Assembly: GCF_009687865.1 (NCBI RefSeq)
Contig: NZ_BLAE01000052.1
Coordinates: forward strand, 8,644 to 72,643
DNA length: 64,000 bases
Origin: Acrocarpospora macrocephala
GTDB lineage: Bacteria > Actinomycetota > Actinomycetes > Streptosporangiales > Streptosporangiaceae
Direction: 5' to 3'
Positions 1 through 64,000 of the stretch are shown here, in pieces. Made by a program: the position numbers and the translations under genes. Position 1 is the first letter of the stretch; every line of letters begins with the position of its first letter. The notes below the pieces were generated by a model. That model did not search any database, was not told the origin of the DNA, and saw only the letters and a list, made by a program, of their open reading frames with translations.

Positions 1-931
1 CCCCGCCGAGGGGGCCGCGATCGTCACCCGCGGCCTGACCAAACGTTTCCGCGGCGGCCAGCTCGCCGTGGACCAGCTGGACCTCACGGTCCCCCGCGGC
101 GCCGTGTTCGGCTTCCTCGGCCCCAACGGCTCCGGTAAGACGACCACGATCAGGATGCTGCTCGGCCTGGTCGCGCCGACCGCCGGGACCAGCTCGATCC
201 TGGGATCCGGGTCGCCGCGCGAGGCGCTGACCAAGGTCGGGGCGCTGGTGGAGGGCCCGGCGTTCTACCCGTACCTGTCCGGGGCCGCCAACCTGCGGCG
301 CTTCGACGCCGCCGACCCCAGCGCAGATCCGCGCACGGTGGAACGGCGGGTCGCGGAGGCGCTCGACCGGGTGGGGCTGGCGGCCGCCGCCAAGAAGCGT
401 TACCGGGCCTACTCCCTGGGCATGCGCCAGCGGCTGGCCATCGCCGCCACCCTGCTCGGGCCCCGCGAGCTCCTCGTTCTGGACGAACCCACCAACGGCC
501 TGGACCCGCAGGGCACCCGCGAGGTCCGCAATCTGATCAAGGACGTGGCCGCCGGCGGCACCACCGTCTTCGTCTCCTCCCATCTGCTCGCCGAGGTCGA
601 GCAGATGTGCACCCACATCGGCGTCATGCGCACCGGCCGCCTGGTGGCCGAAGGACCGCTCACCGAACTCCGCTCGGCCAACGTCCCGCGCATCCGCGTC
701 GAAACCCCCGACGTCTCCGAGGCCGCCGCCGCCCTGACCGCCTTCGGTCTCACCGACGTCCGCCCCGGCCCCGGCGAGCTCTCCGCCGAACTCGCCGACA
801 TGCTTCCCGAACTCGTCACCGCCGCCCTCGTCCGCGAGGGCATCGCCGTCCGCGGCATCCAGGTGGTCCGCCCCACCCTGGAGGACCTTTTCGTCGATCT
901 CACCGGGGAGGGATTCGATGTCGAAGCCTGA
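1..931 (+). CDS. ABC transporter ATP-binding protein, 5' truncated by window edge
   Basis: Cytoplasmic ATPase of a drug or lipid type ABC exporter. The frame is open from base 2, with coding-like sequence before the GTG at 68, so the true start lies outside the window. Walker A (GPNGSGKTT), an ABC signature (YSLGMRQRLAIA), Walker B (LLVLDEPTNGLDP) and the H-loop (VSSHLL) are all visible. The C-terminal extension of about 90 residues is typical of exporter ATPases. Its stop overlaps the start of the permease by 14 bp, so the two are one operon and presumably one complex. The substrate cannot be read from the sequence. Confidence 0.93.
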   Translation, partial: PAEGAAIVTRGLTKRFRGGQLAVDQLDLTVPRGAVFGFLGPNGSGKTTTIRMLLGLVAPTAGTSSILGSGSPREALTKVGALVEGPAFYPYLSGAANLRRFDAADPSADPRTVERRVAEALDRVGLAAAAKKRYRAYSLGMRQRLAIAATLLGPRELLVLDEPTNGLDPQGTREVRNLIKDVAAGGTTVFVSSHLLAEVEQMCTHIGVMRTGRLVAEGPLTELRSANVPRIRVETPDVSEAAAALTAFGLTDVRPGPGELSAELADMLPELVTAALVREGIAVRGIQVVRPTLEDLFVDLTGEGFDVEA

Positions 932-2123
932 CCAGCTCACCCAGCCCGCGCAGGTCGCCGAGGTTTCGCGATCGGAGACCACTGCCGGTGAGGGCGCCGA
1001 ACTCACCCGGTCGGAGGAATCCCGTATGGACGTCGCCAGCGAGGGGTCCAGGATGGATGCCGCCGGACAGACTCCGTTGGGCGGGTCCAGGGCGGACGCC
1101 GCTGGTGGGGGGGCCAGGATAGGTCCCGCCAGCCATGAATCCAGGAGGGACGCGGCCGGGCTCGCCCCGCTGGAGGATTCCCGGGTGGAGGGCGTCCGTG
1201 AGCGAAGGATGGACTTCGTTGGCGAGGAATCGATGGGGAACCTTGTCGCGGAGGAACTGACGGGAAACCATGTCACAACTGCCGCGGGGCATGCGGTGGA
1301 GTCCTTCTCGATGTCGGGGACTCGGGCGGTGGTCCGGTTGCTGGGGTCGGAGATCGGGCTGACCTTCCGGAGGCCCAGGAATCTGGCCCTGCTGGCAGTA
1401 CTCGCGGTCGTGCCGGTGCTGATCGGTGTGGCGATCCGGGTGGCCGGTGACGGGGTCGACTTTGTCGGGCAGGTCGCGGGGAACGGGCTGGTGCTGACCT
1501 TCGCCGCGTTCTTCGTGATGTTGCCGCTGGTGCTGCCGCTGGCGGTCGGGGTGGTCGCGGGGGATTCGATCGCGGGCGAGGCGAGCCTGGGGACGCTTCG
1601 GTATCTGCTGACCGCTCCGGCGGGACGTACGCGGCTGCTGGTGCTGAAGTACCTCAACGTTGTCGTGTTCGCGGTGGCGGCGTGCGGGGCGGTGGCGGTG
1701 TCCGCACTGGTCACGGGGCTGTTGTTGTTTCCGGTCGGGCCGGTGACGTTGCTGTCGGGGAGCACCGTCCCACTCGCCGAAGGGCTGCTGCGCATCGGCC
1801 TGGTCGCGCTGTACGCGGCTGCGGGAATGGCCGCGCTGGGGGCGCTCGCGCTGGCGATCTCGACGTTCACCGAGGCGCCCATCGGGGCGATCGCGGCCAC
1901 GCTCGTGCTGGTCGTCGTGGCGCGGGTGCTGCAGGCGATCCCGCAGCTGGCGGTGATCGACCCATACCTGCTCACGTCCTGGTGGGACAAGTTCGACGGA
2001 GCACTACGCGCCCCGATCGCCGTCGATCAGATGGGACAAGGATTACTGGCCTTCGGGGCGTACATCCTGGTCTTCGGGACGATCGCCTGGGCACGGTTCA
2101 CCAGCCGCGACATCACCGCCTGA
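918..2123 (+). CDS. ABC-2 type permease with long repetitive N-terminal extension
   Basis: Membrane partner of the preceding ATPase. About six hydrophobic segments lie between roughly residues 150 and 400, in an ABC-2 arrangement. The first 130 residues are unusual: hydrophilic and built from degenerate repeats of the type SRMDAAG, with no resemblance to a normal permease N-terminus. An internal ATG at 1311, just before the membrane domain, would give a conventional 271-residue permease. I keep the ATG at 918 because it overlaps the ATPase stop and the frame is open throughout, but the start is uncertain. Confidence 0.85.
   Translation: MSKPDQLTQPAQVAEVSRSETTAGEGAELTRSEESRMDVASEGSRMDAAGQTPLGGSRADAAGGGARIGPASHESRRDAAGLAPLEDSRVEGVRERRMDFVGEESMGNLVAEELTGNHVTTAAGHAVESFSMSGTRAVVRLLGSEIGLTFRRPRNLALLAVLAVVPVLIGVAIRVAGDGVDFVGQVAGNGLVLTFAAFFVMLPLVLPLAVGVVAGDSIAGEASLGTLRYLLTAPAGRTRLLVLKYLNVVVFAVAACGAVAVSALVTGLLLFPVGPVTLLSGSTVPLAEGLLRIGLVALYAAAGMAALGALALAISTFTEAPIGAIAATLVLVVVARVLQAIPQLAVIDPYLLTSWWDKFDGALRAPIAVDQMGQGLLAFGAYILVFGTIAWARFTSRDITA
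1015..1194 (+). repeat. Degenerate tandem repeat inside the permease N-terminus
   Basis: About six imperfect in-frame units of 24-39 nt share a core of the form GG(G)TCCAGGATGGAYGCCGCC. They encode ESRMDVAS, GSRMDAAG, GSRADAAG, GARIGPAS, ESRRDAAG and DSRVEGV. The units differ by substitutions and by a short insert (QTPL, LAPL). Confidence 0.7.
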
Positions 2124-2140
2124 GATCCACCGGCCGGATC

Positions 2141-2173
2141 GGCCGTGGCCGTGCGGAGCGCACAGCCACGGCC
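2141..2173. terminator. Stem-loop between convergent genes
   Basis: A 14-bp stem with one mismatch (2141-2154 pairs with 2160-2173) closes a GGAGC loop, 17 bp after the permease stop. It lies between convergent transcription units. No T-tract follows, as is usual in high-GC actinobacteria. Confidence 0.6.
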
Positions 2174-2400
2174 ACGGGCACCTAACTGAATGACCAGGTC
2201 GCCGGGTCGCTCGCCGTTATCCGGCGCCGTTCACGCTGGCAGTGGTTCTCGCCGCACCGGCGCCAAGAGCGGCAGCGGCCTGCCGATAGCGAGATTTCAG
2301 GGGCAAACGTTACAGATGGACCGCAGCGCGAACTGCGATGTCGTCTGGAGTCCCACTGATGTCGCCACTAGATCATCTCTAGGTGTTCTCTTACAGGGAA

Positions 2401-3144
2401 TCAGGCCGTGGGGCGGCGGCGGAGGGCGACGATCGCGACGCCCACGCCGATGACGCCGATCGCGACGCCGATGCCGGCGATGAGGCGGGCGGTGCCGTCG
2501 GAGGTGGCGGCCGAGGTGGTCTCGGTCTGGGCGTTGTTGTTCACCGCGACCACGGAGGGGGCGGCGGAGGCGGTGGGGGAGGCCATCGCGGCGGCGCCGT
2601 GGGTGTCGTCGCCGGTTGGGGCGATCAGCTTCAGGGTCGGGGCCGGGTGCTCGGCTTCGGTGCCGTCGGCCTTGGGCTCGTCGGCCCACTTGACGACCTC
2701 GCCGCTCGAGTACGTCTGGGTGGTCGGGAACACGAGCTGGTCGACGTTGTCGGGCATGGCGCCCATCGACACCTCGAACTCCTGGAACTGCCCGGCCTCG
2801 ACCTTCCCGCCGGACCAGGTGATCTTCGTGACGGCCTCGGTGATCTCGCCGTACTTGGACTGCACGGGGGCGGGCAGCTTGCTCTCGGTGACCTTGACGT
2901 CCCAGCCCGGCACGGGTCGTACGGAGACGAACGGGAGCGGGTGGTCGACCGGCAGGGAGACCTCGATCTTGGTGGTCGAGGCGTCGTCGCGCTCGTTGGG
3001 CACCCGGAAGGCGACCTTGGCGAAGCCGCCCTTCTCGGCGGTTCCGGGGTTGATGGTGACGTGGGCGAGCGCGGGGAGGGCGAGGCCGAAGGTGAGAGCG
3101 GTGGCACCGGCGGTGACGGCGATGGCGCGACGGAGGATGGACAT
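2401..3144 (-). CDS. ycnI: YcnI-like (DUF1775) copper-associated secreted protein
   Basis: Exported, probably membrane-anchored protein of the YcnI family, which binds copper through an N-terminal histidine exposed after signal cleavage. The chosen ATG at 3144 has GGAG upstream. It gives a signal peptide ending ALPALA followed directly by HVTINPG, so the mature protein begins with His. The DUF1775 beta-sandwich spans about residues 30-170. A Ser/Thr/Ala-rich linker, one transmembrane helix (about residues 220-240) and an Arg-rich cytoplasmic tail follow. A longer frame reaches 3210 but adds an unlikely 22 residues. The usual CopC/CopD partners are absent; the next gene upstream is a small membrane protein. 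Confidence 0.85.
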   Translation of the reverse strand: MSILRRAIAVTAGATALTFGLALPALAHVTINPGTAEKGGFAKVAFRVPNERDDASTTKIEVSLPVDHPLPFVSVRPVPGWDVKVTESKLPAPVQSKYGEITEAVTKITWSGGKVEAGQFQEFEVSMGAMPDNVDQLVFPTTQTYSSGEVVKWADEPKADGTEAEHPAPTLKLIAPTGDDTHGAAAMASPTASAAPSVVAVNNNAQTETTSAATSDGTARLIAGIGVAIGVIGVGVAIVALRRRPTA

Positions 3145-3352
3145 GTGTTCTCCACTGGGAAATATCGGAAGCATGAAACGCCGGGCGTACCACTGGAGCG
3201 CGCTCGACATGAACCGCGCTCACCGGAGATCGAAGGGATCTCATCTAGCGATACGCAGCCCACAGGGAAAATGCCGGGAATGCGGATCCAGGACGGAGTG
3301 ACGTCCACGACAGGACCAGACCTGTGACATGGGTCAACTCCGCGACCAGGAA

Positions 3353-4069
3353 TCAGACGGGTAGTGGAGGGCCCCGTCTGACCACGATGTAGCGAAGTGG
3401 CTCGTTTATTCTCGGCAGCCCCAGGTGGCGCCATCCATGCGCGACTCGGCGCAGCGCCACCAGTCCGGTCGCGTCAACGGGCGTGAACAGCCTGAGCAGC
3501 ACCCGGACCGCGGCGATGCCAATCCGGCGGAGGACCGACCACAAGGCGGCCTCGCCTCGGCCCACCCACCACGCGGTGACCAGCGCCGCGGTGAGGTGCG
3601 CGATCAGCATCCCCAGCGAGATGCCCAGCCCGTGCGTCTGATGATCGGCCACCGGCGCGGCCGGAACGCTGGTCCACAGCTGCGACGTCAGGATCCCCTT
3701 GACCGTCGCGCCATGGTTGAACAGCTCGTGCAGCGCGCCCTGCGCCACCAGCAGCACGCTCGTGATCAGCACCGGCGACCGCTCGCGCCCGGCCAGCATG
3801 GCGGACCCCGCGAAGACACCCGCCGCCGCGACGGTCAGCGCCAGCGCCGTGGGCCTGTCCCCACCGGCCAGCCGGTGCGCCAGCGCCGCGAGCAACACAC
3901 AAACCGCCGCGAACGCCGCAGACCTCACCAGCCTGAACGGAAGATCCGCCGTCCCACGGAAACCCGTCTCATGAGGGTCCGGCGTCCCCGAACGCCGCAC
4001 TGGCACGGAGGCCGGGCGGTTGGGTCGGGGGAAGCGGGGGACCACGGTTGCACATCTTCTCATGCTCAT
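3353..4069 (-). CDS. Multi-pass membrane protein of unknown function
   Basis: I do not recognise a named family. About four hydrophobic helices are visible (around residues 45-65, 78-92, 100-115 and 145-170), with a basic C-terminal tail. It contains a His-bearing stretch between helices (HELFNHGATV and DHQTHGLG). It lies upstream of ycnI on the same strand with a 208-bp gap, so a metal-related role is possible but unproven. The start is uncertain: ATG at 4069 or 4063 lacks a clear ribosome site, and the first 45 residues look atypical, so a later GTG may be used. Confidence 0.6.
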   Translation of the reverse strand: MSMRRCATVVPRFPRPNRPASVPVRRSGTPDPHETGFRGTADLPFRLVRSAAFAAVCVLLAALAHRLAGGDRPTALALTVAAAGVFAGSAMLAGRERSPVLITSVLLVAQGALHELFNHGATVKGILTSQLWTSVPAAPVADHQTHGLGISLGMLIAHLTAALVTAWWVGRGEAALWSVLRRIGIAAVRVLLRLFTPVDATGLVALRRVAHGWRHLGLPRINEPLRYIVVRRGPPLPV

Positions 4070-4208
4070 GGGGTGGTCTTGAAGGTGTGGCGCCGTTGAA
4101 GATCTATCCCGCGCGGGCGCGTGCCTTTTTTAGAGGTTTGTCGCTAATGTGGCCGCGAACCGCACGAACGCCTCCTACCTCTGGGCGTTCTCACACGAGG
4201 TGGTGATC

Positions 4209-4685
4209 ATGCGGCACATATTCGGGCTGCTCGTCGGCGTCGTCGTCGCCGCTGCCCTGCTGTTCGGCGGAGGCTGGGCCTCCCGGGAATCGCTCCGGGG
4301 CATGGTTCAGAACATCGACCCGCTCAGGGACACCCGGATGCTGATCGCCCTGGGCATCATGCTCGTGATCGGCCTGCTGGTGGGCCTCCTGCTGGCCGGC
4401 CGCATCTCGCCCGTCGCCACCTTCATCCCGTCCATGATCCTGCTGGCCTGGACGGTCGTCTACATCATCGACGTCAGCCGCGCCGCCGCCCTGGCCCCGA
4501 TCGGCGCCTCCGTGCAGAAGGAGATCTCCGAAGCGGGCGAGGGCATGCTCACCCTGCTCGGCAACGGCGTGTACGGCATGCTGGGCATCGCCCTCTTCGT
4601 CCCCGTCCTCATGCCATCCCGCTGGGCGGGCCGCCCGCAGGAGGAAGAGGACGAATACGAGGAGACCCAGCCGGAGTACTACTGA
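4209..4685 (+). CDS. Small membrane protein, four predicted helices
   Basis: A 158-residue protein with helices near residues 3-20, 45-65, 72-92 and 118-138, and an acidic tail rich in Glu and Tyr. I chose ATG 4209 because GAGGTGG lies just upstream; the frame extends to 4149, but those residues look non-coding. I do not recognise a function. Its last 77 bp overlap the 3' end of the convergent ABC ATPase gene, so each tail constrains the other. Confidence 0.7.
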   Translation: MRHIFGLLVGVVVAAALLFGGGWASRESLRGMVQNIDPLRDTRMLIALGIMLVIGLLVGLLLAGRISPVATFIPSMILLAWTVVYIIDVSRAAALAPIGASVQKEISEAGEGMLTLLGNGVYGMLGIALFVPVLMPSRWAGRPQEEEDEYEETQPEYY

Positions 4686-5415
4686 GATACAGCCGCGTCA
4701 CCACATCCTCGATCGACGTCTCCTCGGGCGCCAGCGCGCGCAGGCCCGCCACGCTCCCGTCGAAGGCCAGCCGCCCGTGGTCGATCAGCAGCACCCGCCG
4801 GCAGAGCTTCTCGATGTCGCCCAGGTCATGCGTGGTCAGCAGCACGGTGGTCCCGCGTTCCGCGTTCATCCGCAGCAGGAACTCCCGGACCCCGGCCTTG
4901 CTGACCACGTCGAGCCCGATCGTCGGCTCGTCCAGCACCAGCAGGTCCGGATCGTGCAGCAACGCGGCGGCCATGTCGCCGCGCATGCGCTGCCCCAGGC
5001 TGAGCTGCCGCACCGGCGTCTTCAGGAAATCCCCCAGGTCGAGGATGGCGCACAGCTCGTCCAGCCGCTCCCGGAAACGAACCCGATCTACTTTGTAAAG
5101 GAGCCGGATCAGTTCAAAGCTATCCCGGAGCGGCAGATCCCACCACAACGTGGTCCGCTGGCCGAAGACGACGCCGATCCGCCGCGCCAGCGCCTTCCGC
5201 TTCCGGGCCGGATCGAGCCCGGCCACCACCACCCGCCCCGCGGACGGCGCCAGAATCCCGGTCAGCATCTTGATCGTCGTGGATTTGCCCGCGCCGTTGG
5301 GCCCCAGGCACCCCACGAACTCCCCGGGCCCGACCGTGAACGACAGGTCCCGCACCGCGTGCACGACCGCCCGCCGGACCTTGAACGTCCGCCCCAGCTC
5401 TTCGGCTTTGATCAT
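4609..5415 (-). CDS. ABC-2 exporter ATP-binding protein
   Basis: Cytoplasmic ATPase for the two permeases encoded just upstream. Walker A is GPNGAGKST, the Q-loop is VFGQRTTLWWDL, the signature is LSLGQRMRG, and Walker B is LLVLDEPTIGLD. The FGQRT and WWDLP signature resembles the subfamily that works with paired DUF990-type permeases. Its ATG directly follows the permease stop (TGAATG), implying translational coupling. At 268 residues it is somewhat shorter at the C-terminus than typical members (about 320), and its end overlaps the convergent membrane-protein gene by 77 bp. Confidence 0.92.
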   Translation of the reverse strand: MIKAEELGRTFKVRRAVVHAVRDLSFTVGPGEFVGCLGPNGAGKSTTIKMLTGILAPSAGRVVVAGLDPARKRKALARRIGVVFGQRTTLWWDLPLRDSFELIRLLYKVDRVRFRERLDELCAILDLGDFLKTPVRQLSLGQRMRGDMAAALLHDPDLLVLDEPTIGLDVVSKAGVREFLLRMNAERGTTVLLTTHDLGDIEKLCRRVLLIDHGRLAFDGSVAGLRALAPEETSIEDVVTRLYLSSTPAGSPRIRPLPPAGGPPSGMA

Positions 5416-6204
5416 TCAGGATCCCGTCGATCGATAACGTCGCAGTCCGGCGCGCCAGGCCAGCGCGGCGGCCCCGCCCAGGACGAGGGCCGCGACCGGC
5501 GAGGCGAAGCGCAGCCAGCCGGGCAGTCCGAGCGGATCGTCCCGGTCCAGCACGTAAAGCGAGGGCTGCCAGTTGACGAAGGCCAGCGGCAGCACGAAGG
5601 TCACCCCGCGGACGAGCTGCTCGCCGTACACGCTGAGCGGGTACTGGGTGAGTTGCGAGCCGCCGTAGGTGAAGGCGTTGGCCACCTCGGGGGCGTCGGT
5701 GAGCAGGAACTGCAGCGCGCCGCCGAGCGCGAAGACGGCGGCGAAGATGGCCGTGCCGCACAGGATCATCAGGGGGATCATCCAGGCCCGGGAGCCGGGC
5801 ACGGCCAGCTGGGCGAGGGCGATCGCGAGCACCGCCACCGCCTGGGCGACGCGCCCGAGCCGGTGCGGGCCGAACCGGTCGGCGGCCATCTGGACGAACG
5901 GGCTGACCGGCCGGATCAGCATGGTGTCGAAGGTGCCCGCCCTGATGTGCTGGCTGAGCCGTTCCACGTTGCCGAACAGCAGGTCGGCGAGGGCGAAGGA
6001 GACGCCCGCGGTGCCGTACAGGAACATGACCTCGGGGAGGGTGAAGCCGGCCAGGGTCCGGGTGTGGGCGAAGATGACCCAGATTGCGGCGACGTCCAGG
6101 CCGTTGATGACGAACGAGCCGAGGGTGAGCAGGACGAGCGAGGCCGGGTACTGCGCGGAGGCGCGCAGCCAGGTCCAGGCGAGCAGCACGTAGGCCCTAA
6201 CCAC
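5416..6204 (-). CDS. ABC-2 type permease (DUF990-like), second subunit
   Basis: Integral membrane subunit of about six helices with the conserved region around FDTMLIRPVSPFVQ seen in this permease family. It starts with GTG at 6204, overlaps the end of the preceding permease by 8 bp and abuts the ATPase start. The pair of permeases plus one ATPase matches a heterodimeric exporter. The substrate is unknown. Confidence 0.9.
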   Translation of the reverse strand: MVRAYVLLAWTWLRASAQYPASLVLLTLGSFVINGLDVAAIWVIFAHTRTLAGFTLPEVMFLYGTAGVSFALADLLFGNVERLSQHIRAGTFDTMLIRPVSPFVQMAADRFGPHRLGRVAQAVAVLAIALAQLAVPGSRAWMIPLMILCGTAIFAAVFALGGALQFLLTDAPEVANAFTYGGSQLTQYPLSVYGEQLVRGVTFVLPLAFVNWQPSLYVLDRDDPLGLPGWLRFASPVAALVLGGAAALAWRAGLRRYRSTGS

Positions 6205-6983
6205 CCTGGATCACCACCTTGCGGCGGGCCCGCCGGGTGAGCAGGGCGCCCGCGCCGAGCAGGACGGCGGCCCAGAACGCCTGGAACGCCAGGCCGCCGG
6301 CCGCGGACCGGGCGCCGAGGTAGATGTCCGCGGGGACCTGGACCATCGCGGCGAACGGGGAGGCGTTGGCCAGGGTGCCGAGCCAGCCGGGGAACAGGGT
6401 CAGTGGCAGGATCATGCCGCTGAAGAAGATGGTCAGCACCGACGACAGGGTCTGGGTGCCCTTGTCGTCGATGATCCAGCAGGCCGACAGCGCGACCAGG
6501 TAGCGCCAGGCGAAGCTGACGCTCACGCCGAGCGCGAAGGACAGCGCGAAGAAGCCCGGCTGGGCGGGGGCGACGATGCCGAACAGGAACGCTCCGACGA
6601 GCGTCGGGGGCACGCTGCGCAGCAGCGTCAGGTACGCGGCCCTGCCGAGATCGTCTGCCATCGCCCAGGCCAGCAGGGAAGCCGGTCTGACCAGGTCGAA
6701 CGCGATGTCTCCTGTCCTGATCCGCTCGCTGAGCGCCAGGCCGCCGCCGAACATCTGCATCGGCCCGATGAAGGCCTGGCTGAGGAAGCAGAACGTGATC
6801 GCGTCGGCGACGGTGTAGCCGCCGAGCCCCGGTCGGGCGTCCCAGAGGGCGATCAGGACGTAGGCCCGCAAAATGCCGAAAACGGTGTTCGTGAACGCCC
6901 CGGCGATGGCTGCGGCCCGGTAGGCGCTGTGCCGGCGAAAGCCGTACCAGGCAATGCGGGCGTAAAGGGGGAAGGCGGCGCAC
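6197..6983 (-). CDS. ABC-2 type permease (DUF990-like), first subunit, with disrupted 5' end
   Basis: Paralogue of the next permease (compare FDLVRPASLLAW with FDTMLIRPVSPFVQ). Family-like sequence starts at YARIAWYGFRRHSAYRAAA, around base 6965. No ATG, GTG, TTG or CTG in this frame lies at a sensible distance. A GTG at 6983 starts the expected MRRL, but in the neighbouring frame, one base off; removing one base from the C-rich run at 6967-6979 would join the two. GGAGG sits at 6983-6987, nine bases before an in-frame TTC. This is either a real frameshift, an unusual start, or a sequencing error. Confidence 0.8.
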
Positions 6984-7014
6984 CTCCGAAGCGTCGTCGG
7001 TCCTGATCGTACGC

Positions 7015-7410
7015 CTAGCGGTCGGCCAGGCGGTAAACGAAGCGTAACCCCGACCAGGTGGCGTCCACGGCGCAGACCTTGTTGTCGACGAGTTCGCGGG
7101 CGAGACCGTAGTCCCGGATGGGGTTTTCGGACAGGTCGGTGGGCACCCCGCTTGACTTCTTCGGCCAGCACACCCACAGCCCGCCGTTCTTGGCCAGCCG
7201 CGCCGCCGCCGGCGGGAATCCGGCGTGCAGCGCGGCCTGGTCCAGGCAGAACAGCAGGATCACGTCGTACGGCTCCGCCGCGCCGTCGTCGGCCGCATCC
7301 CCGAGGACCCCGTCGGCGGCCAGGGTATCCGGCGCGTCGAGCAGCAGTACCCGATGCGCGGGCTTGATCCCGAGCTTTTTCGGCAACGGTGTACCAGAGT
7401 ATCCGGACAT
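7015..7410 (-). CDS. DUF3052 family protein
   Basis: A 131-residue soluble protein of the DUF3052 family, with the characteristic start SGYSGTPLPKKLGIKP and the tail motifs WPKKSSGVPTDL and VDNKVCAVDATWSGLRFV. The biochemical function is unknown. ATG 7410 has AAGGAG eight bases upstream. It is the first gene of the run leading into the ABC exporter genes, 32 bp before the damaged permease 5' end. Co-transcription is likely; a functional link is not established. Confidence 0.88.
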   Translation of the reverse strand: MSGYSGTPLPKKLGIKPAHRVLLLDAPDTLAADGVLGDAADDGAAEPYDVILLFCLDQAALHAGFPPAAARLAKNGGLWVCWPKKSSGVPTDLSENPIRDYGLARELVDNKVCAVDATWSGLRFVYRLADR

Positions 7411-7508
7411 CCTTTATGCTCCTTTTGTAACGCCGCCGTAAGCGCACGGTTACCTACCCGGGAGTAGGAATCGCTGTTTGGGGGAAATGTCCTGATAGGG
7501 AGGTCTGC

Positions 7509-8495
7509 ATGCACGACGAGATCAACGTAGACGTTCACCCTACGTACCCCATCAGCTGGCAGGCCGCCGCGTGCAACGGGCTGCTGCGCGGCACGATGAA
7601 GCCCATCTCCACGGTTCTCCTGCGGAACACGGCGAGCCTGATGCTGACCCAGCGGCTGATCGCCCTGGGCGGGCGGGTGCCGGGGCTCCTCCCGGGCATG
7701 ATGCCCCCCAAGGCCACCATCGTCGCAGAGGAGCTCGGCAGCTGCTCCGGCGAGTGGGTCCGCGGTGACGAGAACCTGGACGAGGGTAAAGTCGTGCTCT
7801 ACCTGCATGGGGGTGGCTATTTCGTCTGCTCCCCGGTAACCCATCGCCCGATCACCTGGCGGCTCTCGATGGTCACCGGCCGTCCGGTGCTGGCCCTGGA
7901 CTACCGGCAGGGCCCGGTGAACACGCTGGCCGACTCGCTGGCGGACTCGGTGGCCGCCTACACGGGATTGCTCGATCGCGGTTTCAAACCGGAGAACATC
8001 GTCCTGGCCGGGGACTCCGCGGGCGGGCACCTGACCCTCGCCACCCTGCTCGCGATCCGTGACCGCGACCTGCCCGCCCCCTCGGCCGGGATCTGCCTGT
8101 CCCCGTGGACCGACCTCAGCGATGTGCAGCGCAGCGCCAACCGCTGGGCCGACCCGATGCTCTCCGCGGGCCGGATGGACTGGCTGGCCAGGCAGTGGAC
8201 CGCCGGACTCGACTCCACCGACCCCCTCGTATCCCCCGTTTTCGGTGACTACACCGACATTCCTCCGCTGATGATCGTGACCGGTTCCACCGAGGTGCTC
8301 CGCGATGAGGCCCACCGGGTCGCGCTGCGCGCCCGCTCCGACGGGGTGGCCGTGCGGTACGAGGAATGGAACCGAATGCCACACGTCTTCGCCATACTGG
8401 CCGATATCGTGCCGGAAGCCCGGATGGTCTTCCGGCACATTCAGACCTTCGTCCATGCCGTCGAAGCCCGCGAGCCGGACGCGGCGGCGGCATAG
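7509..8495 (+). CDS. Alpha/beta hydrolase, hormone-sensitive-lipase-like esterase
   Basis: Predicted cytoplasmic carboxylesterase of the HSL (family IV) type. The oxyanion motif HGGGYF is near residue 101, the nucleophile elbow GDSAGG near residue 162, and Asp and His of the triad fit the regions around STEVLRDEA and MPHVF. Length (328 residues) is normal. ATG 7509 has GGGAGG five bases upstream. It stands alone, divergent from the DUF3052 gene; an inverted repeat CCTAC-N6-GTAGG lies in the shared upstream region near 7453. Confidence 0.92.
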   Translation: MHDEINVDVHPTYPISWQAAACNGLLRGTMKPISTVLLRNTASLMLTQRLIALGGRVPGLLPGMMPPKATIVAEELGSCSGEWVRGDENLDEGKVVLYLHGGGYFVCSPVTHRPITWRLSMVTGRPVLALDYRQGPVNTLADSLADSVAAYTGLLDRGFKPENIVLAGDSAGGHLTLATLLAIRDRDLPAPSAGICLSPWTDLSDVQRSANRWADPMLSAGRMDWLARQWTAGLDSTDPLVSPVFGDYTDIPPLMIVTGSTEVLRDEAHRVALRARSDGVAVRYEEWNRMPHVFAILADIVPEARMVFRHIQTFVHAVEAREPDAAAA

Positions 8496-8510
8496 CTCTG
8501 TGATTATTGG

Positions 8511-8554
8511 GGCCACTGCGACCTGCGGATTCTTACCTGCGGGTGCCAGTGGCC
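8511..8554 (+). terminator. Possible terminator after the esterase gene
   Basis: GGCCACTG (8511-8518) pairs with CAGTGGCC (8547-8554), 16 bp after the stop codon. The loop is long (28 nt), so this is only moderately convincing. Confidence 0.4.
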
Positions 8555-8653
8555 TTACCTGTTCATGCCGACTGTGACTAGTTAGCGGCATGGCGCGTTC
8601 CATCCGACCACAGTGGCCCTTGCGAGCACTTTGAGTCGGAGGGGTACTTCCGG

Positions 8654-10153
8654 ATGGCACGAGACGGGACAGGGCTCCAGAGCGGCATGCCTCCGGGCGT
8701 CCGGCCGCTCACCGTGGGGGACCCGGTGATCATCGGGCGGTATCTGCTGCTCGGCCGTCTCGGCACCGGCGGGATGGGGGTGGTGTATCTCGCCGAGCGG
8801 CCCGAGGGCGGCCTGGTGGCCCTGAAGACGCCGCACGCGGTCCACCTCGCCGACCGCACGCTGCGGGCCAGGTTCGAGGAGGAGGTCGCCTTCTCCCGGC
8901 GGGTCGTCCCGTTCTGCACGGCCGCCGTGATCGAGGACGGGCTCGACCGGGACCGGCCCTTCCTGGTCACCGAGTACATTCCCGGCCCCGCCCTCTCCCA
9001 GGTGATCGCCGCCCGCGGCGCCCTGACCCCCGATCTCGCGTACGGCGTCGCGCTCGGCACCGCCGCCGCCCTGCTGGCCACGCACGAGGCCGGGCTGGTG
9101 CACCGCGACCTCAAACCCGGAAACGTCCTGCTCTCGCCGCGCGGGCCCTTCGTGATCGACTTCGGCATCGCCAGGGACCTGGACACGGCCGCCGCCCACA
9201 CCCAGGCCGGGCAGGTCATGGGCAGCCCCGGCTGGGTCGCCCCGGAACGCCTCACGGGCGGCCACGCCCTGCCCTCCTCGGACATCTTCTCCTGGGGCTG
9301 CCTGGTCGCGTTCGCCTCGACCGGGCACCACCCGTTCGGGTCCGGCGAGCCCGAGGTGATCATGCGGCGGATCATGGTGGAGCAGCCGCGGGTCGCCGCC
9401 GTGCCGAAACTGCTGTGGGACACCGTGGCCGCCGCGCTGCGCAAGGAGCCCCTGGACCGCCCGGACGCCGCCGAACTGCTGTCGGCGCTGCTCGCCGCCG
9501 GGGGGATCGGGCTGCCGGGGGACAACCGGCAGGCGGTGGCGTCGGTCTTCGCGGAGATCTGGCAGCCGGTGCCGTACCCGCCGATCCCGCGCCAGCCGGA
9601 CTCGATGGAGTTCCCGCCGGTCGAGGAGGGGCCGGCGCCCAAGCGCCGCCGCAAGGAGCGGCCCGGCGTGCACGTCTCGCACGCGGGGTTCGCGGCGCTG
9701 GCCACGGCCGCCATCGCGGCGATCACCGTGGCGACCGCCGCGCAGACCCCGGAGCGGGTGGAGAAGGTGGCCGAGCCGCCGATCGCGTTCCCGATGCTGG
9801 TGCCGGGGGTGGACCGGACGGTCGGGCCCGGCCAGGTGCTCGGCACGGCCCGGCCGCCGACGGCTCCGGGGGCGACGGCGGTCGGGCCGGTGACGGTCAC
9901 CACCACGCACACCGTCGACCCGACCGGGGAGGCGCCGGAGGATCCGTGGACTTCGGCGCTGCCGTCCCCGCCGCCCGTGACGAGCCCGCCGCCGACGGCC
10001 ACGGGAGCGCCGTCGACCCCGCCGGGTGGCACGCCGACCCCGACCGGGGGGATCAGCACCGAGCCGCAATGGGGCGACGAGGAGTCCCCCCAGCCCAGCC
10101 CGTCGCCGTCGCCCTCACCGAGCCCGTCGCCGTCGCCCAGCCCGTCCCCGTGA
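8654..10153 (+). CDS. Membrane-anchored Ser/Thr protein kinase
   Basis: Hanks-type kinase with an intact catalytic domain: glycine loop GTGGMG (37-42), VALK lysine (58), HRDLKPGN, DFG (as DFGIA) and the SPGWVAPE activation-segment end. One transmembrane helix (about residues 350-370) follows, then an extracellular Thr/Pro-rich tail ending in a (Ser-Pro)n run encoded by a short tandem repeat. No PASTA domains. GGAGGGG lies ten bases before ATG 8654. It is convergent with the propeller/sigma operon and ends one base before that operon's last stop, so antisense read-through between them is likely. Confidence 0.93.
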   Translation: MARDGTGLQSGMPPGVRPLTVGDPVIIGRYLLLGRLGTGGMGVVYLAERPEGGLVALKTPHAVHLADRTLRARFEEEVAFSRRVVPFCTAAVIEDGLDRDRPFLVTEYIPGPALSQVIAARGALTPDLAYGVALGTAAALLATHEAGLVHRDLKPGNVLLSPRGPFVIDFGIARDLDTAAAHTQAGQVMGSPGWVAPERLTGGHALPSSDIFSWGCLVAFASTGHHPFGSGEPEVIMRRIMVEQPRVAAVPKLLWDTVAAALRKEPLDRPDAAELLSALLAAGGIGLPGDNRQAVASVFAEIWQPVPYPPIPRQPDSMEFPPVEEGPAPKRRRKERPGVHVSHAGFAALATAAIAAITVATAAQTPERVEKVAEPPIAFPMLVPGVDRTVGPGQVLGTARPPTAPGATAVGPVTVTTTHTVDPTGEAPEDPWTSALPSPPPVTSPPPTATGAPSTPPGGTPTPTGGISTEPQWGDEESPQPSPSPSPSPSPSPSPSPSP

Positions 10154-10154
10154 G

Positions 10155-11411
10155 CTATTCGATGGCCTTCAGGTCGACGATGATCTGTTTGCCCTTGAGT
10201 GCATAGGCGTACAGGTCGGAGTCGGGACTCCTGAAGGCGTGGTAGGAGAAGCTGCCGTCGGCGTTCGGCCTGAGGCCCAGGTCCGCCATCTCGCCGCTGA
10301 CCAGGTCGGTCAGCGCCATGCCCACCGTGCCCGCGCCCGGATCGTCGATCATGAGGAATGTGAACCGGTCCATTGTGATCATGGTGTGTCCGCCCCCGCT
10401 GAGAGCCGGGAAGGTCCGCTGTGCTGAACCGTCCCTGAGACGGGTGGCCGTCAGAGTGGGGGGACCCGCCCCGTCGGATTCGCGCGGCAGATCCCCTACG
10501 CACCGGGTCAGACCGCAGACCCAGCCCTCGTTCTCGTTCCCCACCGCGGTACGGGTCTCCCCGGACTCGACGTTGAGCAGCTCGGTGTAGCTGCTTCTGC
10601 TGTATTCATCGGGTTTGCCCACCCACGGATAGTCGAACATATGGTAGCCCTCGGTGCCGGGCACCTGCGCCGCCGGCACGCTGCCGGTGAGCGGCAACCG
10701 CCAGACGCCGCCGGTCCCGCCGGTGGACCAGTAGACCGAGTCGCCGGCCACGCTCAACCCGTGCACCGCCCCGCCCTCGGCCTCCCCCACGTCGTTGATC
10801 GAGCCGAGCACGCTCGCCTCGCCGCCCGTGACGGGCGCGGTCCAGATCTCGGCGATCAACTGGTCTCCGGCCCGGCGCGAGGTGGTCCAGGCGATCACCC
10901 CGGACCCGGCGGTGAACTCGCTGGCGAACAGTTCGGCGTTCGCGGGGGTGATGACGCGGACGAGATCCTTCGTCTCGCCGGTGGCCAGGTCGTAGGACGC
11001 GAGCATGTCGACCTTCTCGAAGCTCGACTCGGTGCTGACCAGGACCTTGCCCGCGTCCAGGAAGAACAAAGGCTGAAATTTCCTGCCATTGGGGAGCTCT
11101 GCGGGAATCTCGTGAATCGCCTTCGGCCAGACCTGCTGGATTGAGGGCGGGAACTCCACGCCGGAGAGATCCGGGGAACTCGACGGGGTCGCGTCCATGA
11201 CCGCGGGGCGCACCGGGGCGGGATCGAGGAAGACGACGGGCGCCGCCACGGCCGCGGCGACGGCGATCGCGGCGGCGGCCACGGTGAGGATCTGGGCGCG
11301 CCGGTCGCGCCGCCGGCCGGTCACCCGCCTGGTCAGGTCGACGGGGGCGTACGGCGCCTGCTCCGCGGCGGTCCGCAGCGTGCGCCGCAGCCGGTCTTCG
11401 AGGTCGTTCAT
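10155..11411 (-). CDS. Membrane-anchored propeller-like protein coupled to a sigma factor
   Basis: A 418-residue protein: a basic cytoplasmic N-terminus (about 40 residues), one transmembrane helix (about 41-61), then a large extracytoplasmic domain with repeating beta-strand patterns (for example EIWTAPVTGGEA, VYWSTGG, GVWRLPLTG) typical of WD40/PQQ-like propellers. Its ATG overlaps the sigma-factor stop (ATGA), so the two are co-translated. An anti-sigma or sensor role is inferred from this and the topology; no zinc anti-sigma HxxxCxxC motif is present. A clear paralogue without a sigma partner is encoded at 59460-60683. Confidence 0.82.
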   Translation of the reverse strand: MNDLEDRLRRTLRTAAEQAPYAPVDLTRRVTGRRRDRRAQILTVAAAAIAVAAAVAAPVVFLDPAPVRPAVMDATPSSSPDLSGVEFPPSIQQVWPKAIHEIPAELPNGRKFQPLFFLDAGKVLVSTESSFEKVDMLASYDLATGETKDLVRVITPANAELFASEFTAGSGVIAWTTSRRAGDQLIAEIWTAPVTGGEASVLGSINDVGEAEGGAVHGLSVAGDSVYWSTGGTGGVWRLPLTGSVPAAQVPGTEGYHMFDYPWVGKPDEYSRSSYTELLNVESGETRTAVGNENEGWVCGLTRCVGDLPRESDGAGPPTLTATRLRDGSAQRTFPALSGGGHTMITMDRFTFLMIDDPGAGTVGMALTDLVSGEMADLGLRPNADGSFSYHAFRSPDSDLYAYALKGKQIIVDLKAIE

Positions 11412-11890
11412 CGCATGCTTCCCAGCGGCTGGAGGGTCCTGAGCTTGTCGAGCGCCCGGGAGGCCTGGCTCCGCACCGTGCCCCGGGAGATCTTCAGCGT
11501 GGCGGCGATCTCCTCATCGGAGAGATCCTCGTAGTAGCGCAGCACCAGCACCGCCCGCTGGCGGGGCGGCAGCGTGGCCAGCGCCGACCACAGCGCGCCG
11601 TCGTCGGGGGAGTCGAAGACGGGCCGGTCAGGTGGCTCCCAGGCGAGCCGTTCGTGGCGGCGGGCGCGCCAGATGCTGATGTGCAGCCGGGACATCGTGG
11701 TCCTGACGTACGCCTCGGGGTTGCCTTTGCGGCGGACTCGTGGCCAGGCGGCGCGGAGCCGTACCAGGGCTTCCTGGACGAGGTCGGCGGCGTCGTGCGG
11801 GTTGCCGCTCAGGACGTAGCCGAAGCGCGTCAGGGCGTCGCCACGGTCCGCCGCGAACCTCGCATAGTCCTCGTCGTCTTCTACTTCCAC
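11408..11890 (-). CDS. SigE-family ECF RNA polymerase sigma factor
   Basis: A 160-residue group 4 sigma factor: region 2 near residues 15-75 (DAADLVQEALVRLRAAW) and region 4 near residues 100-150 (LPPRQRAVLVLRYYEDLS, then the helix-turn-helix DEEIAATLKISRGTVRSQASRALDKL). It starts with GTG 11890 behind a weak ribosome site. It is translationally coupled to the downstream propeller protein, which may control it. No autoregulated promoter could be assigned in the short upstream gap. Confidence 0.9.
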   Translation of the reverse strand: MEVEDDEDYARFAADRGDALTRFGYVLSGNPHDAADLVQEALVRLRAAWPRVRRKGNPEAYVRTTMSRLHISIWRARRHERLAWEPPDRPVFDSPDDGALWSALATLPPRQRAVLVLRYYEDLSDEEIAATLKISRGTVRSQASRALDKLRTLQPLGSMR

Positions 11891-11930
11891 ACTCGCTCAG
11901 ACGGTTCTGGACGGCGAACTGTTGCATGGC

Positions 11931-11989
11931 CGCGGCCCCGCCATTGTGCCGTCAGGTCCTGGAGGGTGACCTGCGATGGCGGGGCCGCG
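11931..11989 (-). terminator. Strong nested hairpin after isocitrate lyase
   Basis: A perfect 14-bp stem (11931-11944 with 11976-11989) encloses a second 6-bp stem, CAGGTC/GACCTG (11953-11958 with 11968-11973). It lies 12 bp downstream of the aceA stop and just before the sigma-factor gene. Probably the aceA terminator. Confidence 0.75.
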
Positions 11990-12000
11990 CGATCGGGGGA

Positions 12001-13296
<1,296 letters not shown>

Positions 13297-13512
13297 CCTG
13301 TTCACTCCCTTGTTGCGTGCTCGTCCGCGGGCCCGGGGGGCTCACCGACGGCGGTGTCGTCACCTGGGTGCTTGGTCTGAGTTTGTGTCGACGTCAAGAG
13401 ATCCAGCAAGGTAGGGAAGCTCGAAAGAAGGCCAAATTTTCTTGTGACAAAATACTGCCGGGTATTCGCGGGAGAAGAATCGCTGAGTTTTCTCTTTGGA
13501 CTAGACCAATCT

Positions 13513-13530
13513 GTGTGAGGTGAGTCACAC
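13513..13530. promoter_or_regulatory. CRP/GlxR-like operator, site 1
   Basis: GTGTGA-N6-TCACAC, a perfect inverted repeat matching the CRP/GlxR core TGTGA-N6-TCACA. It lies in the aceA-ramB divergent spacer, 216 bp upstream of aceA and 127 bp upstream of ramB. In Corynebacterium the CRP-type regulator GlxR is known to control glyoxylate genes. Confidence 0.65.
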
Positions 13531-13598
13531 GAACCTAGGTCGTTTTGTCTGGATATATGGTGTTTTACCCGGATTTCTTGGGTTGATGGGGGGTGGGG

Positions 13599-13616
13599 GT
13601 GTGGGGTGGCTCACAC
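13599..13616. promoter_or_regulatory. CRP/GlxR-like operator, site 2
   Basis: GTGTGG-N6-TCACAC, one mismatch from site 1, with a similar spacer (GGTGGC against GGTGAG). It is centred 50 bp upstream of the ramB ATG. The two sites start 86 bp apart, close to eight helical turns. Confidence 0.55.
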
Positions 13617-13657
13617 AGGGGTGGAAGAAGACGTGAAATTCTGCCTAGGATCGCTGC

Positions 13658-15130
13658 ATGCCCTCCTTGCTCGGTGAAGAACCGCTGTCTTTGACGCAGG
13701 AGCTCGATCTTCTGGCCTTCGGCCAGCGGCTGAAGCATCTGCGGCGGCAGCGTGGGCTCACCCTGTCCGAGCTCGGCGAGCGGGTCGGGCGGGCGCCGAG
13801 CCAGCTGTCGCTGCTGGAGAACGGCAAGCGGGAACCGAAGCTGTCGCTGCTGAAATCGCTGGCCGGGGCGCTGAACGTGCCGGTCGAGGAGCTGCTGCGG
13901 CGGCAGGCGCCGAACCGGCGGGCGCAGCTGGAGATCGCCCTGGAGGAGGCCCAGCGCGATCCGCTCTACGCCGAACTCGGTCTTTCCCGGCTGAAGGTGT
14001 CCGCCCGCGTCCCCAACGACGTGCTCGAACACATTCTCGCCCTGTTCGAGGAGCTCAAGGCACGGCAGGCGAAGGGCACCGCCACCCCGGAGGAGGCCCG
14101 CGCCGCCAACGCCGAGCTCCGGCGCAAGCAGAGCGAGCTGGGCAACTACTTCGAGGACATCGAGCGGGCCGCCGCCGAGGCGCTGGCCGCCGTCGGGTAC
14201 CGGTCCGGCGCCCTGTCGCAGAGCACGGTCCAGGCGCTGGTCGCGCATTTCGGGTTCACCGTGCACACCGCCCCGGATCTCCCGCGATCCGCGCGTTCCG
14301 TGACCGATCTCCGCAACCGGCGGATCTATCTCAAGCGCGAGCAGCTCGGGATGCACACGCCGCGGACCATCCTGCTCCAGACCATCGGGCATTTCGCCCT
14401 CGCCCACCACAAGCCGCGGGACTTCGCGGATTTCCTGCGGCAGCGGGTGGAGGCCAACTACTTCGCCGCGGCGGTGCTGGTGCCGGAGGCCGCGGCGGCG
14501 CCGTACCTGCTGGAGGCCAAGCGGGATCGGGCGCTGTCGGTGGAGGATCTGCGGGACGTGTTCGCGGTGTCGTACGAGATGGCGGCGCACCGCTTCACGA
14601 ACCTGGCGACCCACCATCTGGACCTGGTGTGCCACTTCGTCCGGAACGACGCGGGCGGGATCATCTACAAGGCGTACGAGAACGACGGGATCGTCTTCCC
14701 CGCCGACGAGCAGGGGGCCATCGAGGGGCAGCGGCTGTGCCAGCAGTGGTCGGGGCGGCAGGTCTTCCAGGCCAGGGATCGATTCTCGCCGTACCACCAG
14801 TATTCGGACTCGCCGACGGGCACCCATTTCTGCGTGGCGCACGTGGATCCGTCCCAGGAGAAGGATTTCGCGATCACCCTGGGGGTGCCCTTCCGGGAGT
14901 CGCGCTGGTTCCGGGGGCGGGAGACGACGGTGCGGAAGAAGTCGAACTGCCCCGCGGGCGAGTGCTGCCGCCGCCCGCCGGCCGAGCTCTCCCAGCGCTG
15001 GGACGGGTACGCCTGGCCGTCGGCGCGCGCGCACTCCCATGTGCTGGCGGCGCTCCCGCCCGGTTCGTTCCCCGGCGTGGACGAGGCCGACGTCTACGCT
15101 TTCCTCGAACGCCACGCCGTCACGGGTTGA
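13658..15130 (+). CDS. ramB: RamB-type transcriptional regulator of acetate/glyoxylate metabolism
   Basis: DNA-binding regulator of the XRE/RamB family: N-terminal helix-turn-helix (residues about 20-75, LGERVGRAPSQLSLLENGKREP), a helical linker, an ImmA/IrrE-like central domain (TILLQTIGHFALAHH) and a C-terminal short-chain fatty-acyl regulator domain with conserved cysteines (CPAGECCRRPP). Length (490 residues) is normal. AGGA lies six bases before ATG 13658. In Corynebacterium glutamicum RamB represses aceA and aceB; the divergent aceA neighbour supports the same role here. TAGGAT ends six bases before the ATG and may be a -10 element. Confidence 0.93.
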   Translation: MPSLLGEEPLSLTQELDLLAFGQRLKHLRRQRGLTLSELGERVGRAPSQLSLLENGKREPKLSLLKSLAGALNVPVEELLRRQAPNRRAQLEIALEEAQRDPLYAELGLSRLKVSARVPNDVLEHILALFEELKARQAKGTATPEEARAANAELRRKQSELGNYFEDIERAAAEALAAVGYRSGALSQSTVQALVAHFGFTVHTAPDLPRSARSVTDLRNRRIYLKREQLGMHTPRTILLQTIGHFALAHHKPRDFADFLRQRVEANYFAAAVLVPEAAAAPYLLEAKRDRALSVEDLRDVFAVSYEMAAHRFTNLATHHLDLVCHFVRNDAGGIIYKAYENDGIVFPADEQGAIEGQRLCQQWSGRQVFQARDRFSPYHQYSDSPTGTHFCVAHVDPSQEKDFAITLGVPFRESRWFRGRETTVRKKSNCPAGECCRRPPAELSQRWDGYAWPSARAHSHVLAALPPGSFPGVDEADVYAFLERHAVTG

Positions 15131-15204
15131 TGTCGCGGCATTTCACCCGCATGTACGGCCAGTGTTTCCGGTACAAACCGGATATGGGATCTGAGATCGG
15201 TGTC

Positions 15205-16059
15205 ATGAAGCTGGGAGCTCGGACGTTCGACTTCGCTCGGCAGGTCGCGGTGATGGCCATCATCAACCGCACGCCTGACTCCTTCCACGACCGGGGCCGC
15301 ACCTTCGCCCTGGACCGAGCGGTCGAGGCCGCGCTCACCGCGGTCTCCGACGGCGCCGACTGGCTTGACATCGGCGGCGTGCCGTTCGGCCCCGACGGCC
15401 CCCAGGTCGAGGCCGCCGAGGAGATCGACCGCGTGGTCCCGCTGATCGAGGCCGTCCGCGCCGCCACCGACGCCGTCATCTCCGTCGACACCCACCGCGG
15501 CGTCGTGGCCGAGGCCGCCCTCAAGGCCGGCGCCGACGTCGTCAACGACACCAGCGGCGTCAGCGATCCCGCCCTCGCCACGGCGGTGGCCACCGCCAAC
15601 GCCGGCCTGGTGGTCACCCACAGCCTCTCCGGGCCCCGCGTCCGCCACCCCCGCCCCACCTACGACGACGTGACCGCGGAGGTCGTCGCCTTCCTCCGCG
15701 ACCGCGTCGCCTTCGCCCGCCACTCCGGCGTCGCCGCCGACAAGATCATCATCGATCCCGGGCACGACCTCAACAAGAACACCCTGCACACCCTGGCCCT
15801 GACCCGCCGCCTCCCCGAGATCGCCTCCCTCGGCCACCCGCTCCTGGTCGCCCTCTCCAACAAGGACTTCATCGGCGAAACCCTCAGCAGAGCCCAGCAC
15901 GACCGCCTCCCCGGCTCCCTCGCCGCCGCCGTCTTCTGCATCCTCAACGGCGCCCGCATCATCCGCGTCCACGACGTCCGCGCCTCCGTGGACGCCGTCC
16001 GCATGACGGAGACCCTCCTCGGCTGGCACAGCCCCGACAACCTCCGTCACAACATGTGA
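15205..16059 (+). CDS. folP2: Dihydropteroate-synthase-like protein, FolP2 type
   Basis: TIM-barrel protein of the DHPS family. MAIINRTPDSF matches the pterin-binding entry. The canonical DIGGESTRPG is replaced by DIGGVPFGPDGP, and the late SRK motif reads SNKDFIGE; both are features of the FolP2 branch, which in mycobacteria lacks detectable DHPS activity. It is therefore probably not the cell's main folate enzyme. ATG 15205 gives the typical MKLGARTFDF start; ATG 15184 in frame is possible, directly after an inverted repeat TCCGGT-N4-ACCGGA (15167-15182). It overlaps the convergent helicase gene by 13 bp. Confidence 0.85.
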   Translation: MKLGARTFDFARQVAVMAIINRTPDSFHDRGRTFALDRAVEAALTAVSDGADWLDIGGVPFGPDGPQVEAAEEIDRVVPLIEAVRAATDAVISVDTHRGVVAEAALKAGADVVNDTSGVSDPALATAVATANAGLVVTHSLSGPRVRHPRPTYDDVTAEVVAFLRDRVAFARHSGVAADKIIIDPGHDLNKNTLHTLALTRRLPEIASLGHPLLVALSNKDFIGETLSRAQHDRLPGSLAAAVFCILNGARIIRVHDVRASVDAVRMTETLLGWHSPDNLRHNM

Positions 16060-17345
16060 GATCGGATCCGGTGCTGTTCGAGGTGGGCCAGGATCGTGTG
16101 GTTCGCGGTCCAGCCGTCGGGGAACTTGATCGGGACGTTGAGCTGGATGCGCGGGCTGGAGGGGTGGTGGTCGAGGAGGGCGGGGATGCCGGCGCGGGCC
16201 ACGACGACGCAGGCGTGGCGGTGGCGGGAGGTGAGGACGCAGAGGCGGCCGGATTCGAGGTGGAAGGCGGTGGCGTCGCGGCGGCCGGAGAGGGGGTGCC
16301 AGACGAGGGTGATGTCGTATTCGCGGCCTTGGAGGCGGTTTGCGGTGTCGATGGTGACGCCCTCGGGGGCGCCCGCGGCGCGGACGGCGGCCACCTGGTC
16401 GTTGTGGGCGCAGCCGATGGCGATGCGGTCGGGGGTGACGGGGTGGGAGCCGTGCTCGTCGTGGGCGACGGTGCCGCGTTCCAGGATCCTGCGGGCCAGG
16501 GTGGCGCACGCGTGGGCCACCTCGGGGTCGGTGCGCACGGTGTGGCGGTCGGGGAGTTCGTGCAGGGCCCAGCCGGACGCGGCCGCTTCCTCGATGGTGG
16601 GGTCGCGCGGGCCGGGGACGGTGAGTTCGAGGCGGCGGTCGCCGGGGGCGGTGCCGGGGGAGAAGCCCGCGGCGGGGTAGAAGGCGCGGGAGACGATCGG
16701 GGCCGCGCTGGCGGGCAGCCGCCAGGAGACGGGGAGCTGGTGGACCTTGAGGTTGTTGATGCGCTGGGTCACCGCGACGGCGCTCTGCAGCGGATCCCAG
16801 GCCATGCCGGTCCAGCGGTCGCTCTCGATCACCGAGAACGGGTCGAGCTGGCCGGGGTCGCCGACGAACAGGGTGTGGCCGGCGGCGAAGAGCGGGGCGA
16901 CGGCGAGGAGCTTGTCCGAGCGCATCTGGTAGGCCTCGTCCACGATCGCCCACTCCCAGGCGCGCCCGGATATGTACGCCCATTTGTCGGCGGTGGCGAC
17001 GACGACCTGACAGTTCTCGACATTTTCGATCTTGTTGTGGAGGGTGACTCCGGGGTGGCGGGTGACGCGGTCGGGAGGCTCGAAACCCTCGGCGTGCAGG
17101 CGGCCGATGGAGGTGCCGGGGGCGTTGCTCGCGAGCTTGTCGACCAGGTCGTCGACCTGCTCGTTGGTCTGGGCGACGATCATCAGCCGCTGGTCGGCTT
17201 TGACGAGTTCGATGGTGGCCGACACGACCAGGGTGGTCTTGCCCGCTCCGGGCGGGGAGTCGACGACCAGCCCGCGATGGGCGCCGCTGGTGTAGTCGGT
17301 GAGGATTTCGGCGGTGGTGGCCCTGGCTCGATCCTGTGGGGTCAT
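16047..17345 (-). CDS. Upf1/Dna2-like superfamily 1 helicase
   Basis: A 432-residue SF1B-type helicase with every motif present: I (SPPGAGKTT, about 28-36), Ia (AQTNEQVDDLVDKL), Ic (VVVATADKWAY), II (IVDEAYQM), III (FVGDPGQLDPF), IV (VSWRLPASAAPIVS), V (IDTANRLQGREYDITLVWHP) and VI (VLTSRHRHACVVVAR). The TNxQVDxL motif and DEAYQ box point to the Upf1/Dna2 branch. It is short, without accessory domains. Its ATG overlaps the stop of the middle gene (ATGA), making it the last of a coupled three-gene operon with a Cas4/Dna2-like nuclease. Confidence 0.88.
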   Translation of the reverse strand: MTPQDRARATTAEILTDYTSGAHRGLVVDSPPGAGKTTLVVSATIELVKADQRLMIVAQTNEQVDDLVDKLASNAPGTSIGRLHAEGFEPPDRVTRHPGVTLHNKIENVENCQVVVATADKWAYISGRAWEWAIVDEAYQMRSDKLLAVAPLFAAGHTLFVGDPGQLDPFSVIESDRWTGMAWDPLQSAVAVTQRINNLKVHQLPVSWRLPASAAPIVSRAFYPAAGFSPGTAPGDRRLELTVPGPRDPTIEEAAASGWALHELPDRHTVRTDPEVAHACATLARRILERGTVAHDEHGSHPVTPDRIAIGCAHNDQVAAVRAAGAPEGVTIDTANRLQGREYDITLVWHPLSGRRDATAFHLESGRLCVLTSRHRHACVVVARAGIPALLDHHPSSPRIQLNVPIKFPDGWTANHTILAHLEQHRIRSHML

Positions 17346-18778
17346 GACCACGCCTCCTGCGCGTCCTCGTCGGTCGGTACGTAGGCGGGGGGCGGGCCGC
17401 CGTGGGTCCACGGGGTTTCGGCCACATCGGGGAGGGCCGGCCGGCGGGCGCCCGCGGGATCGAGTTCGGTGTAGCAGACGATCTCGCCGGGCGCGGGCAG
17501 GGTCGCGTCCTTGGTCATGCCGCTGTTGATCTGGAGGGTCACGATGTCGGCGTCCACGGACATGAGGACGGTGCCCTGTTTCGGGCGTGCGGCGGAGAGG
17601 AGTTTCCGGCCGGGCGGGAGGCGTACCGGATCGCTGGTCTGGATGTTCACCAGCGGGCGGGCCACCATGCGCTTCTTGCCGGGTGGGATGATCTTCCGGT
17701 CGGCGTCGACGGCGATCACCTTCCCGGCGAAGGCGGCGCCCTCGGCCCGGTGGTCGGCCATCACCAGCGGGTCGTCGAACGCCTTGCTCGCCTCGTAGCT
17801 CTGCCGCGCGCCCTCCAGCGCGGACAGCCGCCGCGCCGCCGCGACCGCGCTGTCCCACCGACCCGGCGGCGGCCCGCCTTCGGCGATCGACGCGCTCTGC
17901 CTGGCCAGCGCCGCACGATCCCGTTCCCACCGCCCTGCCGCACTCTCCGCGGCGGGTACGCCACGCAGGAGATCGACCGCACGCCACATCAGGTTCCAGG
18001 TGGGCTCGAGCTGCCCCCGCAGCGCCTCGTGCAGCCGGGCCTGTGCCGCGGATCTGTCGATGAGCGGTTGCAGGACATGCCGGTCGAAGTCCGGATCGGT
18101 GTCCGGCCCTGCCGGGGGTGAGCGCAGCGGATCCTCCGCGAGGAGCGCGGCCTGCGGGCCTGTCATGCCCTCGGGCGGATCGATCCAGGCCAGCTGCGCG
18201 GCCAGGTTTCCGTTTTCGGCGGCGCTCAGGCCGGTGACCCAGTGTTCGGCGAGGACGTCGGTCATGGCGAGCAGCATGGCCGAACCGGCGAACTCGGCGC
18301 GTTCGTGGAGAAAGGTCAGCCACCGGCCCAGCAAGGGCACCGGCGGCGGGACCGCGTGCGGGCCCTCGGTCGCGCGGAAGCGTGTGGATCGCCCGATCAG
18401 CCGGGTGAAGGCGATTCCGCCGGGGTTGGGGACCAGGATCTGCGGGGCGTCCAGGCAGCGCTCGTACGCGCTCTTGGTATCCGAAATTTCCACCTGCGCG
18501 GCATATTTCTGGATATATGGCACTACGAGTTCGGCGAGTTCGGCCATGAAGGCGAAACGCTGGTCGCGGTTGCGGGGGTTCGCGATGACCAGGAGCCTGG
18601 GGGCGGCGCGGTCGGTGCCGAGCATCGCGGCCAGCGGCGCGGCGGCCTCGCCGGCCATCCGCAGCGGGATGAACACCAGCGGCTCCGCCGACAGGTGGGC
18701 GTGGCGCACGGTCGCGGCCGGCTGGGCCCGCCCGTCCCGGACGGCTCGCACGGTCAGGAACGATCGCAGCAGGCTCAC
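17342..18778 (-). CDS. Unknown protein encoded between nuclease and helicase genes
   Basis: A 478-residue soluble protein that I cannot assign to a named family. The N-terminal half has alternating strand and helix patterns (PLVFIPLRM, APRLLVIANPRNRD). The middle is helical and Ala-rich. The last 120 residues look beta-rich (KVIAVDADRKIIPPGKKRM, TVLMSVDADIVTLQINSG, PAPGEIVCYTEL), as in a small beta-barrel. It starts with GTG 18778 overlapping the nuclease stop, and its own stop overlaps the helicase ATG. The tight coupling implies a stoichiometric complex. By position it would correspond to the barrel between nuclease and helicase in Dna2; this is inference. Confidence 0.8.
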   Translation of the reverse strand: MSLLRSFLTVRAVRDGRAQPAATVRHAHLSAEPLVFIPLRMAGEAAAPLAAMLGTDRAAPRLLVIANPRNRDQRFAFMAELAELVVPYIQKYAAQVEISDTKSAYERCLDAPQILVPNPGGIAFTRLIGRSTRFRATEGPHAVPPPVPLLGRWLTFLHERAEFAGSAMLLAMTDVLAEHWVTGLSAAENGNLAAQLAWIDPPEGMTGPQAALLAEDPLRSPPAGPDTDPDFDRHVLQPLIDRSAAQARLHEALRGQLEPTWNLMWRAVDLLRGVPAAESAAGRWERDRAALARQSASIAEGGPPPGRWDSAVAAARRLSALEGARQSYEASKAFDDPLVMADHRAEGAAFAGKVIAVDADRKIIPPGKKRMVARPLVNIQTSDPVRLPPGRKLLSAARPKQGTVLMSVDADIVTLQINSGMTKDATLPAPGEIVCYTELDPAGARRPALPDVAETPWTHGGPPPAYVPTDEDAQEAWS

Positions 18779-19860
18779 GCGACCGCCTCGTCGAGGATCC
18801 TCCGCACGAAACCCAGCCGTTCGGCGATGGCCGCGTGATCGGCTGGGACGTGCCCGCCCGCCATGAGCTCGATCGCCAGGTCCAGCGACTGGATGCCGCC
18901 GAGATCATCGCGTACGGACCGTCCCAGGGCTTCCAGCGAGCCGCACGCGCGGGCTTCGTCCCGGCAGAAGTAGGCCATCTCACACGCGGCCAGGCACTCA
19001 GGGGCGTACCTCGCCGGAATGGCGGACAGGGCCGCGCCGAGTTCGGCCGCCGGGCGGGTCGGCGTCTCGCCGTCCAGCCGCAGGTCGAGGCTGAGATCGG
19101 GCGGCAGCCGGTCGAGGATCGTGTCGATCCTGGCCAGGCGCGCCAGCTGCCGCTTCAGCGCTTCGAGCTGGAGGCGTACGTCGACCAGGCAGGCGGTCGG
19201 GAAGTTCATGAAATCCTTGGGGCAGATCAGGACGACATCGTGGGACACACCTTCGGGATCCAGACCGAGCCGGCCGAACAGATCCCGCATCGCGTGCACG
19301 TAGACGGCCGCTTCGCGGGCGGCGGCGGACACCTTGCCCGCGTCCGCCTGCCCGTCGATGATCGGGAACGACTTGATCGCCACCACGTGGAATCGCCGGT
19401 CGGCCTGGAAGGCGATGACGTCCGGTTCCAGGTAGACCTCGTGGCCCGCCACGCCGAGCTTGAGCAGCGGGCGGTCGACGAGGGCGGTCGCCTCCCGCGC
19501 CGCCGCGCCGAGCACGTCCATGGTGCGCCGGTGCCGCGCTTCTTGACCGCTGGCGGCTCCGACGTCGTGATATTTCGCCTCTTCCGCAGGAAGGCCCAGC
19601 TCGCGCAGCAGTCGCAGCACGTGCGCGCCGTCATCGGCCTTGACGATCGCCTTGAACTCCCGGGTCCGCGTGATCGCGAACGGCGACTGGCCGAACCGCG
19701 CGGGGAACCCGAGATGCGCCACGATCCCGCTCTTGTCGATCCCGGCGCCGTCCAGGACGGCCCGCCGATCGCACGCGGGGTTGGCGGCCAGCGCGGCGAT
19801 GGCGCGCGCGTTGTGCGAGACAGGCAGGCTGCTCCCGCGTATCGCGTCCAGACGGCTCAC
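18775..19860 (-). CDS. Cas4/Dna2-like PD-(D/E)XK protein with probable Fe-S cluster, altered active site
   Basis: A 361-residue protein of the RecB/Cas4 nuclease fold. Cys30 near the N-terminus plus Cys289, Cys293, Cys299 and Cys306 near the C-terminus match the one-plus-three cysteine layout that binds a 4Fe-4S cluster in Cas4 and Dna2. The core motif reads EPDVIAF (Asp147) then VVAIKSF (Lys163), so the acidic residue of the (D/E)xK motif is Ala161, one base change (GCG for GAG) from Glu. The upstream acidic position may also be changed (EFKAIV). Nuclease activity is therefore doubtful. It is the first gene of the coupled operon, starting with GTG 19860. Confidence 0.8.
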   Translation of the reverse strand: MSRLDAIRGSSLPVSHNARAIAALAANPACDRRAVLDGAGIDKSGIVAHLGFPARFGQSPFAITRTREFKAIVKADDGAHVLRLLRELGLPAEEAKYHDVGAASGQEARHRRTMDVLGAAAREATALVDRPLLKLGVAGHEVYLEPDVIAFQADRRFHVVAIKSFPIIDGQADAGKVSAAAREAAVYVHAMRDLFGRLGLDPEGVSHDVVLICPKDFMNFPTACLVDVRLQLEALKRQLARLARIDTILDRLPPDLSLDLRLDGETPTRPAAELGAALSAIPARYAPECLAACEMAYFCRDEARACGSLEALGRSVRDDLGGIQSLDLAIELMAGGHVPADHAAIAERLGFVRRILDEAVA

Positions 19861-19916
19861 GCGCTCGCCGCCGCCCGCAGGCCGATGTTGCCCAGGGTGA
19901 GTGTGTTCCTCATGGG

Positions 19917-21524
19917 TCAGGAGTTTGCCACCATGAAGCTCGCGCAGTGTTCACCGATCATCATGCTGGGGGCGTTCGTGTTGCCGCCGACGATGCTCGG
20001 CATGATCGACGCGTCGGCGACGCGGAGCCCTTCGACGCCCCGGACCCGGAGGGCGGGGTCGACGACGGCGCGTTCGTCGGAGCCCATCCGGCAGGTGCCC
20101 ACCGGGTGGTAGACGGTGGTCGCGCGGTTGGGCACCTCGTCCTTGAGGGCGGCGCGGTCCGGGAAGTCCCGGCCGGGGGAGATCTCCCCGCCGACCCCGT
20201 CGGCGATGATCTTGTTGGCCATGACCTCGCGGATCAGGTCGATCCCGTCCAGGAGCAGCCTGCTGTCGTCGGGGTCGTGGAGGTAGGCCGGGTCGATGAT
20301 CGGCGCGGCGGCCGGATCGGCGGAGGCCAGCCGGAGCGTGCCCCGGCTCTTGGGGTAGATCAGCGTGGCCAGCAGCGTGAGGGACGGGCGCGGGTCCACC
20401 TTGTGCCGGATGGGCGCGTCCTGGTTCGGGCCGGGATACCCCCACGGAAGCGCGTGAATCTGAAGATCCGGCACATCCCCGGCCTGCGAGCTGCGGACGA
20501 ATCCGACGCCTTCGAAGACGCTGCGGCTCACCCACGTCCCGCCGCGCAGCGTCTCTTTGATCATTCCCGCCGCGAAGTACGGCGCCGTGCCCCGGTTGCG
20601 CGCCGACTTCATGAGGAAACTCATCGGCACGAACATGTGATCGTGCAGGTTGTCCCCGACGGGAAGATCGGCGACCACCTCGATCCCGTGCTCCCGCAGA
20701 TGCGCGGCAGGTCCGACCCCGGAGAGCATCAGCAGCTGCGCCGAACCGAAGGCGCCCGCCGTGAGGATCACCTCCCGGGTGGCCCGGATCATCCCCGTCC
20801 CGGACTTCCCGGCGACCTCCACCCCCGTCGCCCGGCCGTTCGCGATCACGACCCGCGTCACCAGGCAGCCCGTCGTGACGGTGAGGTTGGGCAGGCCGTG
20901 ATCGTCCAGATATCCGACCGACGAGCTGTACCGCAGGCCGCCGTGCGCGCTCTGCTGGAACAGCGCCGCGCCCTCCTGCGACTCCCCGTTGTAGTCGTCG
21001 TTCCGCTGCACGCCCGCCGTGTCGGCCAGCGCCTCGATGAACGCCCGCGTGGCCGGCGTGATGTCCTTCGCCCGGGTCACCCGGATCGGCCCGCCGCCCC
21101 CGCGTAACTCGCTCGCGCCGTCCTCCCAGCTCTCCATCCGCTTGAAACTGGGCAGCACGTCGGCGTAACTCCACCCCGCGCAGCCGTCCGCCGCCCAGTC
21201 GTCGTAGTTCTGCCTGTTCCCCCGTACGAACACCATGCCGTTGATCGACCCGGACCCGCCGAGCACCCGCCCCCGCGTCTGCGGTATCTCCCGCCCGAGC
21301 GCGTCCATCTGCGGGGCGCTGTAATACCCCCAGTCGAGCCGCTTCTTCAACTGCGGCACGCTGTGAAAGACCGCGATCAGCCCCGGCTTCCGCACCCACA
21401 TCGTGCGATCCGACCCGCCCGCCTCCAGCAGGATCACACTCGCCCCTGCTTCGGCCAGCCGCCTGGCCAGCACACACCCGGCACTCCCGGCCCCCACCAC
21501 GACGTAGTCAGCGCTCAGATCCAT
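19917..21524 (-). CDS. GMC family FAD-dependent oxidoreductase
   Basis: Flavoprotein alcohol or choline dehydrogenase-like enzyme. The FAD-binding Rossmann motif VVVGAGSAGCVLARRLAE lies at the N-terminus, the GMC signature GRVLGGSGSINGMVFVRG near residue 85, and the catalytic histidine regions VYHPVGTCRMG and NTNAPSMMIGE near the C-terminus. Length (535 residues) is normal. ATG 21524 is preferred because GAGGGA lies just upstream; the frame extends to 21563. No signal peptide. It stands alone, and the substrate cannot be assigned. Confidence 0.93.
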   Translation of the reverse strand: MDLSADYVVVGAGSAGCVLARRLAEAGASVILLEAGGSDRTMWVRKPGLIAVFHSVPQLKKRLDWGYYSAPQMDALGREIPQTRGRVLGGSGSINGMVFVRGNRQNYDDWAADGCAGWSYADVLPSFKRMESWEDGASELRGGGGPIRVTRAKDITPATRAFIEALADTAGVQRNDDYNGESQEGAALFQQSAHGGLRYSSSVGYLDDHGLPNLTVTTGCLVTRVVIANGRATGVEVAGKSGTGMIRATREVILTAGAFGSAQLLMLSGVGPAAHLREHGIEVVADLPVGDNLHDHMFVPMSFLMKSARNRGTAPYFAAGMIKETLRGGTWVSRSVFEGVGFVRSSQAGDVPDLQIHALPWGYPGPNQDAPIRHKVDPRPSLTLLATLIYPKSRGTLRLASADPAAAPIIDPAYLHDPDDSRLLLDGIDLIREVMANKIIADGVGGEISPGRDFPDRAALKDEVPNRATTVYHPVGTCRMGSDERAVVDPALRVRGVEGLRVADASIMPSIVGGNTNAPSMMIGEHCASFMVANS

Positions 21525-21743
21525 GCATTCCCTCGCAGCGGAAGCCCTCGACCGCAAATCCACGGCCAGCGTGAATGTACTCCACCATGCAAACGCTTGG
21601 TCAATACCACCGCACCTCTATTTGCCGATCAGTGATCAGTCGGCAGCTTCAGGAGGCAAAATCAGCAGTTGGGAGGAGTCGCAGATGATCAACCTCACGG
21701 GAGAGGTCGCCCCTTGTTCTCAGCATTGCCAAGTCACCGCGAG
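21525..21743. other. Spacer without a convincing gene
   Basis: Relatively AT-richer spacer between the GMC gene and a small antitoxin-like fragment. An ATG at 21686 with GGGAGG upstream begins MINLTGEVAP but stops after 20 codons. It may be the displaced N-terminus of the fragment that follows in another frame. Confidence 0.4.
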
Positions 21744-21863
21744 ATGAGGGGCGACGCTCCGGACTTCAAGGAGTTCCTCTTGGCGGATCCTGACTGGGAT
21801 GACGATCTCGACTTCCCTCGGGCACAAGACGTGCCACGAGAAACGGACCTGGGCATCACCTGA
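21744..21863 (+). pseudogene. Antitoxin-like C-terminal fragment
   Basis: A 39-codon frame starting at ATG 21744 encodes MRGDAPDFKEFLLADP followed by an Asp-rich stretch and PRETDL. This resembles the C-terminal tail of actinobacterial VapB-type antitoxins (DFK..LL..P...LD..R...P.RE..L); I judge this by memory of the pattern only. An N-terminus-like piece (MINLTGEV) lies 58 bp upstream in a different frame, and no toxin gene is adjacent. It looks like a decayed, frameshifted antitoxin. Confidence 0.35.
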
Positions 21864-21925
21864 CCGTGGTGGGGGTGGTGTTTGTGGGCATTACCAGGGG
21901 GTGGGGTTCGAGGTGGGAGTGCGGC

Positions 21926-22660
21926 ATGGGTGATGTGGAGTTCTATCGGGACAACGGTTATCTGCTTGTCAAGGGGCTGCTGGGGAAGGGGGAGGCGGCG
22001 GCATATCGGGATGAGTGTCATGGGGTGTTGGGGCGGTTGCGGAAGACGGATCCTACGTGGGGGAGTGCGCGGGAGCTGGCGGGTGGGCCGACTGAGTTGC
22101 GGCATTGTCATGATGCGCAGTTCTATTCGGCGGCGTTCGCGAAGTTGATGGTGGATTCGCGGTTCACCGATGTGGCGGCGGCGGTGCTGGGGACCGAGAA
22201 CGTGCAGTTGCATCACACGAAGATCTTCGTGAAGCCGGCGGAGAAGGGGTCGCCGTTTCCCATGCATCAGGACGCCGCTCATTTTCCGCACGCGACGGAC
22301 GCGGTGGGGGCGGCCATCTTCCACTTCGACGACGCGCCCGAGGAGAAGGGCTGCGTCCGGGTGATGCCGGGGAGTCACAAGCGCGGAATCCTGCCGCATG
22401 TGGAGGAGGGCGGCTGGCATCTGCCGCTTGACGAATGGCCGCTCGAAGCGGCGGTTCCGATCGAGGCGGAGGCCGGGGACGTGCTGTTCTTCAGCTACCT
22501 CACCGTGCACGGGTCGGGGATCAACTCGGCGGACGAGGCGCGCACCACCTGGCTGGTCCAGTTCCGCGATCCGGAAGCGCTGCCCCTGGACGACGTCCAT
22601 CGTTCCCGGGGCCAGGGCATGATGCTGCGCGGCATCGACCCGGCGATGCGACTCACCTGA
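21926..22660 (+). CDS. Phytanoyl-CoA dioxygenase (PhyH) family protein
   Basis: Fe(II)/2-oxoglutarate-dependent oxygenase. The metal triad is visible as HQD (PFPMHQDAAHF) and the distal His in TVHGSG; GCVRVMPGSHKRG is the usual PhyH signature, and the arginine that binds 2-oxoglutarate lies in the following strand. Length (244 residues) is slightly short but complete. ATG 21926 follows GTGGGAG; the frame opens at 21866 but the extra residues are not family-like. The substrate is unknown. It precedes the YCII/ECF42 pair on the same strand, though a promoter-like element lies between. Confidence 0.88.
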   Translation: MGDVEFYRDNGYLLVKGLLGKGEAAAYRDECHGVLGRLRKTDPTWGSARELAGGPTELRHCHDAQFYSAAFAKLMVDSRFTDVAAAVLGTENVQLHHTKIFVKPAEKGSPFPMHQDAAHFPHATDAVGAAIFHFDDAPEEKGCVRVMPGSHKRGILPHVEEGGWHLPLDEWPLEAAVPIEAEAGDVLFFSYLTVHGSGINSADEARTTWLVQFRDPEALPLDDVHRSRGQGMMLRGIDPAMRLT

Positions 22661-22666
22661 GACGGA

Positions 22667-22694
22667 TGTCCGGTTGCCCCGGACGGCTCCGACG
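22667..22694 (+). promoter_or_regulatory. Candidate ECF42-type promoter of the first YCII/sigma operon
   Basis: TGTCCG-N17-CGACG, 36 bp upstream of the YCII ATG. It resembles the TGTCGA (-35) and CGA-type (-10) elements reported for ECF42 autoregulated promoters. An element with the same spacing precedes the second YCII gene (42466-42494). Confidence 0.5.
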
Positions 22695-22729
22695 TCACTG
22701 GTGAGAAGGCCCCCGGCGAAGGAGAGACC

Positions 22730-23137
22730 ATGAAATACATGATCATGCTGTACGGATCCCAGCAGGACTACGACGCGATGGCCGGCCAGGGCGAGTCCAC
22801 CTGGACCCCCGAGGACTTCGGCGCGATGCACGCCTTCATGGCGAAGTGGAACAACGACCTGGTCGAATCCGGCGAATTCGTCGACGGGCAGGGACTGGCC
22901 GCGCCCGTGCACACGCGCCGGATCTCCCTCCAGAACGGTGTCCCGGTCGTGACGGACGGGCCGTACCCGGAGACGCAGGAGGTCCTCGCCGGTTACACGA
23001 TCGTCGACTGCGCGAGCTTCGACCGGGCGACCGAGATCGCCGCCCAGCTGACGAACACGCCGCACCCGGCCGACGATGACCGGGTGTTCTACGCCGATAT
23101 CCGGCCCATCGTCGACGGAGCCGGCGAGCTTCTCTGA
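22730..23137 (+). CDS. YCII/DGPF-domain protein linked to an ECF42 sigma factor
   Basis: A 135-residue protein of the YCII-related family. The DGPF motif appears as VTDGPYPETQEVLAGYTIVD near residues 84-101. Such proteins almost always accompany ECF42 sigma factors; their biochemical role is unknown. AAGGAG lies five bases before ATG 22730. The stop overlaps the sigma ATG (TGATG), implying coupled translation. Confidence 0.9.
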   Translation: MKYMIMLYGSQQDYDAMAGQGESTWTPEDFGAMHAFMAKWNNDLVESGEFVDGQGLAAPVHTRRISLQNGVPVVTDGPYPETQEVLAGYTIVDCASFDRATEIAAQLTNTPHPADDDRVFYADIRPIVDGAGELL

Positions 23138-24351
23138 TGGAGCACGAGGTCGAGGACCTGCTGCGGCAGTGCGCGCCGCAGGTCCTCGGCGCGCTCGTCC
23201 GGCGTTACGGGAATTTCGACACAGCCGAGGACGCGGTCCAGGAAGCCCTCCTGGCCGCCGCCGTCCAGTGGCCGAAAGAGGGACTCCCGGACAACCCGCA
23301 GTCCTGGCTGATCACGGTCGCCTCGCGCCGGTTGACCGATTTGCTCCGCGCCCAGCAGGCCCGCCGGCGCCGCGAGGAGACCGTAGCCCAATGGACGCTG
23401 CAGGACGCGGACCGGACGGTGGAGGATTCCGACGACACGCTCATCCTGCTGTTCCTGTGCTGCCACCCGTCGCTGTCGGCGGCCTCCCAGATCGCGCTCA
23501 CCCTGCGCGCCGTCGGCGGCCTGACCACCGCGGAGATCGCCCGCGCGTTCCTGGTGCCGGAATCGACGATGACCCGGCGTATCACCCGGGCCAAGCAGCG
23601 CATCAAGGACAGCGGGCTCGCGTTCCGCATGCCGTCAGGGCCGGAGCGCGCCGAACGGCTCGGCGTGGTCCTGCACGTGCTCTACCTGATCTTCAATGAG
23701 GGGTACGCGACCACGTCGGGACCCACGCTGCACCGGCGGGAACTCTCCGCCGAGGCCATCCGGCTGGCCCGCCTGGTCCACCGGCTGCTCCCCGAGGACG
23801 GCGAGGTGGCCGGTCTGCTGGCCCTGATGCTGCTCACCGACGCGCGCCGGCCCGCCCGCAGCGGCCCCGACGGCTCGCTCATCCCGATGGCCGAGCAGGA
23901 TCGCAGCCGCTGGGACGCAGGGCTCATCACCGAGGGCGTACGCCTGATCAGCGACGCCCTCCCACGCGGCGCGACCGGCCCCTACCAGCTGCAGGCGGCC
24001 ATCGCGGCCGTCCACGACGAGGCCGAGAGCGCGGAAACCACCGACTGGCCGCAAATCATGGCCTTGTACGGCGTTCTCCTGCGCATATCCCCCAACCCCA
24101 TGGTCGCCCTCAACCACGCCGTAGCGGTGGCCATGGTCCACGGCCCCCAGGCCGGTCTGACCCTGCTAGCCGACCTCGACGACCGGCTAGCCGACGACCA
24201 CCGGCTCCACGCGGTCCGGGCGCACCTGCTGGAGATGGCCGGAGACCGTACCGCCGCACGGGAGTGTTACCTAGCGGCGGCCCGGCGCACGATGAGCCTG
24301 CCCCAGCAGCGGTATCTGCACGCGCGCGCCGCCCGGCTGGCCGGGGAGTAG
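23137..24351 (+). CDS. ECF42-group RNA polymerase sigma factor
   Basis: A 404-residue alternative sigma factor. Region 2 (AEDAVQEALLAAAVQWPKEGLPDNPQSWL) and region 4 (GLTTAEIARAFLVPESTMTRRITRAKQRI) occupy the first 185 residues. The remaining 220 residues are the helical, TPR-like extension with the GYATTSGP and LNHAVAVAMVHGP motifs that define ECF42. The extension is thought to control sigma activity in place of an anti-sigma factor. It has the normal length for the group, unlike the fused paralogue at 39775-41790. Confidence 0.93.
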   Translation: MEHEVEDLLRQCAPQVLGALVRRYGNFDTAEDAVQEALLAAAVQWPKEGLPDNPQSWLITVASRRLTDLLRAQQARRRREETVAQWTLQDADRTVEDSDDTLILLFLCCHPSLSAASQIALTLRAVGGLTTAEIARAFLVPESTMTRRITRAKQRIKDSGLAFRMPSGPERAERLGVVLHVLYLIFNEGYATTSGPTLHRRELSAEAIRLARLVHRLLPEDGEVAGLLALMLLTDARRPARSGPDGSLIPMAEQDRSRWDAGLITEGVRLISDALPRGATGPYQLQAAIAAVHDEAESAETTDWPQIMALYGVLLRISPNPMVALNHAVAVAMVHGPQAGLTLLADLDDRLADDHRLHAVRAHLLEMAGDRTAARECYLAAARRTMSLPQQRYLHARAARLAGE

Positions 24352-24404
24352 TGGGCGCATAGGGTGGCTACCGGAGCGGATCACTCGCCCTCGGAAGGAC
24401 ACAG

Positions 24405-25262
24405 GTGTCGACGGTTCAGCGAATCACCACGCGCAATGCTCGGTTCCAGCAGTGGCAGTCCCTGCTGACCAACCGCAACAAACGGTCCCGAGCTCGCGAA
24501 TTCCTGGTCCAGGGGGTCCGTCCGATCTCGCTCGCGGTGCAGCACGGCTGGCCTGTCCACGCGCTCATCTACGACGCCGAGCGCAAGCCGTCGAAGTGGC
24601 TGGAGGAGTTGCTGGGCACGGTGCGGGCCGACCGGATCGCGATGGCTCCCGAGATGGTGGCGGAGCTGGGCGAGAAGAACGAGGAGCCGCCCGAGGCCGT
24701 CGCCGTCGTGGAAATGCCCGCCGACGACCTCGGCCGTATCCCGGTCGAGGACGACTTCCTGGGGGTCGTGTTGGACCGGCCGACGAGTCCGGGCAACATC
24801 GGCAGCATCATCCGCTCGGCGGACGCCCTGGGCGCGCACGGGCTGATCGTGGCCGGTCACGCCGCCGACGTGTACGACCCGAAGTCAGTCAGGGCGAGCA
24901 CGGGCTCGCTCTTCTCCCTGCCCGCGGTCCGGGTCCCCGCGCCGAGCGACGTGGTCGGCTGGGTGGCCGCGCAGCGTAACCGTGGCCGGCCGATCGTCGT
25001 GGTGGGTACCGACGAGCACGGCGACTGCGATGTCTTCGACTTCGACTTCACCCAGCCGGCGCTCCTCCTGATCGGCAACGAGACCAGCGGGCTCAGCAGC
25101 GCGTGGCGCGAGGCGTGCGACTTCATGGTGGGCATTCCCATGGTCGGGGCGGCGAGCTCGCTGAACGCCGCGAACGCGGCCACCGCGCTCCTTTATGAGG
25201 TATCCCGGCAGCGGATCACCGTTGCGGGGAGCGGCCGGCTCCCACGAGGTCGGCGGCGGTGA
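24405..25262 (+). CDS. aviRb: AviRb-like 23S rRNA 2'-O-methyltransferase (SpoU/TrmH family)
   Basis: SAM-dependent RNA ribose methylase with a C-terminal trefoil knot: motif 1 RPTSPGNIGSIIRSADALGA, motif 2 LLLIGNETSGL, motif 3 SLNAANAATALLYE. Beyond the family motifs, the N-terminal substrate-binding domain (TTRNARFQQWQSLLTNRNKR, VRPISLAVQHGWPV) closely follows AviRb of Streptomyces viridochromogenes, as I recall that sequence. AviRb methylates U2479 of 23S rRNA and gives avilamycin resistance. The GTG start at 24405 follows GGAAGGA. It is tail-to-tail with an AviRa homologue, overlapping by 47 bp. Confidence 0.85.
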   Translation: MSTVQRITTRNARFQQWQSLLTNRNKRSRAREFLVQGVRPISLAVQHGWPVHALIYDAERKPSKWLEELLGTVRADRIAMAPEMVAELGEKNEEPPEAVAVVEMPADDLGRIPVEDDFLGVVLDRPTSPGNIGSIIRSADALGAHGLIVAGHAADVYDPKSVRASTGSLFSLPAVRVPAPSDVVGWVAAQRNRGRPIVVVGTDEHGDCDVFDFDFTQPALLLIGNETSGLSSAWREACDFMVGIPMVGAASSLNAANAATALLYEVSRQRITVAGSGRLPRGRRR

Positions 25263-25980
25263 ACAGGGCGACGGCCCTGGTGCCGATCCGCAACGACTGA
25301 CGGGGGCGGATACCCGGCTGTGCGGGCACGCGACGGCCGCGTACGGCCACCGCGACTACCGTGTGCGGCGGGAGAACCGCCCCCAGCGCCGACATCATTG
25401 CCGGGAGGTCCTTGTCCCGGTGGCTTCCCTGCCAGCTGGTCTGCTCGTCGTAGGGCGGATCGGTGAGCACGATATCCGGCTCGTGCCCGTCGATCGCGGC
25501 GGCCAGCTGGACCGGGTCGAAGACGTCGGCCCGGCCCAGCAGGTGGGACAGCGGCCCGCCGCCTTCGGCCAACCGGCGGGCGAGCCGTTCCGCCGCCTCG
25601 GCGGCCCGCGCGTATCCGGGTTTGCCGAAGCGTTCGGCCCGGTCCGCCAGTTCCGCGGCCCTGTCCCGCAGGCAAGGCTCGGACAGCAGGTTCAGGTTGG
25701 CCCGTGCCGTTCCCAATGCGTCGTCGGAGACGTCGGAGGCCAGCAGCGTCTTGATGCGCGGGCGATGGAGCAGGCCTAGCACCGTGAGCAGATAGCCGCT
25801 CCCACAGCAGGGATCCCACACCACGGCTTGATCCCCGCTGCCGCGCAGCGCGAGGGCGCGCTGGAAGATCTCGGAGGCGAGCCGTACCGGGAAGGCCGGC
25901 ATGCCCGGTGCGGAGTGGAGAACGGCGCCGCTGGCGAAGTCGCTGTAGTCGGCCCGCGCCGTCTCGTACCGATACGCCAA
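25216..25980 (-). CDS. aviRa: AviRa-like 23S rRNA guanine methyltransferase
   Basis: Class I methyltransferase of the AviRa family. The SAM site is WDPCCGSGYLLTVLGLLHR (about residues 55-73), and the catalytic motif is LTDPPYDEQT (a DPPY where AviRa, as I recall, has DLPY). The N-terminus YRYETARADYSDFASGAVLHSAPG and the GKPGYARAAEAA stretch are characteristic. AviRa modifies G2535 in 23S rRNA and, with AviRb, confers resistance to orthosomycins. Start is TTG 25980 with GAAGGA upstream. The partner gene converges on it with a 47-bp overlap. Confidence 0.85.
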   Translation of the reverse strand: MAYRYETARADYSDFASGAVLHSAPGMPAFPVRLASEIFQRALALRGSGDQAVVWDPCCGSGYLLTVLGLLHRPRIKTLLASDVSDDALGTARANLNLLSEPCLRDRAAELADRAERFGKPGYARAAEAAERLARRLAEGGGPLSHLLGRADVFDPVQLAAAIDGHEPDIVLTDPPYDEQTSWQGSHRDKDLPAMMSALGAVLPPHTVVAVAVRGRRVPAQPGIRPRQSLRIGTRAVALFTAADLVGAGRSPQR

Positions 25981-26419
25981 TCTGCCCGTCCTTCTCCTGG
26001 GGCCCCCAGATTACCCTGGCCGCGCCTCGATCCATCCTTGACGCGATCAAGAGCCGGCCGGGAGGCGGGGCCAACCTGATCCGCACATGTTCCGACATGT
26101 GCGGCATCTACAACAGCGCGAGAGGTCCGATGAATATCGGGCCGTCGGAGGGCTTCGGCCTGGAGCGATCCAGAAGGCGCATGTTCTTGCGTGCTGGTTG
26201 TACAGAAGTTTCCTCGGTATTTTTGAGTGTTGCATTTAGGTATCGGGTCCTGCCAAGATGACGCCAGCGGTCCGATGTTACGCGGCGATAACAGGCTCCG
26301 CTTCGTGTCTCCTGGTGGTGTGGCTGTTGGCATGAAGCCCTGATTCCCCTTCGCCGACTCGATCTCCGCCAGCGGGCGCGACGTGCGTGAACGATCCCTC
26401 CAAAATGAAGGAGTTGCAC
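25981..26419. other. Upstream region of the GH71/99-like gene
   Basis: A 439-bp spacer between two divergent genes. Frames here are non-coding in character. It includes a less GC-rich stretch (26185-26260) where promoter elements for the secreted hydrolase could lie, but I cannot define a convincing -35/-10 pair. Confidence 0.4.
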
Positions 26420-28351
26420 GTGACCGTCTCGCGCCGGGGCTTCTTGGCCTCCGCAGTGACCGGATCCGCTCTCGCCGCCGCGTCGTCCACGACGATGTTG
26501 TCGGCGCTGTCCAGCGCGGCGAACGCGGCGAGCCCGCCGGGGGACGTGGTCGGGAAGATCACGGTGGGCTATCAGGGGTGGTTCGCCTGCAAGGGGGACG
26601 GTGCGCCGATCAACGCCTGGTGGCACTGGAGCGGGGCCAACAACCAGGTGCCGCCGTCGCCGACGAACAACACGATCGTGGCGTGGCCGGACATGCGGGA
26701 GTTCACCAAGAGCTACGTCACCGCGTACTCGAACCTGAACAACGGGCAGCCCGCCACGCTGTTCTCCAGCTGGGACCAGCAGGTGGTGGACACCCACTTC
26801 CGGTGGATGCGGGAGAACAACATCGACACGGCCGCGTTGCAGCGGTTCAACCCCAATGGGGGCGAAGGTCCCACCCGTGACGCCATGACGGTGAAGGTCC
26901 GCTCGGCGGCCGAGGCCAACGGCCGCAAGTGGTACGTCATGTACGACGTCACCGACTGGATCAACATGCAGGCGGAGATCAAGACCGACTGGCTGAACAA
27001 GATGTCGGCCCACGTCGCATCCCCCATGTACGCCAAGCAGAACGGCAAGCCGGTCGTCGGCATCTGGGGCTTCGGCTTCAGCGAGCCCAGCCGCCCGTTC
27101 ACCCCCGCCCCCTGCCTCGAAGTGATCAACTGGTTCAAGGCCCAGGGCTGCTACGTGATGGGCGGCGTCCCCACGTACTGGCGGCAGGGCATCAACGACT
27201 CCCGCCCCGGCTTCATCGACGTCTACCGCGCGTTCAACATGATCTCGCCGTGGATGGTCGGCCGGATCAGCACCATCCAGGACGCCGACAACTTCTACAC
27301 CAACGTCACCGTCCCCGACCAGGCCGAATGCAACGCCCGCGGCATCGACTACCAGCCGTGCGTGATGCCGGGCGAGGTGACCCTCCGCCGCCGCCGGCAC
27401 GGCGACTTCATGTGGCGGCAGTTCTACAACGTCATCCGCGCGGGCTGCCAGGGCATCTACATCTCGATGTTCGACGAGTTCAACGAGGGCAACCAGATCG
27501 CCAAGACCACGGAGACGCTGGCGACCGTGCCCGCCAACTCGGGCCTGCTCGCCCTGGACGAGGACGGCACGTTCTGCTCTTCCGACTACTACCTGCGCCT
27601 CACCGGCGACGGCGGGCGCATGCTGAAAGGCCAGATCGCGCTCACCGCGATCCGGCCCACGCCCCCGGTGGCGGGCGGCGGCGGTGACAACCAGCCGCCC
27701 ACGGCGCCCGGAAACCTGCAGGTCACCGGCACGACGCCGACCAGCGTGACGCTGTCGTGGTCGGCCGCGTCGGACAATGTCGGCGTGGCGGGCTACCAGG
27801 TCAGGCGCGGCACCACGGTGGTGGCCTCCCCGGCGGGCTCGCCGTTCACGGTCACCGGTCTGTCGCCGTCCACCGCCTACAGCTTCAACGTGACCGCGCG
27901 GGACGCGGCCGGGAACATCTCCGCCCCGTCGAACACGGTCAACGTGACCACCCCGGCGGCGACCGCGTTCGTCGCGCTGCGCTCCCGGGCCAACAACCTC
28001 TTCGTCACGGCCGCGAACGGCGCGGCGCTGATCGCCAACGGCGCCTCGGCCGGGACAGCGCAGCAGTTCGAGCGCGTCAATCTGGGCAACGGCAACATCG
28101 CCCTGCGCGCCCGGTCCAGCAACCAGTACGTCTGCGCGGAGGCCGCGGGCGCCCAGCCGCTGATCGCCAACCGGGCCGCGATCGGCCCGTGGGAGACGTT
28201 CGCGCTCATCACCAACCCCAACGGCACGGTCACCCTGCGCGCCCAGGCCAACAACCAGTATGTCTGCGCCGAGGCCGCGGGCGCCCAGCCACTGATCGCC
28301 AACCGGGCCGCGATCGGCGGCTGGGAACAGTTCGACCTGGTCACCCCCTGA
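26420..28351 (+). CDS. Secreted GH71/99-like glycoside hydrolase with FnIII and beta-trefoil domains
   Basis: Exported through Tat: SRRGFLASAVTG near the N-terminus, cleavage near AANA. The chosen GTG 26420 has AAGGAG six bases upstream. A catalytic domain of about 370 residues (VGYQGWFACKGDG, ISMFDEFNEGNQI) resembles xylosidase/GH71-GH99 proteins; the DEFNEG acidic pair is the likely active-site region. A fibronectin type III domain (about 410-500) and a C-terminal fascin-like trefoil (about 505-643) follow. The trefoil holds two near-identical segments with the same 22-residue core, from NQYVCAEAAG to RAAIG. Confidence 0.85.
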   Translation: MTVSRRGFLASAVTGSALAAASSTTMLSALSSAANAASPPGDVVGKITVGYQGWFACKGDGAPINAWWHWSGANNQVPPSPTNNTIVAWPDMREFTKSYVTAYSNLNNGQPATLFSSWDQQVVDTHFRWMRENNIDTAALQRFNPNGGEGPTRDAMTVKVRSAAEANGRKWYVMYDVTDWINMQAEIKTDWLNKMSAHVASPMYAKQNGKPVVGIWGFGFSEPSRPFTPAPCLEVINWFKAQGCYVMGGVPTYWRQGINDSRPGFIDVYRAFNMISPWMVGRISTIQDADNFYTNVTVPDQAECNARGIDYQPCVMPGEVTLRRRRHGDFMWRQFYNVIRAGCQGIYISMFDEFNEGNQIAKTTETLATVPANSGLLALDEDGTFCSSDYYLRLTGDGGRMLKGQIALTAIRPTPPVAGGGGDNQPPTAPGNLQVTGTTPTSVTLSWSAASDNVGVAGYQVRRGTTVVASPAGSPFTVTGLSPSTAYSFNVTARDAAGNISAPSNTVNVTTPAATAFVALRSRANNLFVTAANGAALIANGASAGTAQQFERVNLGNGNIALRARSSNQYVCAEAAGAQPLIANRAAIGPWETFALITNPNGTVTLRAQANNQYVCAEAAGAQPLIANRAAIGGWEQFDLVTP

Positions 28352-28391
28352 TTCACGATTGTCGGCGGCGATCCGTAACGTGGGTCCCCGA

Positions 28392-28415
28392 GTGGCGGGC
28401 GGCAGAGCCCGCCAC
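28392..28415 (+). terminator. Hairpin after the GH71/99-like gene
   Basis: A perfect 9-bp stem (28392-28400 with 28407-28415) and 6-nt loop, 41 bp after the stop and 21 bp before the recD2 start. No T-tract. Confidence 0.55.
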
Positions 28416-28435
28416 CGGGTGATTGGATCGCCGCT

Positions 28436-30568
28436 GTGGAGGCTTCGGTCGAGCGACTGGTATTCGTCCGGGAGGACGAGTTCACCATCGCCCGGATGAC
28501 CGCCGAGGGCGGGCCCGGTTTCATCGCGGCCGGGCGCGCCCTCGCGGGGGTCCAGCCTGGGGAGACCCTCCGGCTGACCGGCGAGTGGGGCGAACATCCC
28601 CGCCACGGCCGCCGTTTCACCGTCACCGCCTGCGAGCGGGTCGCCCCGGCGACGGTCCCGGCCATCCGCGCCTATCTGGGCTCCGGGCTGATCCGCGGCA
28701 TCGGCCCCCGGCTGGCGCACGCGATCGTCGGCCATTTCGGCGAGAGCACGCTGCACGTGATCGACACCGACCCGGAGCGGCTCCGCGAGGTCATCAACAT
28801 CGGTCCCGGCAGGCAGGCGCAGATCGTCCAGGCCTGGCTGGAGCAGAAGTCCATCGCCGCGCTGATGCTGGTCCTGCAGGGTTTCGGTCTCAGCCCCCTG
28901 CTCGCCGCCAAGATCTACCAGGTGTACGGCGAGAGGTCCGCCGACGTTCTCGCCACCGATCCGTACCAGCTGATCGGCCAGGTCAGGGGGATCGCGTTCG
29001 GCATCGCGGACCGGATCGCGCTGCGTTCAGGCGTGCCGGAGCGCAGCCCGCAACGGATCAAGGCGGCCATCCTGGACCGGCTTGAATCGGCGGGCGTGCG
29101 CGCGGGGCACTGCTTCTTACCGTTGACGGCGTTGCTCGCGGAGACCGCCGAGCTGATCGACCAGGACCGCGCGCTCATCCGCGGGTCGCTGGACGCGCTC
29201 ACCGCCGAGCGCCGGGTGGTCGTCGAAGCCCTGTCGGGGCAGAGCGTCGTGTATCTCAAGGAGCAGCACAGCCGGGAGGTGGCCCTGGCCGCCCAATTGA
29301 CCCGGCTGCTGCGGGCCAAGTCCACGCTGCTGGGGCGGGCGTACGAGGAGGACGACCGGCTGCACGACGATCAGCGGGCCGCGATGACCCTGGCCCTGAC
29401 CTGCACGGTGAGCATCCTCACCGGCGGTCCCGGCTGCGGCAAGAGCCACACGGTGCGCGCGATCGCGGCGGCCGTCCGGGCGATGGGCGGCACGGTCACG
29501 CTCACCGCGCCCACCGGCAAGGCCGCCAAACGCCTGTCGGAGCTCACCGGGCTGCCCGCGATGACCGTGCACCGTATGCTCGCCCGCACCGAGCCCGACG
29601 ACTCGCCCGATCTGTTCTCCGAGTTGAGCCCCGCCCAGGCCGACCTCATCGTGGTCGACGAGGCGTCGATGCTGGACCTGCACCTGGCGACCAGGCTGCT
29701 CGCGGCCGTCCCGACCGGCAGTCACCTGCTGCTGGTCGGCGACAGCGACCAGCTGCCCAGCATCGGCCCCGGCAACGTGCTGGCCGACCTGCTGAACGTC
29801 GAGGAGATCGCGCGCGTCCGCCTGACCCATGTCTTCCGCCAGGCCGCCGGCAGCGGGATCATCCAGGCCGCGCACCGCATCCGCGCGGGCGAGCTCCCCG
29901 CCCTGCCCGGGCGGGGCGGTTTCTGGTTCGAGGAGGTCGGCGATCCCGGGGAGGTGGCCGAACGGGTGATCCACCTGGCCACGGTGGCGATCCCCCGCAA
30001 GCAGAACGTCAGCCCCGGCCAGGTGCAGGTGCTCTGCCCGATGCGCAAGGGAACCACCGGAACGCTGGAGATCGGCCGTACCATCCAGGATCGTCTCAAT
30101 CCGGCCCGCGACGAGATTCCGGAGCACTGGTCGGGCGCCTCGGTCTTCCGCCCGGGCGATCGGGTCATGCCGATCCGCAACAACTACGACAAGAACGTCT
30201 TCAACGGGGAGACCGCCACGGTGGCCGCCGTCCTCCCGCAGGATCGCCTGATCCGTCTCACCACCGACGACGGCCGGTCGGTCGACTACGGCTTCGACGA
30301 GCTCGACGACCTGACCCACTGCTACGCGATCAGCGTGCACCGCGCCCAGGGCAGCGAATACCCCTTCGTGGTGGCTCCGCTGGTGAACGAGGCGGGCGGC
30401 GTCATGCTGCGGCGCCGCCTGCTTTACACCCTGGTCACCCGGGCGCGCTCCTGGGTGGTCCTGGTCGGCCAGCGGGAGGCTTTGCGGCTGGCCGTCCGCC
30501 AGCTCGGGAGCCGCCGCCACACCGGCCTGACCCGCAGGGTGGAGGCTGCCGTCGTACGCGAGTCGTAG
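28436..30568 (+). CDS. recD2: RecD2-type DNA helicase
   Basis: SF1B 5'-3' DNA helicase of the RecBC-independent RecD2 class, with the extended N-terminus: an OB-like start, helix-hairpin-helix region (GSGLIRGIGPRLAHAIVGHF, about 80-100), Walker A GGPGCGKSHT (near 333), Walker B LIVVDEASMLD, motif III LLVGDSDQLPS, and the C-terminal motif ISVHRAQGSEYPFVV. Length (710 residues) is normal. It starts with GTG 28436. No RecB or RecC partner nearby. It is probably a repair helicase acting alone. Confidence 0.93.
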   Translation: MEASVERLVFVREDEFTIARMTAEGGPGFIAAGRALAGVQPGETLRLTGEWGEHPRHGRRFTVTACERVAPATVPAIRAYLGSGLIRGIGPRLAHAIVGHFGESTLHVIDTDPERLREVINIGPGRQAQIVQAWLEQKSIAALMLVLQGFGLSPLLAAKIYQVYGERSADVLATDPYQLIGQVRGIAFGIADRIALRSGVPERSPQRIKAAILDRLESAGVRAGHCFLPLTALLAETAELIDQDRALIRGSLDALTAERRVVVEALSGQSVVYLKEQHSREVALAAQLTRLLRAKSTLLGRAYEEDDRLHDDQRAAMTLALTCTVSILTGGPGCGKSHTVRAIAAAVRAMGGTVTLTAPTGKAAKRLSELTGLPAMTVHRMLARTEPDDSPDLFSELSPAQADLIVVDEASMLDLHLATRLLAAVPTGSHLLLVGDSDQLPSIGPGNVLADLLNVEEIARVRLTHVFRQAAGSGIIQAAHRIRAGELPALPGRGGFWFEEVGDPGEVAERVIHLATVAIPRKQNVSPGQVQVLCPMRKGTTGTLEIGRTIQDRLNPARDEIPEHWSGASVFRPGDRVMPIRNNYDKNVFNGETATVAAVLPQDRLIRLTTDDGRSVDYGFDELDDLTHCYAISVHRAQGSEYPFVVAPLVNEAGGVMLRRRLLYTLVTRARSWVVLVGQREALRLAVRQLGSRRHTGLTRRVEAAVVRES

Positions 30569-30602
30569 CTTGATGAGAGCGCAACCGCAGGCACCACAAC
30601 CG

Positions 30603-30633
30603 CCGGTCTGACCGAATCACCAGGCCAGACCGG
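30603..30633 (+). terminator. Possible terminator after recD2
   Basis: CCGGTCTG (30603-30610) pairs with CAGACCGG (30626-30633) around a 15-nt loop, 34 bp after the recD2 stop. Confidence 0.45.
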
Positions 30634-30671
30634 TGTTTCCGGGCTGTTACAAGCACGTTTGTCGTGACCTG

Positions 30672-30699
30672 TTGACAACCCCAATGTTAACGATAACAG
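30672..30699 (+). promoter_or_regulatory. Promoter with overlapping LacI-like operator for the sugar transporter
   Basis: TTGACA (30672-30677), a 16-nt spacer, then TAACAG (30694-30699). The predicted transcript start falls on or within two bases of the ATG at 30708, so the message would be leaderless. TGTTAACGATAACA (30685-30698), a palindrome with a central CG as in LacI-family operators, overlaps the -10 element and would allow repression. Confidence 0.6.
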
Positions 30700-30707
30700 T
30701 CATTTTC

Positions 30708-31847
30708 ATGATTGCCACCTCCCCCCTGGCACGAATAGCCGCCATCCTCGCCCTGGCCCTCGGCCTCGCCGCCTGCGGCTCCAGCGAGAAGACCGTGGAC
30801 CAGGAAGCCTCCGCCGCCGCCTCGGCCGGAAACGCGGGCGCGCTGGTCGGCGTCACCATGCCCACCAAGTCCTCCGAGCGCTGGATCCACGACGGCGACA
30901 ACGTCAAGGCCGGGCTGGAGAAACTGGGCTACCAGGTCGACCTGCAGTACGCGGAGAACGACATCCCCACCCAGGTCAACCAGATCGAGAACCAGATCAC
31001 CAAGGGCGCCAAGCTCCTGATCATCGCGTCGATCGACGGGACGGCCATCACCACCCAGCTGCAGGAGGCGGCGGACAAGAAGATCCCGGTCATCGCGTAC
31101 GACCGGCTGATTCGCAACAGCCCGAATGTGGACTACTACGCCACCTTCGACAACTTCAAGGTGGGCGTGCAGCAGGCCACCTCCCTGCTCACCGGCCTCA
31201 AAGTGGTCAACGCCGACGGCTCCGCGGGCGACGCGAAAGGCCCGTTCAACATCGAGCTGTTCGCCGGTTCCCCCGACGACAACAACGCCACCTTCTTCTT
31301 CAACGGCGCGATGTCGATACTCCAGCCGCACATCGACAAGGGCACCCTGGTCGTCAAGAGCGGGCAGACCGACTTCAAGACCGTCGCCATCCTGCGCTGG
31401 GACCCGGCCACCGCGCAGAAGCGCATGGAGGACATCCTCACCAAGACCTACAGCGGCGGCGACCAGGTGGCGGGCGTGCTCTCCCCGTACGACGGGCTGT
31501 CGATCGGGATCCTGTCGGCGCTGAAGAGCAATGGCTACGGCACGTCCGGGCAGCCGTACCCGATCGTGACCGGGCAGGACGCCGAGCTGGCCTCGGTCAA
31601 GTCGATCATCGCGGACGAGCAGTACTCGACGATCCACAAGGACACCCGTCAGCTCGCCGACGTCACCGTGAAGATGACCGACGCCCTGCTCAAGGGCGGC
31701 ACGCCCGAGGTGAACAACACCAAGGACTACGAGAACGGCAACAAGGTCGTGCCGTCCTTCCTGCTCGAACCGATCATCGTGGACAAGAGCAACTACCAGC
31801 AGGCGCTGATCGACACCGGCTACTACACGGCCGCCCAGCTCGGATGA
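30708..31847 (+). CDS. chvE: Multiple-monosaccharide ABC transporter substrate-binding lipoprotein
   Basis: ChvE/GguX-type sugar-binding protein. The lipobox LGLAAC lies at about residues 18-23, giving a lipid-anchored Cys after signal peptidase II. The mature domain is a periplasmic-binding fold ([48 protein letters not shown]). ATG 30708 has no ribosome site, in keeping with a leaderless transcript. The stop overlaps the gguA ATG (ATGA). Members bind hexoses or pentoses such as glucose, galactose, xylose or arabinose; the exact sugar cannot be read here. Confidence 0.92.
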
Positions 31848-33376
31848 GCGATGACATCCTGCGCATGCGCGCGATCACCAAGACCTTCCCCGGCGTACGG
31901 GCGCTGCAGGATGTGAACCTGTCGGTGCGCCGGGGTGAGATCCACGCGATCTGCGGGGAGAACGGCGCCGGCAAGTCGACGCTGATGAAGGTCCTGTCGG
32001 GGGTGTATCCGCACGGCTCGTACGAGGGCGAGATCACCTTCGACGGCGCCCCGTGCCGGTTCTCCGACATCCGCGACAGCGAGCGGCGCGGGATCGTCAT
32101 CATCCACCAGGAGCTCGCGCTCTGCCCGCAGCTGTCGATCGCGGAGAACATCTTCCTCGGCAACGAGCGGGCCAGGCGCGGCCTCGTCGACTGGAACCGC
32201 ACCAACCACGAGGCCGCCCGGCTCCTGGACCGGGTCGGCCTGCGGGAGAACCCGGTGACCACGGTGGCCGACATCGGCGTCGGCAAGCAGCAGCTGGTCG
32301 AGATCGCCAAGGCGCTGGCCAAGGAGGTCCGGCTGCTCATCCTGGACGAGCCGACCGCGGCGCTCAACGACGAGGACTCCGCGCACCTGCTCGACCTGCT
32401 CCGCGGCCTGCGCGCCGAGGGAGTCACCTGCGTGATCATCTCCCACAAGCTGAACGAGGTCGCCTCGATCGCCGACTCGATCACCATCCTCCGCGACGGC
32501 CGGTTGATCGAGACACTCTCCCTCGCCACCGACGAGGTCACCGAGGACCGCATCATCGCCGGCATGGTCGGCCGCGACCTGGAACACCGTTTCCCGGCGC
32601 GCGTTCCCGATATCGGCCCCGAAGCCCTGCGCATCGAGGACTGGACCGTGCACAGCCCCGTCCAGCTCGGCCGCGCCGTCGTCGCCGGCGCCACCCTGTC
32701 GATCCGCCGCGGCGAGATCGTCGGTCTGGCCGGGCTGATGGGCGCGGGCCGCACCGAACTGGCGATGAGCGTCTTCGGCCGCGCGTACGGGACGAACATC
32801 TCCGGCCGGATCTACCGCGACGGCCGCGAGGTCGACATCCGCACGGTGCGGGACGCCATCCGGCACGGCATCGCGTACGCCACCGAGGACCGCAAACGCT
32901 ACGGCCTCAACCTGATCGAGGACATCAAGCGCAACGTCTCCGCCGCCGACCTGGGCAAGCTGGCCCGGCGCGGCTGGGTCGACGACAACGAGGAGTACCG
33001 GATCGCCGAGCAGTACCGCCGCGACCTCAACATCAAGGCGCCCAGCGTGCTCAGCGTCACCGGCAAGCTCAGCGGCGGCAACCAGCAGAAGGTCGTGCTG
33101 TCCAAGTGGATCTTCACGGACGCGGACGTGCTGATCCTGGACGAGCCGACCCGCGGCATCGACGTCGGCGCCAAGTACGAGATCTATTCGATCATCAACC
33201 GGCTGGCCGACGCGGGCAAGGCCCTGCTGGTCATCTCCTCGGAGCTGCCGGAACTCCTCGGCCTCTGCGACCGCGTCTACGCCCTGTCGGCGGGCCGCAT
33301 CACCGGCGAGCTCTCGCGCGCCGACGCCACCCAGGAACGCCTCATGCAACTGATGACCAAGGAACAGTCCCGATGA
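31844..33376 (+). CDS. gguA: Multiple-monosaccharide ABC transporter ATP-binding protein
   Basis: A 510-residue protein with two ABC domains, as in MglA/GguA. The first has Walker [10 protein letters not shown], signature region [15 protein letters not shown] and Walker [13 protein letters not shown]. The second has a degenerate Walker A (LMGAGRTE), the signature [14 protein letters not shown] and Walker [14 protein letters not shown]. It sits between the binding protein and permease, overlapping each by four bases. Confidence 0.95.
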
Positions 33377-34557
33377 CCGCTTCATTGCTCGGCAGGTCGC
33401 TGAACATCCGCCAGAGCGGCATATACATCGCGTTCGCCCTGATCGTCGTGCTCTTCTCGATTCTGACCGACGGCGCCCTGCTCCAGCCGCAGAACATCTC
33501 CAACATCGTCGTCCAGAACTCGTACATCCTCATCCTGTCCATCGGCATGATTCTGATCATCATCGCCGGGCACATCGACCTGTCGGTCGGCTCGGTGGTC
33601 GCCGTCACCGGCGCGATCGCCGCCGTCCTCATGGTCGAATACGGCCTCCCCTGGCCGCTCGCCCTGGTCCTCACGCTGATCGCGGGCGGCGTCATCGGCG
33701 CCTGGCAGGGCTACTGGATCGCCTATTACGGCATCCCCGCCTTCATCGTCACCCTCGCCGGAATGCTCCTGTTCCGCGCCCTCACCCTCACCGTCCTCGG
33801 CAACCAGGGCATCGGGCCCTTCCCCGATCCGGTACGGACGCTGTCCAACGGCTTCACCGACGGCTACCTGGGCAACATCGGCCTGGGCCCGCTCGGCGGC
33901 GCCGACCTGTTCAGCCTGATCATCGGCGCCCTGGTCATCACCGGCATGGTCACCACGCAATGGCGCGCCCGCACCGCCCGGCTCGGCTACCACCAGTCCG
34001 TGGAGCCCTTCGCCGTCTTCCTCCTCAAGCTCCTCACCGCCGCCGCGGTCGTCGTCGTGGTGGTGGTGCAGCTGGCGCGCTTCAAGAACCTCCCCTGGGT
34101 CCTGGTCCTGCTCGCGCTCCTCGTCCTCGCCTACTCCCTCCTCACCACCCGCGCCGTCTTCGGCCGCCAGATCTACGCCATCGGCGGCAACCTGCAGGCC
34201 GCCCAGCTCTCCGGCATCAACGTCAGGCAGGTCGTCTTCTGGATCTTCGTCAACATGGGCGTGCTCGCCGCCCTGGCCGGTGTCATCTTCGCCGGCCGCC
34301 TCAACCAGGCGGGCCCGACGGCCGGCAACGCCTTCGAACTCGACGCCATCGCCGCCGCCTTCATCGGCGGCGCCGCCGTCCAGGGCGGGGTCGGGAAGGT
34401 CGTCGGCGCCATCACCGGCGGGCTCATCATGGGGGTCATCAACAACGGCATGTCCTTGATCGGCTCCCCCAGCGAGCGGGTCATGCTCGTCAAGGGCATC
34501 GTCCTGCTCGCCGCCGTCGCCTTCGACGTCTGGACCAAACGCCGCGCGACCCGCTGA
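33373..34557 (+). CDS. gguB: Multiple-monosaccharide ABC transporter permease
   Basis: A 394-residue integral membrane subunit of the GguB/XylH type, with about ten hydrophobic helices and the conserved [17 protein letters not shown] and [14 protein letters not shown] motifs. ATG 33373 overlaps the gguA stop. The C-terminal loop [14 protein letters not shown] is typical. It ends the operon; no sugar kinase or isomerase gene follows. Confidence 0.94.
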
Positions 34558-34660
34558 GCCATCCGCACCTCACGCCTGTCCAACGGTGTCCAGGATTCGG
34601 GGGAATCCGGGCGCGGGCTGCCGATCATTGCGGCAGTGCCGACGTGAAAGGTGCACAACG

Positions 34661-35350
34661 ATGAGACGAATTATCGTCGCGATTCTCAGCGCTCTCCTGG
34701 GGGTGGCGTTCCTGGCGTCGCCCGCGCGGGCGGCCGGAACCGACACGGTGCCGCCGTCGAAGCCTCAGGCGCCCACGTTCAGCAGCGTCACCACGACGGC
34801 GGCGAACGTGTTCTGGCCCGAGGCCACTGACAATGTGCAGGTCACCGGGTATTACCTGCAGCAGCTCGCGGGCGGCACGTGGACCACGATCCGGACCGTC
34901 GGGCCGGCGGAGCGGTTCCAGCCGGTCACCGGGCTGACGCCGAGCACCACGTACACCTACGCGGTCATCGCCTTCGACGCCGCGGGGAACACCTCGGCGC
35001 GGTCGGATCCCGGGAGTTTCACCACCCTGGCCACCACCGCCACGCCGACGTGCCGGATTCAGGTCATCACGTTCAGCCCGGGATTCCAGGCCGTGGTCAC
35101 GATCGTGAACACGACGCCCGCGGCCACGAACGGGTGGACGATCGGCTTCGCCCTGCCCGCGACGGCGACCGTGGGCAGCACGTTCAACGGGGTGATGACC
35201 CGTAGCGGCGGAACCGGGACGATCACCCCGGTGGCGTACAACGCGGTGATCGGGCCGGGCGTGCAGACGTTCGTCGGCTTCGGCGGGTCGGCCGTTCCGT
35301 TCACGCCGCCGAGCGGTTTCACGCTCAACGGCGTGCCCTGCACGGGGTGA
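34661..35350 (+). CDS. Secreted FnIII-CBM2 protein without a catalytic domain
   Basis: A 229-residue exported protein. The signal peptide (about residues 1-26, ending ARAAG) is followed by a fibronectin type III domain (about 33-122) and a cellulose-binding type 2-like domain bounded by two cysteines (TCRIQVI to GVPCTG). No enzyme domain. It may tether polysaccharide or act as an accessory binding protein. ATG 34661 has GAAAGG upstream. Its stop overlaps the GTG of the STAND gene by four bases, although coupling of a secreted CBM with a cytosolic regulator would be odd. Confidence 0.8.
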   Translation: MRRIIVAILSALLGVAFLASPARAAGTDTVPPSKPQAPTFSSVTTTAANVFWPEATDNVQVTGYYLQQLAGGTWTTIRTVGPAERFQPVTGLTPSTTYTYAVIAFDAAGNTSARSDPGSFTTLATTATPTCRIQVITFSPGFQAVVTIVNTTPAATNGWTIGFALPATATVGSTFNGVMTRSGGTGTITPVAYNAVIGPGVQTFVGFGGSAVPFTPPSGFTLNGVPCTG

Positions 35351-37926
35351 GATCGGGATCGTGCGCGGCTCCGGTCGCGCACGATCCTTCCGCGTGGTTT
35401 CCTTCACCCATCGACGGCGTATCGGGTTGGCGACTGGCGGAGGTCCGTACTCTGGCGGACCTCTCGCGCGTGCTGCGCGGGCTGCGGCGGCGGCACGCGC
35501 GGCGGCGGGGAACCTCCGAGCTGACCTACCGCGAGCTGGCGGCGGCGACCGGATGGTCGCACGGGATCATCGGCGAGTACCTGTCCGGGCGGGTCCTCCC
35601 GCCGACCGACCGGTTCGACGTGCTGATCGGCCTGCTCGGCGCGACCCCCGCCGAGCAGGGGGCGCTCGCCACGGCCCGCGACCAGGTCGAGGAGAACCGC
35701 CGGCGGGCGCTCCCCGCCGAACGCCCGGTGCCCAGGCAACTCCCCATGGACGTGTACGGTTTCACCGGCCGAACCGAGCAGCTCGCCACCTTGCACGCTC
35801 TGCTGGCTCCCGGCGAGCGGCGAACCGCGGTGATCTCCGCGGTGGCGGGAACGGCTGGGGTGGGCAAGACCGCGCTGGCCGTACACTGGGCGCACCAGGT
35901 GGCGAAACGTTTCCCCGACGGCCAGCTCTACCTTGATCTGCGCGGCTACGATCCCGAACGGCCGGTGCCGACGGCCGACGCACTGGCGGGCTTCCTGCGC
36001 GGCCTCGGCGTGGATGGGCAGGACATCCCCGACGATCTCTCCGAACGCGCGGCCCGGTACCGCACGCTCGTGGCCGGGCGGCGTCTGCTCATCGTGCTGG
36101 ACAACGCCCGCGGCGCAGAGCATGTGCGGCCGCTGCTGCCCGGCAGCCCGTCCTGCTTCGTCGTGGTGACCAGCCGGGAGGATCTCGCCGGGCTGGTCGC
36201 GCGCGACGGGGCCAGGCGGATCGAGCTGGACATGCTCAGCGCGTCCGAGGCGATCGCCCTGCTCCGCACCCTGATCGGGGCGCGAGTGGACGAATCGCCC
36301 GCACATGCGGCGGAGCTGGCCGAGAACTGCGCGCGGTTGCCGCTGGCGTTGCGGATCGCGGCCGAACTCGCCGTCGCACGGCCTGGTGTCGCGCTGTCGG
36401 AGCTGGTCGCTGGGTTGCGTGACGAGCAGCGGCGGCTGGACCTGCTGGACGCGGCCGGGGACCCGCGCACGGCGGTCCGCGCGGTCTTCTCGTGGTCCTA
36501 TCGGCAGCTCAGCGCGGACGCGGCGCGGGTGTTCGACCTGCTTGGCCTGCATCCGGGGCGGGAACTCGACGCGTACGCCGCCGCAGCCCTGGCGGGCGCC
36601 GGGCTCGAGCGGGCGCGGGAGCTGGTCGAGGAGCTGGCCCGGGGGCATCTGCTCGAATCTGCGGGTTCGGGCCGGTACACGATGCACGACCTGCTCCGCG
36701 CCTTCGCCGTCGAGAACGCGACGGACCCGCACGCGGCGCTGACCCGGCTGCTGGACTACTACCGGTATTCGGCGGCTTCGGCCGCGAATGTGCTGTTCCC
36801 CTACGAACGCGGGCGGCCCGCACCGGAGGTTCCGGGGTCGCCGGTGCCTCCAATGGACGAAGTCGTGGCCTGGCTTGAGCGGGAACGCCCGAATCTGGTG
36901 GCCGTCGCCGCGTACGCGGCCCGCCACGGCTGGCCGGGCCACTGCGTCGACCTGTCCCGCACGCTGTGGCGGCATTTCGAGGTCGGCTGCCACTACCAGG
37001 AGGCTCTCACGGTCCACACCTGCGCCGTACGGGCCGCGCTCGCGGCGGGCGAGGGACGGGCCGCCGCCCTGGCCAACCTGGGCGGCATCCACTGGTGGCT
37101 GGGCAACTTCCGGGAGGCCAGGGAGCGGTTCCGCCAATCCCTCGCCGCCGCGCGGGAGGCCGGGGATCTTGAGGGGGAGGCCAGAGCGCTGGGACGGCTC
37201 GGCGTGGTGGACGAGCGGCTGGGCGAACTGGCGCAGGCGCTCGCGCATCTCCAGGACGCGCTGGCGCTCTGCCGCCGCACCGGGAACCGGCACGGGACCG
37301 GCACCCAGCTGATCAACATCGGCGCGCTGTACCGGCGGCTTGGCCGCTACGAGGACGCGGCCGGGCACCAGCTCGAAGCCGCCGAGATCTTCGCCGAGGT
37401 GGGCGACCCACGCCTGCGCGGATACGCCCTCGGCAACCTCGGCGCGCTGTACGGCCTGCTCGGACGGCACGCCGACGCCCTCACGCACCTGGAGCAGGCG
37501 CTGGCCAGTTGCCGCGAATCCGGCGATCCCGGCGGTGCGGGCAGCGCGCTGGGCACGATGGGCGCGGTCTACCTGCGCCTGGAGCGTTACCCGCAGGCTC
37601 TCGACCACCTGCGCCGGGCCTTGGCCATCAGCCGCGAAACGGGCGATCGCAGCCTGGAGACCGAAACGCTCAACACGCTCGGCGAGACGCTGCGCGCGAT
37701 GGGCCAGCCGGAAGCGGCCCTCGCCCGGCATCGGGCCGCGCACACGCTGACCGAGGAAACCGGCGACCAGTACGAGCATGCGCGGGCCCTCGCCGGCATC
37801 GCCCACGTGCTCAACGGCAGCGGGCAGACCGGGCAGGCCCGGGAGAACTGGCGCGTCGCCGCCGACATCTACCGCCGGTTGGGCGTGCCGGAGGCCGACC
37901 AGATCACGGTCCTGCTCGGCGAATGA
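35347..37926 (+). CDS. HTH-NB-ARC-TPR STAND regulatory ATPase
   Basis: Large cytoplasmic signal-transduction ATPase. Residues about 35-115 form an XRE-like helix-turn-helix (LTYRELAAATGWSHGIIGEYLSGR). The NB-ARC domain follows, with Walker A GTAGVGKTALAVHWAHQ, Walker B LLIVLDNARG and a winged-helix MHD-like segment (YTMHDLLRAF). The C-terminal 320 residues are TPR repeats (for example ALGNLGALYGLLGRHADAL). This layout is common among actinobacterial regulators related to AfsR. The ligand and targets are unknown. The start is uncertain: GTG 35347 gives 30 atypical residues, and an in-frame GTG near 35470 is an alternative. Confidence 0.88.
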   Translation: MRSGSCAAPVAHDPSAWFPSPIDGVSGWRLAEVRTLADLSRVLRGLRRRHARRRGTSELTYRELAAATGWSHGIIGEYLSGRVLPPTDRFDVLIGLLGATPAEQGALATARDQVEENRRRALPAERPVPRQLPMDVYGFTGRTEQLATLHALLAPGERRTAVISAVAGTAGVGKTALAVHWAHQVAKRFPDGQLYLDLRGYDPERPVPTADALAGFLRGLGVDGQDIPDDLSERAARYRTLVAGRRLLIVLDNARGAEHVRPLLPGSPSCFVVVTSREDLAGLVARDGARRIELDMLSASEAIALLRTLIGARVDESPAHAAELAENCARLPLALRIAAELAVARPGVALSELVAGLRDEQRRLDLLDAAGDPRTAVRAVFSWSYRQLSADAARVFDLLGLHPGRELDAYAAAALAGAGLERARELVEELARGHLLESAGSGRYTMHDLLRAFAVENATDPHAALTRLLDYYRYSAASAANVLFPYERGRPAPEVPGSPVPPMDEVVAWLERERPNLVAVAAYAARHGWPGHCVDLSRTLWRHFEVGCHYQEALTVHTCAVRAALAAGEGRAAALANLGGIHWWLGNFREARERFRQSLAAAREAGDLEGEARALGRLGVVDERLGELAQALAHLQDALALCRRTGNRHGTGTQLINIGALYRRLGRYEDAAGHQLEAAEIFAEVGDPRLRGYALGNLGALYGLLGRHADALTHLEQALASCRESGDPGGAGSALGTMGAVYLRLERYPQALDHLRRALAISRETGDRSLETETLNTLGETLRAMGQPEAALARHRAAHTLTEETGDQYEHARALAGIAHVLNGSGQTGQARENWRVAADIYRRLGVPEADQITVLLGE

Positions 37927-38310
37927 TCAGCAGGGGACCCCGTTGACGGTGATGTCGTCCGGCGTCTCCGTGGTCACCGCGAAGGCCGTCCAGCCGAACG
38001 TCCGCACCTGGCCGGTCCCGATCCCCCCGTTCCACGGCAGGTTGGTGGCGGTCATGTCGTACGGCGTGCGCTGCGACAGCTTCGCCTGCCAGGCGGCGGA
38101 TTGCGTGGTCGCGGCACGGAACGTCCAGCTGACCCGCCAGGAACTGATCGCGGGCCCGTTGTTGGTGATCGTCAGCTCCGCGCTGAACGACCCAGGCCAG
38201 GTCACGAACTCGTATTCACAACTGAACACCGGCGTTGCGCCCGCGGGCGCGGAGACGAGCGCGCCCGCGAGCACGACAGCCGCCAGGGAGACCGACTTCA
38301 CCCGGATCAC
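37927..38310 (-). CDS. Small secreted CBM2-like protein
   Basis: A 127-residue exported protein consisting of a signal peptide (VSLAAVVLAGALVSAPAGA) and one CBM2-like domain (TWPGSFSAELTITNNGPAISSWRVSWTF to ITVNGVPC) with two cysteines. GTG 38310 or GTG 38301 may be the start. It converges on the STAND gene with no gap. It is the second CBM2 protein in 4 kb lacking any catalytic domain. Confidence 0.78.
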   Translation of the reverse strand: MIRVKSVSLAAVVLAGALVSAPAGATPVFSCEYEFVTWPGSFSAELTITNNGPAISSWRVSWTFRAATTQSAAWQAKLSQRTPYDMTATNLPWNGGIGTGQVRTFGWTAFAVTTETPDDITVNGVPC

Positions 38311-38464
38311 ATTGGCCCGATCCACTCCCCCCGTCAACGCACCAAGATCACCTAAAGCCCCGACCGGCCGTTGACGCTGAAACTTTCGCGCCCGGGACCC
38401 GACCGCTACGGGCACAGGATGTCGGGTGCGGCAGGCTGGGTGCTCTCTAGCGTGGTGATCTGTG

Positions 38465-38920
38465 TTACGGGGTTTCTGGGTCGCAGAGGCGTTCCAGGAC
38501 GGGGACCGCGTTCAGGAGGGCGGTCAGTTCGTCGGGGGAGAGGCGGTCGAGGTGGCCGGAGAGCCAGACCTCGCGGCTGCGCAGGATGCGGGCGCGTTCC
38601 AGCATGCCGGCGTTGGTCAGCCGGATCAGGGTGGCCCTGCGGTCGACGGAGTCCTGCTCGCGGGAGATGAGGCCGAGTTCGAACAGGCGGTTGAGGGAGC
38701 GGGTCACCGACGGAGGGCTGACGCCCTCGCTGACGGCCAGGTCGCCGGCGGTGGTGGGCTGGTTGCGGGCCACGTTGAAGAGCAGGGATATCAACGCGTA
38801 CGACAGACCCTCGTCGTTCTGCTGTCTGAGCACCCGGCCGAGGCGGCCGAGCGCCATGCGCAACCGGGTCAGTTCCTCGTGGCTGACGTGGATGTCACCA
38901 GGGGATGCCGCCGTCGTCAT
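38465..38920 (-). CDS. MarR family transcriptional regulator
   Basis: A 151-residue winged-helix regulator. The recognition region is TAGDLAVSEGVSPPSVTRSLNRL and the wing is EQDSVDRRATLIRLT. ATG 38920 follows GGGAG closely; the frame stays open far upstream without family-like sequence. It diverges from the MaoC-like gene across 125 bp, so that gene is the likely target, with autoregulation. The ligand is unknown. Confidence 0.9.
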   Translation of the reverse strand: MTTAASPGDIHVSHEELTRLRMALGRLGRVLRQQNDEGLSYALISLLFNVARNQPTTAGDLAVSEGVSPPSVTRSLNRLFELGLISREQDSVDRRATLIRLTNAGMLERARILRSREVWLSGHLDRLSPDELTALLNAVPVLERLCDPETP

Positions 38921-39045
38921 TCCGCTCCCGGAGGTGGAGGGATTGCGTTGTGAATAATGGTAACCCATTTCGTGCCATACGCATGATTCCGAAATAGCAT
39001 CGCGAATTGCTTTGCGGTGGTCGCTTAAATGAGCGAAGGGTGCTG

Positions 39046-39826
39046 ATGGACCTCCGGCGAGAAGGGGTAATCGACCCGCACGCCGGGCGGGCCCTGGCGG
39101 GGCTGCTCGGCGTTGAGGCGGTCGCGGCGGGGGAGCCGGGCGGATCGTTGCCGCCGATGTGGCATTGGGTGCAGCTGCTGGACGAGTGGCGGCAGGACGA
39201 GCTCGGGCCGGACGGGCATCCACTGGCGGGGCAGCCCGGGCCTGGCAGGACGCGGATGTTCGCCGGGGGCCGGACGCGGCATCTGCGTCCGCTACGGGTG
39301 GGTGAGACGGCCATGCGGAGCAGTGGGGTGGTCGCGTCGGTGGATAAGACCGGCCGATCAGGGCCGCTGACATTCGTGACGGTACGCCACGAGTTCCGGC
39401 AGGGCGGCGAGCTGGCGATCACGGAGGAACAGGACATCGTGTACCAGCCTCCGGGGGTTTTGCCGACGACCGACGGGGGTTTGCCGATGGGCGAACCGCG
39501 GTTCGTTTTCGACGTCGATCCGGTGGTGTTGTTCCGGTTCTCGGCGCTCACGTATAACGCGCATCGCATTCACTATGACCATCGCTTCGCCGCAGCCGAG
39601 GGATACGCCGATCTAGTGGTGCACGGACCATTGCTGATTGTGCTCATGGCGGAGCTTTTCCGGCGTTATGGGGCGGGATTTGGCTGGACCGGAATTCCGA
39701 TATCGGCTGCTGGCGCCCGCCCTCGGGCCGCAGCGACTGACCGTGGCCATGGCCGGGCCCGACGCGGCCGAGGTCTATGACGGTGACGGCTGCCGGGTGG
39801 CGGAGGGTTCTGTCAGTCGCAGTTGA
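39046..39826 (+). pseudogene. Frameshifted MaoC/FAS1-like dehydratase
   Basis: Hotdog-fold acyl dehydratase or hydratase of the MaoC-like type. The first frame carries the full N-terminal domain and the catalytic region (FRFSALTYNAHRIHYDHRFAAAEGYADLVVHGPLL). After AELFRRYG (about 39670) it loses similarity, while the frame shifted by one base resumes with EFRYRLLAPALGPQRLTVAMAGPD to the stop at 39826. One extra base in the G- and T-rich run at 39668-39690 explains this. ATG 39046 has AAGGG upstream. Its corrected end overlaps the sigma-recombinase gene by 52 bp. A sequencing error is possible. Confidence 0.75.
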
Positions 39827-41790
39827 TAGAAGGTGTTGCCATGCGACGCCTGTTTGAACAAGTACTCCGCCCGTTCGTAGGACAGGCGGCGGCGGCCTGT
39901 CTCCGGGCATATGTCGCGGGCGGGCGGCATGCGGGCCGGGGCGGGTTTGCGGTCGGCGAGGAACACGGGTCCGCGGTGGCGGTTGGCGATGAGCTGGGGG
40001 AGCAGTGCGGCCGTCTTGGGTCCCCAGTGCACGCCGCGGCCGTGTCCGCCGTCGAGATCCAGGTCCTCGATGTCGAGGGACAGGGCCAGGGCGGCTCCGG
40101 CCGCGCTCTCGTAGAGCATCGCCCAGAGGGTGCGCTCGCGCAGGGGGAGGCCGGGGTGGGTGAGCAGGGTTTCGACGTGGGCGGGGTCCATGCCGCGGGT
40201 CCTGCCGCGTGGTTCGGGGCGCCGGTCGAGGCCGGCGGACAGGTTGGCGGCGGTCCAGCCCTGGTCGCGCCGGGCCCATGCGGTGAAGGAGCGGACGGCG
40301 GCGCGATGCCGGTTCCAGGTCGCGTCCGCGGCCCCGCCCCACACGGCCGCGAAGGCCGCCGCGATCCGCGCGGCCGTGAGATCGGGCAGGGCCATCTCCC
40401 CGCCGACCTGCCGGACCAGGCGGTTCATCGTCTGGCCGTAGGCGCGCAGGGTCGCGGGATCCAGGTCGTCGCGGGCCAGGAAGGCGGCGACCGCGTGCGA
40501 GAGGGTGACCGCGTCGGCTCGCTCTTCGCAGGCGGCGGCGCGTTTCAGCAGGATCGCGCGTTCGGGGGCGTTCTGGGTGAGCGAGGCCGCGCGTTCGAAC
40601 TCGGCGCGCGCTTCCGCGTTGCGGCCGAGCTTGGCCAGCAGGTCACCGCGCACGCCCGGCAGCAGGTGGTAGCCGCGCATCGCCGGTTCGGCGAGCAGCG
40701 GATCGGCCAACGCCAGGCCGGCCTCGGGCCCGTCCGCCATCGCGACCGCGACCGCCCGGTTGAGCCGCACGACCGGGGTGGGCAGCACCCGGGACAACGC
40801 CTCGTAGAGCGACGCGATCCGCGCCCAGTCGGTTTCCTCCGCGGTGGGGGCCTGGGCGTGGCAGACCGCGATCGCGGCCTGGAGCATGTACGGGCCGAGC
40901 GGGCCACCGGCGGCCCCGGCCTGGAGCAGTGCCGTCATGCCCCGGCGGATGAGCAGCCGATCCCAGCGCCCCCGGTTCTGCTCGTGCAGCGGGATCGGCT
41001 CGCCCTCGGGTCCGGTGCGGGCCTCGGCGCGCGACGCCTGCAGTTCCATCAACGCGACAAGGCCATGCACCTCGGCTTCGCCGGGCGTGAGCTGGGCCAG
41101 CAACCGGCCGAGCCGCAGCGCCTCCAGGCACAGCCCGGGCCGCATCAAGTCCTCGCCCGCCGTGGCCGCGTATCCTTCGTTGAACACGAGGTAGATGACC
41201 TCGAGCACCGAGGAGAGCCGGGCCTCGCGGTCCCGCTCCGCGGGCACCTCGAACGGGATCCGCCGGGCGGCCAGCGTGCGCTTGGCCCGCACGATCCGCT
41301 GCGCGACCACGGCCTCCGACACCAGGAACGCGCGCGCGATCTCCTCCGTTCGCAGCCCGCCGACGAGCCGCAACGTCAGTGCCACCCGCGCCCCGGTGGA
41401 CAGGGCGGGGTGGCAGGAGATGAACATCAGCCGCAGGACGTCGTCGCCGACCCCGCCATCGAGGTCGTCGAGCGCCGCGTCCAGGTCGTCCGCGCCGGGG
41501 TCCGGCCGGACCGCGAGTTCGTGGGCCAGCTTCTCGTTCCCGCGGTCCAGCCGTCCGGCGCGGCGCAGATGGTCGACAGCCCTGCGCTTGGCGATGGCCA
41601 TCAGCCAGGCGCCCGGATTGTCCGGGACGCCTGACTCCGGCCACCGCTCCAGCGCGGCCAGGAGCGCGTCCTGCGCGAACTCCTCGGCCAGACTGACATC
41701 CCCCGCAATCCGGACGAGACCAGCGATGATCCTCGCGGACTCCAGCTTCCACACTCCGTCGACAGCGGCGTGCGCGTCCCACGACGTCAT
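39775..41790 (-). CDS. ECF42 sigma factor fused to a degenerate tyrosine recombinase domain
   Basis: A single open frame of 671 codons. Residues 1-424 are a full ECF42 sigma factor: region 2 (LAEEFAQDALLAALERWPESGVPDNPGAWL), region 4 (GLRTEEIARAFLVSEAVVAQRIVRAKRTL) and the TPR-like extension (LVFNEGYAATAGEDL, RLNRAVAVAMADGP). Residues about 425-659 match tyrosine recombinases: a core-binding domain (DPATLRAYGQTMNRLVRQVG) and the start of the catalytic domain (RTLWAMLYESAAGAALALSL, GPVFLADRKPAPARMPPARD, CPETGRRRLSYERAEYLFKQ). The box I Arg is missing, box II reads YQLR instead of HQLR, and the chain ends before the Tyr nucleophile. The recombinase part is probably inactive but might bind DNA. 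Confidence 0.85.
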   Translation of the reverse strand: MTSWDAHAAVDGVWKLESARIIAGLVRIAGDVSLAEEFAQDALLAALERWPESGVPDNPGAWLMAIAKRRAVDHLRRAGRLDRGNEKLAHELAVRPDPGADDLDAALDDLDGGVGDDVLRLMFISCHPALSTGARVALTLRLVGGLRTEEIARAFLVSEAVVAQRIVRAKRTLAARRIPFEVPAERDREARLSSVLEVIYLVFNEGYAATAGEDLMRPGLCLEALRLGRLLAQLTPGEAEVHGLVALMELQASRAEARTGPEGEPIPLHEQNRGRWDRLLIRRGMTALLQAGAAGGPLGPYMLQAAIAVCHAQAPTAEETDWARIASLYEALSRVLPTPVVRLNRAVAVAMADGPEAGLALADPLLAEPAMRGYHLLPGVRGDLLAKLGRNAEARAEFERAASLTQNAPERAILLKRAAACEERADAVTLSHAVAAFLARDDLDPATLRAYGQTMNRLVRQVGGEMALPDLTAARIAAAFAAVWGGAADATWNRHRAAVRSFTAWARRDQGWTAANLSAGLDRRPEPRGRTRGMDPAHVETLLTHPGLPLRERTLWAMLYESAAGAALALSLDIEDLDLDGGHGRGVHWGPKTAALLPQLIANRHRGPVFLADRKPAPARMPPARDICPETGRRRLSYERAEYLFKQASHGNTFYQLRLTEPSATRQPSPS

Positions 41791-42083
41791 AATCGGATCA
41801 TCGCCTCAGCTCCCAGATTCCGTCGGTCGTGGTGTGCGCGTTCCGCGACGTTGTGATCGGATGATCGGAATCATCGCCTCAGCTTTCAGATTCCGTCGAT
41901 CGTGGTGTGCGCATCCCGCGACGTCGTGATCGGATCATCAGCTTCCGGATTCCGTCGGTCGTGGTGTGCGCGTTCCGCGACGTTGTGATCGGATCATTGG
42001 AATCATCGCCTCAGCTTTCAGACTCCGTCGATCGTGGTGTGCGCGTCCCACGATGTCCTGATCGGATCACCGGAATCATTGCC
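41743..42083. repeat. Tandem array derived from the 5' end of the sigma-recombinase gene
   Basis: Five copies start at 41743, 41807, 41880, 41939 and 42012. The first covers codons 1-16 of the sigma gene. The other four fill the 309-bp spacer to the YCII gene. Copies 2 and 4 are identical over about 45 nt, and copies 3 and 5 resemble each other, so a 132-bp dimer was duplicated. Read on the minus strand, the second copy gives TSRNAHTTTDGIWEL against the gene's TSWDAHAAVDGVWKL. The ATG is lost in all four spacer copies. Confidence 0.85.
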
Positions 42084-42099
42084 GCCAATCCCGTTTGGG

Positions 42100-42426
42100 T
42101 TATTCGGGGCCGTACACCTGCTGCATGTCGCCTACGCCGTCGCCGATGATCTTCCAGAAGCGGCGGGTGAGTTCGATGGCCTCCTCCTTGGAGCGGACCT
42201 CGATCAGTGCGAAGCTGACGATCGCCTCTCGTGCCTCGGCGAAAGGGCCGTCGGTGATGGTGATGTCGCCGCCGGAGGCGGTGATGTGGGTGCCTGCGGG
42301 GTCCAGGCCGCCGGTCGCCAACAGCACGCCGGCCTTGGTCATCTCCTCCACGAACTTGCCCATCTCCGCGTAGAGCGCCTCGTCCGGAGCCGGTCCGCCG
42401 CCCTTCATGGTCATCAGGAATCGCAT
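42100..42426 (-). CDS. YCII/DGPF-domain protein linked to the fused ECF42 factor
   Basis: A 108-residue protein with the YCII signature TITDGPFAEAREAIVSFALIEV and the start MRFLMTMKGGG. AAGGAG lies six bases before ATG 42426. In normal ECF42 loci this gene overlaps or abuts the sigma gene; here 309 bp of tandem repeats separate them. Function unknown. Confidence 0.9.
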   Translation of the reverse strand: MRFLMTMKGGGPAPDEALYAEMGKFVEEMTKAGVLLATGGLDPAGTHITASGGDITITDGPFAEAREAIVSFALIEVRSKEEAIELTRRFWKIIGDGVGDMQQVYGPE

Positions 42427-42465
42427 TGTCTTCTCCTTGTTCGATCGCTTCGTGCTGTCACTCAT

Positions 42466-42494
42466 GCGTCGCACGACCGGCACCGAAATCGACC
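42466..42494 (-). promoter_or_regulatory. Candidate ECF42-type promoter of the second YCII gene
   Basis: On the minus strand GGTCGA-N17-CGACGC, 40 bp upstream of the ATG. The spacing and -10 core equal those of the element at 22667-22694 before the other YCII gene. Confidence 0.5.
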
Positions 42495-42526
42495 GACTCT
42501 CGCCTGACCTGGGATTCGTCGGGATG

Positions 42527-42565
42527 TGACAGGTAATGCATCCCTCAACATATGACAGGTAATGC
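42527..42565. repeat. Direct repeat TGACAGGTAATGC, two copies
   Basis: Identical 13-mers at 42527-42539 and 42553-42565, 26 bp apart (start to start), lie in the divergent spacer between the YCII and DUF998 genes. The spacing is about two and a half helical turns. Possible regulator binding sites. Confidence 0.5.
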
Positions 42566-42646
42566 GGAAATATCCAGATAATCCCTGGTCGGCGGGGAGC
42601 TCGGGACGGGCGGTCGATTCCGGGGGTCGCCGGACGACGCGTCAGT

Positions 42647-42754
42647 GAGGCCGGTTCGACCGGCAACGTCACCGAAGCCGGTTCGACCGGCAACGTCACC
42701 GAAGCCGGTTCGACCGGCCATGCCACCGAAGCCGGTTCGACCGGCCATGCCATT
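42647..42754. repeat. Four tandem 27-bp units, each with a perfect palindrome
   Basis: Units start at 42647, 42674, 42701 and 42728. Each contains GCCGGTTCGACCGGC, a 6-bp stem with a TCG loop; the last nine bases vary (AACGTCACC or CATGCCACC/ATT). The array ends 15 bp before the DUF998 ATG and is in phase with it, but no start codon opens that frame upstream. It could act as an mRNA leader structure or as a protein-binding array. Confidence 0.85.
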
Positions 42755-42769
42755 GAAAAGGACTCGGCC

Positions 42770-43438
42770 ATGACTGCCACCAACACCAGCACCCCGATCG
42801 GCACCAGCACCCCGACCAGTACGCGCACGCTTCTCATTGCGGCCGCGCTGGTTGCCCCCGTCTACGGGATCGTCTCCTATGGCCAGGCCTTCACCCGGGA
42901 GAGCTTCGACCTGACCCGCCACCCGCTCAGCGTGCTGAGCAACGGTGACCTCGGCTGGCTCCAGATCAGCACATTCGTGGTCATGGGTGTCCTGGCCGTC
43001 GCCGGATCGATCGGCCTCCGCCGCGCGCTGCGCGGCCGGTTGGGTGGCGTCTGGGCTCCCCGGCTGGTCCTGGTGTTCGGCGTCACCACCGTCCTGGCCG
43101 GGATCTTCACGATGGACCCGATGGACGGTTTCCCGACCGGCACTCCCCTCGGCATGCCGGCCTCGATGAGCTGGCACAGCATCGCGCACAACGCCTCCGC
43201 CTCGATCGGCTTCACCGCGCTCATCGTGGCCTGCTTCATCTTCGGCCGCCACTACAGCCAGGCCGGCCGAACCGGATACGCGGCGGGCTCGGTGGCCAGC
43301 GCGGTGATCTTCCTCGCCGGGGAGGTCTGGGCGATCTCGGGCGGGCACGCGGGCGCGCTCACCCTCGGCGTCGGGGCGCTGGTGGCCGTCTCCTGGCTCA
43401 CCGTCGTCGCCCTGGACAAGCGCGCCGAACTCCGCTGA
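42770..43438 (+). CDS. DUF998 family membrane protein
   Basis: A 222-residue protein with about six transmembrane helices and the DUF998 features FDLTRHPLSVLSNGDLGWLQ and MSWHSIAHNASASIGF. The Thr-rich N-terminus (TNTSTPIGTSTPTSTRT) precedes the first helix. AAAAGGA lies eight bases before ATG 42770. The four-unit palindromic array is directly upstream. Function unknown. Confidence 0.88.
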   Translation: MTATNTSTPIGTSTPTSTRTLLIAAALVAPVYGIVSYGQAFTRESFDLTRHPLSVLSNGDLGWLQISTFVVMGVLAVAGSIGLRRALRGRLGGVWAPRLVLVFGVTTVLAGIFTMDPMDGFPTGTPLGMPASMSWHSIAHNASASIGFTALIVACFIFGRHYSQAGRTGYAAGSVASAVIFLAGEVWAISGGHAGALTLGVGALVAVSWLTVVALDKRAELR

Positions 43439-43448
43439 ACCGGTGCGA

Positions 43449-43476
43449 GCCCATCTCGCCGTTGTGCGAGGTGGGC
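43449..43476 (+). terminator. Terminator after the DUF998 gene
   Basis: An 11-bp stem with one G-T type mismatch (43449-43459 with 43466-43476) and 6-nt loop, 10 bp after the stop codon. Confidence 0.6.
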
Positions 43477-43502
43477 CCACCCATGCCGAGTACGATCGAT
43501 CA

Positions 43503-44039
43503 ATGACCGAAATGACCGAAACCGCTCCTGGTTGGCTGGCTCCGGAGGAGTTGGAGGCCATCCGGGGGCGGATGCCGATCCTGTACGTCGACGCCGTCCC
43601 CGTCCGGGTGGACGAGTCGGGCGTGGTGACCCACGTCGGCCTGCTGCTGCGCATCGGCACGGACGGCAAGGTCAGCCGCGCCCTGGTCTCCGGCCGGGTG
43701 CTCTACCGGGAACGGGTCCGCGACGCGCTCCTGCGCCACCTGGAGAAGGACCTCGGCCCGGTGGCCCTGCCCCGCATCCCGGCCTCACCGCAGCCGTTCA
43801 CGGTGGCCGAGTACTTCCCGGCCCAGGACGTCACGCCCTACCATGACCCCCGCCAGCACGCGGTGTCGCTGGCCTACATCGTGCCGGTCGCGGGCGACTG
43901 CCGCCCCCGGCAGGACGCGCTCGACCTGGAGTGGTTCACCCCGGCCGAGGCCGCCTCCCCGCTGGTGCAGCAGGAGATGACGGGCGGCCAGGGCGTGCTG
44001 CTGAAGCAGGCTCTGGCCCACGTCGGCCGCCTACCCTGA
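43503..44039 (+). CDS. DUF4916 NUDIX-like protein
   Basis: A 178-residue protein similar to the NUDIX fold (DUF4916): GWLAPEELEAIRGRMPILYVDAVPVR at the start and SLAYIVPVAGDCRPRQDALDLEWFTPAEA near the end. The canonical NUDIX box GX5EX7REUXEEXGU is not intact, so pyrophosphatase activity is uncertain. ATG 43503 gives MTEMTETAPG; the frame opens at 43443 over the preceding hairpin. It ends 5 bp before the GNAT gene, suggesting a two-gene operon. Confidence 0.82.
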   Translation: MTEMTETAPGWLAPEELEAIRGRMPILYVDAVPVRVDESGVVTHVGLLLRIGTDGKVSRALVSGRVLYRERVRDALLRHLEKDLGPVALPRIPASPQPFTVAEYFPAQDVTPYHDPRQHAVSLAYIVPVAGDCRPRQDALDLEWFTPAEAASPLVQQEMTGGQGVLLKQALAHVGRLP

Positions 44040-44044
44040 TCAGC

Positions 44045-44908
44045 ATGCGGGAGTTCGCGAAGCCGGAGGACCTGCGCGCGATGCAGGGCCTGACCCAGCG
44101 CCTGTGGTCGGCCCGGAGTGCCCATCATGTGGGGGATCTGGCCTGGGGAAGGCTGATGTATCCGCCGGAGCTGACGCGGTGGCCGATCGGCCTGTGGGAG
44201 GACGGCGGCCGGGTGGTCGCCTGGGGGTGGGCCAACTTACCGTGGGATTTCCGCTTACAGGTGGATCCGGGATACCCGGAGCTGATCGGCGAGGTTCTCC
44301 GCTGGTTCACGGATCTCGCCGACGGGCAGCCGGTGATGGTGACGGCCCTCGACGTGGAGAAGAACCTCCAGTCAGAGCTGGACAGATACGGATATTTCCG
44401 GGACCCCGAGGCGAAGGCGTTCTTCGCCTACCACCGGCGTTCGCTGAAACAGCTGCCGGATCCCGTAGTGCCCGACGGGTTCATCGTCCGGGCCGTCTCC
44501 GGCGAAGCCGATCTCGTACGCCGGGTGGCCGTACACCGCCGATCCTGGAATTCGACCAAGGTGACCGACGAGTCCTATCGAGCCCTGATGGCGGCATGGC
44601 CGTACCGGGCGGATCTGGACTGGGTGGCGGAAGGCCCCGGCGGAGACTTCGCCGCGAGCTGCCTCATCTGGCTGGACGACCAGCACGGCGTCGGCCTGAT
44701 CGAGCCCGTCGGGACGGTCCCGGAGTTCCGGCGCATGGGCCTGTCCCGGGCAGTCTGCCTGGCCGCCCTCCACGCACTCCGGGCCACGGGCGCGAAAACC
44801 GCGATCGTCTGCCCCCGCGGCGACTCCGGTTACCCGATCCCGCAGGTGCTCTACCGCGGCATGGGCTTCCGGCGTTACGCCCGGACCATCCCCTACCGAG
44901 GTCCCTGA
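44045..44908 (+). CDS. GNAT family N-acetyltransferase
   Basis: A 287-residue protein with tandem GNAT-like halves. The C-terminal half has the acetyl-CoA site VGTVPEFRRMGLSRAVCLAALHAL and the late strand MGFRRYART. The N-terminal half looks degenerate. The substrate is unknown. It follows the DUF4916 gene by 5 bp, and its last 16 bp overlap the convergent nucleotidyltransferase gene. Confidence 0.88.
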   Translation: MREFAKPEDLRAMQGLTQRLWSARSAHHVGDLAWGRLMYPPELTRWPIGLWEDGGRVVAWGWANLPWDFRLQVDPGYPELIGEVLRWFTDLADGQPVMVTALDVEKNLQSELDRYGYFRDPEAKAFFAYHRRSLKQLPDPVVPDGFIVRAVSGEADLVRRVAVHRRSWNSTKVTDESYRALMAAWPYRADLDWVAEGPGGDFAASCLIWLDDQHGVGLIEPVGTVPEFRRMGLSRAVCLAALHALRATGAKTAIVCPRGDSGYPIPQVLYRGMGFRRYARTIPYRGP

Positions 44909-45654
44909 TCAAGCCGGACCCGCACCACCAGATCGTGCAGCGCGTCCGCCGCCGTGGCCGCGCCCGGCAGCGGCGACTCGTCCCTGGCCAGCTCCAGGGC
45001 GGCGGTCAGCCCCTCGACATCCCCGGCCAGCACGTCGAGGGCCGGCGCCCCGCCGGGCAGCCCGCCGTGCTCGCCCGCCTTCTTGGCGGCCACCAGCTCC
45101 TTGAGGTACGGCGGCCCGCCCCCGTAAAGCCGGGTGAGATCGGCGACAAGCTCCCCCGTCCGCACCAGATGGATGCCGGTCAGCAGCACCCGGAAGGTGT
45201 ACAGCAGCGGCTTCAGCTCGCGCGCCTTCTCGAACAGCTTCCACTGCGTCCGGGCGAACCCCAGGTAGTGGTAGGCGTGGAACCGCGTCACGCACCCCGG
45301 CGCGATCGCCACCAGCTCCTGGTGCACCGGCGAACTCGCCACCACCAGCGGCGACAGCAGCTGCTCCAGCACGTATCCGTTCCGGTTCAGCAGCAGCCCG
45401 CAGAACTTGGCCAGGTCGTGCGTGACCAGATCGACCTCGACCCCGTCCCGCCGCCACGACCGCGTGATCGTCTCCTCCGGCGGCCGCAATCCGACGATGT
45501 CCGGCAACGGCAGCAGATGCACCCCGCGCAGGTCCACATCCGAATCCACCGAGGGGAACCCGTACAGATGGGCGCCGCTGACCGTGGCGAAGGCGAGCGG
45601 GTACGGCTGCTCGGCCGGGATGTCGGCCAGCCAGCGCGGCAGGGTCGTGGTCAC
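44893..45654 (-). CDS. RlaP/YcgL-type nucleotidyltransferase, second of a pair
   Basis: A 253-residue predicted nucleotidyltransferase of the polymerase-beta superfamily. The GS motif is replaced by SGAHLYGFPSVDSDVDLRGVHLL, with the two catalytic Asp in DSDVD, and a third acidic residue in GVEVDLVTHDL. Family members include RlaP proteins associated with RNA ligases, but none is encoded nearby. The GTG start at 45654 overlaps the stop of the first nucleotidyltransferase by four bases. Confidence 0.85.
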   Translation of the reverse strand: MTTTLPRWLADIPAEQPYPLAFATVSGAHLYGFPSVDSDVDLRGVHLLPLPDIVGLRPPEETITRSWRRDGVEVDLVTHDLAKFCGLLLNRNGYVLEQLLSPLVVASSPVHQELVAIAPGCVTRFHAYHYLGFARTQWKLFEKARELKPLLYTFRVLLTGIHLVRTGELVADLTRLYGGGPPYLKELVAAKKAGEHGGLPGGAPALDVLAGDVEGLTAALELARDESPLPGAATAADALHDLVVRVRLDQGPR

Positions 45655-46316
45655 AGCGTCGACTTTCGTGCGGCCACCAGGAACTCCTCCACGGCGGCAC
45701 GGTCAGGGTGCTCGGGCAGGACCCCGGCGCTCGCGCCGAGATCGGCGGTCAGCTCGTCCCGCCAGGCGCGGAGCTCGGACCAGGCGACTTCCCCACGCCG
45801 GACCGCCAGCAGCCGATCCCGGTGCTCGCCCATGTGGACGAGGGGTTCGCCGTGCCGGACCAGATGGCGTCCCGAGATCAGCAGCCGGATCATGTGCATC
45901 GCCTGCTTCCATTTGGGCGATTCGGGGGTGAGCCGCTTGAACTGGGCGTCGGCGTACTCCAGGAAGGTCTCCCTGGCCCGCCGGGACAGGAACGCGTGCC
46001 GTAGTGCCAGCAGCTCGGTCCCGATCGGGGTGATCCGCTCCACGATCGGGGACCACAGGCATTCGAGCACGGTCGGGTTGCAGGCCAGAGCCAGGGTGAG
46101 GAACCGTTCGAGCTCCCAGGAGAACTGCTCGGGCAGCGGCCCGTCCAGATGGGTGGGCGGTTTGTCCAGCCGCCAGAACAGCGCCGCCGGCGCCGCGTAG
46201 ACGCCCCGGCGGTCGGTGTCGGATTCGGCGGTGTCCAGGCCGTACGCCCGGGATCCGACCACGACCGAGAGCACGGTGTGATCGGCGATCAAGTCCATAG
46301 CGGACAACCCTGCCAT
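45651..46316 (-). CDS. RlaP/YcgL-type nucleotidyltransferase, first of a pair
   Basis: A 221-residue paralogue of the next gene, with the fuller motif VVGSRAYGLDTAESDTDRRGVYAAP (GS plus the D-x-D pair). Later shared features include LLISGRHLVRHGEPL. ATG 46316 overlaps the hydrolase stop (TAATG), implying coupled translation; ATG 46298 is an alternative. The two enzymes may form a heterodimer. The substrate is unknown. Confidence 0.85.
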   Translation of the reverse strand: MAGLSAMDLIADHTVLSVVVGSRAYGLDTAESDTDRRGVYAAPAALFWRLDKPPTHLDGPLPEQFSWELERFLTLALACNPTVLECLWSPIVERITPIGTELLALRHAFLSRRARETFLEYADAQFKRLTPESPKWKQAMHMIRLLISGRHLVRHGEPLVHMGEHRDRLLAVRRGEVAWSELRAWRDELTADLGASAGVLPEHPDRAAVEEFLVAARKSTL

Positions 46317-47107
46317 TACTGGGCGTGTTTCTGCATCCCGGTTCGCAGGAAGTCCAGGATCGGCCCGTTCTGGCCGGGCAGCAGATGCCCGGCCTCGGGC
46401 AGCAGCCGCACGGTGGCGTGCGGAGCCGCGGCTTCCAGCCGGGTCCGGGTGGCGGCGGAGTCGAGCATGCGGTCGCGCCCGCCGACGACGGCCAGCACCG
46501 GCATTGTCAGGCGGCGCAGGTCCGCGTCGGTGAACAGCGGGATCTTCTCGCGGCGGGGGCGGAAATGCCGGTTGATCAGCAGGACGTACTCCGCGAAGTC
46601 CCGCGAACCGACGTCGCCGGAGACGCCGAGGACCAGACGCATCGCGGCCCGCCGGCCCCGGCGGCCGAACAGCAGGAGCAGCAGCGCCAGCACCAGCACC
46701 AGCACCCCAGCCTTCTGGCGGCCGATCCCGGCCGGGCACAGCAGAGCCAGCAGGTCCACCTTGCCGGGACGGCGGATGGCGTAGTCGAGCCCGAGCCAGC
46801 CGCCGAGGGACACGCCCACGATCGACGCGTGCGTCAGGCCGAGCCCGGCCAGCACGTCGTCCAGCCAGAGCGCGTACGCCTCCGAGCCCAGCTCCGGCCG
46901 GGACCGCGCGCTCAGACCGGGCTCGCCGATCATGTCGATCGCGTGCAGCCGGAAGTCGCGCGACCAGCTTTCCACGTCATACCGCCACATCGCGGTGTTC
47001 GCCGCGGAACCGTGCAGCAGCAGCACCGGCGGCGCGTCCACCGGCCCGGACACCACGACGAACGTGTCACCTTCCCGGGTCGGCACGGTGACCTGGTCGC
47101 TGGGCAC
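46316..47107 (-). CDS. Alpha/beta hydrolase
   Basis: A 263-residue hydrolase: HGSAANTAMWRYDVE at the oxyanion loop, nucleophile GVSLGG, Asp in VVGGRDRML and His in EAGHLLPGQ. A hydrophobic stretch (VLVLVLALLLLLFG, about residues 134-147) in the lid region may contact membranes. It is the first gene of an operon with the two nucleotidyltransferases. The substrate is unknown. Confidence 0.88.
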   Translation of the reverse strand: MPSDQVTVPTREGDTFVVVSGPVDAPPVLLLHGSAANTAMWRYDVESWSRDFRLHAIDMIGEPGLSARSRPELGSEAYALWLDDVLAGLGLTHASIVGVSLGGWLGLDYAIRRPGKVDLLALLCPAGIGRQKAGVLVLVLALLLLLFGRRGRRAAMRLVLGVSGDVGSRDFAEYVLLINRHFRPRREKIPLFTDADLRRLTMPVLAVVGGRDRMLDSAATRTRLEAAAPHATVRLLPEAGHLLPGQNGPILDFLRTGMQKHAQ

Positions 47108-47177
47108 CGGCCAGCCCGCCAGGTAAGTGCGAATCGGGCATCTGGCTCGGAGTGGCGTTCTTCGCTAGCCTCCACCC

Positions 47178-49232
47178 GTGACGATGCAAGCAGACGCGGC
47201 TCTGCACGAGGATGACGGCGCACCCCCACCCCACTGGATCCCAGTGCGACCCAGGCTGGTGGTGGCCAGCGCGTTCATGTTGTTCCTGGAGCTCGCGCTG
47301 ATCCGGTGGACCGGATCCAACATCGTCCACCTGAGTTACTTCACCAACTTCGTGCTGCTCGGGTCGTTCCTGGGCATCGGGCTCGGCTTCCTGCGGGTCG
47401 GGCGGAGCAAGCGGCAGCCGTACTACTCGCCGATCCTGCTGGCCGTGCTGGTGCTGGTCGTCAGCTTCTTCCCGGTCGTGGTCAACCGCGAGACCGACGG
47501 CATCCTCTACTTCACCAGCCTGTCCACCAGCGGCCCCCCGGCCTGGCTGATCCTGCCGGTGATCTTCGTGACGGCGGCGCTGGTCCTGATGGGCCCCGCC
47601 GAGCTGGTCGGCCGCTGCTTCCCCGAGCTGCCGCGGCTGGAGGCCTACCGCTACGACCTGATCGGCAGCCTGATCGGCATCGGCCTGTTCACCCTGCTGT
47701 CCTTCCTCAGCGCGCCGCCCCTGGTGTGGGGCCTGGTCGCCGCCGTCGCGTACGGCGTGCTGCTGCGCCCCAAGACGGCCGTCGCCCACTTCGGCCTGGT
47801 GATCGCGCCCTCCGTGCTCGTGGTGACCGCGCTCGCGCTTGAAACGTTCACGGCGGGGGCGCTGTGGTCGCCGTATTACAAGGTGACCGAGACCAAATTC
47901 GAGCGCGACGGCGTGCCCATCATGCGCATCGACGTGAACGGCATCCCGCATCAGGAGGCCATCCCGGCCGCGCGGCGGCTGGAGTGGGAGCCGCAGTACG
48001 GCACGCCGTACGACCGGGCCGCCACCAAGACCCTGGACGACGTGCTGATCGTCGGCGCGGGCAGCGGCACCGACGTGGCCATCGCGCTGGCCAAGGGCGC
48101 CAAGCGCGTCGACGCCGTCGAGATCGACCCCAAGCTGCGCGAGCTCGGCGGCTCGTTCCACCCCGACCGGCCCTACCAGGACCCGCGCGTCACCACCCAC
48201 ATCAACGACGGCCGCGCGTTCCTGGAGCGCACCGACAAGAAATACGACCTGATCCTGTTCGCGCTGCCCGACTCGCTCACCCTCGTCTCCGGGGCGAGCT
48301 CGCTGCGGCTGGAGAGCTACCTGTTCACCGAGCAGGCCATGCGCTCGGCCCAGGAGCACCTCAAGCCCGGCGGCGCGTTCGCGATGTACAACTACTACCG
48401 CGAGATCTGGCTGATGGACCGGCTCGCCGCCACCGCCCAGGCCGCCTTCGGCCACAAGCCGTGCGTGGACGTGGTCGGCTGGGGCCAGCAGGCCGTCATC
48501 ACCGCCGGGCTCACCGCCGCCGACCAGACCTGCGCCGGCGAGTGGGGCGGCGCGTCGGCCGACACCCCGCCGCCGACCAGCGACGACCGCCCGTTCCTCT
48601 ACCTGCACGACACCTCCATCCCGATGTTGTACCTGGTGGCGCTCGGCCTGATCCTGCTGGTCAGCCTGCTCGCGGTGCGCGCGGTGGCGGGGCCGTTCCG
48701 GACCATGCGGCCGTACGCGGACCTGTTCCTGCTGGGGGTCGGCTTCCTGCTGCTGGAGACCAAGAACGTCACCGGGTTCGCGCTGCTGTTCGGCACCACC
48801 TGGCTGGTCAACGCGATCGTGTTCGGCGGCGTCCTGGTCGCGGTGCTCGCCGCGGTGGAGGTGACCCGCCGCTTCCGCACCCCGTCCCTGCCGGTCATGT
48901 ACGGCGTGATCCTGGCCGGCCTGGCCATCGGCTGGCTGGTGCCCAACTCCTGGCTGCTGTCGTTGCCGGTGCCGCTGCGCCTGGTCACGGCCGTGGTGAT
49001 CGCGTTCCTGCCGATCTTCGCGGCCAACGTGGTGTTCGCCAAACGTTTCGCGGAGACCGAGAACGGCACCCTGGCCTTCGGCGCCAACCTGCTCGGCGCG
49101 ATGGTCGGCGGCTGCCTGGAATACCTGGCCCTGGTGGTCGGCTACAACGCGCTGCTGATCGTGGCGGGGATCCTCTACCTGGGCGCGTTCGCGCTGCTGC
49201 CCCGCGCGGCCAGGGGAACCGTGACGGTCTAG
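47178..49232 (+). CDS. Polytopic membrane protein with a spermidine-synthase-like domain
   Basis: A 684-residue protein. Six hydrophobic helices lie in the first 225 residues, a SAM-type Rossmann domain in about 240-470 (VLIVGAGSGTDVAIALAKGAKRVDAVEIDPKL, DGRAFLERTDKKYDLILF), and six further helices after 480. The methyltransferase-like core resembles polyamine synthases, but the aminopropyl-transfer residues cannot be confirmed by eye. The start is GTG 47178 or ATG 47184. TAGCCT ends five bases before the GTG, hinting at a leaderless message. Function unknown. Confidence 0.85.
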   Translation: MTMQADAALHEDDGAPPPHWIPVRPRLVVASAFMLFLELALIRWTGSNIVHLSYFTNFVLLGSFLGIGLGFLRVGRSKRQPYYSPILLAVLVLVVSFFPVVVNRETDGILYFTSLSTSGPPAWLILPVIFVTAALVLMGPAELVGRCFPELPRLEAYRYDLIGSLIGIGLFTLLSFLSAPPLVWGLVAAVAYGVLLRPKTAVAHFGLVIAPSVLVVTALALETFTAGALWSPYYKVTETKFERDGVPIMRIDVNGIPHQEAIPAARRLEWEPQYGTPYDRAATKTLDDVLIVGAGSGTDVAIALAKGAKRVDAVEIDPKLRELGGSFHPDRPYQDPRVTTHINDGRAFLERTDKKYDLILFALPDSLTLVSGASSLRLESYLFTEQAMRSAQEHLKPGGAFAMYNYYREIWLMDRLAATAQAAFGHKPCVDVVGWGQQAVITAGLTAADQTCAGEWGGASADTPPPTSDDRPFLYLHDTSIPMLYLVALGLILLVSLLAVRAVAGPFRTMRPYADLFLLGVGFLLLETKNVTGFALLFGTTWLVNAIVFGGVLVAVLAAVEVTRRFRTPSLPVMYGVILAGLAIGWLVPNSWLLSLPVPLRLVTAVVIAFLPIFAANVVFAKRFAETENGTLAFGANLLGAMVGGCLEYLALVVGYNALLIVAGILYLGAFALLPRAARGTVTV

Positions 49233-49233
49233 C

Positions 49234-51633
49234 TCACTCGGCGCGGAGCACGCTCGCGACGCGGATGCGCGCGGCGGTTCTGGCGGGCCACACCGCCAGC
49301 GCCGCCGCGGCCAGCAGCGCCGCCGGGGCGATCAGCAGCAGCGTGCCCACCGGCGTCGGCGGCACGTAGAGCATGGGGGCGCCCTCGGCGACGGTGCGCC
49401 ACAGCACCCGGCCGAGAGCCAGGCCCAGCGGCACCCCGGCGATCAGGCCGGCCGAGGCCAGCACCCCCGCCTGGGTCAGCACGATCCACCGGGACTGGGC
49501 GGGGGTCATCCCCAGCGCTCTCAGCACCGCCACCTCCTGCCGTCGCCGCCGGACGGCCGCCCGCAGCGTGTGCCCGGTCGCGGCCAGCGCCAGCAGCGCC
49601 AGCAAGCCGCCGAGCGCGACGGGCAGCGCGGGGATACCCCTGATCTCGATGAGCTGGCGGGGTTCGAAGAAGGGCACGATACCGAGCTGCGTGCCGCCGG
49701 TGGCCGCGCTCGCCGCACGGGCGATCCTGGTGGTGGCCGCCGCCACGTCGGAGCCGGGGCGAAGGCTGAGGTAGAGCGTGTCGATCTCGTAGGAGGCGAA
49801 CAGGGCACGGTAGCCGTCGCCGGTGGTGAGCGCGCCCTCCGCGTAATTGTTGGACGGTCCTTCCGGGACGAAGCCGATGCCGGTGACGGTGAAGTCGTGG
49901 GTCCCCAGCGGCCCGGTGAGCGGGACGCGGTCGCCGACGCCCACGTTGAGGATGTCCGCTGTGCGCGCCGCGAGCAGGACCTCGCGGTCGGTCGAGGGCA
50001 GCCGTCCGGCCCTGAGCTCCCCGGCCGGGATGGGATGGCCGCCGGGCGTGTAGCCGAACAAGGCGAAGGTGAGGTGGCCGGAGACGGCCGTGGACATCGC
50101 GCGGTGCTCGACGCCGGCCACGTCCGGGTCGCCGGCCAGCGCCGAGATCACCTGGTCGGCCGGCGCGCCCTGGCCGTTGAAGCCGAGATAGCTGATGAGC
50201 TGGTGGGTCTGGCCGTACCTGGCCGGGTTGGTGGCCGCGTCGTGCACGCCGGTGGCGAAGGTGAGCGCGGCCAGCACGCCCAGCACGCCCGCGACGGTCC
50301 CTGTCAGGGCCGAGCCGACCGGAAGGGTGTCGAGACCCTTTCCGCGTTCCAGGGCGAAGCGGAGACCCGTCTGGATCGGCACCGGCCAGCCCTGGCGGCC
50401 GGCGAGCGCGGCGATCAGGGAAGGGGTGCGGCGGCGGGGTGATCGCGCCGCGCCGAGCAGGATCCAGCCGTATCCGGTCGCGCCCAGCGTGATCGCGGCC
50501 GGCACGCCGAGCAGGCCGGGCAGCAGAACGGCCCAGTCCAGGTCGAATCCCGGGCGCGGCTCGTACGCGGCGGCGGCGCCGATCGGCATCCACGGGGACG
50601 CCGCGGCGGCCCCCGCCACGCCGAGCACCGCGCCGAGCACCCCGCTCAGCGCGGGGCCGAGAGCCGCGGCGGTCACCGCCTGCCTGGGGGTGAGACCGGA
50701 CGCGCGCAGGCGCTGTAACTCGGGGATCGCGGCACTGGTCAACCGGGCCGTGAACTGGGCGACGATGAGCGCCGCGGCGGCCAGCGCGGCCAGGCCGAGG
50801 GCGATCAGCACGGTCGCCTCGTAGTCGAGCAGCCGGTTGACCTCGCGGCGGATTCCCGCGAGGTTCTCCATCTTGATGTCCGGACGGTTCGTCAGCGCCG
50901 TGAAGGCCTCCCGGAAGGCCGGCAGCCCCGCCTCGCCGTCGGTCAGCCGGACGAGCGCGATCGTGAAGCCGCCACGCCGGTCCACGCCCATGAAATTTTC
51001 TTCGTAGGTCAGGAAAAGCCCGGGCGACGGAAGGAGCGTTCCCTTGCCCCCGCTGGGGTCGACGAAGTACGGCGATCGGATCACGCCCACGATCCGTGCC
51101 ACGATCTTCGGGCCGTGCCCGCCGGGGGACCCGGCGGAATCCCAGAGCAGGTTGACCTCCTCCGGGGTGCTCAGCTGGATCACCACCGTGTCGCCGACGC
51201 CCTTGCCGTACGTCTCCACGAAGCGGGGGAGCACCACCACCTCATCGGCTCGGGCCGGGTCGGGCAGCCGTCCGGCCAGCACCGCCGGGCGTTCGATGGA
51301 TCGCCAGATCTCGGCGTCGGCCGGCGGTGCGGAGTCCCACCACAGCTGGACGTCCTGGACGTTCAGCGCGGACACCGCCAGCGGTGCGACCGCGGCCACC
51401 CCGGGCATGGCCCGGACCCGGTCCCAGTCGAAGTCCGGTATCTGGTTCTGCACCAGGACGTCGGCGGGCAGCGCGCCGGCCCGCAGCCGGTCCTGCGCGG
51501 ACCCGCCGCGCCGCGCGCCCGCGACCGCGGCCAGGACCGTGGCCAGGGCGAACGCGACGAGCACCACCAGGGAGGCGTGCGCGCGCCACCGCGGGGCGAC
51601 GACAACCGCCAGCCAGACACGGGAGAACCTCAT
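49234..51633 (-). CDS. FtsX/MacB-type ABC transporter permease without an adjacent ATPase
   Basis: A 799-residue permease with two FtsX modules: an N-terminal helix, a large extracytoplasmic domain, three helices (about residues 270-400), then a second extracytoplasmic domain and three more helices at the C-terminus (GMTPAQSRWIVLTQAGVLASAGLIAGVPLG). ATG 51633 has GAGAGG upstream. These permeases need an ATPase of the LolD type, and none is encoded nearby. It diverges from the condensation-domain gene and may export the NRPS product; this is inference. Confidence 0.9.
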   Translation of the reverse strand: MRFSRVWLAVVVAPRWRAHASLVVLVAFALATVLAAVAGARRGGSAQDRLRAGALPADVLVQNQIPDFDWDRVRAMPGVAAVAPLAVSALNVQDVQLWWDSAPPADAEIWRSIERPAVLAGRLPDPARADEVVVLPRFVETYGKGVGDTVVIQLSTPEEVNLLWDSAGSPGGHGPKIVARIVGVIRSPYFVDPSGGKGTLLPSPGLFLTYEENFMGVDRRGGFTIALVRLTDGEAGLPAFREAFTALTNRPDIKMENLAGIRREVNRLLDYEATVLIALGLAALAAAALIVAQFTARLTSAAIPELQRLRASGLTPRQAVTAAALGPALSGVLGAVLGVAGAAAASPWMPIGAAAAYEPRPGFDLDWAVLLPGLLGVPAAITLGATGYGWILLGAARSPRRRTPSLIAALAGRQGWPVPIQTGLRFALERGKGLDTLPVGSALTGTVAGVLGVLAALTFATGVHDAATNPARYGQTHQLISYLGFNGQGAPADQVISALAGDPDVAGVEHRAMSTAVSGHLTFALFGYTPGGHPIPAGELRAGRLPSTDREVLLAARTADILNVGVGDRVPLTGPLGTHDFTVTGIGFVPEGPSNNYAEGALTTGDGYRALFASYEIDTLYLSLRPGSDVAAATTRIARAASAATGGTQLGIVPFFEPRQLIEIRGIPALPVALGGLLALLALAATGHTLRAAVRRRRQEVAVLRALGMTPAQSRWIVLTQAGVLASAGLIAGVPLGLALGRVLWRTVAEGAPMLYVPPTPVGTLLLIAPAALLAAAALAVWPARTAARIRVASVLRAE

Positions 51634-51713
51634 CGCGACCTCTCGATCCACGACACGCGGACTTCCCGAATATGCGCCCCCTCGTGCTGTGGCGCCACCG
51701 GGGTAGCCCCATG

Positions 51714-51742
51714 TTGACCGTCCAGGCGGCCGTGGCTAGCAT
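51714..51742 (+). promoter_or_regulatory. Housekeeping-type promoter of the condensation-domain gene
   Basis: TTGACC (51714-51719), a 17-nt spacer and TAGCAT (51737-51742) form a near-consensus promoter 76 bp upstream of the GTG start at 51818. Confidence 0.65.
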
Positions 51743-51817
51743 CCGGTTGCGCTCCCTCGAAATTTTCGCTGGTGAATGAAAACTTTCGGTCCCGAGAAGC
51801 TGAGGAGGGGGCGACGG

Positions 51818-53092
51818 GTGTACGCCGACTTCGGTGGTGGCCGGTCCGGGCAGGCTCCGCTGACCTGGGGGCAGCGGGGGATCTGGGACGCGATGGCGCG
51901 TAATCCGCCGGGTCATTTCAACATCGGGCGGGTGCTGATGGTGCCCAGGCGCGGTGGCGCGGCGGCCGCGGAGGTGGCCAGGGCGGTCGGCGCGCTGGCC
52001 GAGCGGCACGAGGCGCTGCGCACCCAGGTGATCGTCAGTGCGGGCGAGCCGCGGCAGGTGGTCCACGCGTCGGGGCGGATCCCGCTGCGGGTCGTGGCGG
52101 CCGAGCCGGGCGCCGCCGCGGGCATCGCCGCCTCGCTCATGGCGGAGTTCTCGGCGGCGGACTTCGATCACGCCAGGGACTGGCCGCTGCGGGTGGGCCT
52201 GGTCACCTCGGGCGGCCTGGTGCGCTGGGTGGTGCTCGTGCTGTCCCACCTGGCGGCCGACGGGCACGCCGTCGAGATCGTGCTCAGGGATCTGCGCGTG
52301 CTGCTGCGCCAGGGCTCGATCGGCGGGCCGCCGCCCGCGCAGCCCATGGACCTGGCCCGCGACCAGTGTGAGGGTGGCGAGCGCCGCACCCGCGCCGCCG
52401 TCGCCTTCTGGACCGGCCGGTACGAGCGCGTCCCCCCGGTCATGTTCACGCCCGCGAACCCCGGCTCACGGCCTCGGCACCGGCGGGTCAGGCTGACCTC
52501 CGAGGCGCTCGCGGCGGCCGCCAGGAAGGTCGCGGACCGGCATGAGGTGAGCTCCTCCACCGTCCTGCTGGCCGCCACCGCCGTGCTCGTCGGCGCGCGC
52601 ACCGGGCACGAGTCGGTCGCGCTGTCCACGATCGTGGGCAACCGTTTCTCCGGCGACCTGCGCGGCATGGTCACCACGCTCGACCAGCTCGGCCTGTTCG
52701 TGCTCGACGTCGGCGCGGACTTCGACGAGCTGGTGCCCCGGGCGTGGCGGGCCGCGCTGGCCGCCTACCGGCACGCCTACTACGACCAGCCCGCCCTGGA
52801 CGCGGCGCTGGCCCGGCTGGGGGAGGAGCGCGGGGCCGAGCTGAACCCGTACTGCTGCTTCAACGACGTGCGGCAGGCCGCCGACCGGGCTCCGGCCAGC
52901 GCGGACGCCAAGTCGCGGCTGGACTGGCTGCCCGACCCGGACGGCATCCGGTGCCGGTTCTGCCTGCTGGTCCTGGACGCGCGGGACGGCGGGCTGGTTC
53001 TCCAGCTGACGGCGGACACGCGCTGCCTGACGAACGAACAGATCGCGCGTTTCCTGCCGGAGCTGGAGAACCTCGTCCTGGACGCCGCCTGA
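51818..53092 (+). CDS. Stand-alone condensation-domain protein
   Basis: A 424-residue protein of the NRPS condensation/acyltransferase superfamily. The active-site motif HHxxxDG reads SHLAADG (143-149), keeping the catalytic second His and Asp but losing the first His. PLTWGQRGIWDAM fits motif C1, and the later VSSSTVLLAATAVLVGARTG is also typical. The GTG at 51818 has GGAGG nine bases upstream, better than ATG 51776. It converges on the NRPS gene; the two stop codons are adjacent. It may release, acylate or condense the product of that module. Confidence 0.85.
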   Translation: MYADFGGGRSGQAPLTWGQRGIWDAMARNPPGHFNIGRVLMVPRRGGAAAAEVARAVGALAERHEALRTQVIVSAGEPRQVVHASGRIPLRVVAAEPGAAAGIAASLMAEFSAADFDHARDWPLRVGLVTSGGLVRWVVLVLSHLAADGHAVEIVLRDLRVLLRQGSIGGPPPAQPMDLARDQCEGGERRTRAAVAFWTGRYERVPPVMFTPANPGSRPRHRRVRLTSEALAAAARKVADRHEVSSSTVLLAATAVLVGARTGHESVALSTIVGNRFSGDLRGMVTTLDQLGLFVLDVGADFDELVPRAWRAALAAYRHAYYDQPALDAALARLGEERGAELNPYCCFNDVRQAADRAPASADAKSRLDWLPDPDGIRCRFCLLVLDARDGGLVLQLTADTRCLTNEQIARFLPELENLVLDAA

Positions 53093-56000
53093 TCAGGCTT
53101 CGCCGGCGAGCAGGCGTTCGGCCTCCTCATCCGACATGTCCGACAGTTCGGCGGTCAGTTCCTCTTCCAGCGCGATGGCCAGGTCGGCCACCGTCCGCCG
53201 GGTGAACATGGTGAGGATCGGCAGTTCCACGCCGGTGATGGCGAGGACGCGCGCCGCCACCCGGACCGCCAGCAGGGACTGGCCGCCGAGGCGGAAGAAG
53301 TCGTCGTGCGCGCCCACGCGCGGCACCCGGAGCACCTCGGTCCAGATGTCGGCGATCAGGGATTCGGCGTCGGTCCTTGGCGGGGTGAATTCGGCGCGCT
53401 GCGCCGTCGGGCTGGGCAGCGCGGCCCGGTCGACCTTGCCGTTCGGGGTCATCGGCAGGGCGGCGATCCGGATGAAACGGGCGGGCACCAGGTACGCGGG
53501 GAGCGTCGTCGCCAGCGCCCGGGAGAGCGCGCCCAGGCTGACCTCGCCGACGATGTAGGCGATCAGGTTCTCCTCGTGTACGGCGGCGACCGCCTGGAGC
53601 ACGCCGGAGAACGCCTCGCAGGCCGCCTCCACCTCGCCCAGCTCGATCCGGTGGCCGCGCACCTTGACCTGGTTGTCCGTTCGGCCCAGGAACTCCAGTT
53701 CGCCTTCGCGCCGCCAGCGGACCATGTCGCCGGTGCGGTAGAGGCGGGCGCCGGGGTTCCCGTACGGGTCGGGGACGAAACGCTCGGCGGTCAGGGCCGG
53801 GCGGCCGAGGTAGCCGTGCGCGACCCCGGCGCCGCCGATGAGCAGCTCGCCGGGGACGCCGGTGCGGACCGGGCCGAGGTGCTCGCCGAGCACGTAGACC
53901 TGGGTGCCGCCGATGGGGGCGCCGATCCTGACCGCCGCGGGTTCGGCGGGGACCTCCCAGAAGGTGGACCAGATGGTCGTCTCGGTGGGGCCGTAGACAT
54001 TGACCAGCCGTCCCACCGAAGCCCGCAGGCGGCGGGCCAGCTCCAGGCTGAGGGCCTCGCCGCCGGCCAGAGCGGTCAGCGCGGAGTCGAGGAAGCCGGA
54101 GTCCAGCAGCATGCGCCAGCCCGACGGGGTCGCCTGCACGTGCGTGACGCCCGCCTCCTTGATCAGCCGCGCCTGGGCGAAGCCGTCCGCCGCGGTGGCC
54201 GTGTCGGCGATCTCGACCCGGCCGCCGGTGATCAGCGGCAGGTAGAGCTCGAGCGCGGAGATGTCGAAGGAGAGCGAGGTGAGGCCGAGCCAGACGTGGT
54301 CCGGCGTGGCGTCCAGCAGGGCCGCCATCGAGGCCAGCAGGTTGGCGAGGGCGGCGTGCGGGACTGGCACGCCCTTGGGTTTGCCGGTCGAGCCGGAGGT
54401 GTAGAGGACGTAGGCGGTGTCCACGCCTTGGGTCGTGGCGCGGGTGAAGTCGTCGCGCGCGGGCGGCGGGTTGTCGATGAGCACGGTCGGGACCGGATGT
54501 CCCGGCAAAGCCTTGAGGGTTTCCTGGCTCGCCAGGACGAGGGAGGCGGCGCAGTCGTCCAGGACGAAGGCCAGGCGGGCGGGTGGGAAGGCGGGGTCGA
54601 TCGGCACGTACGCGGCGCCGGTCCGCTGGACGGCGAGCAGCGCCACCAGGGATTCGGGCGTTCTGGGCAGGCAGACGGCCACCAGCTCGCCGGGGCGTAC
54701 GGGGAGGCGGGCGGCCAGGTCGTCGGCGCGGCGGTCGAGTTCGGCGTAGCTCAGGCGGGTGTCGCCCGCGCTGACGGCGATCGCGTCCGGGCGGAGCCGG
54801 ATCTGGCGGTCGAACAGCTCGGGGAACAGATCGGTGGCGGGGGGCGCGGTCTGGTTCCATTCGCGGATGAGGCGGTCATGCTCGGCGCCGGTGGGGGCGG
54901 TCAGCTCGGACAGCCGCAGGCCGGGGTCGGCGGCGACGCGGGCCATCAGGGTTTCGAAGTCATGGGCGTACCCGAGGATGGTTGCCTCGTCGAACAGGCC
55001 GGTGTTGTAGACGAGCAGCAGCTGCCAGACGCCGCTCAGGCCGAAGATGTCGGCTTTCAGGTCGTAGGGCATGTGGCCGAACCCGGCGTCGGCGCGCTCC
55101 GACGTCACGCCCTCCAGCTGGAGGCCGGGGCCGCCGGTCTGGTGGTGCATGCCGAACATGGTCTGGAAGAGGGGGGCGCGGCTCAGGTCGCGTTCGATGT
55201 CCAGCGCGGGCAGCAGCCGCTCGAACGGCACCTTCTGGTGGCGGTATCCGGCCAGCAGCCGGGTACGGGTGCGCCGCAGCACCTCACGAAACGACGGATC
55301 GCCGGATAAGTCGGCACGAGCGACGACGGTGTTGGAGAAATACCCGACCAGGCGTTCCAGCTCCTCCCGGTCCCGGCCCGCCGTCGGGAAGCCCACGCAG
55401 AAGTCGCTCTGGCCGCTGCGCCCCGACAGCAGCACCTGGTACACCGCCATCAGCGCCATGAAGAGCGTGCACCGCTCCTTGGTCGCGAGCGCCGCGAACG
55501 GTCCGGTCACCTCCGCCGGCAGCGGGTGCAGCAGGTGCGCGCTCGCCGTCTCCGCCACCGCCGGACGCGGCCGGTCGGTGACCGGCTCCAGCGCCGCCGC
55601 CCCCGCCAGCTCCTCAGTCCAGTACGCCAGCGACCCCGCGCTCTCCTCCGCCACCTCCACGACCTCGGAATACCGCACGGGAAGGGGATCGAGCGGAGCC
55701 CCGGCGTAGCGCGCGGTCAATTCGTCGGCGATGATGCCGATCGACCGCCCGTCGCAGACGATGTGATGCGCCACCACGCACAGGATGTGCTCGTCCGGCC
55801 CGCACTCGATCAGCCAGGCCCGCAGCAGCCGCCCGGCGGCCAGATCGAACGGCCGCTCGATCAGCGCGTTCACCATGGCCTCGGCCGGACCCGCCAGCGG
55901 CAACCGCGTCAGCTCGAACTCCCACGGCGGGTCGATGACCTGCACAGGACCGCCGTCCCTGGCCGGGAACCTGGCCCGCAGCGCCTCGTGCCTGGCGACG

Positions 56001-56149
56001 ATCTCCCCGAACGCGCGGACCAGCCGCGCCGGGTCGACCGGGCCGGTCAGCCGGGTGGTCTGGGAGAGATGGTAGGAGGCGTCCTGCGGGTCCACCTGCT
56101 GGAGGAACCAGACACGTTCCTGGGCGGCCGTGAGCGGCAGCTCGATCAT
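53093..56149 (-). CDS. Single-module NRPS (C-A-PCP), glycine-type adenylation pocket
   Basis: A 1018-residue nonribosomal peptide synthetase. The condensation domain (1-430) has an intact HHIVCDG (128-134). The adenylation domain (about 440-925) has YVLYTSGSTGKPKGVP, YGPTETTIW and NGKVDR. The carrier domain has LGGQS with the phosphopantetheine Ser at 958. Aligned by eye to GrsA, the ten pocket residues read D-I-L-Q-L-G-V-I-W-K, one change from the known glycine code DILQLGLIWK. There is no thioesterase or reductase; the last 20 residues are acidic and could be a docking tail. GGGAG precedes ATG 56149. Confidence 0.93.
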   Translation of the reverse strand: MIELPLTAAQERVWFLQQVDPQDASYHLSQTTRLTGPVDPARLVRAFGEIVARHEALRARFPARDGGPVQVIDPPWEFELTRLPLAGPAEAMVNALIERPFDLAAGRLLRAWLIECGPDEHILCVVAHHIVCDGRSIGIIADELTARYAGAPLDPLPVRYSEVVEVAEESAGSLAYWTEELAGAAALEPVTDRPRPAVAETASAHLLHPLPAEVTGPFAALATKERCTLFMALMAVYQVLLSGRSGQSDFCVGFPTAGRDREELERLVGYFSNTVVARADLSGDPSFREVLRRTRTRLLAGYRHQKVPFERLLPALDIERDLSRAPLFQTMFGMHHQTGGPGLQLEGVTSERADAGFGHMPYDLKADIFGLSGVWQLLLVYNTGLFDEATILGYAHDFETLMARVAADPGLRLSELTAPTGAEHDRLIREWNQTAPPATDLFPELFDRQIRLRPDAIAVSAGDTRLSYAELDRRADDLAARLPVRPGELVAVCLPRTPESLVALLAVQRTGAAYVPIDPAFPPARLAFVLDDCAASLVLASQETLKALPGHPVPTVLIDNPPPARDDFTRATTQGVDTAYVLYTSGSTGKPKGVPVPHAALANLLASMAALLDATPDHVWLGLTSLSFDISALELYLPLITGGRVEIADTATAADGFAQARLIKEAGVTHVQATPSGWRMLLDSGFLDSALTALAGGEALSLELARRLRASVGRLVNVYGPTETTIWSTFWEVPAEPAAVRIGAPIGGTQVYVLGEHLGPVRTGVPGELLIGGAGVAHGYLGRPALTAERFVPDPYGNPGARLYRTGDMVRWRREGELEFLGRTDNQVKVRGHRIELGEVEAACEAFSGVLQAVAAVHEENLIAYIVGEVSLGALSRALATTLPAYLVPARFIRIAALPMTPNGKVDRAALPSPTAQRAEFTPPRTDAESLIADIWTEVLRVPRVGAHDDFFRLGGQSLLAVRVAARVLAITGVELPILTMFTRRTVADLAIALEEELTAELSDMSDEEAERLLAGEA

Positions 56150-56245
56150 GGGGGGTGCTCCCTGGGAGTACGGCGAACTACGGTCGTACGGTACTCAGTG
56201 GGAGCGTTCCCACCGACACTATGATCACTCGAATCCCCCGTCAAT

Positions 56246-56263
56246 TGAGTAGGAGGGTACTCA
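56246..56263. promoter_or_regulatory. Operator-like palindrome between NRPS and metalloprotease genes
   Basis: TGAGTA-N6-TACTCA, a perfect inverted repeat. TATAAC (56280-56285) downstream may be the -10 element of the protease gene, which would place the palindrome over the -35 region. A second TACTCA (56192-56197) and another inverted repeat, GTGGGA-N4-TCCCAC (56198-56213), lie closer to the NRPS start. Confidence 0.5.
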
Positions 56264-56327
56264 CGCACCGCGACTTCTCTATAACCCAACGTGAGAGGAC
56301 TGACACTTCTCACGGAGGGGAAGGCAC

Positions 56328-59300
56328 ATGGCCTTACGAAGGTCGTGGATCGCGGCGCTGGCGGCGATCCTGCTCGTGGCGGCGTACCTGCCGCCCACGG
56401 TGGCGCGGGCCGCCGCCACCCGGCCGCTCACCATCACCATCACCAAGGTCCGCTGCGTGGACGGCTGCCGCAACGAGGGCCTGGAAGCCGCGGGCGAGTC
56501 CGCCGCCGACTTCTACGCCAAGATCTTCTTCAACGGCGTGGAGCGCATCACGCCGCGCGGCGCGGAGGACCAAGAGCTGATCGAGCCGTACTGGGCGATC
56601 ACCCAGCAGATCGACGAGAGCATCCAGAACGTGCCGATCGGCATCCAGATCTGGGACCACGACAGCACCTCAGGCGACGACCTAGGCGACTCCAGCCCGC
56701 GCAACGACGACAACACCCTGAACTTCACCGTCACCTACTTCGACGGCAAGTGGCGGGACGCGGCCGGTCCGGTGGACATCCAGTGGCCGCAGGCGTGCGC
56801 GATCGGGGACGGCGACGACGACGATGAGCCGCGCGTGGAGGTCTGCTTCGACGTCAGCACCACGCCCGGCGCGGACGCCGACGGCGATGGCCTGCTCGAC
56901 GGCTGGGAGCGCAACGGCTACAACGACAACGCCGACTCGGTGATCGACGTGGACCTGCCCGCGATGGGGGCCAGGGCCGACCACAAGGACATCTTCCTGG
57001 AGCTCGACTACGTCAACGGCCGCAACATCAGCAAGACGGACGTGCGGGCGTTGAAGGCCGCGTTCGCGGCGGCCCCCGCGAACGCGGGCACCTCGGCCGG
57101 GACCCGGGGCGGCGGGGTGAGCGCGCTGCCCAACCCGGACGGGCAGCGCGGCATCAACCTCCACATCGACATGGGCTCGCTGTGGAGCACCACGCTCCGC
57201 GAAGGGCAGGCCGAGGGCACCTGCCACGACGGCATCGACAACGGCACCGACCGGCGGATCGACGGCAGGGACGCCAGCTGCCGGTCCCTGGACGGTGGCG
57301 TCGAGGATCCCGGCCCGGCCAACTGCGGCAACAACGCCGACGACGACGGCGACGGGCGCGTCGACGCCAACGACCCCGACTGCATGATCGGCGACGACCT
57401 CGGGGCCAACGCCCGGGGCGCCCAGATCGCGCCCACCGGCGCGTGCGAGCTGGACGACGCGTTCTACGCCGCCAAACGCGCCAACTTCGACCCGGTCCGG
57501 CGGCTGATCTTCCACTACGCGATCAGCGACAACTCCGACGACTGCCCCACGCCCGAGGGAGGCAAGGGCGAAGTGGGTGGCAACGACTTCGTCGACTTCA
57601 ACAACGACGGCATCACGATCATGCACGAGCTGGGCCACAACCTGAACCTGGACCACGGCGGGTTCGAGGACGACAACTGCAAGCCCAACTACGTGAGCGT
57701 CATGAACTACCTGACCGAGCCGGGGATCCTCCGCAAGGGCGGTGGTTCCATCCTCGATTACTCGCCCCCGCGCGTCACCTTCGACGGCTCAGACCGGGGC
57801 AGCGCGCCGCTCGCCAACCTGGTGGAGAACCAGCTCAACGAGAACATCCCGCTGGACCCGGGCGACCCGGTCAACCGGTTCGTGTTCGTCGACGGCACGG
57901 GAACCATCGCGCCGTACGACCTGGACGGCAGGCCGGACTGGAACACCGACAAGGCCGACCCGCCATACGAGAGCCAGGTGGTCGCCAACATCGACTCCGT
58001 CGACACGGACGGCGTGTTGGCGGACTGCGCCAACAACACCAGCGACAGCACCTTGCGCGGATCCGACGACTGGACGTTCATCTCGCTGCCGTTCCGCCAG
58101 TTCGGCGACTCCAGGGAAGCCGCGGTCCGCCCGCACGACGGGCACGAGCTCACCGCCGCGGAGATCGAGAAGCTCTGGCGCAAGCTCAACACCACCGACC
58201 TGGCCGTCACCGTGACCGACGCGCCCGACCCGGTGGCGGCGGGCACCGAGCTCACCTACACGATCACGGTCACCAACAAGGGCGCCGTCCCCGCCACGTC
58301 GGCGCAGGTGATCGACACCCTGCCCGGCGACGTCGCCTTCACCGGCGGCTCGCCCTCCTGCGCCGCCTCCGGCGGCGTCGTGGACTGCCCGCTCGGCGAG
58401 ATCGGCCCCGGCGGCAGCGCCCAGGTCACGATCCGGGCGAGCGTGCCCGCCGACCTGGTCCACGCCAACGGCGGGCCGAAGACACTCGCCAACCGGGTGG
58501 CGGCCAGCAACCTCGCCGGTCCCGACTCCCACACCGCCGACAACGAGGCGAGCACCACCACCCGGGTGGTCGCCGTCGCCGACCTGTCGGTCACCGCGCT
58601 CCAGGCCGCCGCGCCCAGCCAGATCCTGATCGGGCAGACCCTGCCCGTGACGGTCACCGGCACGGTCGCCAACGGCGGCCCGTCCACCCCGATGAACGCC
58701 ACCCTGACCACGGCCGCGACGGCCGCGGCGGGCGCGTCCATCACCCCGGCCGCGACCACCACCCCGGTGGCCGCGCTCGCCGCCGGCACCCCGCAGACCG
58801 TCCAGAAGACGCTCACCATCGGCTGCGCCCAGCCCGGACCGCACACCTACACGGTGACCGGCACGGTCACCCCCGCCAGCGCGGACGACTCCGACCCCAC
58901 CCCCGCCAACAACCAGCGCCAGACCACCTTCACGGTCGACTGCATCGTCCCGATCGCCATCAACATCGTGCCCGGCCTCAACCCCAACCTGGTCAACCTC
59001 GCCCACGGCATCGTCCCGGTCGCGGCCCTGACCACCCGCGCGGGCGAATACAACCTCCCCCTCGCCTTCGACGCCACCAAGATCAAGCCCGAGACCGTGC
59101 GCTTCGGCACCAGAAACGGCGCCGCCGCCCACGGCGCGCCCCCCATCCACAACATCGGCGTCAAGACCCTCAGCATCGAACGCGGCCCCCTCGAGATCGT
59201 CATCGACCTCGACCTCGACATGCTGATGACCTTCACCGCCCACGACACCGACCTGCCCGCCAACGCCACCGAAGCCTGCCTCGCGGGCTCCTACTCACCC

Positions 59301-59357
59301 CGCCAGGGAGAGACCTACCGCTTCTTCGGCTGCGACGCCGTCCGCATGTTCCCCTGA
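56328..59357 (+). CDS. Large secreted metzincin-type zinc metalloprotease
   Basis: A 1009-residue exported protein with a signal peptide (residues 1-28). The zinc motif HELGHNLNLDH (H433, H437, H443) and a Met-turn VSVMNY mark a metzincin. Asp-rich calcium-binding-like segments (DADGDGLLDGWERNGYND, NADDDGDGRVDANDPDC) flank the N-terminal half. A DUF11-like domain (about 625-740) and further beta domains follow. There is no cell-wall anchor. AGGGGAAGG precedes ATG 56328. The physiological substrate is unknown. It diverges from the NRPS gene. Confidence 0.88.
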   Translation: MALRRSWIAALAAILLVAAYLPPTVARAAATRPLTITITKVRCVDGCRNEGLEAAGESAADFYAKIFFNGVERITPRGAEDQELIEPYWAITQQIDESIQNVPIGIQIWDHDSTSGDDLGDSSPRNDDNTLNFTVTYFDGKWRDAAGPVDIQWPQACAIGDGDDDDEPRVEVCFDVSTTPGADADGDGLLDGWERNGYNDNADSVIDVDLPAMGARADHKDIFLELDYVNGRNISKTDVRALKAAFAAAPANAGTSAGTRGGGVSALPNPDGQRGINLHIDMGSLWSTTLREGQAEGTCHDGIDNGTDRRIDGRDASCRSLDGGVEDPGPANCGNNADDDGDGRVDANDPDCMIGDDLGANARGAQIAPTGACELDDAFYAAKRANFDPVRRLIFHYAISDNSDDCPTPEGGKGEVGGNDFVDFNNDGITIMHELGHNLNLDHGGFEDDNCKPNYVSVMNYLTEPGILRKGGGSILDYSPPRVTFDGSDRGSAPLANLVENQLNENIPLDPGDPVNRFVFVDGTGTIAPYDLDGRPDWNTDKADPPYESQVVANIDSVDTDGVLADCANNTSDSTLRGSDDWTFISLPFRQFGDSREAAVRPHDGHELTAAEIEKLWRKLNTTDLAVTVTDAPDPVAAGTELTYTITVTNKGAVPATSAQVIDTLPGDVAFTGGSPSCAASGGVVDCPLGEIGPGGSAQVTIRASVPADLVHANGGPKTLANRVAASNLAGPDSHTADNEASTTTRVVAVADLSVTALQAAAPSQILIGQTLPVTVTGTVANGGPSTPMNATLTTAATAAAGASITPAATTTPVAALAAGTPQTVQKTLTIGCAQPGPHTYTVTGTVTPASADDSDPTPANNQRQTTFTVDCIVPIAINIVPGLNPNLVNLAHGIVPVAALTTRAGEYNLPLAFDATKIKPETVRFGTRNGAAAHGAPPIHNIGVKTLSIERGPLEIVIDLDLDMLMTFTAHDTDLPANATEACLAGSYSPRQGETYRFFGCDAVRMFP

Positions 59358-59370
59358 CCAGGTAACTCGC

Positions 59371-59400
59371 ACGCGCGGCCTGCCCCGGCGGGCCGCGCGT
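59371..59400. terminator. Strong hairpin between convergent genes
   Basis: A perfect 10-bp stem (59371-59380 with 59391-59400), 13 bp after the metalloprotease stop and facing the convergent propeller gene. The following 59414-59455 is an unusually AT-rich tract (TTATAATA, TTATTATT). Confidence 0.7.
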
Positions 59401-59459
59401 CTCTGGGTGGGCAATGATAAACGTCCTTATAATAGGCAGACTTATTATTGGGCTTCCGG

Positions 59460-60683
59460 TCAGCCGGTCAGGGCTGTGGTGTCGAGGAGCCAGTACTTCT
59501 CGGGGACGGCGAAGAGGGCGTCGACGCCCTGGTGGGTCATCGCGAAGGTGGCCGCGGAGCGGACCAGGTTGCGTTTGGATTCGCTTTTGGGGGTGGTGGT
59601 GGCCTTGTCGGAGGTGGCCCAGTAGACGAGGGGGTCGGCGACGCCGGGGTTGACGCCGCCGGCGCCGAGGACGGGCTCGGTGCCGTACAAGGTCATCAGG
59701 GTGGCGGTGATGCCGGTGTCGAGGTCGTAGACGATCGAGCTGGGGGCCTTGTCGCCGGCGGGGGAGCCGCGCGGGGGGACGGTCTGCAGGAGCAGGTAGC
59801 GCTGGCCGAGCAGGCCGAACGGGAAGACCACCCAGGGCGGGAGCATGGTGCGGCGGGAGCCGTCGGGGCGCTGCACGAAGACGCGCACCGTGGTGGTGGA
59901 GACGATCTGGGTGCCGACGCACCAGCGGGGGCCGCAGGTGATGTCGGCGTCGGCGGGGGCGCGGACGGTGATGCGCTCGCCGGTGGCGAGGTTGAGCAGG
60001 CGGCGGTTGTCGCCGATCCACGGCCAGTCCTTCACCCGCATGCCCTCGGTGTTCTGGATCCGCTGGACCTCGCCGCCCTTGAGCGGGATGCGGTCGAGGC
60101 CGCCCGCCGGGAAGGTCCAGAACAGGTCCTCGCCGTTGATGGCCAGTTTGGGGTCGCGGCCGACGGTGACGCCGGGGATGGTGGCGAGCAGCAGGGCCTT
60201 GCCGCCGTCGGCGGGCATCGTCCAGAGCTCGCCGACCGTGGCCGACTTCTGCTCGACGGTTCGGTACCAGGCGACCGCGCCGTCCGCGGCGACGGCCGAG
60301 GTGATCTCGTGCTCCTCGCGGCCCCGCCGGTTCGGGATCGTGCCCATCGGCACGCCCAGGCCCATCTGGAGGTTGAAGGCGATGAGCGTGGAATCCTCGC
60401 CCGGGTCGCCGACCTCCTCCATGAGCACCCGGCTCGCGTCCATCCGGGCCAGCGGGCGCAGCGCCCAGTCCCGGTACGACCAGGCCGGGATCTTGGCCAC
60501 GGCCTCCGGCCAGACCTCCCGTACGGACGGGAAGGCGGCCAGCTGGGCCGGGAACGACGGCGCGGCCAGCGGGCGCGGCGGTGGTGTGACCGAGGGCGGA
60601 CGGACCAGCAGCGCGGTCACGCCCGCCAGCACTAAGACGAGAAATCCGGCAAAGGCGATATCACCCCAGGATCTCCGCGCCAC
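59460..60683 (-). CDS. Membrane-anchored propeller-like protein, second paralogue
   Basis: A 407-residue protein with an N-terminal transmembrane helix (about 10-27) and an extracytoplasmic propeller-like domain. It matches the protein at 10155-11411 through shared motifs: REVWPEAVAKIP against QQVWPKAIHEIP, GELWTMPADGG against EIWTAPVTGG, and the paired-cysteine segment ITCGPRWCVG against WVCGLTRCVG. Here the cytoplasmic N-terminus is only a few residues and no sigma gene is attached, so it cannot act as an anti-sigma in the same way. GTG 60683 has GGAGG upstream. It diverges from a pseudokinase gene. Confidence 0.85.
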   Translation of the reverse strand: MARRSWGDIAFAGFLVLVLAGVTALLVRPPSVTPPPRPLAAPSFPAQLAAFPSVREVWPEAVAKIPAWSYRDWALRPLARMDASRVLMEEVGDPGEDSTLIAFNLQMGLGVPMGTIPNRRGREEHEITSAVAADGAVAWYRTVEQKSATVGELWTMPADGGKALLLATIPGVTVGRDPKLAINGEDLFWTFPAGGLDRIPLKGGEVQRIQNTEGMRVKDWPWIGDNRRLLNLATGERITVRAPADADITCGPRWCVGTQIVSTTTVRVFVQRPDGSRRTMLPPWVVFPFGLLGQRYLLLQTVPPRGSPAGDKAPSSIVYDLDTGITATLMTLYGTEPVLGAGGVNPGVADPLVYWATSDKATTTPKSESKRNLVRSAATFAMTHQGVDALFAVPEKYWLLDTTALTG

Positions 60684-60735
60684 GGGACCTCCCCCTTGTT
60701 GTCCGGCGATTTCATCGTGAATTGCGGGACCCTAT

Positions 60736-60758
60736 CTGTCGAGAGGCGCTCTCGACAG
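60736..60758. promoter_or_regulatory. Perfect inverted repeat in the propeller/pseudokinase divergent spacer
   Basis: CTGTCGAGAG-GCG-CTCTCGACAG: 10-bp arms with a 3-nt centre, about midway between two divergent start codons (60683 and 60822). It suits a shared operator; a hairpin in either leader is the alternative. Confidence 0.6.
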
Positions 60759-60821
60759 TGGAAGTGTAGGTGGCTAACGTCCGTAGATGAGGTGATCTGA
60801 CCCCTAACCTGGGAGGCCGCA

Positions 60822-61982
60822 ATGGCGGGCCCGGACGGATCCTGGCACGGAAATGTCGAGCAGGTGGACGGAGAGGGCGCGGACGTGGGCGATGGGGTCG
60901 ACTTACGCCTGCTGATCAGGGAAGAGGGCGCGACCGGATTCGCGGCCGCGCTGCTGGTGCTGAAAGGCACGCTGGTCGCACAGGCGGCCGCCCACCGGGA
61001 CGGGGCCGTGTATCCGGACCTGGCGCCCGAGAACGTGATCGTCACCCCGGCCGGGGGGATCCGGCTGACCGCCGACCCGGCTGAGACGCCCGCCTACAAA
61101 GCCCCGGAACTGTGGCGGGGCGCTCCCGCCAGCCCCGCGAGCGACATCTACGCGGCGACCGCCGTGTTCTTCGAATGCCTCACCGGCGGCCCGCCGTTCG
61201 ACGCGGCCGCGGCGGCGCGGCTGGGCTGGCTGCACCGGACCGTGCCGCCGCCGGTCGAGCAGGTGCCGGAAGGGCTGCGGCGGCTGGTCGAACGCGGCTT
61301 GTCCAAGGCCCCGCAGCACCGGCCGTCCTCGGCCGCGGCCTTCGCCGCTGAGGTGGAGGCGGTGGCGGTGGCCGCGCTCGGCCCCGACTGGGAGCGGCCG
61401 GGCCGGGTCGCCCTGGCCGCCCTCGCCTCCTCCCACGCCTCCGCCGTCCCCGAGGAGCCGGTGAGTCCTCCGGCGGCCCCCCGGCCCAGCCGCGTCAAGG
61501 TCGCCACCCTGGTGGCCCTCGCCGCCGCCGCGGTCGTCGTGGTCGCCGTCTCCGCCGGGGACCGGCCGTCCCGGCAGTCGCACCAGGCCGCCGAGCCCCC
61601 GGCCCGGCCGGCGGTGACGCTGCTCCCGACGCCCAGCCTGGTGGTCGTCCAGCCGGTCGAGAACAGCGAGCCGCTCCCGGTGCACCACAAACCGGTGGTG
61701 ATCGCCGAGGAGACCGGCTCCCCGCGCATCGCCACGCCGCGGCAGAGCCCGACGCCCACGCCCAAGGCGAAAAAGCCCAGGATCTCGGAATCGCAGGCTC
61801 CGGACGCGAGCGCCGACCCCGTGCCGGACGGCGAGTCGCAGCAGCCGCCGCCCCCCGCCTCCGAGCCGGCCAGCGCGCCTATCCTGGAGGTCGAGGCCTC
61901 CGTCGAGCTGCCGATTCTCGGGGGCAACGGCCTGGACGTGTCGGTGGGCGTGGGGACCGGGCTGCTGGGGCTGTCCCTGTAG
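60822..61982 (+). CDS. Kinase-like protein lacking the N-lobe (pseudokinase)
   Basis: A 386-residue protein. Only a kinase C-lobe is recognisable: the catalytic loop HRDLKPEN reads YPDLAPEN, the DFG position reads ADP, and YKAPELW plus the following helices are conserved (SDIYAATAVFFECLTGGPPF). The glycine loop and catalytic lysine are absent. A transmembrane helix (about 225-245) and a Pro-rich extracellular tail follow. It is almost certainly inactive as a kinase and may be a scaffold. The order kinase-TM-Pro tail parallels the intact kinase at 8654-10153. Confidence 0.85.
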   Translation: MAGPDGSWHGNVEQVDGEGADVGDGVDLRLLIREEGATGFAAALLVLKGTLVAQAAAHRDGAVYPDLAPENVIVTPAGGIRLTADPAETPAYKAPELWRGAPASPASDIYAATAVFFECLTGGPPFDAAAAARLGWLHRTVPPPVEQVPEGLRRLVERGLSKAPQHRPSSAAAFAAEVEAVAVAALGPDWERPGRVALAALASSHASAVPEEPVSPPAAPRPSRVKVATLVALAAAAVVVVAVSAGDRPSRQSHQAAEPPARPAVTLLPTPSLVVVQPVENSEPLPVHHKPVVIAEETGSPRIATPRQSPTPTPKAKKPRISESQAPDASADPVPDGESQQPPPPASEPASAPILEVEASVELPILGGNGLDVSVGVGTGLLGLSL

Positions 61983-61997
61983 AGCCTGGAGGGTTCG

Positions 61998-62627
61998 TTG
62001 ATCGAGAAGATCCTGCCGCCGTGGGTGGAGAGCGCCGAGGCGTTCGCCGATCCGGTGGAGGCCACGCTGTTCCCCGAGGAGGAGCGGTACATCGCGAAGG
62101 CGGTGGACAAGCGGCGGCGGGAGTTCACGACGGCGCGTTACTGCGCGCGGCAGGCCATGGCCAGGCTGGGGATCCCGCCCGCGCCGATCGTGCCGGGCGA
62201 GCGCGGCGCGCCGGGCTGGCCGCCGGGCGTGGTGGGCACGATGACGCACTGCGACGGCTACCGCGCCGCCGCGCTCTCCGTCGAAGCGGTCACGATCGGC
62301 ATCGACGCCGAGCCGGACGCGCCGCTGCCGGAGGGCGTGCTGGACACGATCGCGCTGCCCGGCGAGCGGCAGGCGCTCGGCGACCTGGACGGCTCGGTCC
62401 ACTGGGACCGGCTGCTGTTCAGCGCCAAGGAGTCGGTCTACAAGGCGTGGTTCCCGCTGGCCCGCCGCTGGCTGGGCTTCGAGGAGGCGGAGATCACCCT
62501 CCACCCGGCGGGCACCTTCGCCGCCCGCCTGCTGGTCCCCGGGCCGCGCGGGCTCACCGGCTTCGACGGGCGCTGGCTGCGCGAGTCTGGCCTGGTGGTG
62601 ACCGCGATCACGCTGGGCTTTGATTAG
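61998..62627 (+). CDS. 4'-phosphopantetheinyl transferase (Sfp/EntD type)
   Basis: A 209-residue enzyme that loads phosphopantetheine from CoA onto carrier domains. Signature motifs are GVVGTMTHCDGYRAAALS, IGIDAEPD and FSAKESVYKAWFPL. Start is TTG 61998 with GGAGG six bases upstream, 15 bp after the pseudokinase stop. It is the likely activator of the PCP of the NRPS 6 kb away, though it may serve other carrier proteins. It is tail-to-tail with a phosphoesterase of PptH type. Confidence 0.93.
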   Translation: MIEKILPPWVESAEAFADPVEATLFPEEERYIAKAVDKRRREFTTARYCARQAMARLGIPPAPIVPGERGAPGWPPGVVGTMTHCDGYRAAALSVEAVTIGIDAEPDAPLPEGVLDTIALPGERQALGDLDGSVHWDRLLFSAKESVYKAWFPLARRWLGFEEAEITLHPAGTFAARLLVPGPRGLTGFDGRWLRESGLVVTAITLGFD

Positions 62628-62705
62628 AAAGTCGTGATCTGGACAGCCGCGACGGTCAATCGCCTGGTCGGCGGCTATGCGGCTGTCTATGGGACGGGTT
62701 TCTGG

Positions 62706-63530
62706 TCAATCGGGCAGGATCTGCCGCAGCACCCCGGGCGGGGCCGCGCGCGGTCCCCACTCGCGCGGGTAGCCGAGCGAGACCTCCTCGAAGCGCACGC
62801 CGTCGTACCAGGTGGTGCGGGGGATGTGCAGGTGGCCGTAGACGACCGTGCGGGCGTTGAAGCGCAGGTGCCAGTCGGCGGTGCGCTCGGTGCCGCACCA
62901 GATCGCGAACTCCGGGTAGCGCAGCACGAACGTCGGATCCCTGACCAGCGGATAGTGGTTGACCAGAATGGTCGCCGTGCCGGGCGGGAGCTCGCCGAGG
63001 CGGCGTTCGGTCTCGTCCAGGCGGGCCTGGCACCAGGCGTCGATGCTCGGGTAGGGGTCGGGGTGGAGCAGCATCTCGTCGGTGCAGACGACCCCGGCCG
63101 CGTGGGCGCGCCGCAGCGCCTCCGCCTTCGTGGTGACGCCCGGCATCCGGTAGGTGTAGTCGTAGAGCAGCAGCAGCGGCGCCACCGTGACCGGACCCTC
63201 CGGCCCGGTCCAGATCGGGTACGGATCCTCCGGCGTCACCACCCCGAGCTCCCGGCACGACTTCACCAGCCGCTCGTACCGCTCCACGCCGCGGATCTGG
63301 TCGGGGTCGGAGGGATGGGTCCACAGGTCGTGGTTGCCCGGCGCCCACACCACCTTCTCGAACCGGGACGCCAGCAGGCCCAGCGCCCATTCGATGTCGG
63401 CGGCCTTCTCCGAGATGTCTCCCGGCACCAGCAGCCAGTCCGACGTCGTCCGGGGCCGGATCCGCTCGACGATCTCGCGGTTCTCCGGATACCCGATGTG
63501 CAGGTCGCTGAGGGCCAGCAGAAAACTCAT
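62706..63530 (-). CDS. Metallophosphoesterase, possible PptH-like phosphopantetheinyl hydrolase
   Basis: A 274-residue calcineurin-like phosphoesterase with all metal motifs: LSDLHIG, VPGDIS, PGNHDLW, VNHYP and YGHLH. ATG 63530 follows GAGAG. In Mycobacterium tuberculosis the PPTase PptT has a genetic partner, PptH, a metallophosphoesterase that removes phosphopantetheine from carrier proteins. The convergent PPTase gene, 78 bp away, suggests a comparable opposing pair here. General phosphoesterase activity is secure; the PptH role is inference. Confidence 0.85.
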   Translation of the reverse strand: MSFLLALSDLHIGYPENREIVERIRPRTTSDWLLVPGDISEKAADIEWALGLLASRFEKVVWAPGNHDLWTHPSDPDQIRGVERYERLVKSCRELGVVTPEDPYPIWTGPEGPVTVAPLLLLYDYTYRMPGVTTKAEALRRAHAAGVVCTDEMLLHPDPYPSIDAWCQARLDETERRLGELPPGTATILVNHYPLVRDPTFVLRYPEFAIWCGTERTADWHLRFNARTVVYGHLHIPRTTWYDGVRFEEVSLGYPREWGPRAAPPGVLRQILPD

Positions 63531-63591
63531 GGTCGAAAGTCTCTCAAGCGCGCCGGGCGCGGCGGCAGGGGGGCCGCCGCGCCCGGCCGGC

Positions 63592-64000
63592 TCACGGTTC
63601 GACGCCTGCCACCCGCACGCCGTCCACATACACGGTGACCTTGGGATTGGCCACGTAACCCGAGGTCGGAGCCGCCCAGCTGTGGTCGCCGGTCTCGATG
63701 AACGTGCCATGGTTCCTGGTCAGGCACAGTTCGATACCCCCGGTGGATTTGCCGGGATTGAGCGATCCGGCGTTCGCGGTGAAGCCGACCTCCAGGTACG
63801 CGTCCGCGCCCGGGCGTGGCGTCGCCAGCGGCACCACCTTCCTGGTGACCTTCGAGCAGCCGAGCTGGGCCTGCCCGCAGGCGAGCGTGATCGGCCCAGC
63901 GCCGTCGCGGGTGAACCAGTAGCGCATCGTCACCCGCTTGAGCGCGATCGGCTGCCCGCCCGGGTTGACCGCCTGGAAGGCGGGCTTGATCGTGTTGTTC
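63592..64000 (-). CDS. C-terminal part of a secreted protein with a CBM3-like domain
   Basis: The frame is open to the window edge and the 5' end lies outside. The visible 135 residues look like a type 3 cellulose-binding module (NNTIKPAFQAVNPGGQPIALKRVTMRYWFTRDG, two nearby cysteines, then VEVGFTANAGSLNPGKSTGGIELCL-like strands). Such modules usually end secreted cellulases or other plant-polymer enzymes. The catalytic part cannot be seen. Confidence 0.75.
   Translation of the reverse strand, partial: NNTIKPAFQAVNPGGQPIALKRVTMRYWFTRDGAGPITLACGQAQLGCSKVTRKVVPLATPRPGADAYLEVGFTANAGSLNPGKSTGGIELCLTRNHGTFIETGDHSWAAPTSGYVANPKVTVYVDGVRVAGVEP

Follow-up and report, generated by a model that had tools for sequence, protein, structure and literature searches.

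An ECF42 sigma factor fused to a decayed tyrosine recombinase, and the recombinase-family site in its promoters

The stretch of 64,000 nucleotides from Acrocarpospora macrocephala that we have analysed (henceforth the window, part of a genome of 12.1 Mb in 166 contigs) contains an open reading frame in which an ECF42 sigma factor runs on, without interruption, into part of a tyrosine recombinase. Bacterial sigma factors are held to select their promoters mainly through regions 2 and 4. The locus therefore raises a question: What could such a protein do with a third, transplanted domain that once belonged to an enzyme of mobile DNA?

The fused protein and the decay of its recombinase part

The first-pass annotation of this DNA had described an ECF42 sigma factor and a tyrosine recombinase joined in one frame, and the domains recognised by Pfam and NCBIfam along the single ORF agree with that description (table 1). 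Both sigma-70 regions of an ECF-type factor are present, Sigma70_r2 at residues 24-80 (E 2e-9) and Sigma70_r4_2 at 122-173 (E 9e-9), together with the ECF42 extension of about 200 residues, which comprises DUF6596 at 191-291 (E 8e-36) and a TPR-like match at about 380-414 that is sub-threshold. The core-binding (SAM-like) domain of tyrosine recombinases is recognised as Phage_int_SAM_1 at 445-509 (E 1.3e-4), its 22.6 bits lying barely above the cut-off of 22.3, while TIGR02224 (XerC) matches residues 443-581 with an E value of 5e-6, far under the cut-off of that model. Profiles of the C-terminal domain match XerD (1a0p) in the PDB at E 1e-11 when standalone relatives are included and at E 1e-5 when nine fusions are used alone. 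The span of 425-659 originally given to the recombinase does contain this domain, falling short only of its last 12 residues.

Table 1. Features of the fused locus, in window coordinates
Feature	Position	Strand	Remarks
Fused gene, ECF42 sigma factor plus truncated tyrosine-recombinase domain	39775..41790	-	one ORF, 671 aa, ATG start
Residues 425-671, tyrosine-recombinase core-binding domain and first part of catalytic domain	39778..40518	-	
Residues 1-424, sigma regions 2 and 4 and DUF6596/TPR extension of ECF42	40519..41790	-	
Arg168 of sigma region 4, present in the window protein	41287-41289	-	alignment with E. coli sigma-E Arg176
YCII/DGPF-type gene	42100..42426	-	108 aa, 309 nt upstream of sigma start
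Predicted ECF42-type promoter GGTCGATTTCGGTGCCGGTCGTGCGACG	42467..42494	-	-35 GGTCGA, -10 around GCGACG
Putative recombinase-family half-site TTACCTGTCACAT	42524..42536	-	12/13 letters of family consensus
Second putative half-site TTACCTGTCATAT	42550..42562	-	direct orientation, 26 bp further upstream, 11/13 letters
DUF998 membrane-protein gene	42770..43438	+	divergent

Of the catalytic set of active tyrosine recombinases (R, K, H/R, H, Y), the window protein has the box II Arg only (Arg658): Gly565 stands where the box I Arg is expected, the β-hairpin Lys is missing, Tyr655 replaces the box II His, and both the third His and the Tyr nucleophile are absent. The losses initially noted (box I Arg, box II His and Tyr nucleophile) are all correct, and those of the Lys and the third His have to be added to them. 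Across the 72 fusions that we compared, namely 71 named loci and the window, the box I Arg is retained in 4, the Lys in 0, the box II His in 15, the box II Arg in 39, the third His in 9 and the Tyr in 2; the corresponding figures for 25 rows of standalone recombinases (three of which are repeats) are 21, 18, 23 and 24 for the first four residues, and 25 of 25 for both the third His and the Tyr. Fusion L042 has every catalytic residue except the Lys, L083 retains the Tyr, and seven fusions of Microbispora keep box II and the third His, with Pro for the Arg and Phe for the Tyr; most of the remaining fusions end at box II. The standalone clade nearest to the fusions is itself partly decayed, the box I Arg missing in four of six, so that its sites are not necessarily those of active recombination. 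The simplest reading of these residues would be an intact ancestor followed by repeated loss. Remnants of the lost catalytic C-terminus were sought by tblastn with two recombinase C-termini against 72 stretches, each reaching from 60 nt ahead of the ORF end to 700 nt beyond it, and none was found 3' of the fusions, the only matches lying in the tails of two long fusions, L042 and L083.

Loss of catalysis is accompanied by signs of constraint. Invariant residues persist across the fused domain, for example T491-H495 (TWNRH) in 53 fusions, and in 17 chosen close pairs dN/dS ranges from 0.11 to 0.48 for the recombinase part and from 0.10 to 0.38 for the sigma part, the latter being lower in 16 of the 17; these values argue that the recombinase part is under purifying selection, though weaker than that on the sigma part.

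Distribution and origin of the fusion

A search of 60 relatives yielded fused matches in eight further genomes, five of them belonging to other genera, with 60-95% identity to the window protein; they stop at about the same point as it does, at recombinase box II. Since the identity of the window ORF is high in three congeners (95, 79 and 82% in L011, L012 and L013), and nine fusions can be aligned along their length, the frame is not a product of chance. The search for the same architecture in other genomes, proposed in the first-pass annotation, was extended by scanning genome contigs with the nine C-terminal domains, which yielded 235 relatives. The best 80 of the 235 comprise 71 uninterrupted one-ORF fusions, 2 frame-broken ones (L059 and L100; L151 is also broken) and 7 standalone recombinases, and the 71 fusions among these best 80 are distributed over 26 named actinomycete genera in six families, one record naming the family only. 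A listed fusion is present in 70 of 297 genomes evenly sampled from the window's family, listing being based upon a match of 298 bits or more within an open frame no shorter than 600 aa, with a threshold and a hand-made list that are the analyst's choice; at the level of the class, 35 of 394 sampled genomes matched the domain at 1e-40, fused or standalone.

The fusions lie on one side of a single branch in the tree of sigma parts (72 fusions and 30 rows of unfused ECF42 proteins; SH-aLRT 99) as well as in that of recombinase parts (72 fusions and 22 standalone rows; SH-aLRT 97), both trees being built by a quick method with no bootstrap and with a midpoint root. In both trees they split identically into clades of 20 and 52, the window belonging to the former. 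This common placement and split fit a single fusion event followed by joint inheritance. As to how that event occurred, the proposed loss of a stop codon beside an integrase gene is plausible because the junction coincides with the natural end of ECF42 proteins; the adjoining pair of genes that it presupposes, an ECF42 gene beside a separate recombinase gene, is absent from the stretches of all seven standalone loci among the best 80 of 235. The gene neighbourhood is equally shared: a YCII/DGPF-type gene, which we take to be the typical neighbour in the ECF42 group, precedes the fused gene in the same orientation in 71 of the 72 fused loci, window included, the lone fusion without it being L096 (the same DNA as L146, in genome G245), and a DUF998 gene is a neighbour in 59 of the 72.

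A shared half-site and two promoter architectures

In the DNA upstream of the YCII gene, the fused loci repeat a 13-bp half-site, TTCCCTGTCACAT, which is found with at least 11 of its 13 letters in 71 of the 72 and is nearly identical across the six families; six loci (L040, L062, L064, L077, L108 and L110) have one match each outside the control region. The unfused ECF42 loci (30 loci, 123 kb) contain a single match, in L033. In the window genome, the pattern TTMCCTGTCAYAT matches twice in 12.1 Mb, at the two half-sites of table 1, its reversed control giving 0. Genome-wide, the half-site is present in 68 of the 70 genomes with a listed fusion vs. 37 of the 227 without (reversed control 4 of 297), an association for which Fisher's test gives p 4e-37 while ignoring kinship. 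The half-site was first noticed in the same loci in which it was later counted; independent evidence comes from the standalone loci, the counts in whole genomes, the sites in trans and Arg168.

Of the standalone loci, 23 distinct ones in all, 12 carry the 13-mer, or a variant close to it such as TTCTCTGTCACA, in the form of an inverted repeat in the vicinity of the gene, and in several of them a third copy lies at a distance of 77-89 bp; a half-site at 11/13 is absent from 10, and L160 has a single weak match. The inverted repeats shared with standalone recombinases tie the site to the recombinase family, so that a site of this family stands in the promoters of fusion-bearing genomes. The two settings differ in geometry. 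When the inverted repeats of all fetched loci were compared within arm offsets of 17-24, the 47 related to fusions, of which 41 belong to fused loci and 6 to four trans loci and two frame-broken fusions, had an offset of 21 or 22 (17 in one case) together with one or two -10 elements. The remaining 20 (12 at standalone loci and 8 at further loci, three of the latter with a weak or partial recombinase match and five with no recombinase in the stretch) had an offset of 19 or 20 and no -10, without overlap between the two sets. Three fused loci with offsets of 25, 29 and 35 lie beyond the range compared. The offset of 21-22 and the -10 elements thus distinguish the fused version from the standalone site in the way expected of a promoter.

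The two clades of fused proteins have promoters of different class. We take a TGTCGA-type -35 with a CGACG -10 to be usual for ECF42, and the form used here, [TGC]GTCGA-spacer-CGA[CT]G, was drawn from unfused loci. In the clade of 20 it is found in 19 promoters, that of the window included, with upstream half-sites that are two and direct in 17 (offsets 17, 18, 26 or 27) and single in 3. The window promoter itself has no palindrome, its best inverted repeat being no better than shuffles; it has instead two direct half-sites, with one and two changes. In the clade of 52, for which 51 promoters were read (L096, without a YCII neighbour, was left out), the ECF42 form occurs in 0 of 51 and the half-site occupies the -35 position, as an inverted repeat in 42 and singly in 9, ending 7-8 nt before a CGAC -10 in 45 of the 51. 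Since a -10 flanks both sides in 38 of the 42 inverted repeats, the arrangement is as for two divergent promoters. Covariation from arm to arm, considered as a sign of dimeric binding, is weak (3 matched vs. 38 unmatched changes) and was given no weight. Among 13 unfused ECF42 loci read likewise, the ECF42 form was present in 6 and a weak half-site (10/13) in 1.

The protein has changed along with its promoter. We have compared the 52 proteins of the larger clade with 42 others, the clade of 20 and 22 unfused ECF42s, from which eight more distant paralogues of the window genome were excluded. The residue at position 168 in the recognition helix of region 4 is Arg in all of the 42 and in 3 of the 52 (L090, L110 and L119), and residue 167 is Ala in 49 of the 52. 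Between residues 15 and 186 the 42 proteins share 38 invariant columns; among the 52, conservation of these columns drops to 6% at Arg168, the next lowest value being 83%. Arg168 aligns with R176 of E. coli sigma-E (2h27) in a match that is weak (E 0.02) albeit colinear, and R186 of sigma-H is presumably its equivalent. According to excerpts of the structural papers, R176 and R173 of sigma-E bond G-35 (PMC6713349) and R186 of sigma-H bonds G-34 (PMC6411747). The loss of Arg168 where the half-site replaces the -35 indicates that promoter and protein changed together, whereas some -35 contact remains through Arg165, the counterpart of R173, which is kept in 50 of the 52.

Promoters of the same build also stand before other genes. 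The composite pattern CCTGTCAYATN{6,8}TCGACG occurs in 38 of 297 genomes (reversed control 0), 37 of them on the fusion list in a comparison by eye. The match in the other genome, G115, which has no listed fusion, is probably a chance one, having no half-site palindrome and lying 174 nt from the nearest listed start. Away from the fused gene, in fusion-bearing genomes, there are eight composite promoters (L172, L174, L176, L177, L187, L188, L192 and L193), each with a start codon 1-57 nt downstream; the genes behind them encode DUF998 (3), DUF1801 (3), RibD_C (1) and YCII (1) proteins, five identified by Pfam and three by likeness. The YCII gene (L193) belongs to G245, the genome whose fused gene lacks the usual neighbour. 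Among the genomes reached via named loci, 6 of 9 match the composite pattern (L069 was outside the scan), which adds little.

A predicted mode of promoter recognition and its alternatives

With considerable confidence, we interpret these observations to mean that the recombinase, now domesticated, recognises its former site as an element of the promoter and thereby positions its own sigma factor; we set our confidence no higher because the nearest standalone clade is partly decayed and Arg165 is kept. The basis of this interpretation is in sequence: the conserved fusion, the catalytic losses, the shared site and its fixed geometry, the loss of Arg168 and the trans sites. An ECF42 sigma factor would have captured a site-specific tyrosine recombinase, whose part in the fusion lost catalysis while probably retaining sequence-specific DNA binding. 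The fused domain would then bind the family's 13-bp half-site in the promoters of the operon that encodes it and of a small number of further genes, bringing the attached sigma factor and RNA polymerase to these promoters, presumably with polymerase recruitment and positive autoregulation as the outcome. In the window clade (20 of the 72), with its ordinary ECF42 promoter and upstream half-sites, the sigma factor would, through the bound domain, carry its own activator. In the larger clade of 52, the domain may have taken over from the -35 contact, the half-site standing in the -35 place with the -10 7-8 nt outside the arm, one palindrome serving two divergent promoters and sigma region 4 mostly lacking Arg168. 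It is reasonably likely that, in most of the fusions, region 4 has ceded -35 recognition to the recombinase, whose old site, its spacer lengthened, has become a palindromic and mostly bidirectional element; the window clade would represent coexistence of the two modes, perhaps as an earlier stage. By analogy with other ECF42s, the extension probably still controls activity, being required for it in those proteins according to excerpts of PMC8999054. The original suggestion that a dead recombinase might lend the sigma factor extra DNA specificity thus gains support from the family site in the promoters, the loss of Arg168 and the trans promoters of the same build.

Other explanations have to be weighed against this one. 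The fused domain could be a structural or protein-interaction module that reads no DNA, the half-sites being bound by a separate regulator or a standalone recombinase. ECF42 extensions are thought to work via protein interaction (PMC8999054, in excerpt), and there are standalone relatives that have a site of this kind, in some cases within fusion-bearing genomes; yet in the window genome, where both half-sites are present, the fusion is the only domain match at E 1e-3 (9 of 205 first-look candidates were scored). A separate binder would also have to explain why the promoter class tracks the clade of the fused protein, with Arg168 changing in step, and why unfused ECF42 loci are without the half-site, save for the one match in 30; we regard it as unlikely. 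The half-sites could instead be remnants of attachment sites from an ancient integration, devoid of regulatory role and accompanied by a drifting domain. An integrase gene often adjoins its site, and this site does belong to the recombinase family, but the near identity across six families, the distance of 7-8 nt from the -10 in 45 of the 51 promoters of the larger clade, the recurrence in trans before other genes, an arm offset unlike that of standalone sites and the purifying selection on the fused domain render this explanation very improbable.

No more credible is a fusion still active as a recombinase, for instance one that switches promoter DNA by inversion or excision. L042, with its Arg, His, Arg, His and Tyr, and L083, with its Tyr, would favour it, but the Tyr nucleophile is missing in 70 of the 72 and the window protein also lacks the box I Arg, the Lys and both His, so that recombinase activity may be possible at most for L042. 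A recent accident, which the first-pass annotation had left as an option, or an assembly error could be invoked from the junction at the ECF42 end and the frame breaks of L059, L100 and L151. It can be discarded for all practical purposes, given that independent assemblies of 26 named genera have the fusion in one frame, that the fusions are monophyletic in both trees and that the recombinase part is under purifying selection.

Promoter reading by the recombinase domain, the interpretation that we prefer, makes the protein a variant of ECF42 whose mode of promoter recognition would be new if confirmed. Members of this group include Sven_0747 and its kin and ECF-10 of Pseudomonas putida (PMC8999054, in excerpt). 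With ECF42 the fusions share sigma regions 2 and 4, the DUF6596/TPR extension, the YCII/DGPF partner gene and, in the window clade, a TGTCGA-type promoter like that read in 6 of the 13 unfused loci; they differ by about 250 additional residues of dead tyrosine recombinase, by the half-sites in the promoter and, in the clade of 52, by the absence of the TGTCGA-type -35 and mostly of Arg168. An extra domain fused to a sigma factor is found also in ECF41 (SnoaL), ECF56 and CorE/ECF238, but in the excerpts of PMC8999054 these extensions regulate activity, and no sequence-specific DNA-binding domain with a promoter site of its own is named there. Standalone actinomycete tyrosine recombinases (XerC/XerD-like; L052, L106, L155 and others) share with the fusions the domain, the TWNRH and SYERAEYLFK stretches and the 13-bp half-site, as an inverted repeat upstream of the gene, while differing in their mostly complete RKHRHY set, their arm offset of 19-20, the absence of a -10 and that of a sigma factor. 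The plant ALOG proteins provide a parallel, since in them the DNA-binding domain of a tyrosine recombinase has been recruited for a predicted transcription regulator; according to excerpts of PMC3537659, these are eukaryotic, derive from a DIRS1-like retroposon and have no sigma factor fusion.

In evolutionary terms, the presence of the recombinase family's site in the promoters of the fusions suggests that an enzyme of mobile DNA was tamed for promoter choice, and the case would document how such an enzyme and its site became regulator and promoter. A transplanted third domain appears to supply part of the promoter specificity of a sigma factor, and two stages of this change exist in living species, one with an ordinary promoter and half-sites, the other with a palindrome in the -35 place and loss of Arg168, which makes the rewiring directly testable. 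If confirmed, this would be a promoter class with a long recognition sequence and naturally divergent output. The literature searched, which did not extend to the supplements of the ECF reclassification, reports neither a fusion of an ECF factor with a recombinase nor such a bacterial site. The letters of the site also turn up in two papers on beetles.

Fusions with unusual coding parts

Among the 72 fusions, only the one in a Sphaerisporangium MAG (L042) has kept every catalytic residue of the recombinase except the Lys. At two other loci, L151 and L059, the sigma part and the recombinase part lie in different frames, which may reflect decay or sequencing error; despite the frame break, each locus has the promoter palindrome and its two -10 elements.

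Triple and orphan sites of the standalone type

The sites of standalone type, the form seen at recombinase relatives without a sigma factor, are frequently triple, consisting of an inverted repeat and a third half-site 77-89 bp off (L052, L112, L155, L162, L163, L179, L180 and L181). In L052, a pentapeptide-repeat-like gene separates the triple site from the recombinase gene. The inverted repeats of L178, L179, L180, L182 and L189 are also of standalone type, with an arm offset of 19-20, and constitute orphan sites: no recombinase or sigma match was found in the 6-kb stretch examined at each.

Repeated sequences around the fused gene

Degenerate tandem copies fill the 309 nt that separate the YCII gene from the sigma start. 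They extend into the sigma gene, taking in its initial codons, and give the impression that the 5' end of this gene was duplicated over and over. A different repeat lies between the half-sites and the start of the DUF998 gene, each of its units containing GGTTCGACCGG. Over 18-472, the fused protein is 42% identical to a further ECF42-like stretch elsewhere in the window; two in-frame stops interrupt this match.

Coordinates of the features described, in the window unless a locus is named
Feature	Position	Strand	Detail
Sphaerisporangium MAG fusion	L042:4774-6927		
ECF42-like stretch	~23173-24480	+	converted from contig coordinates
Degenerate tandem copies	41743-42083		periods ~59, 73 and 132 bp
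27-bp repeat	42650-42745		3.6 copies, 95% match
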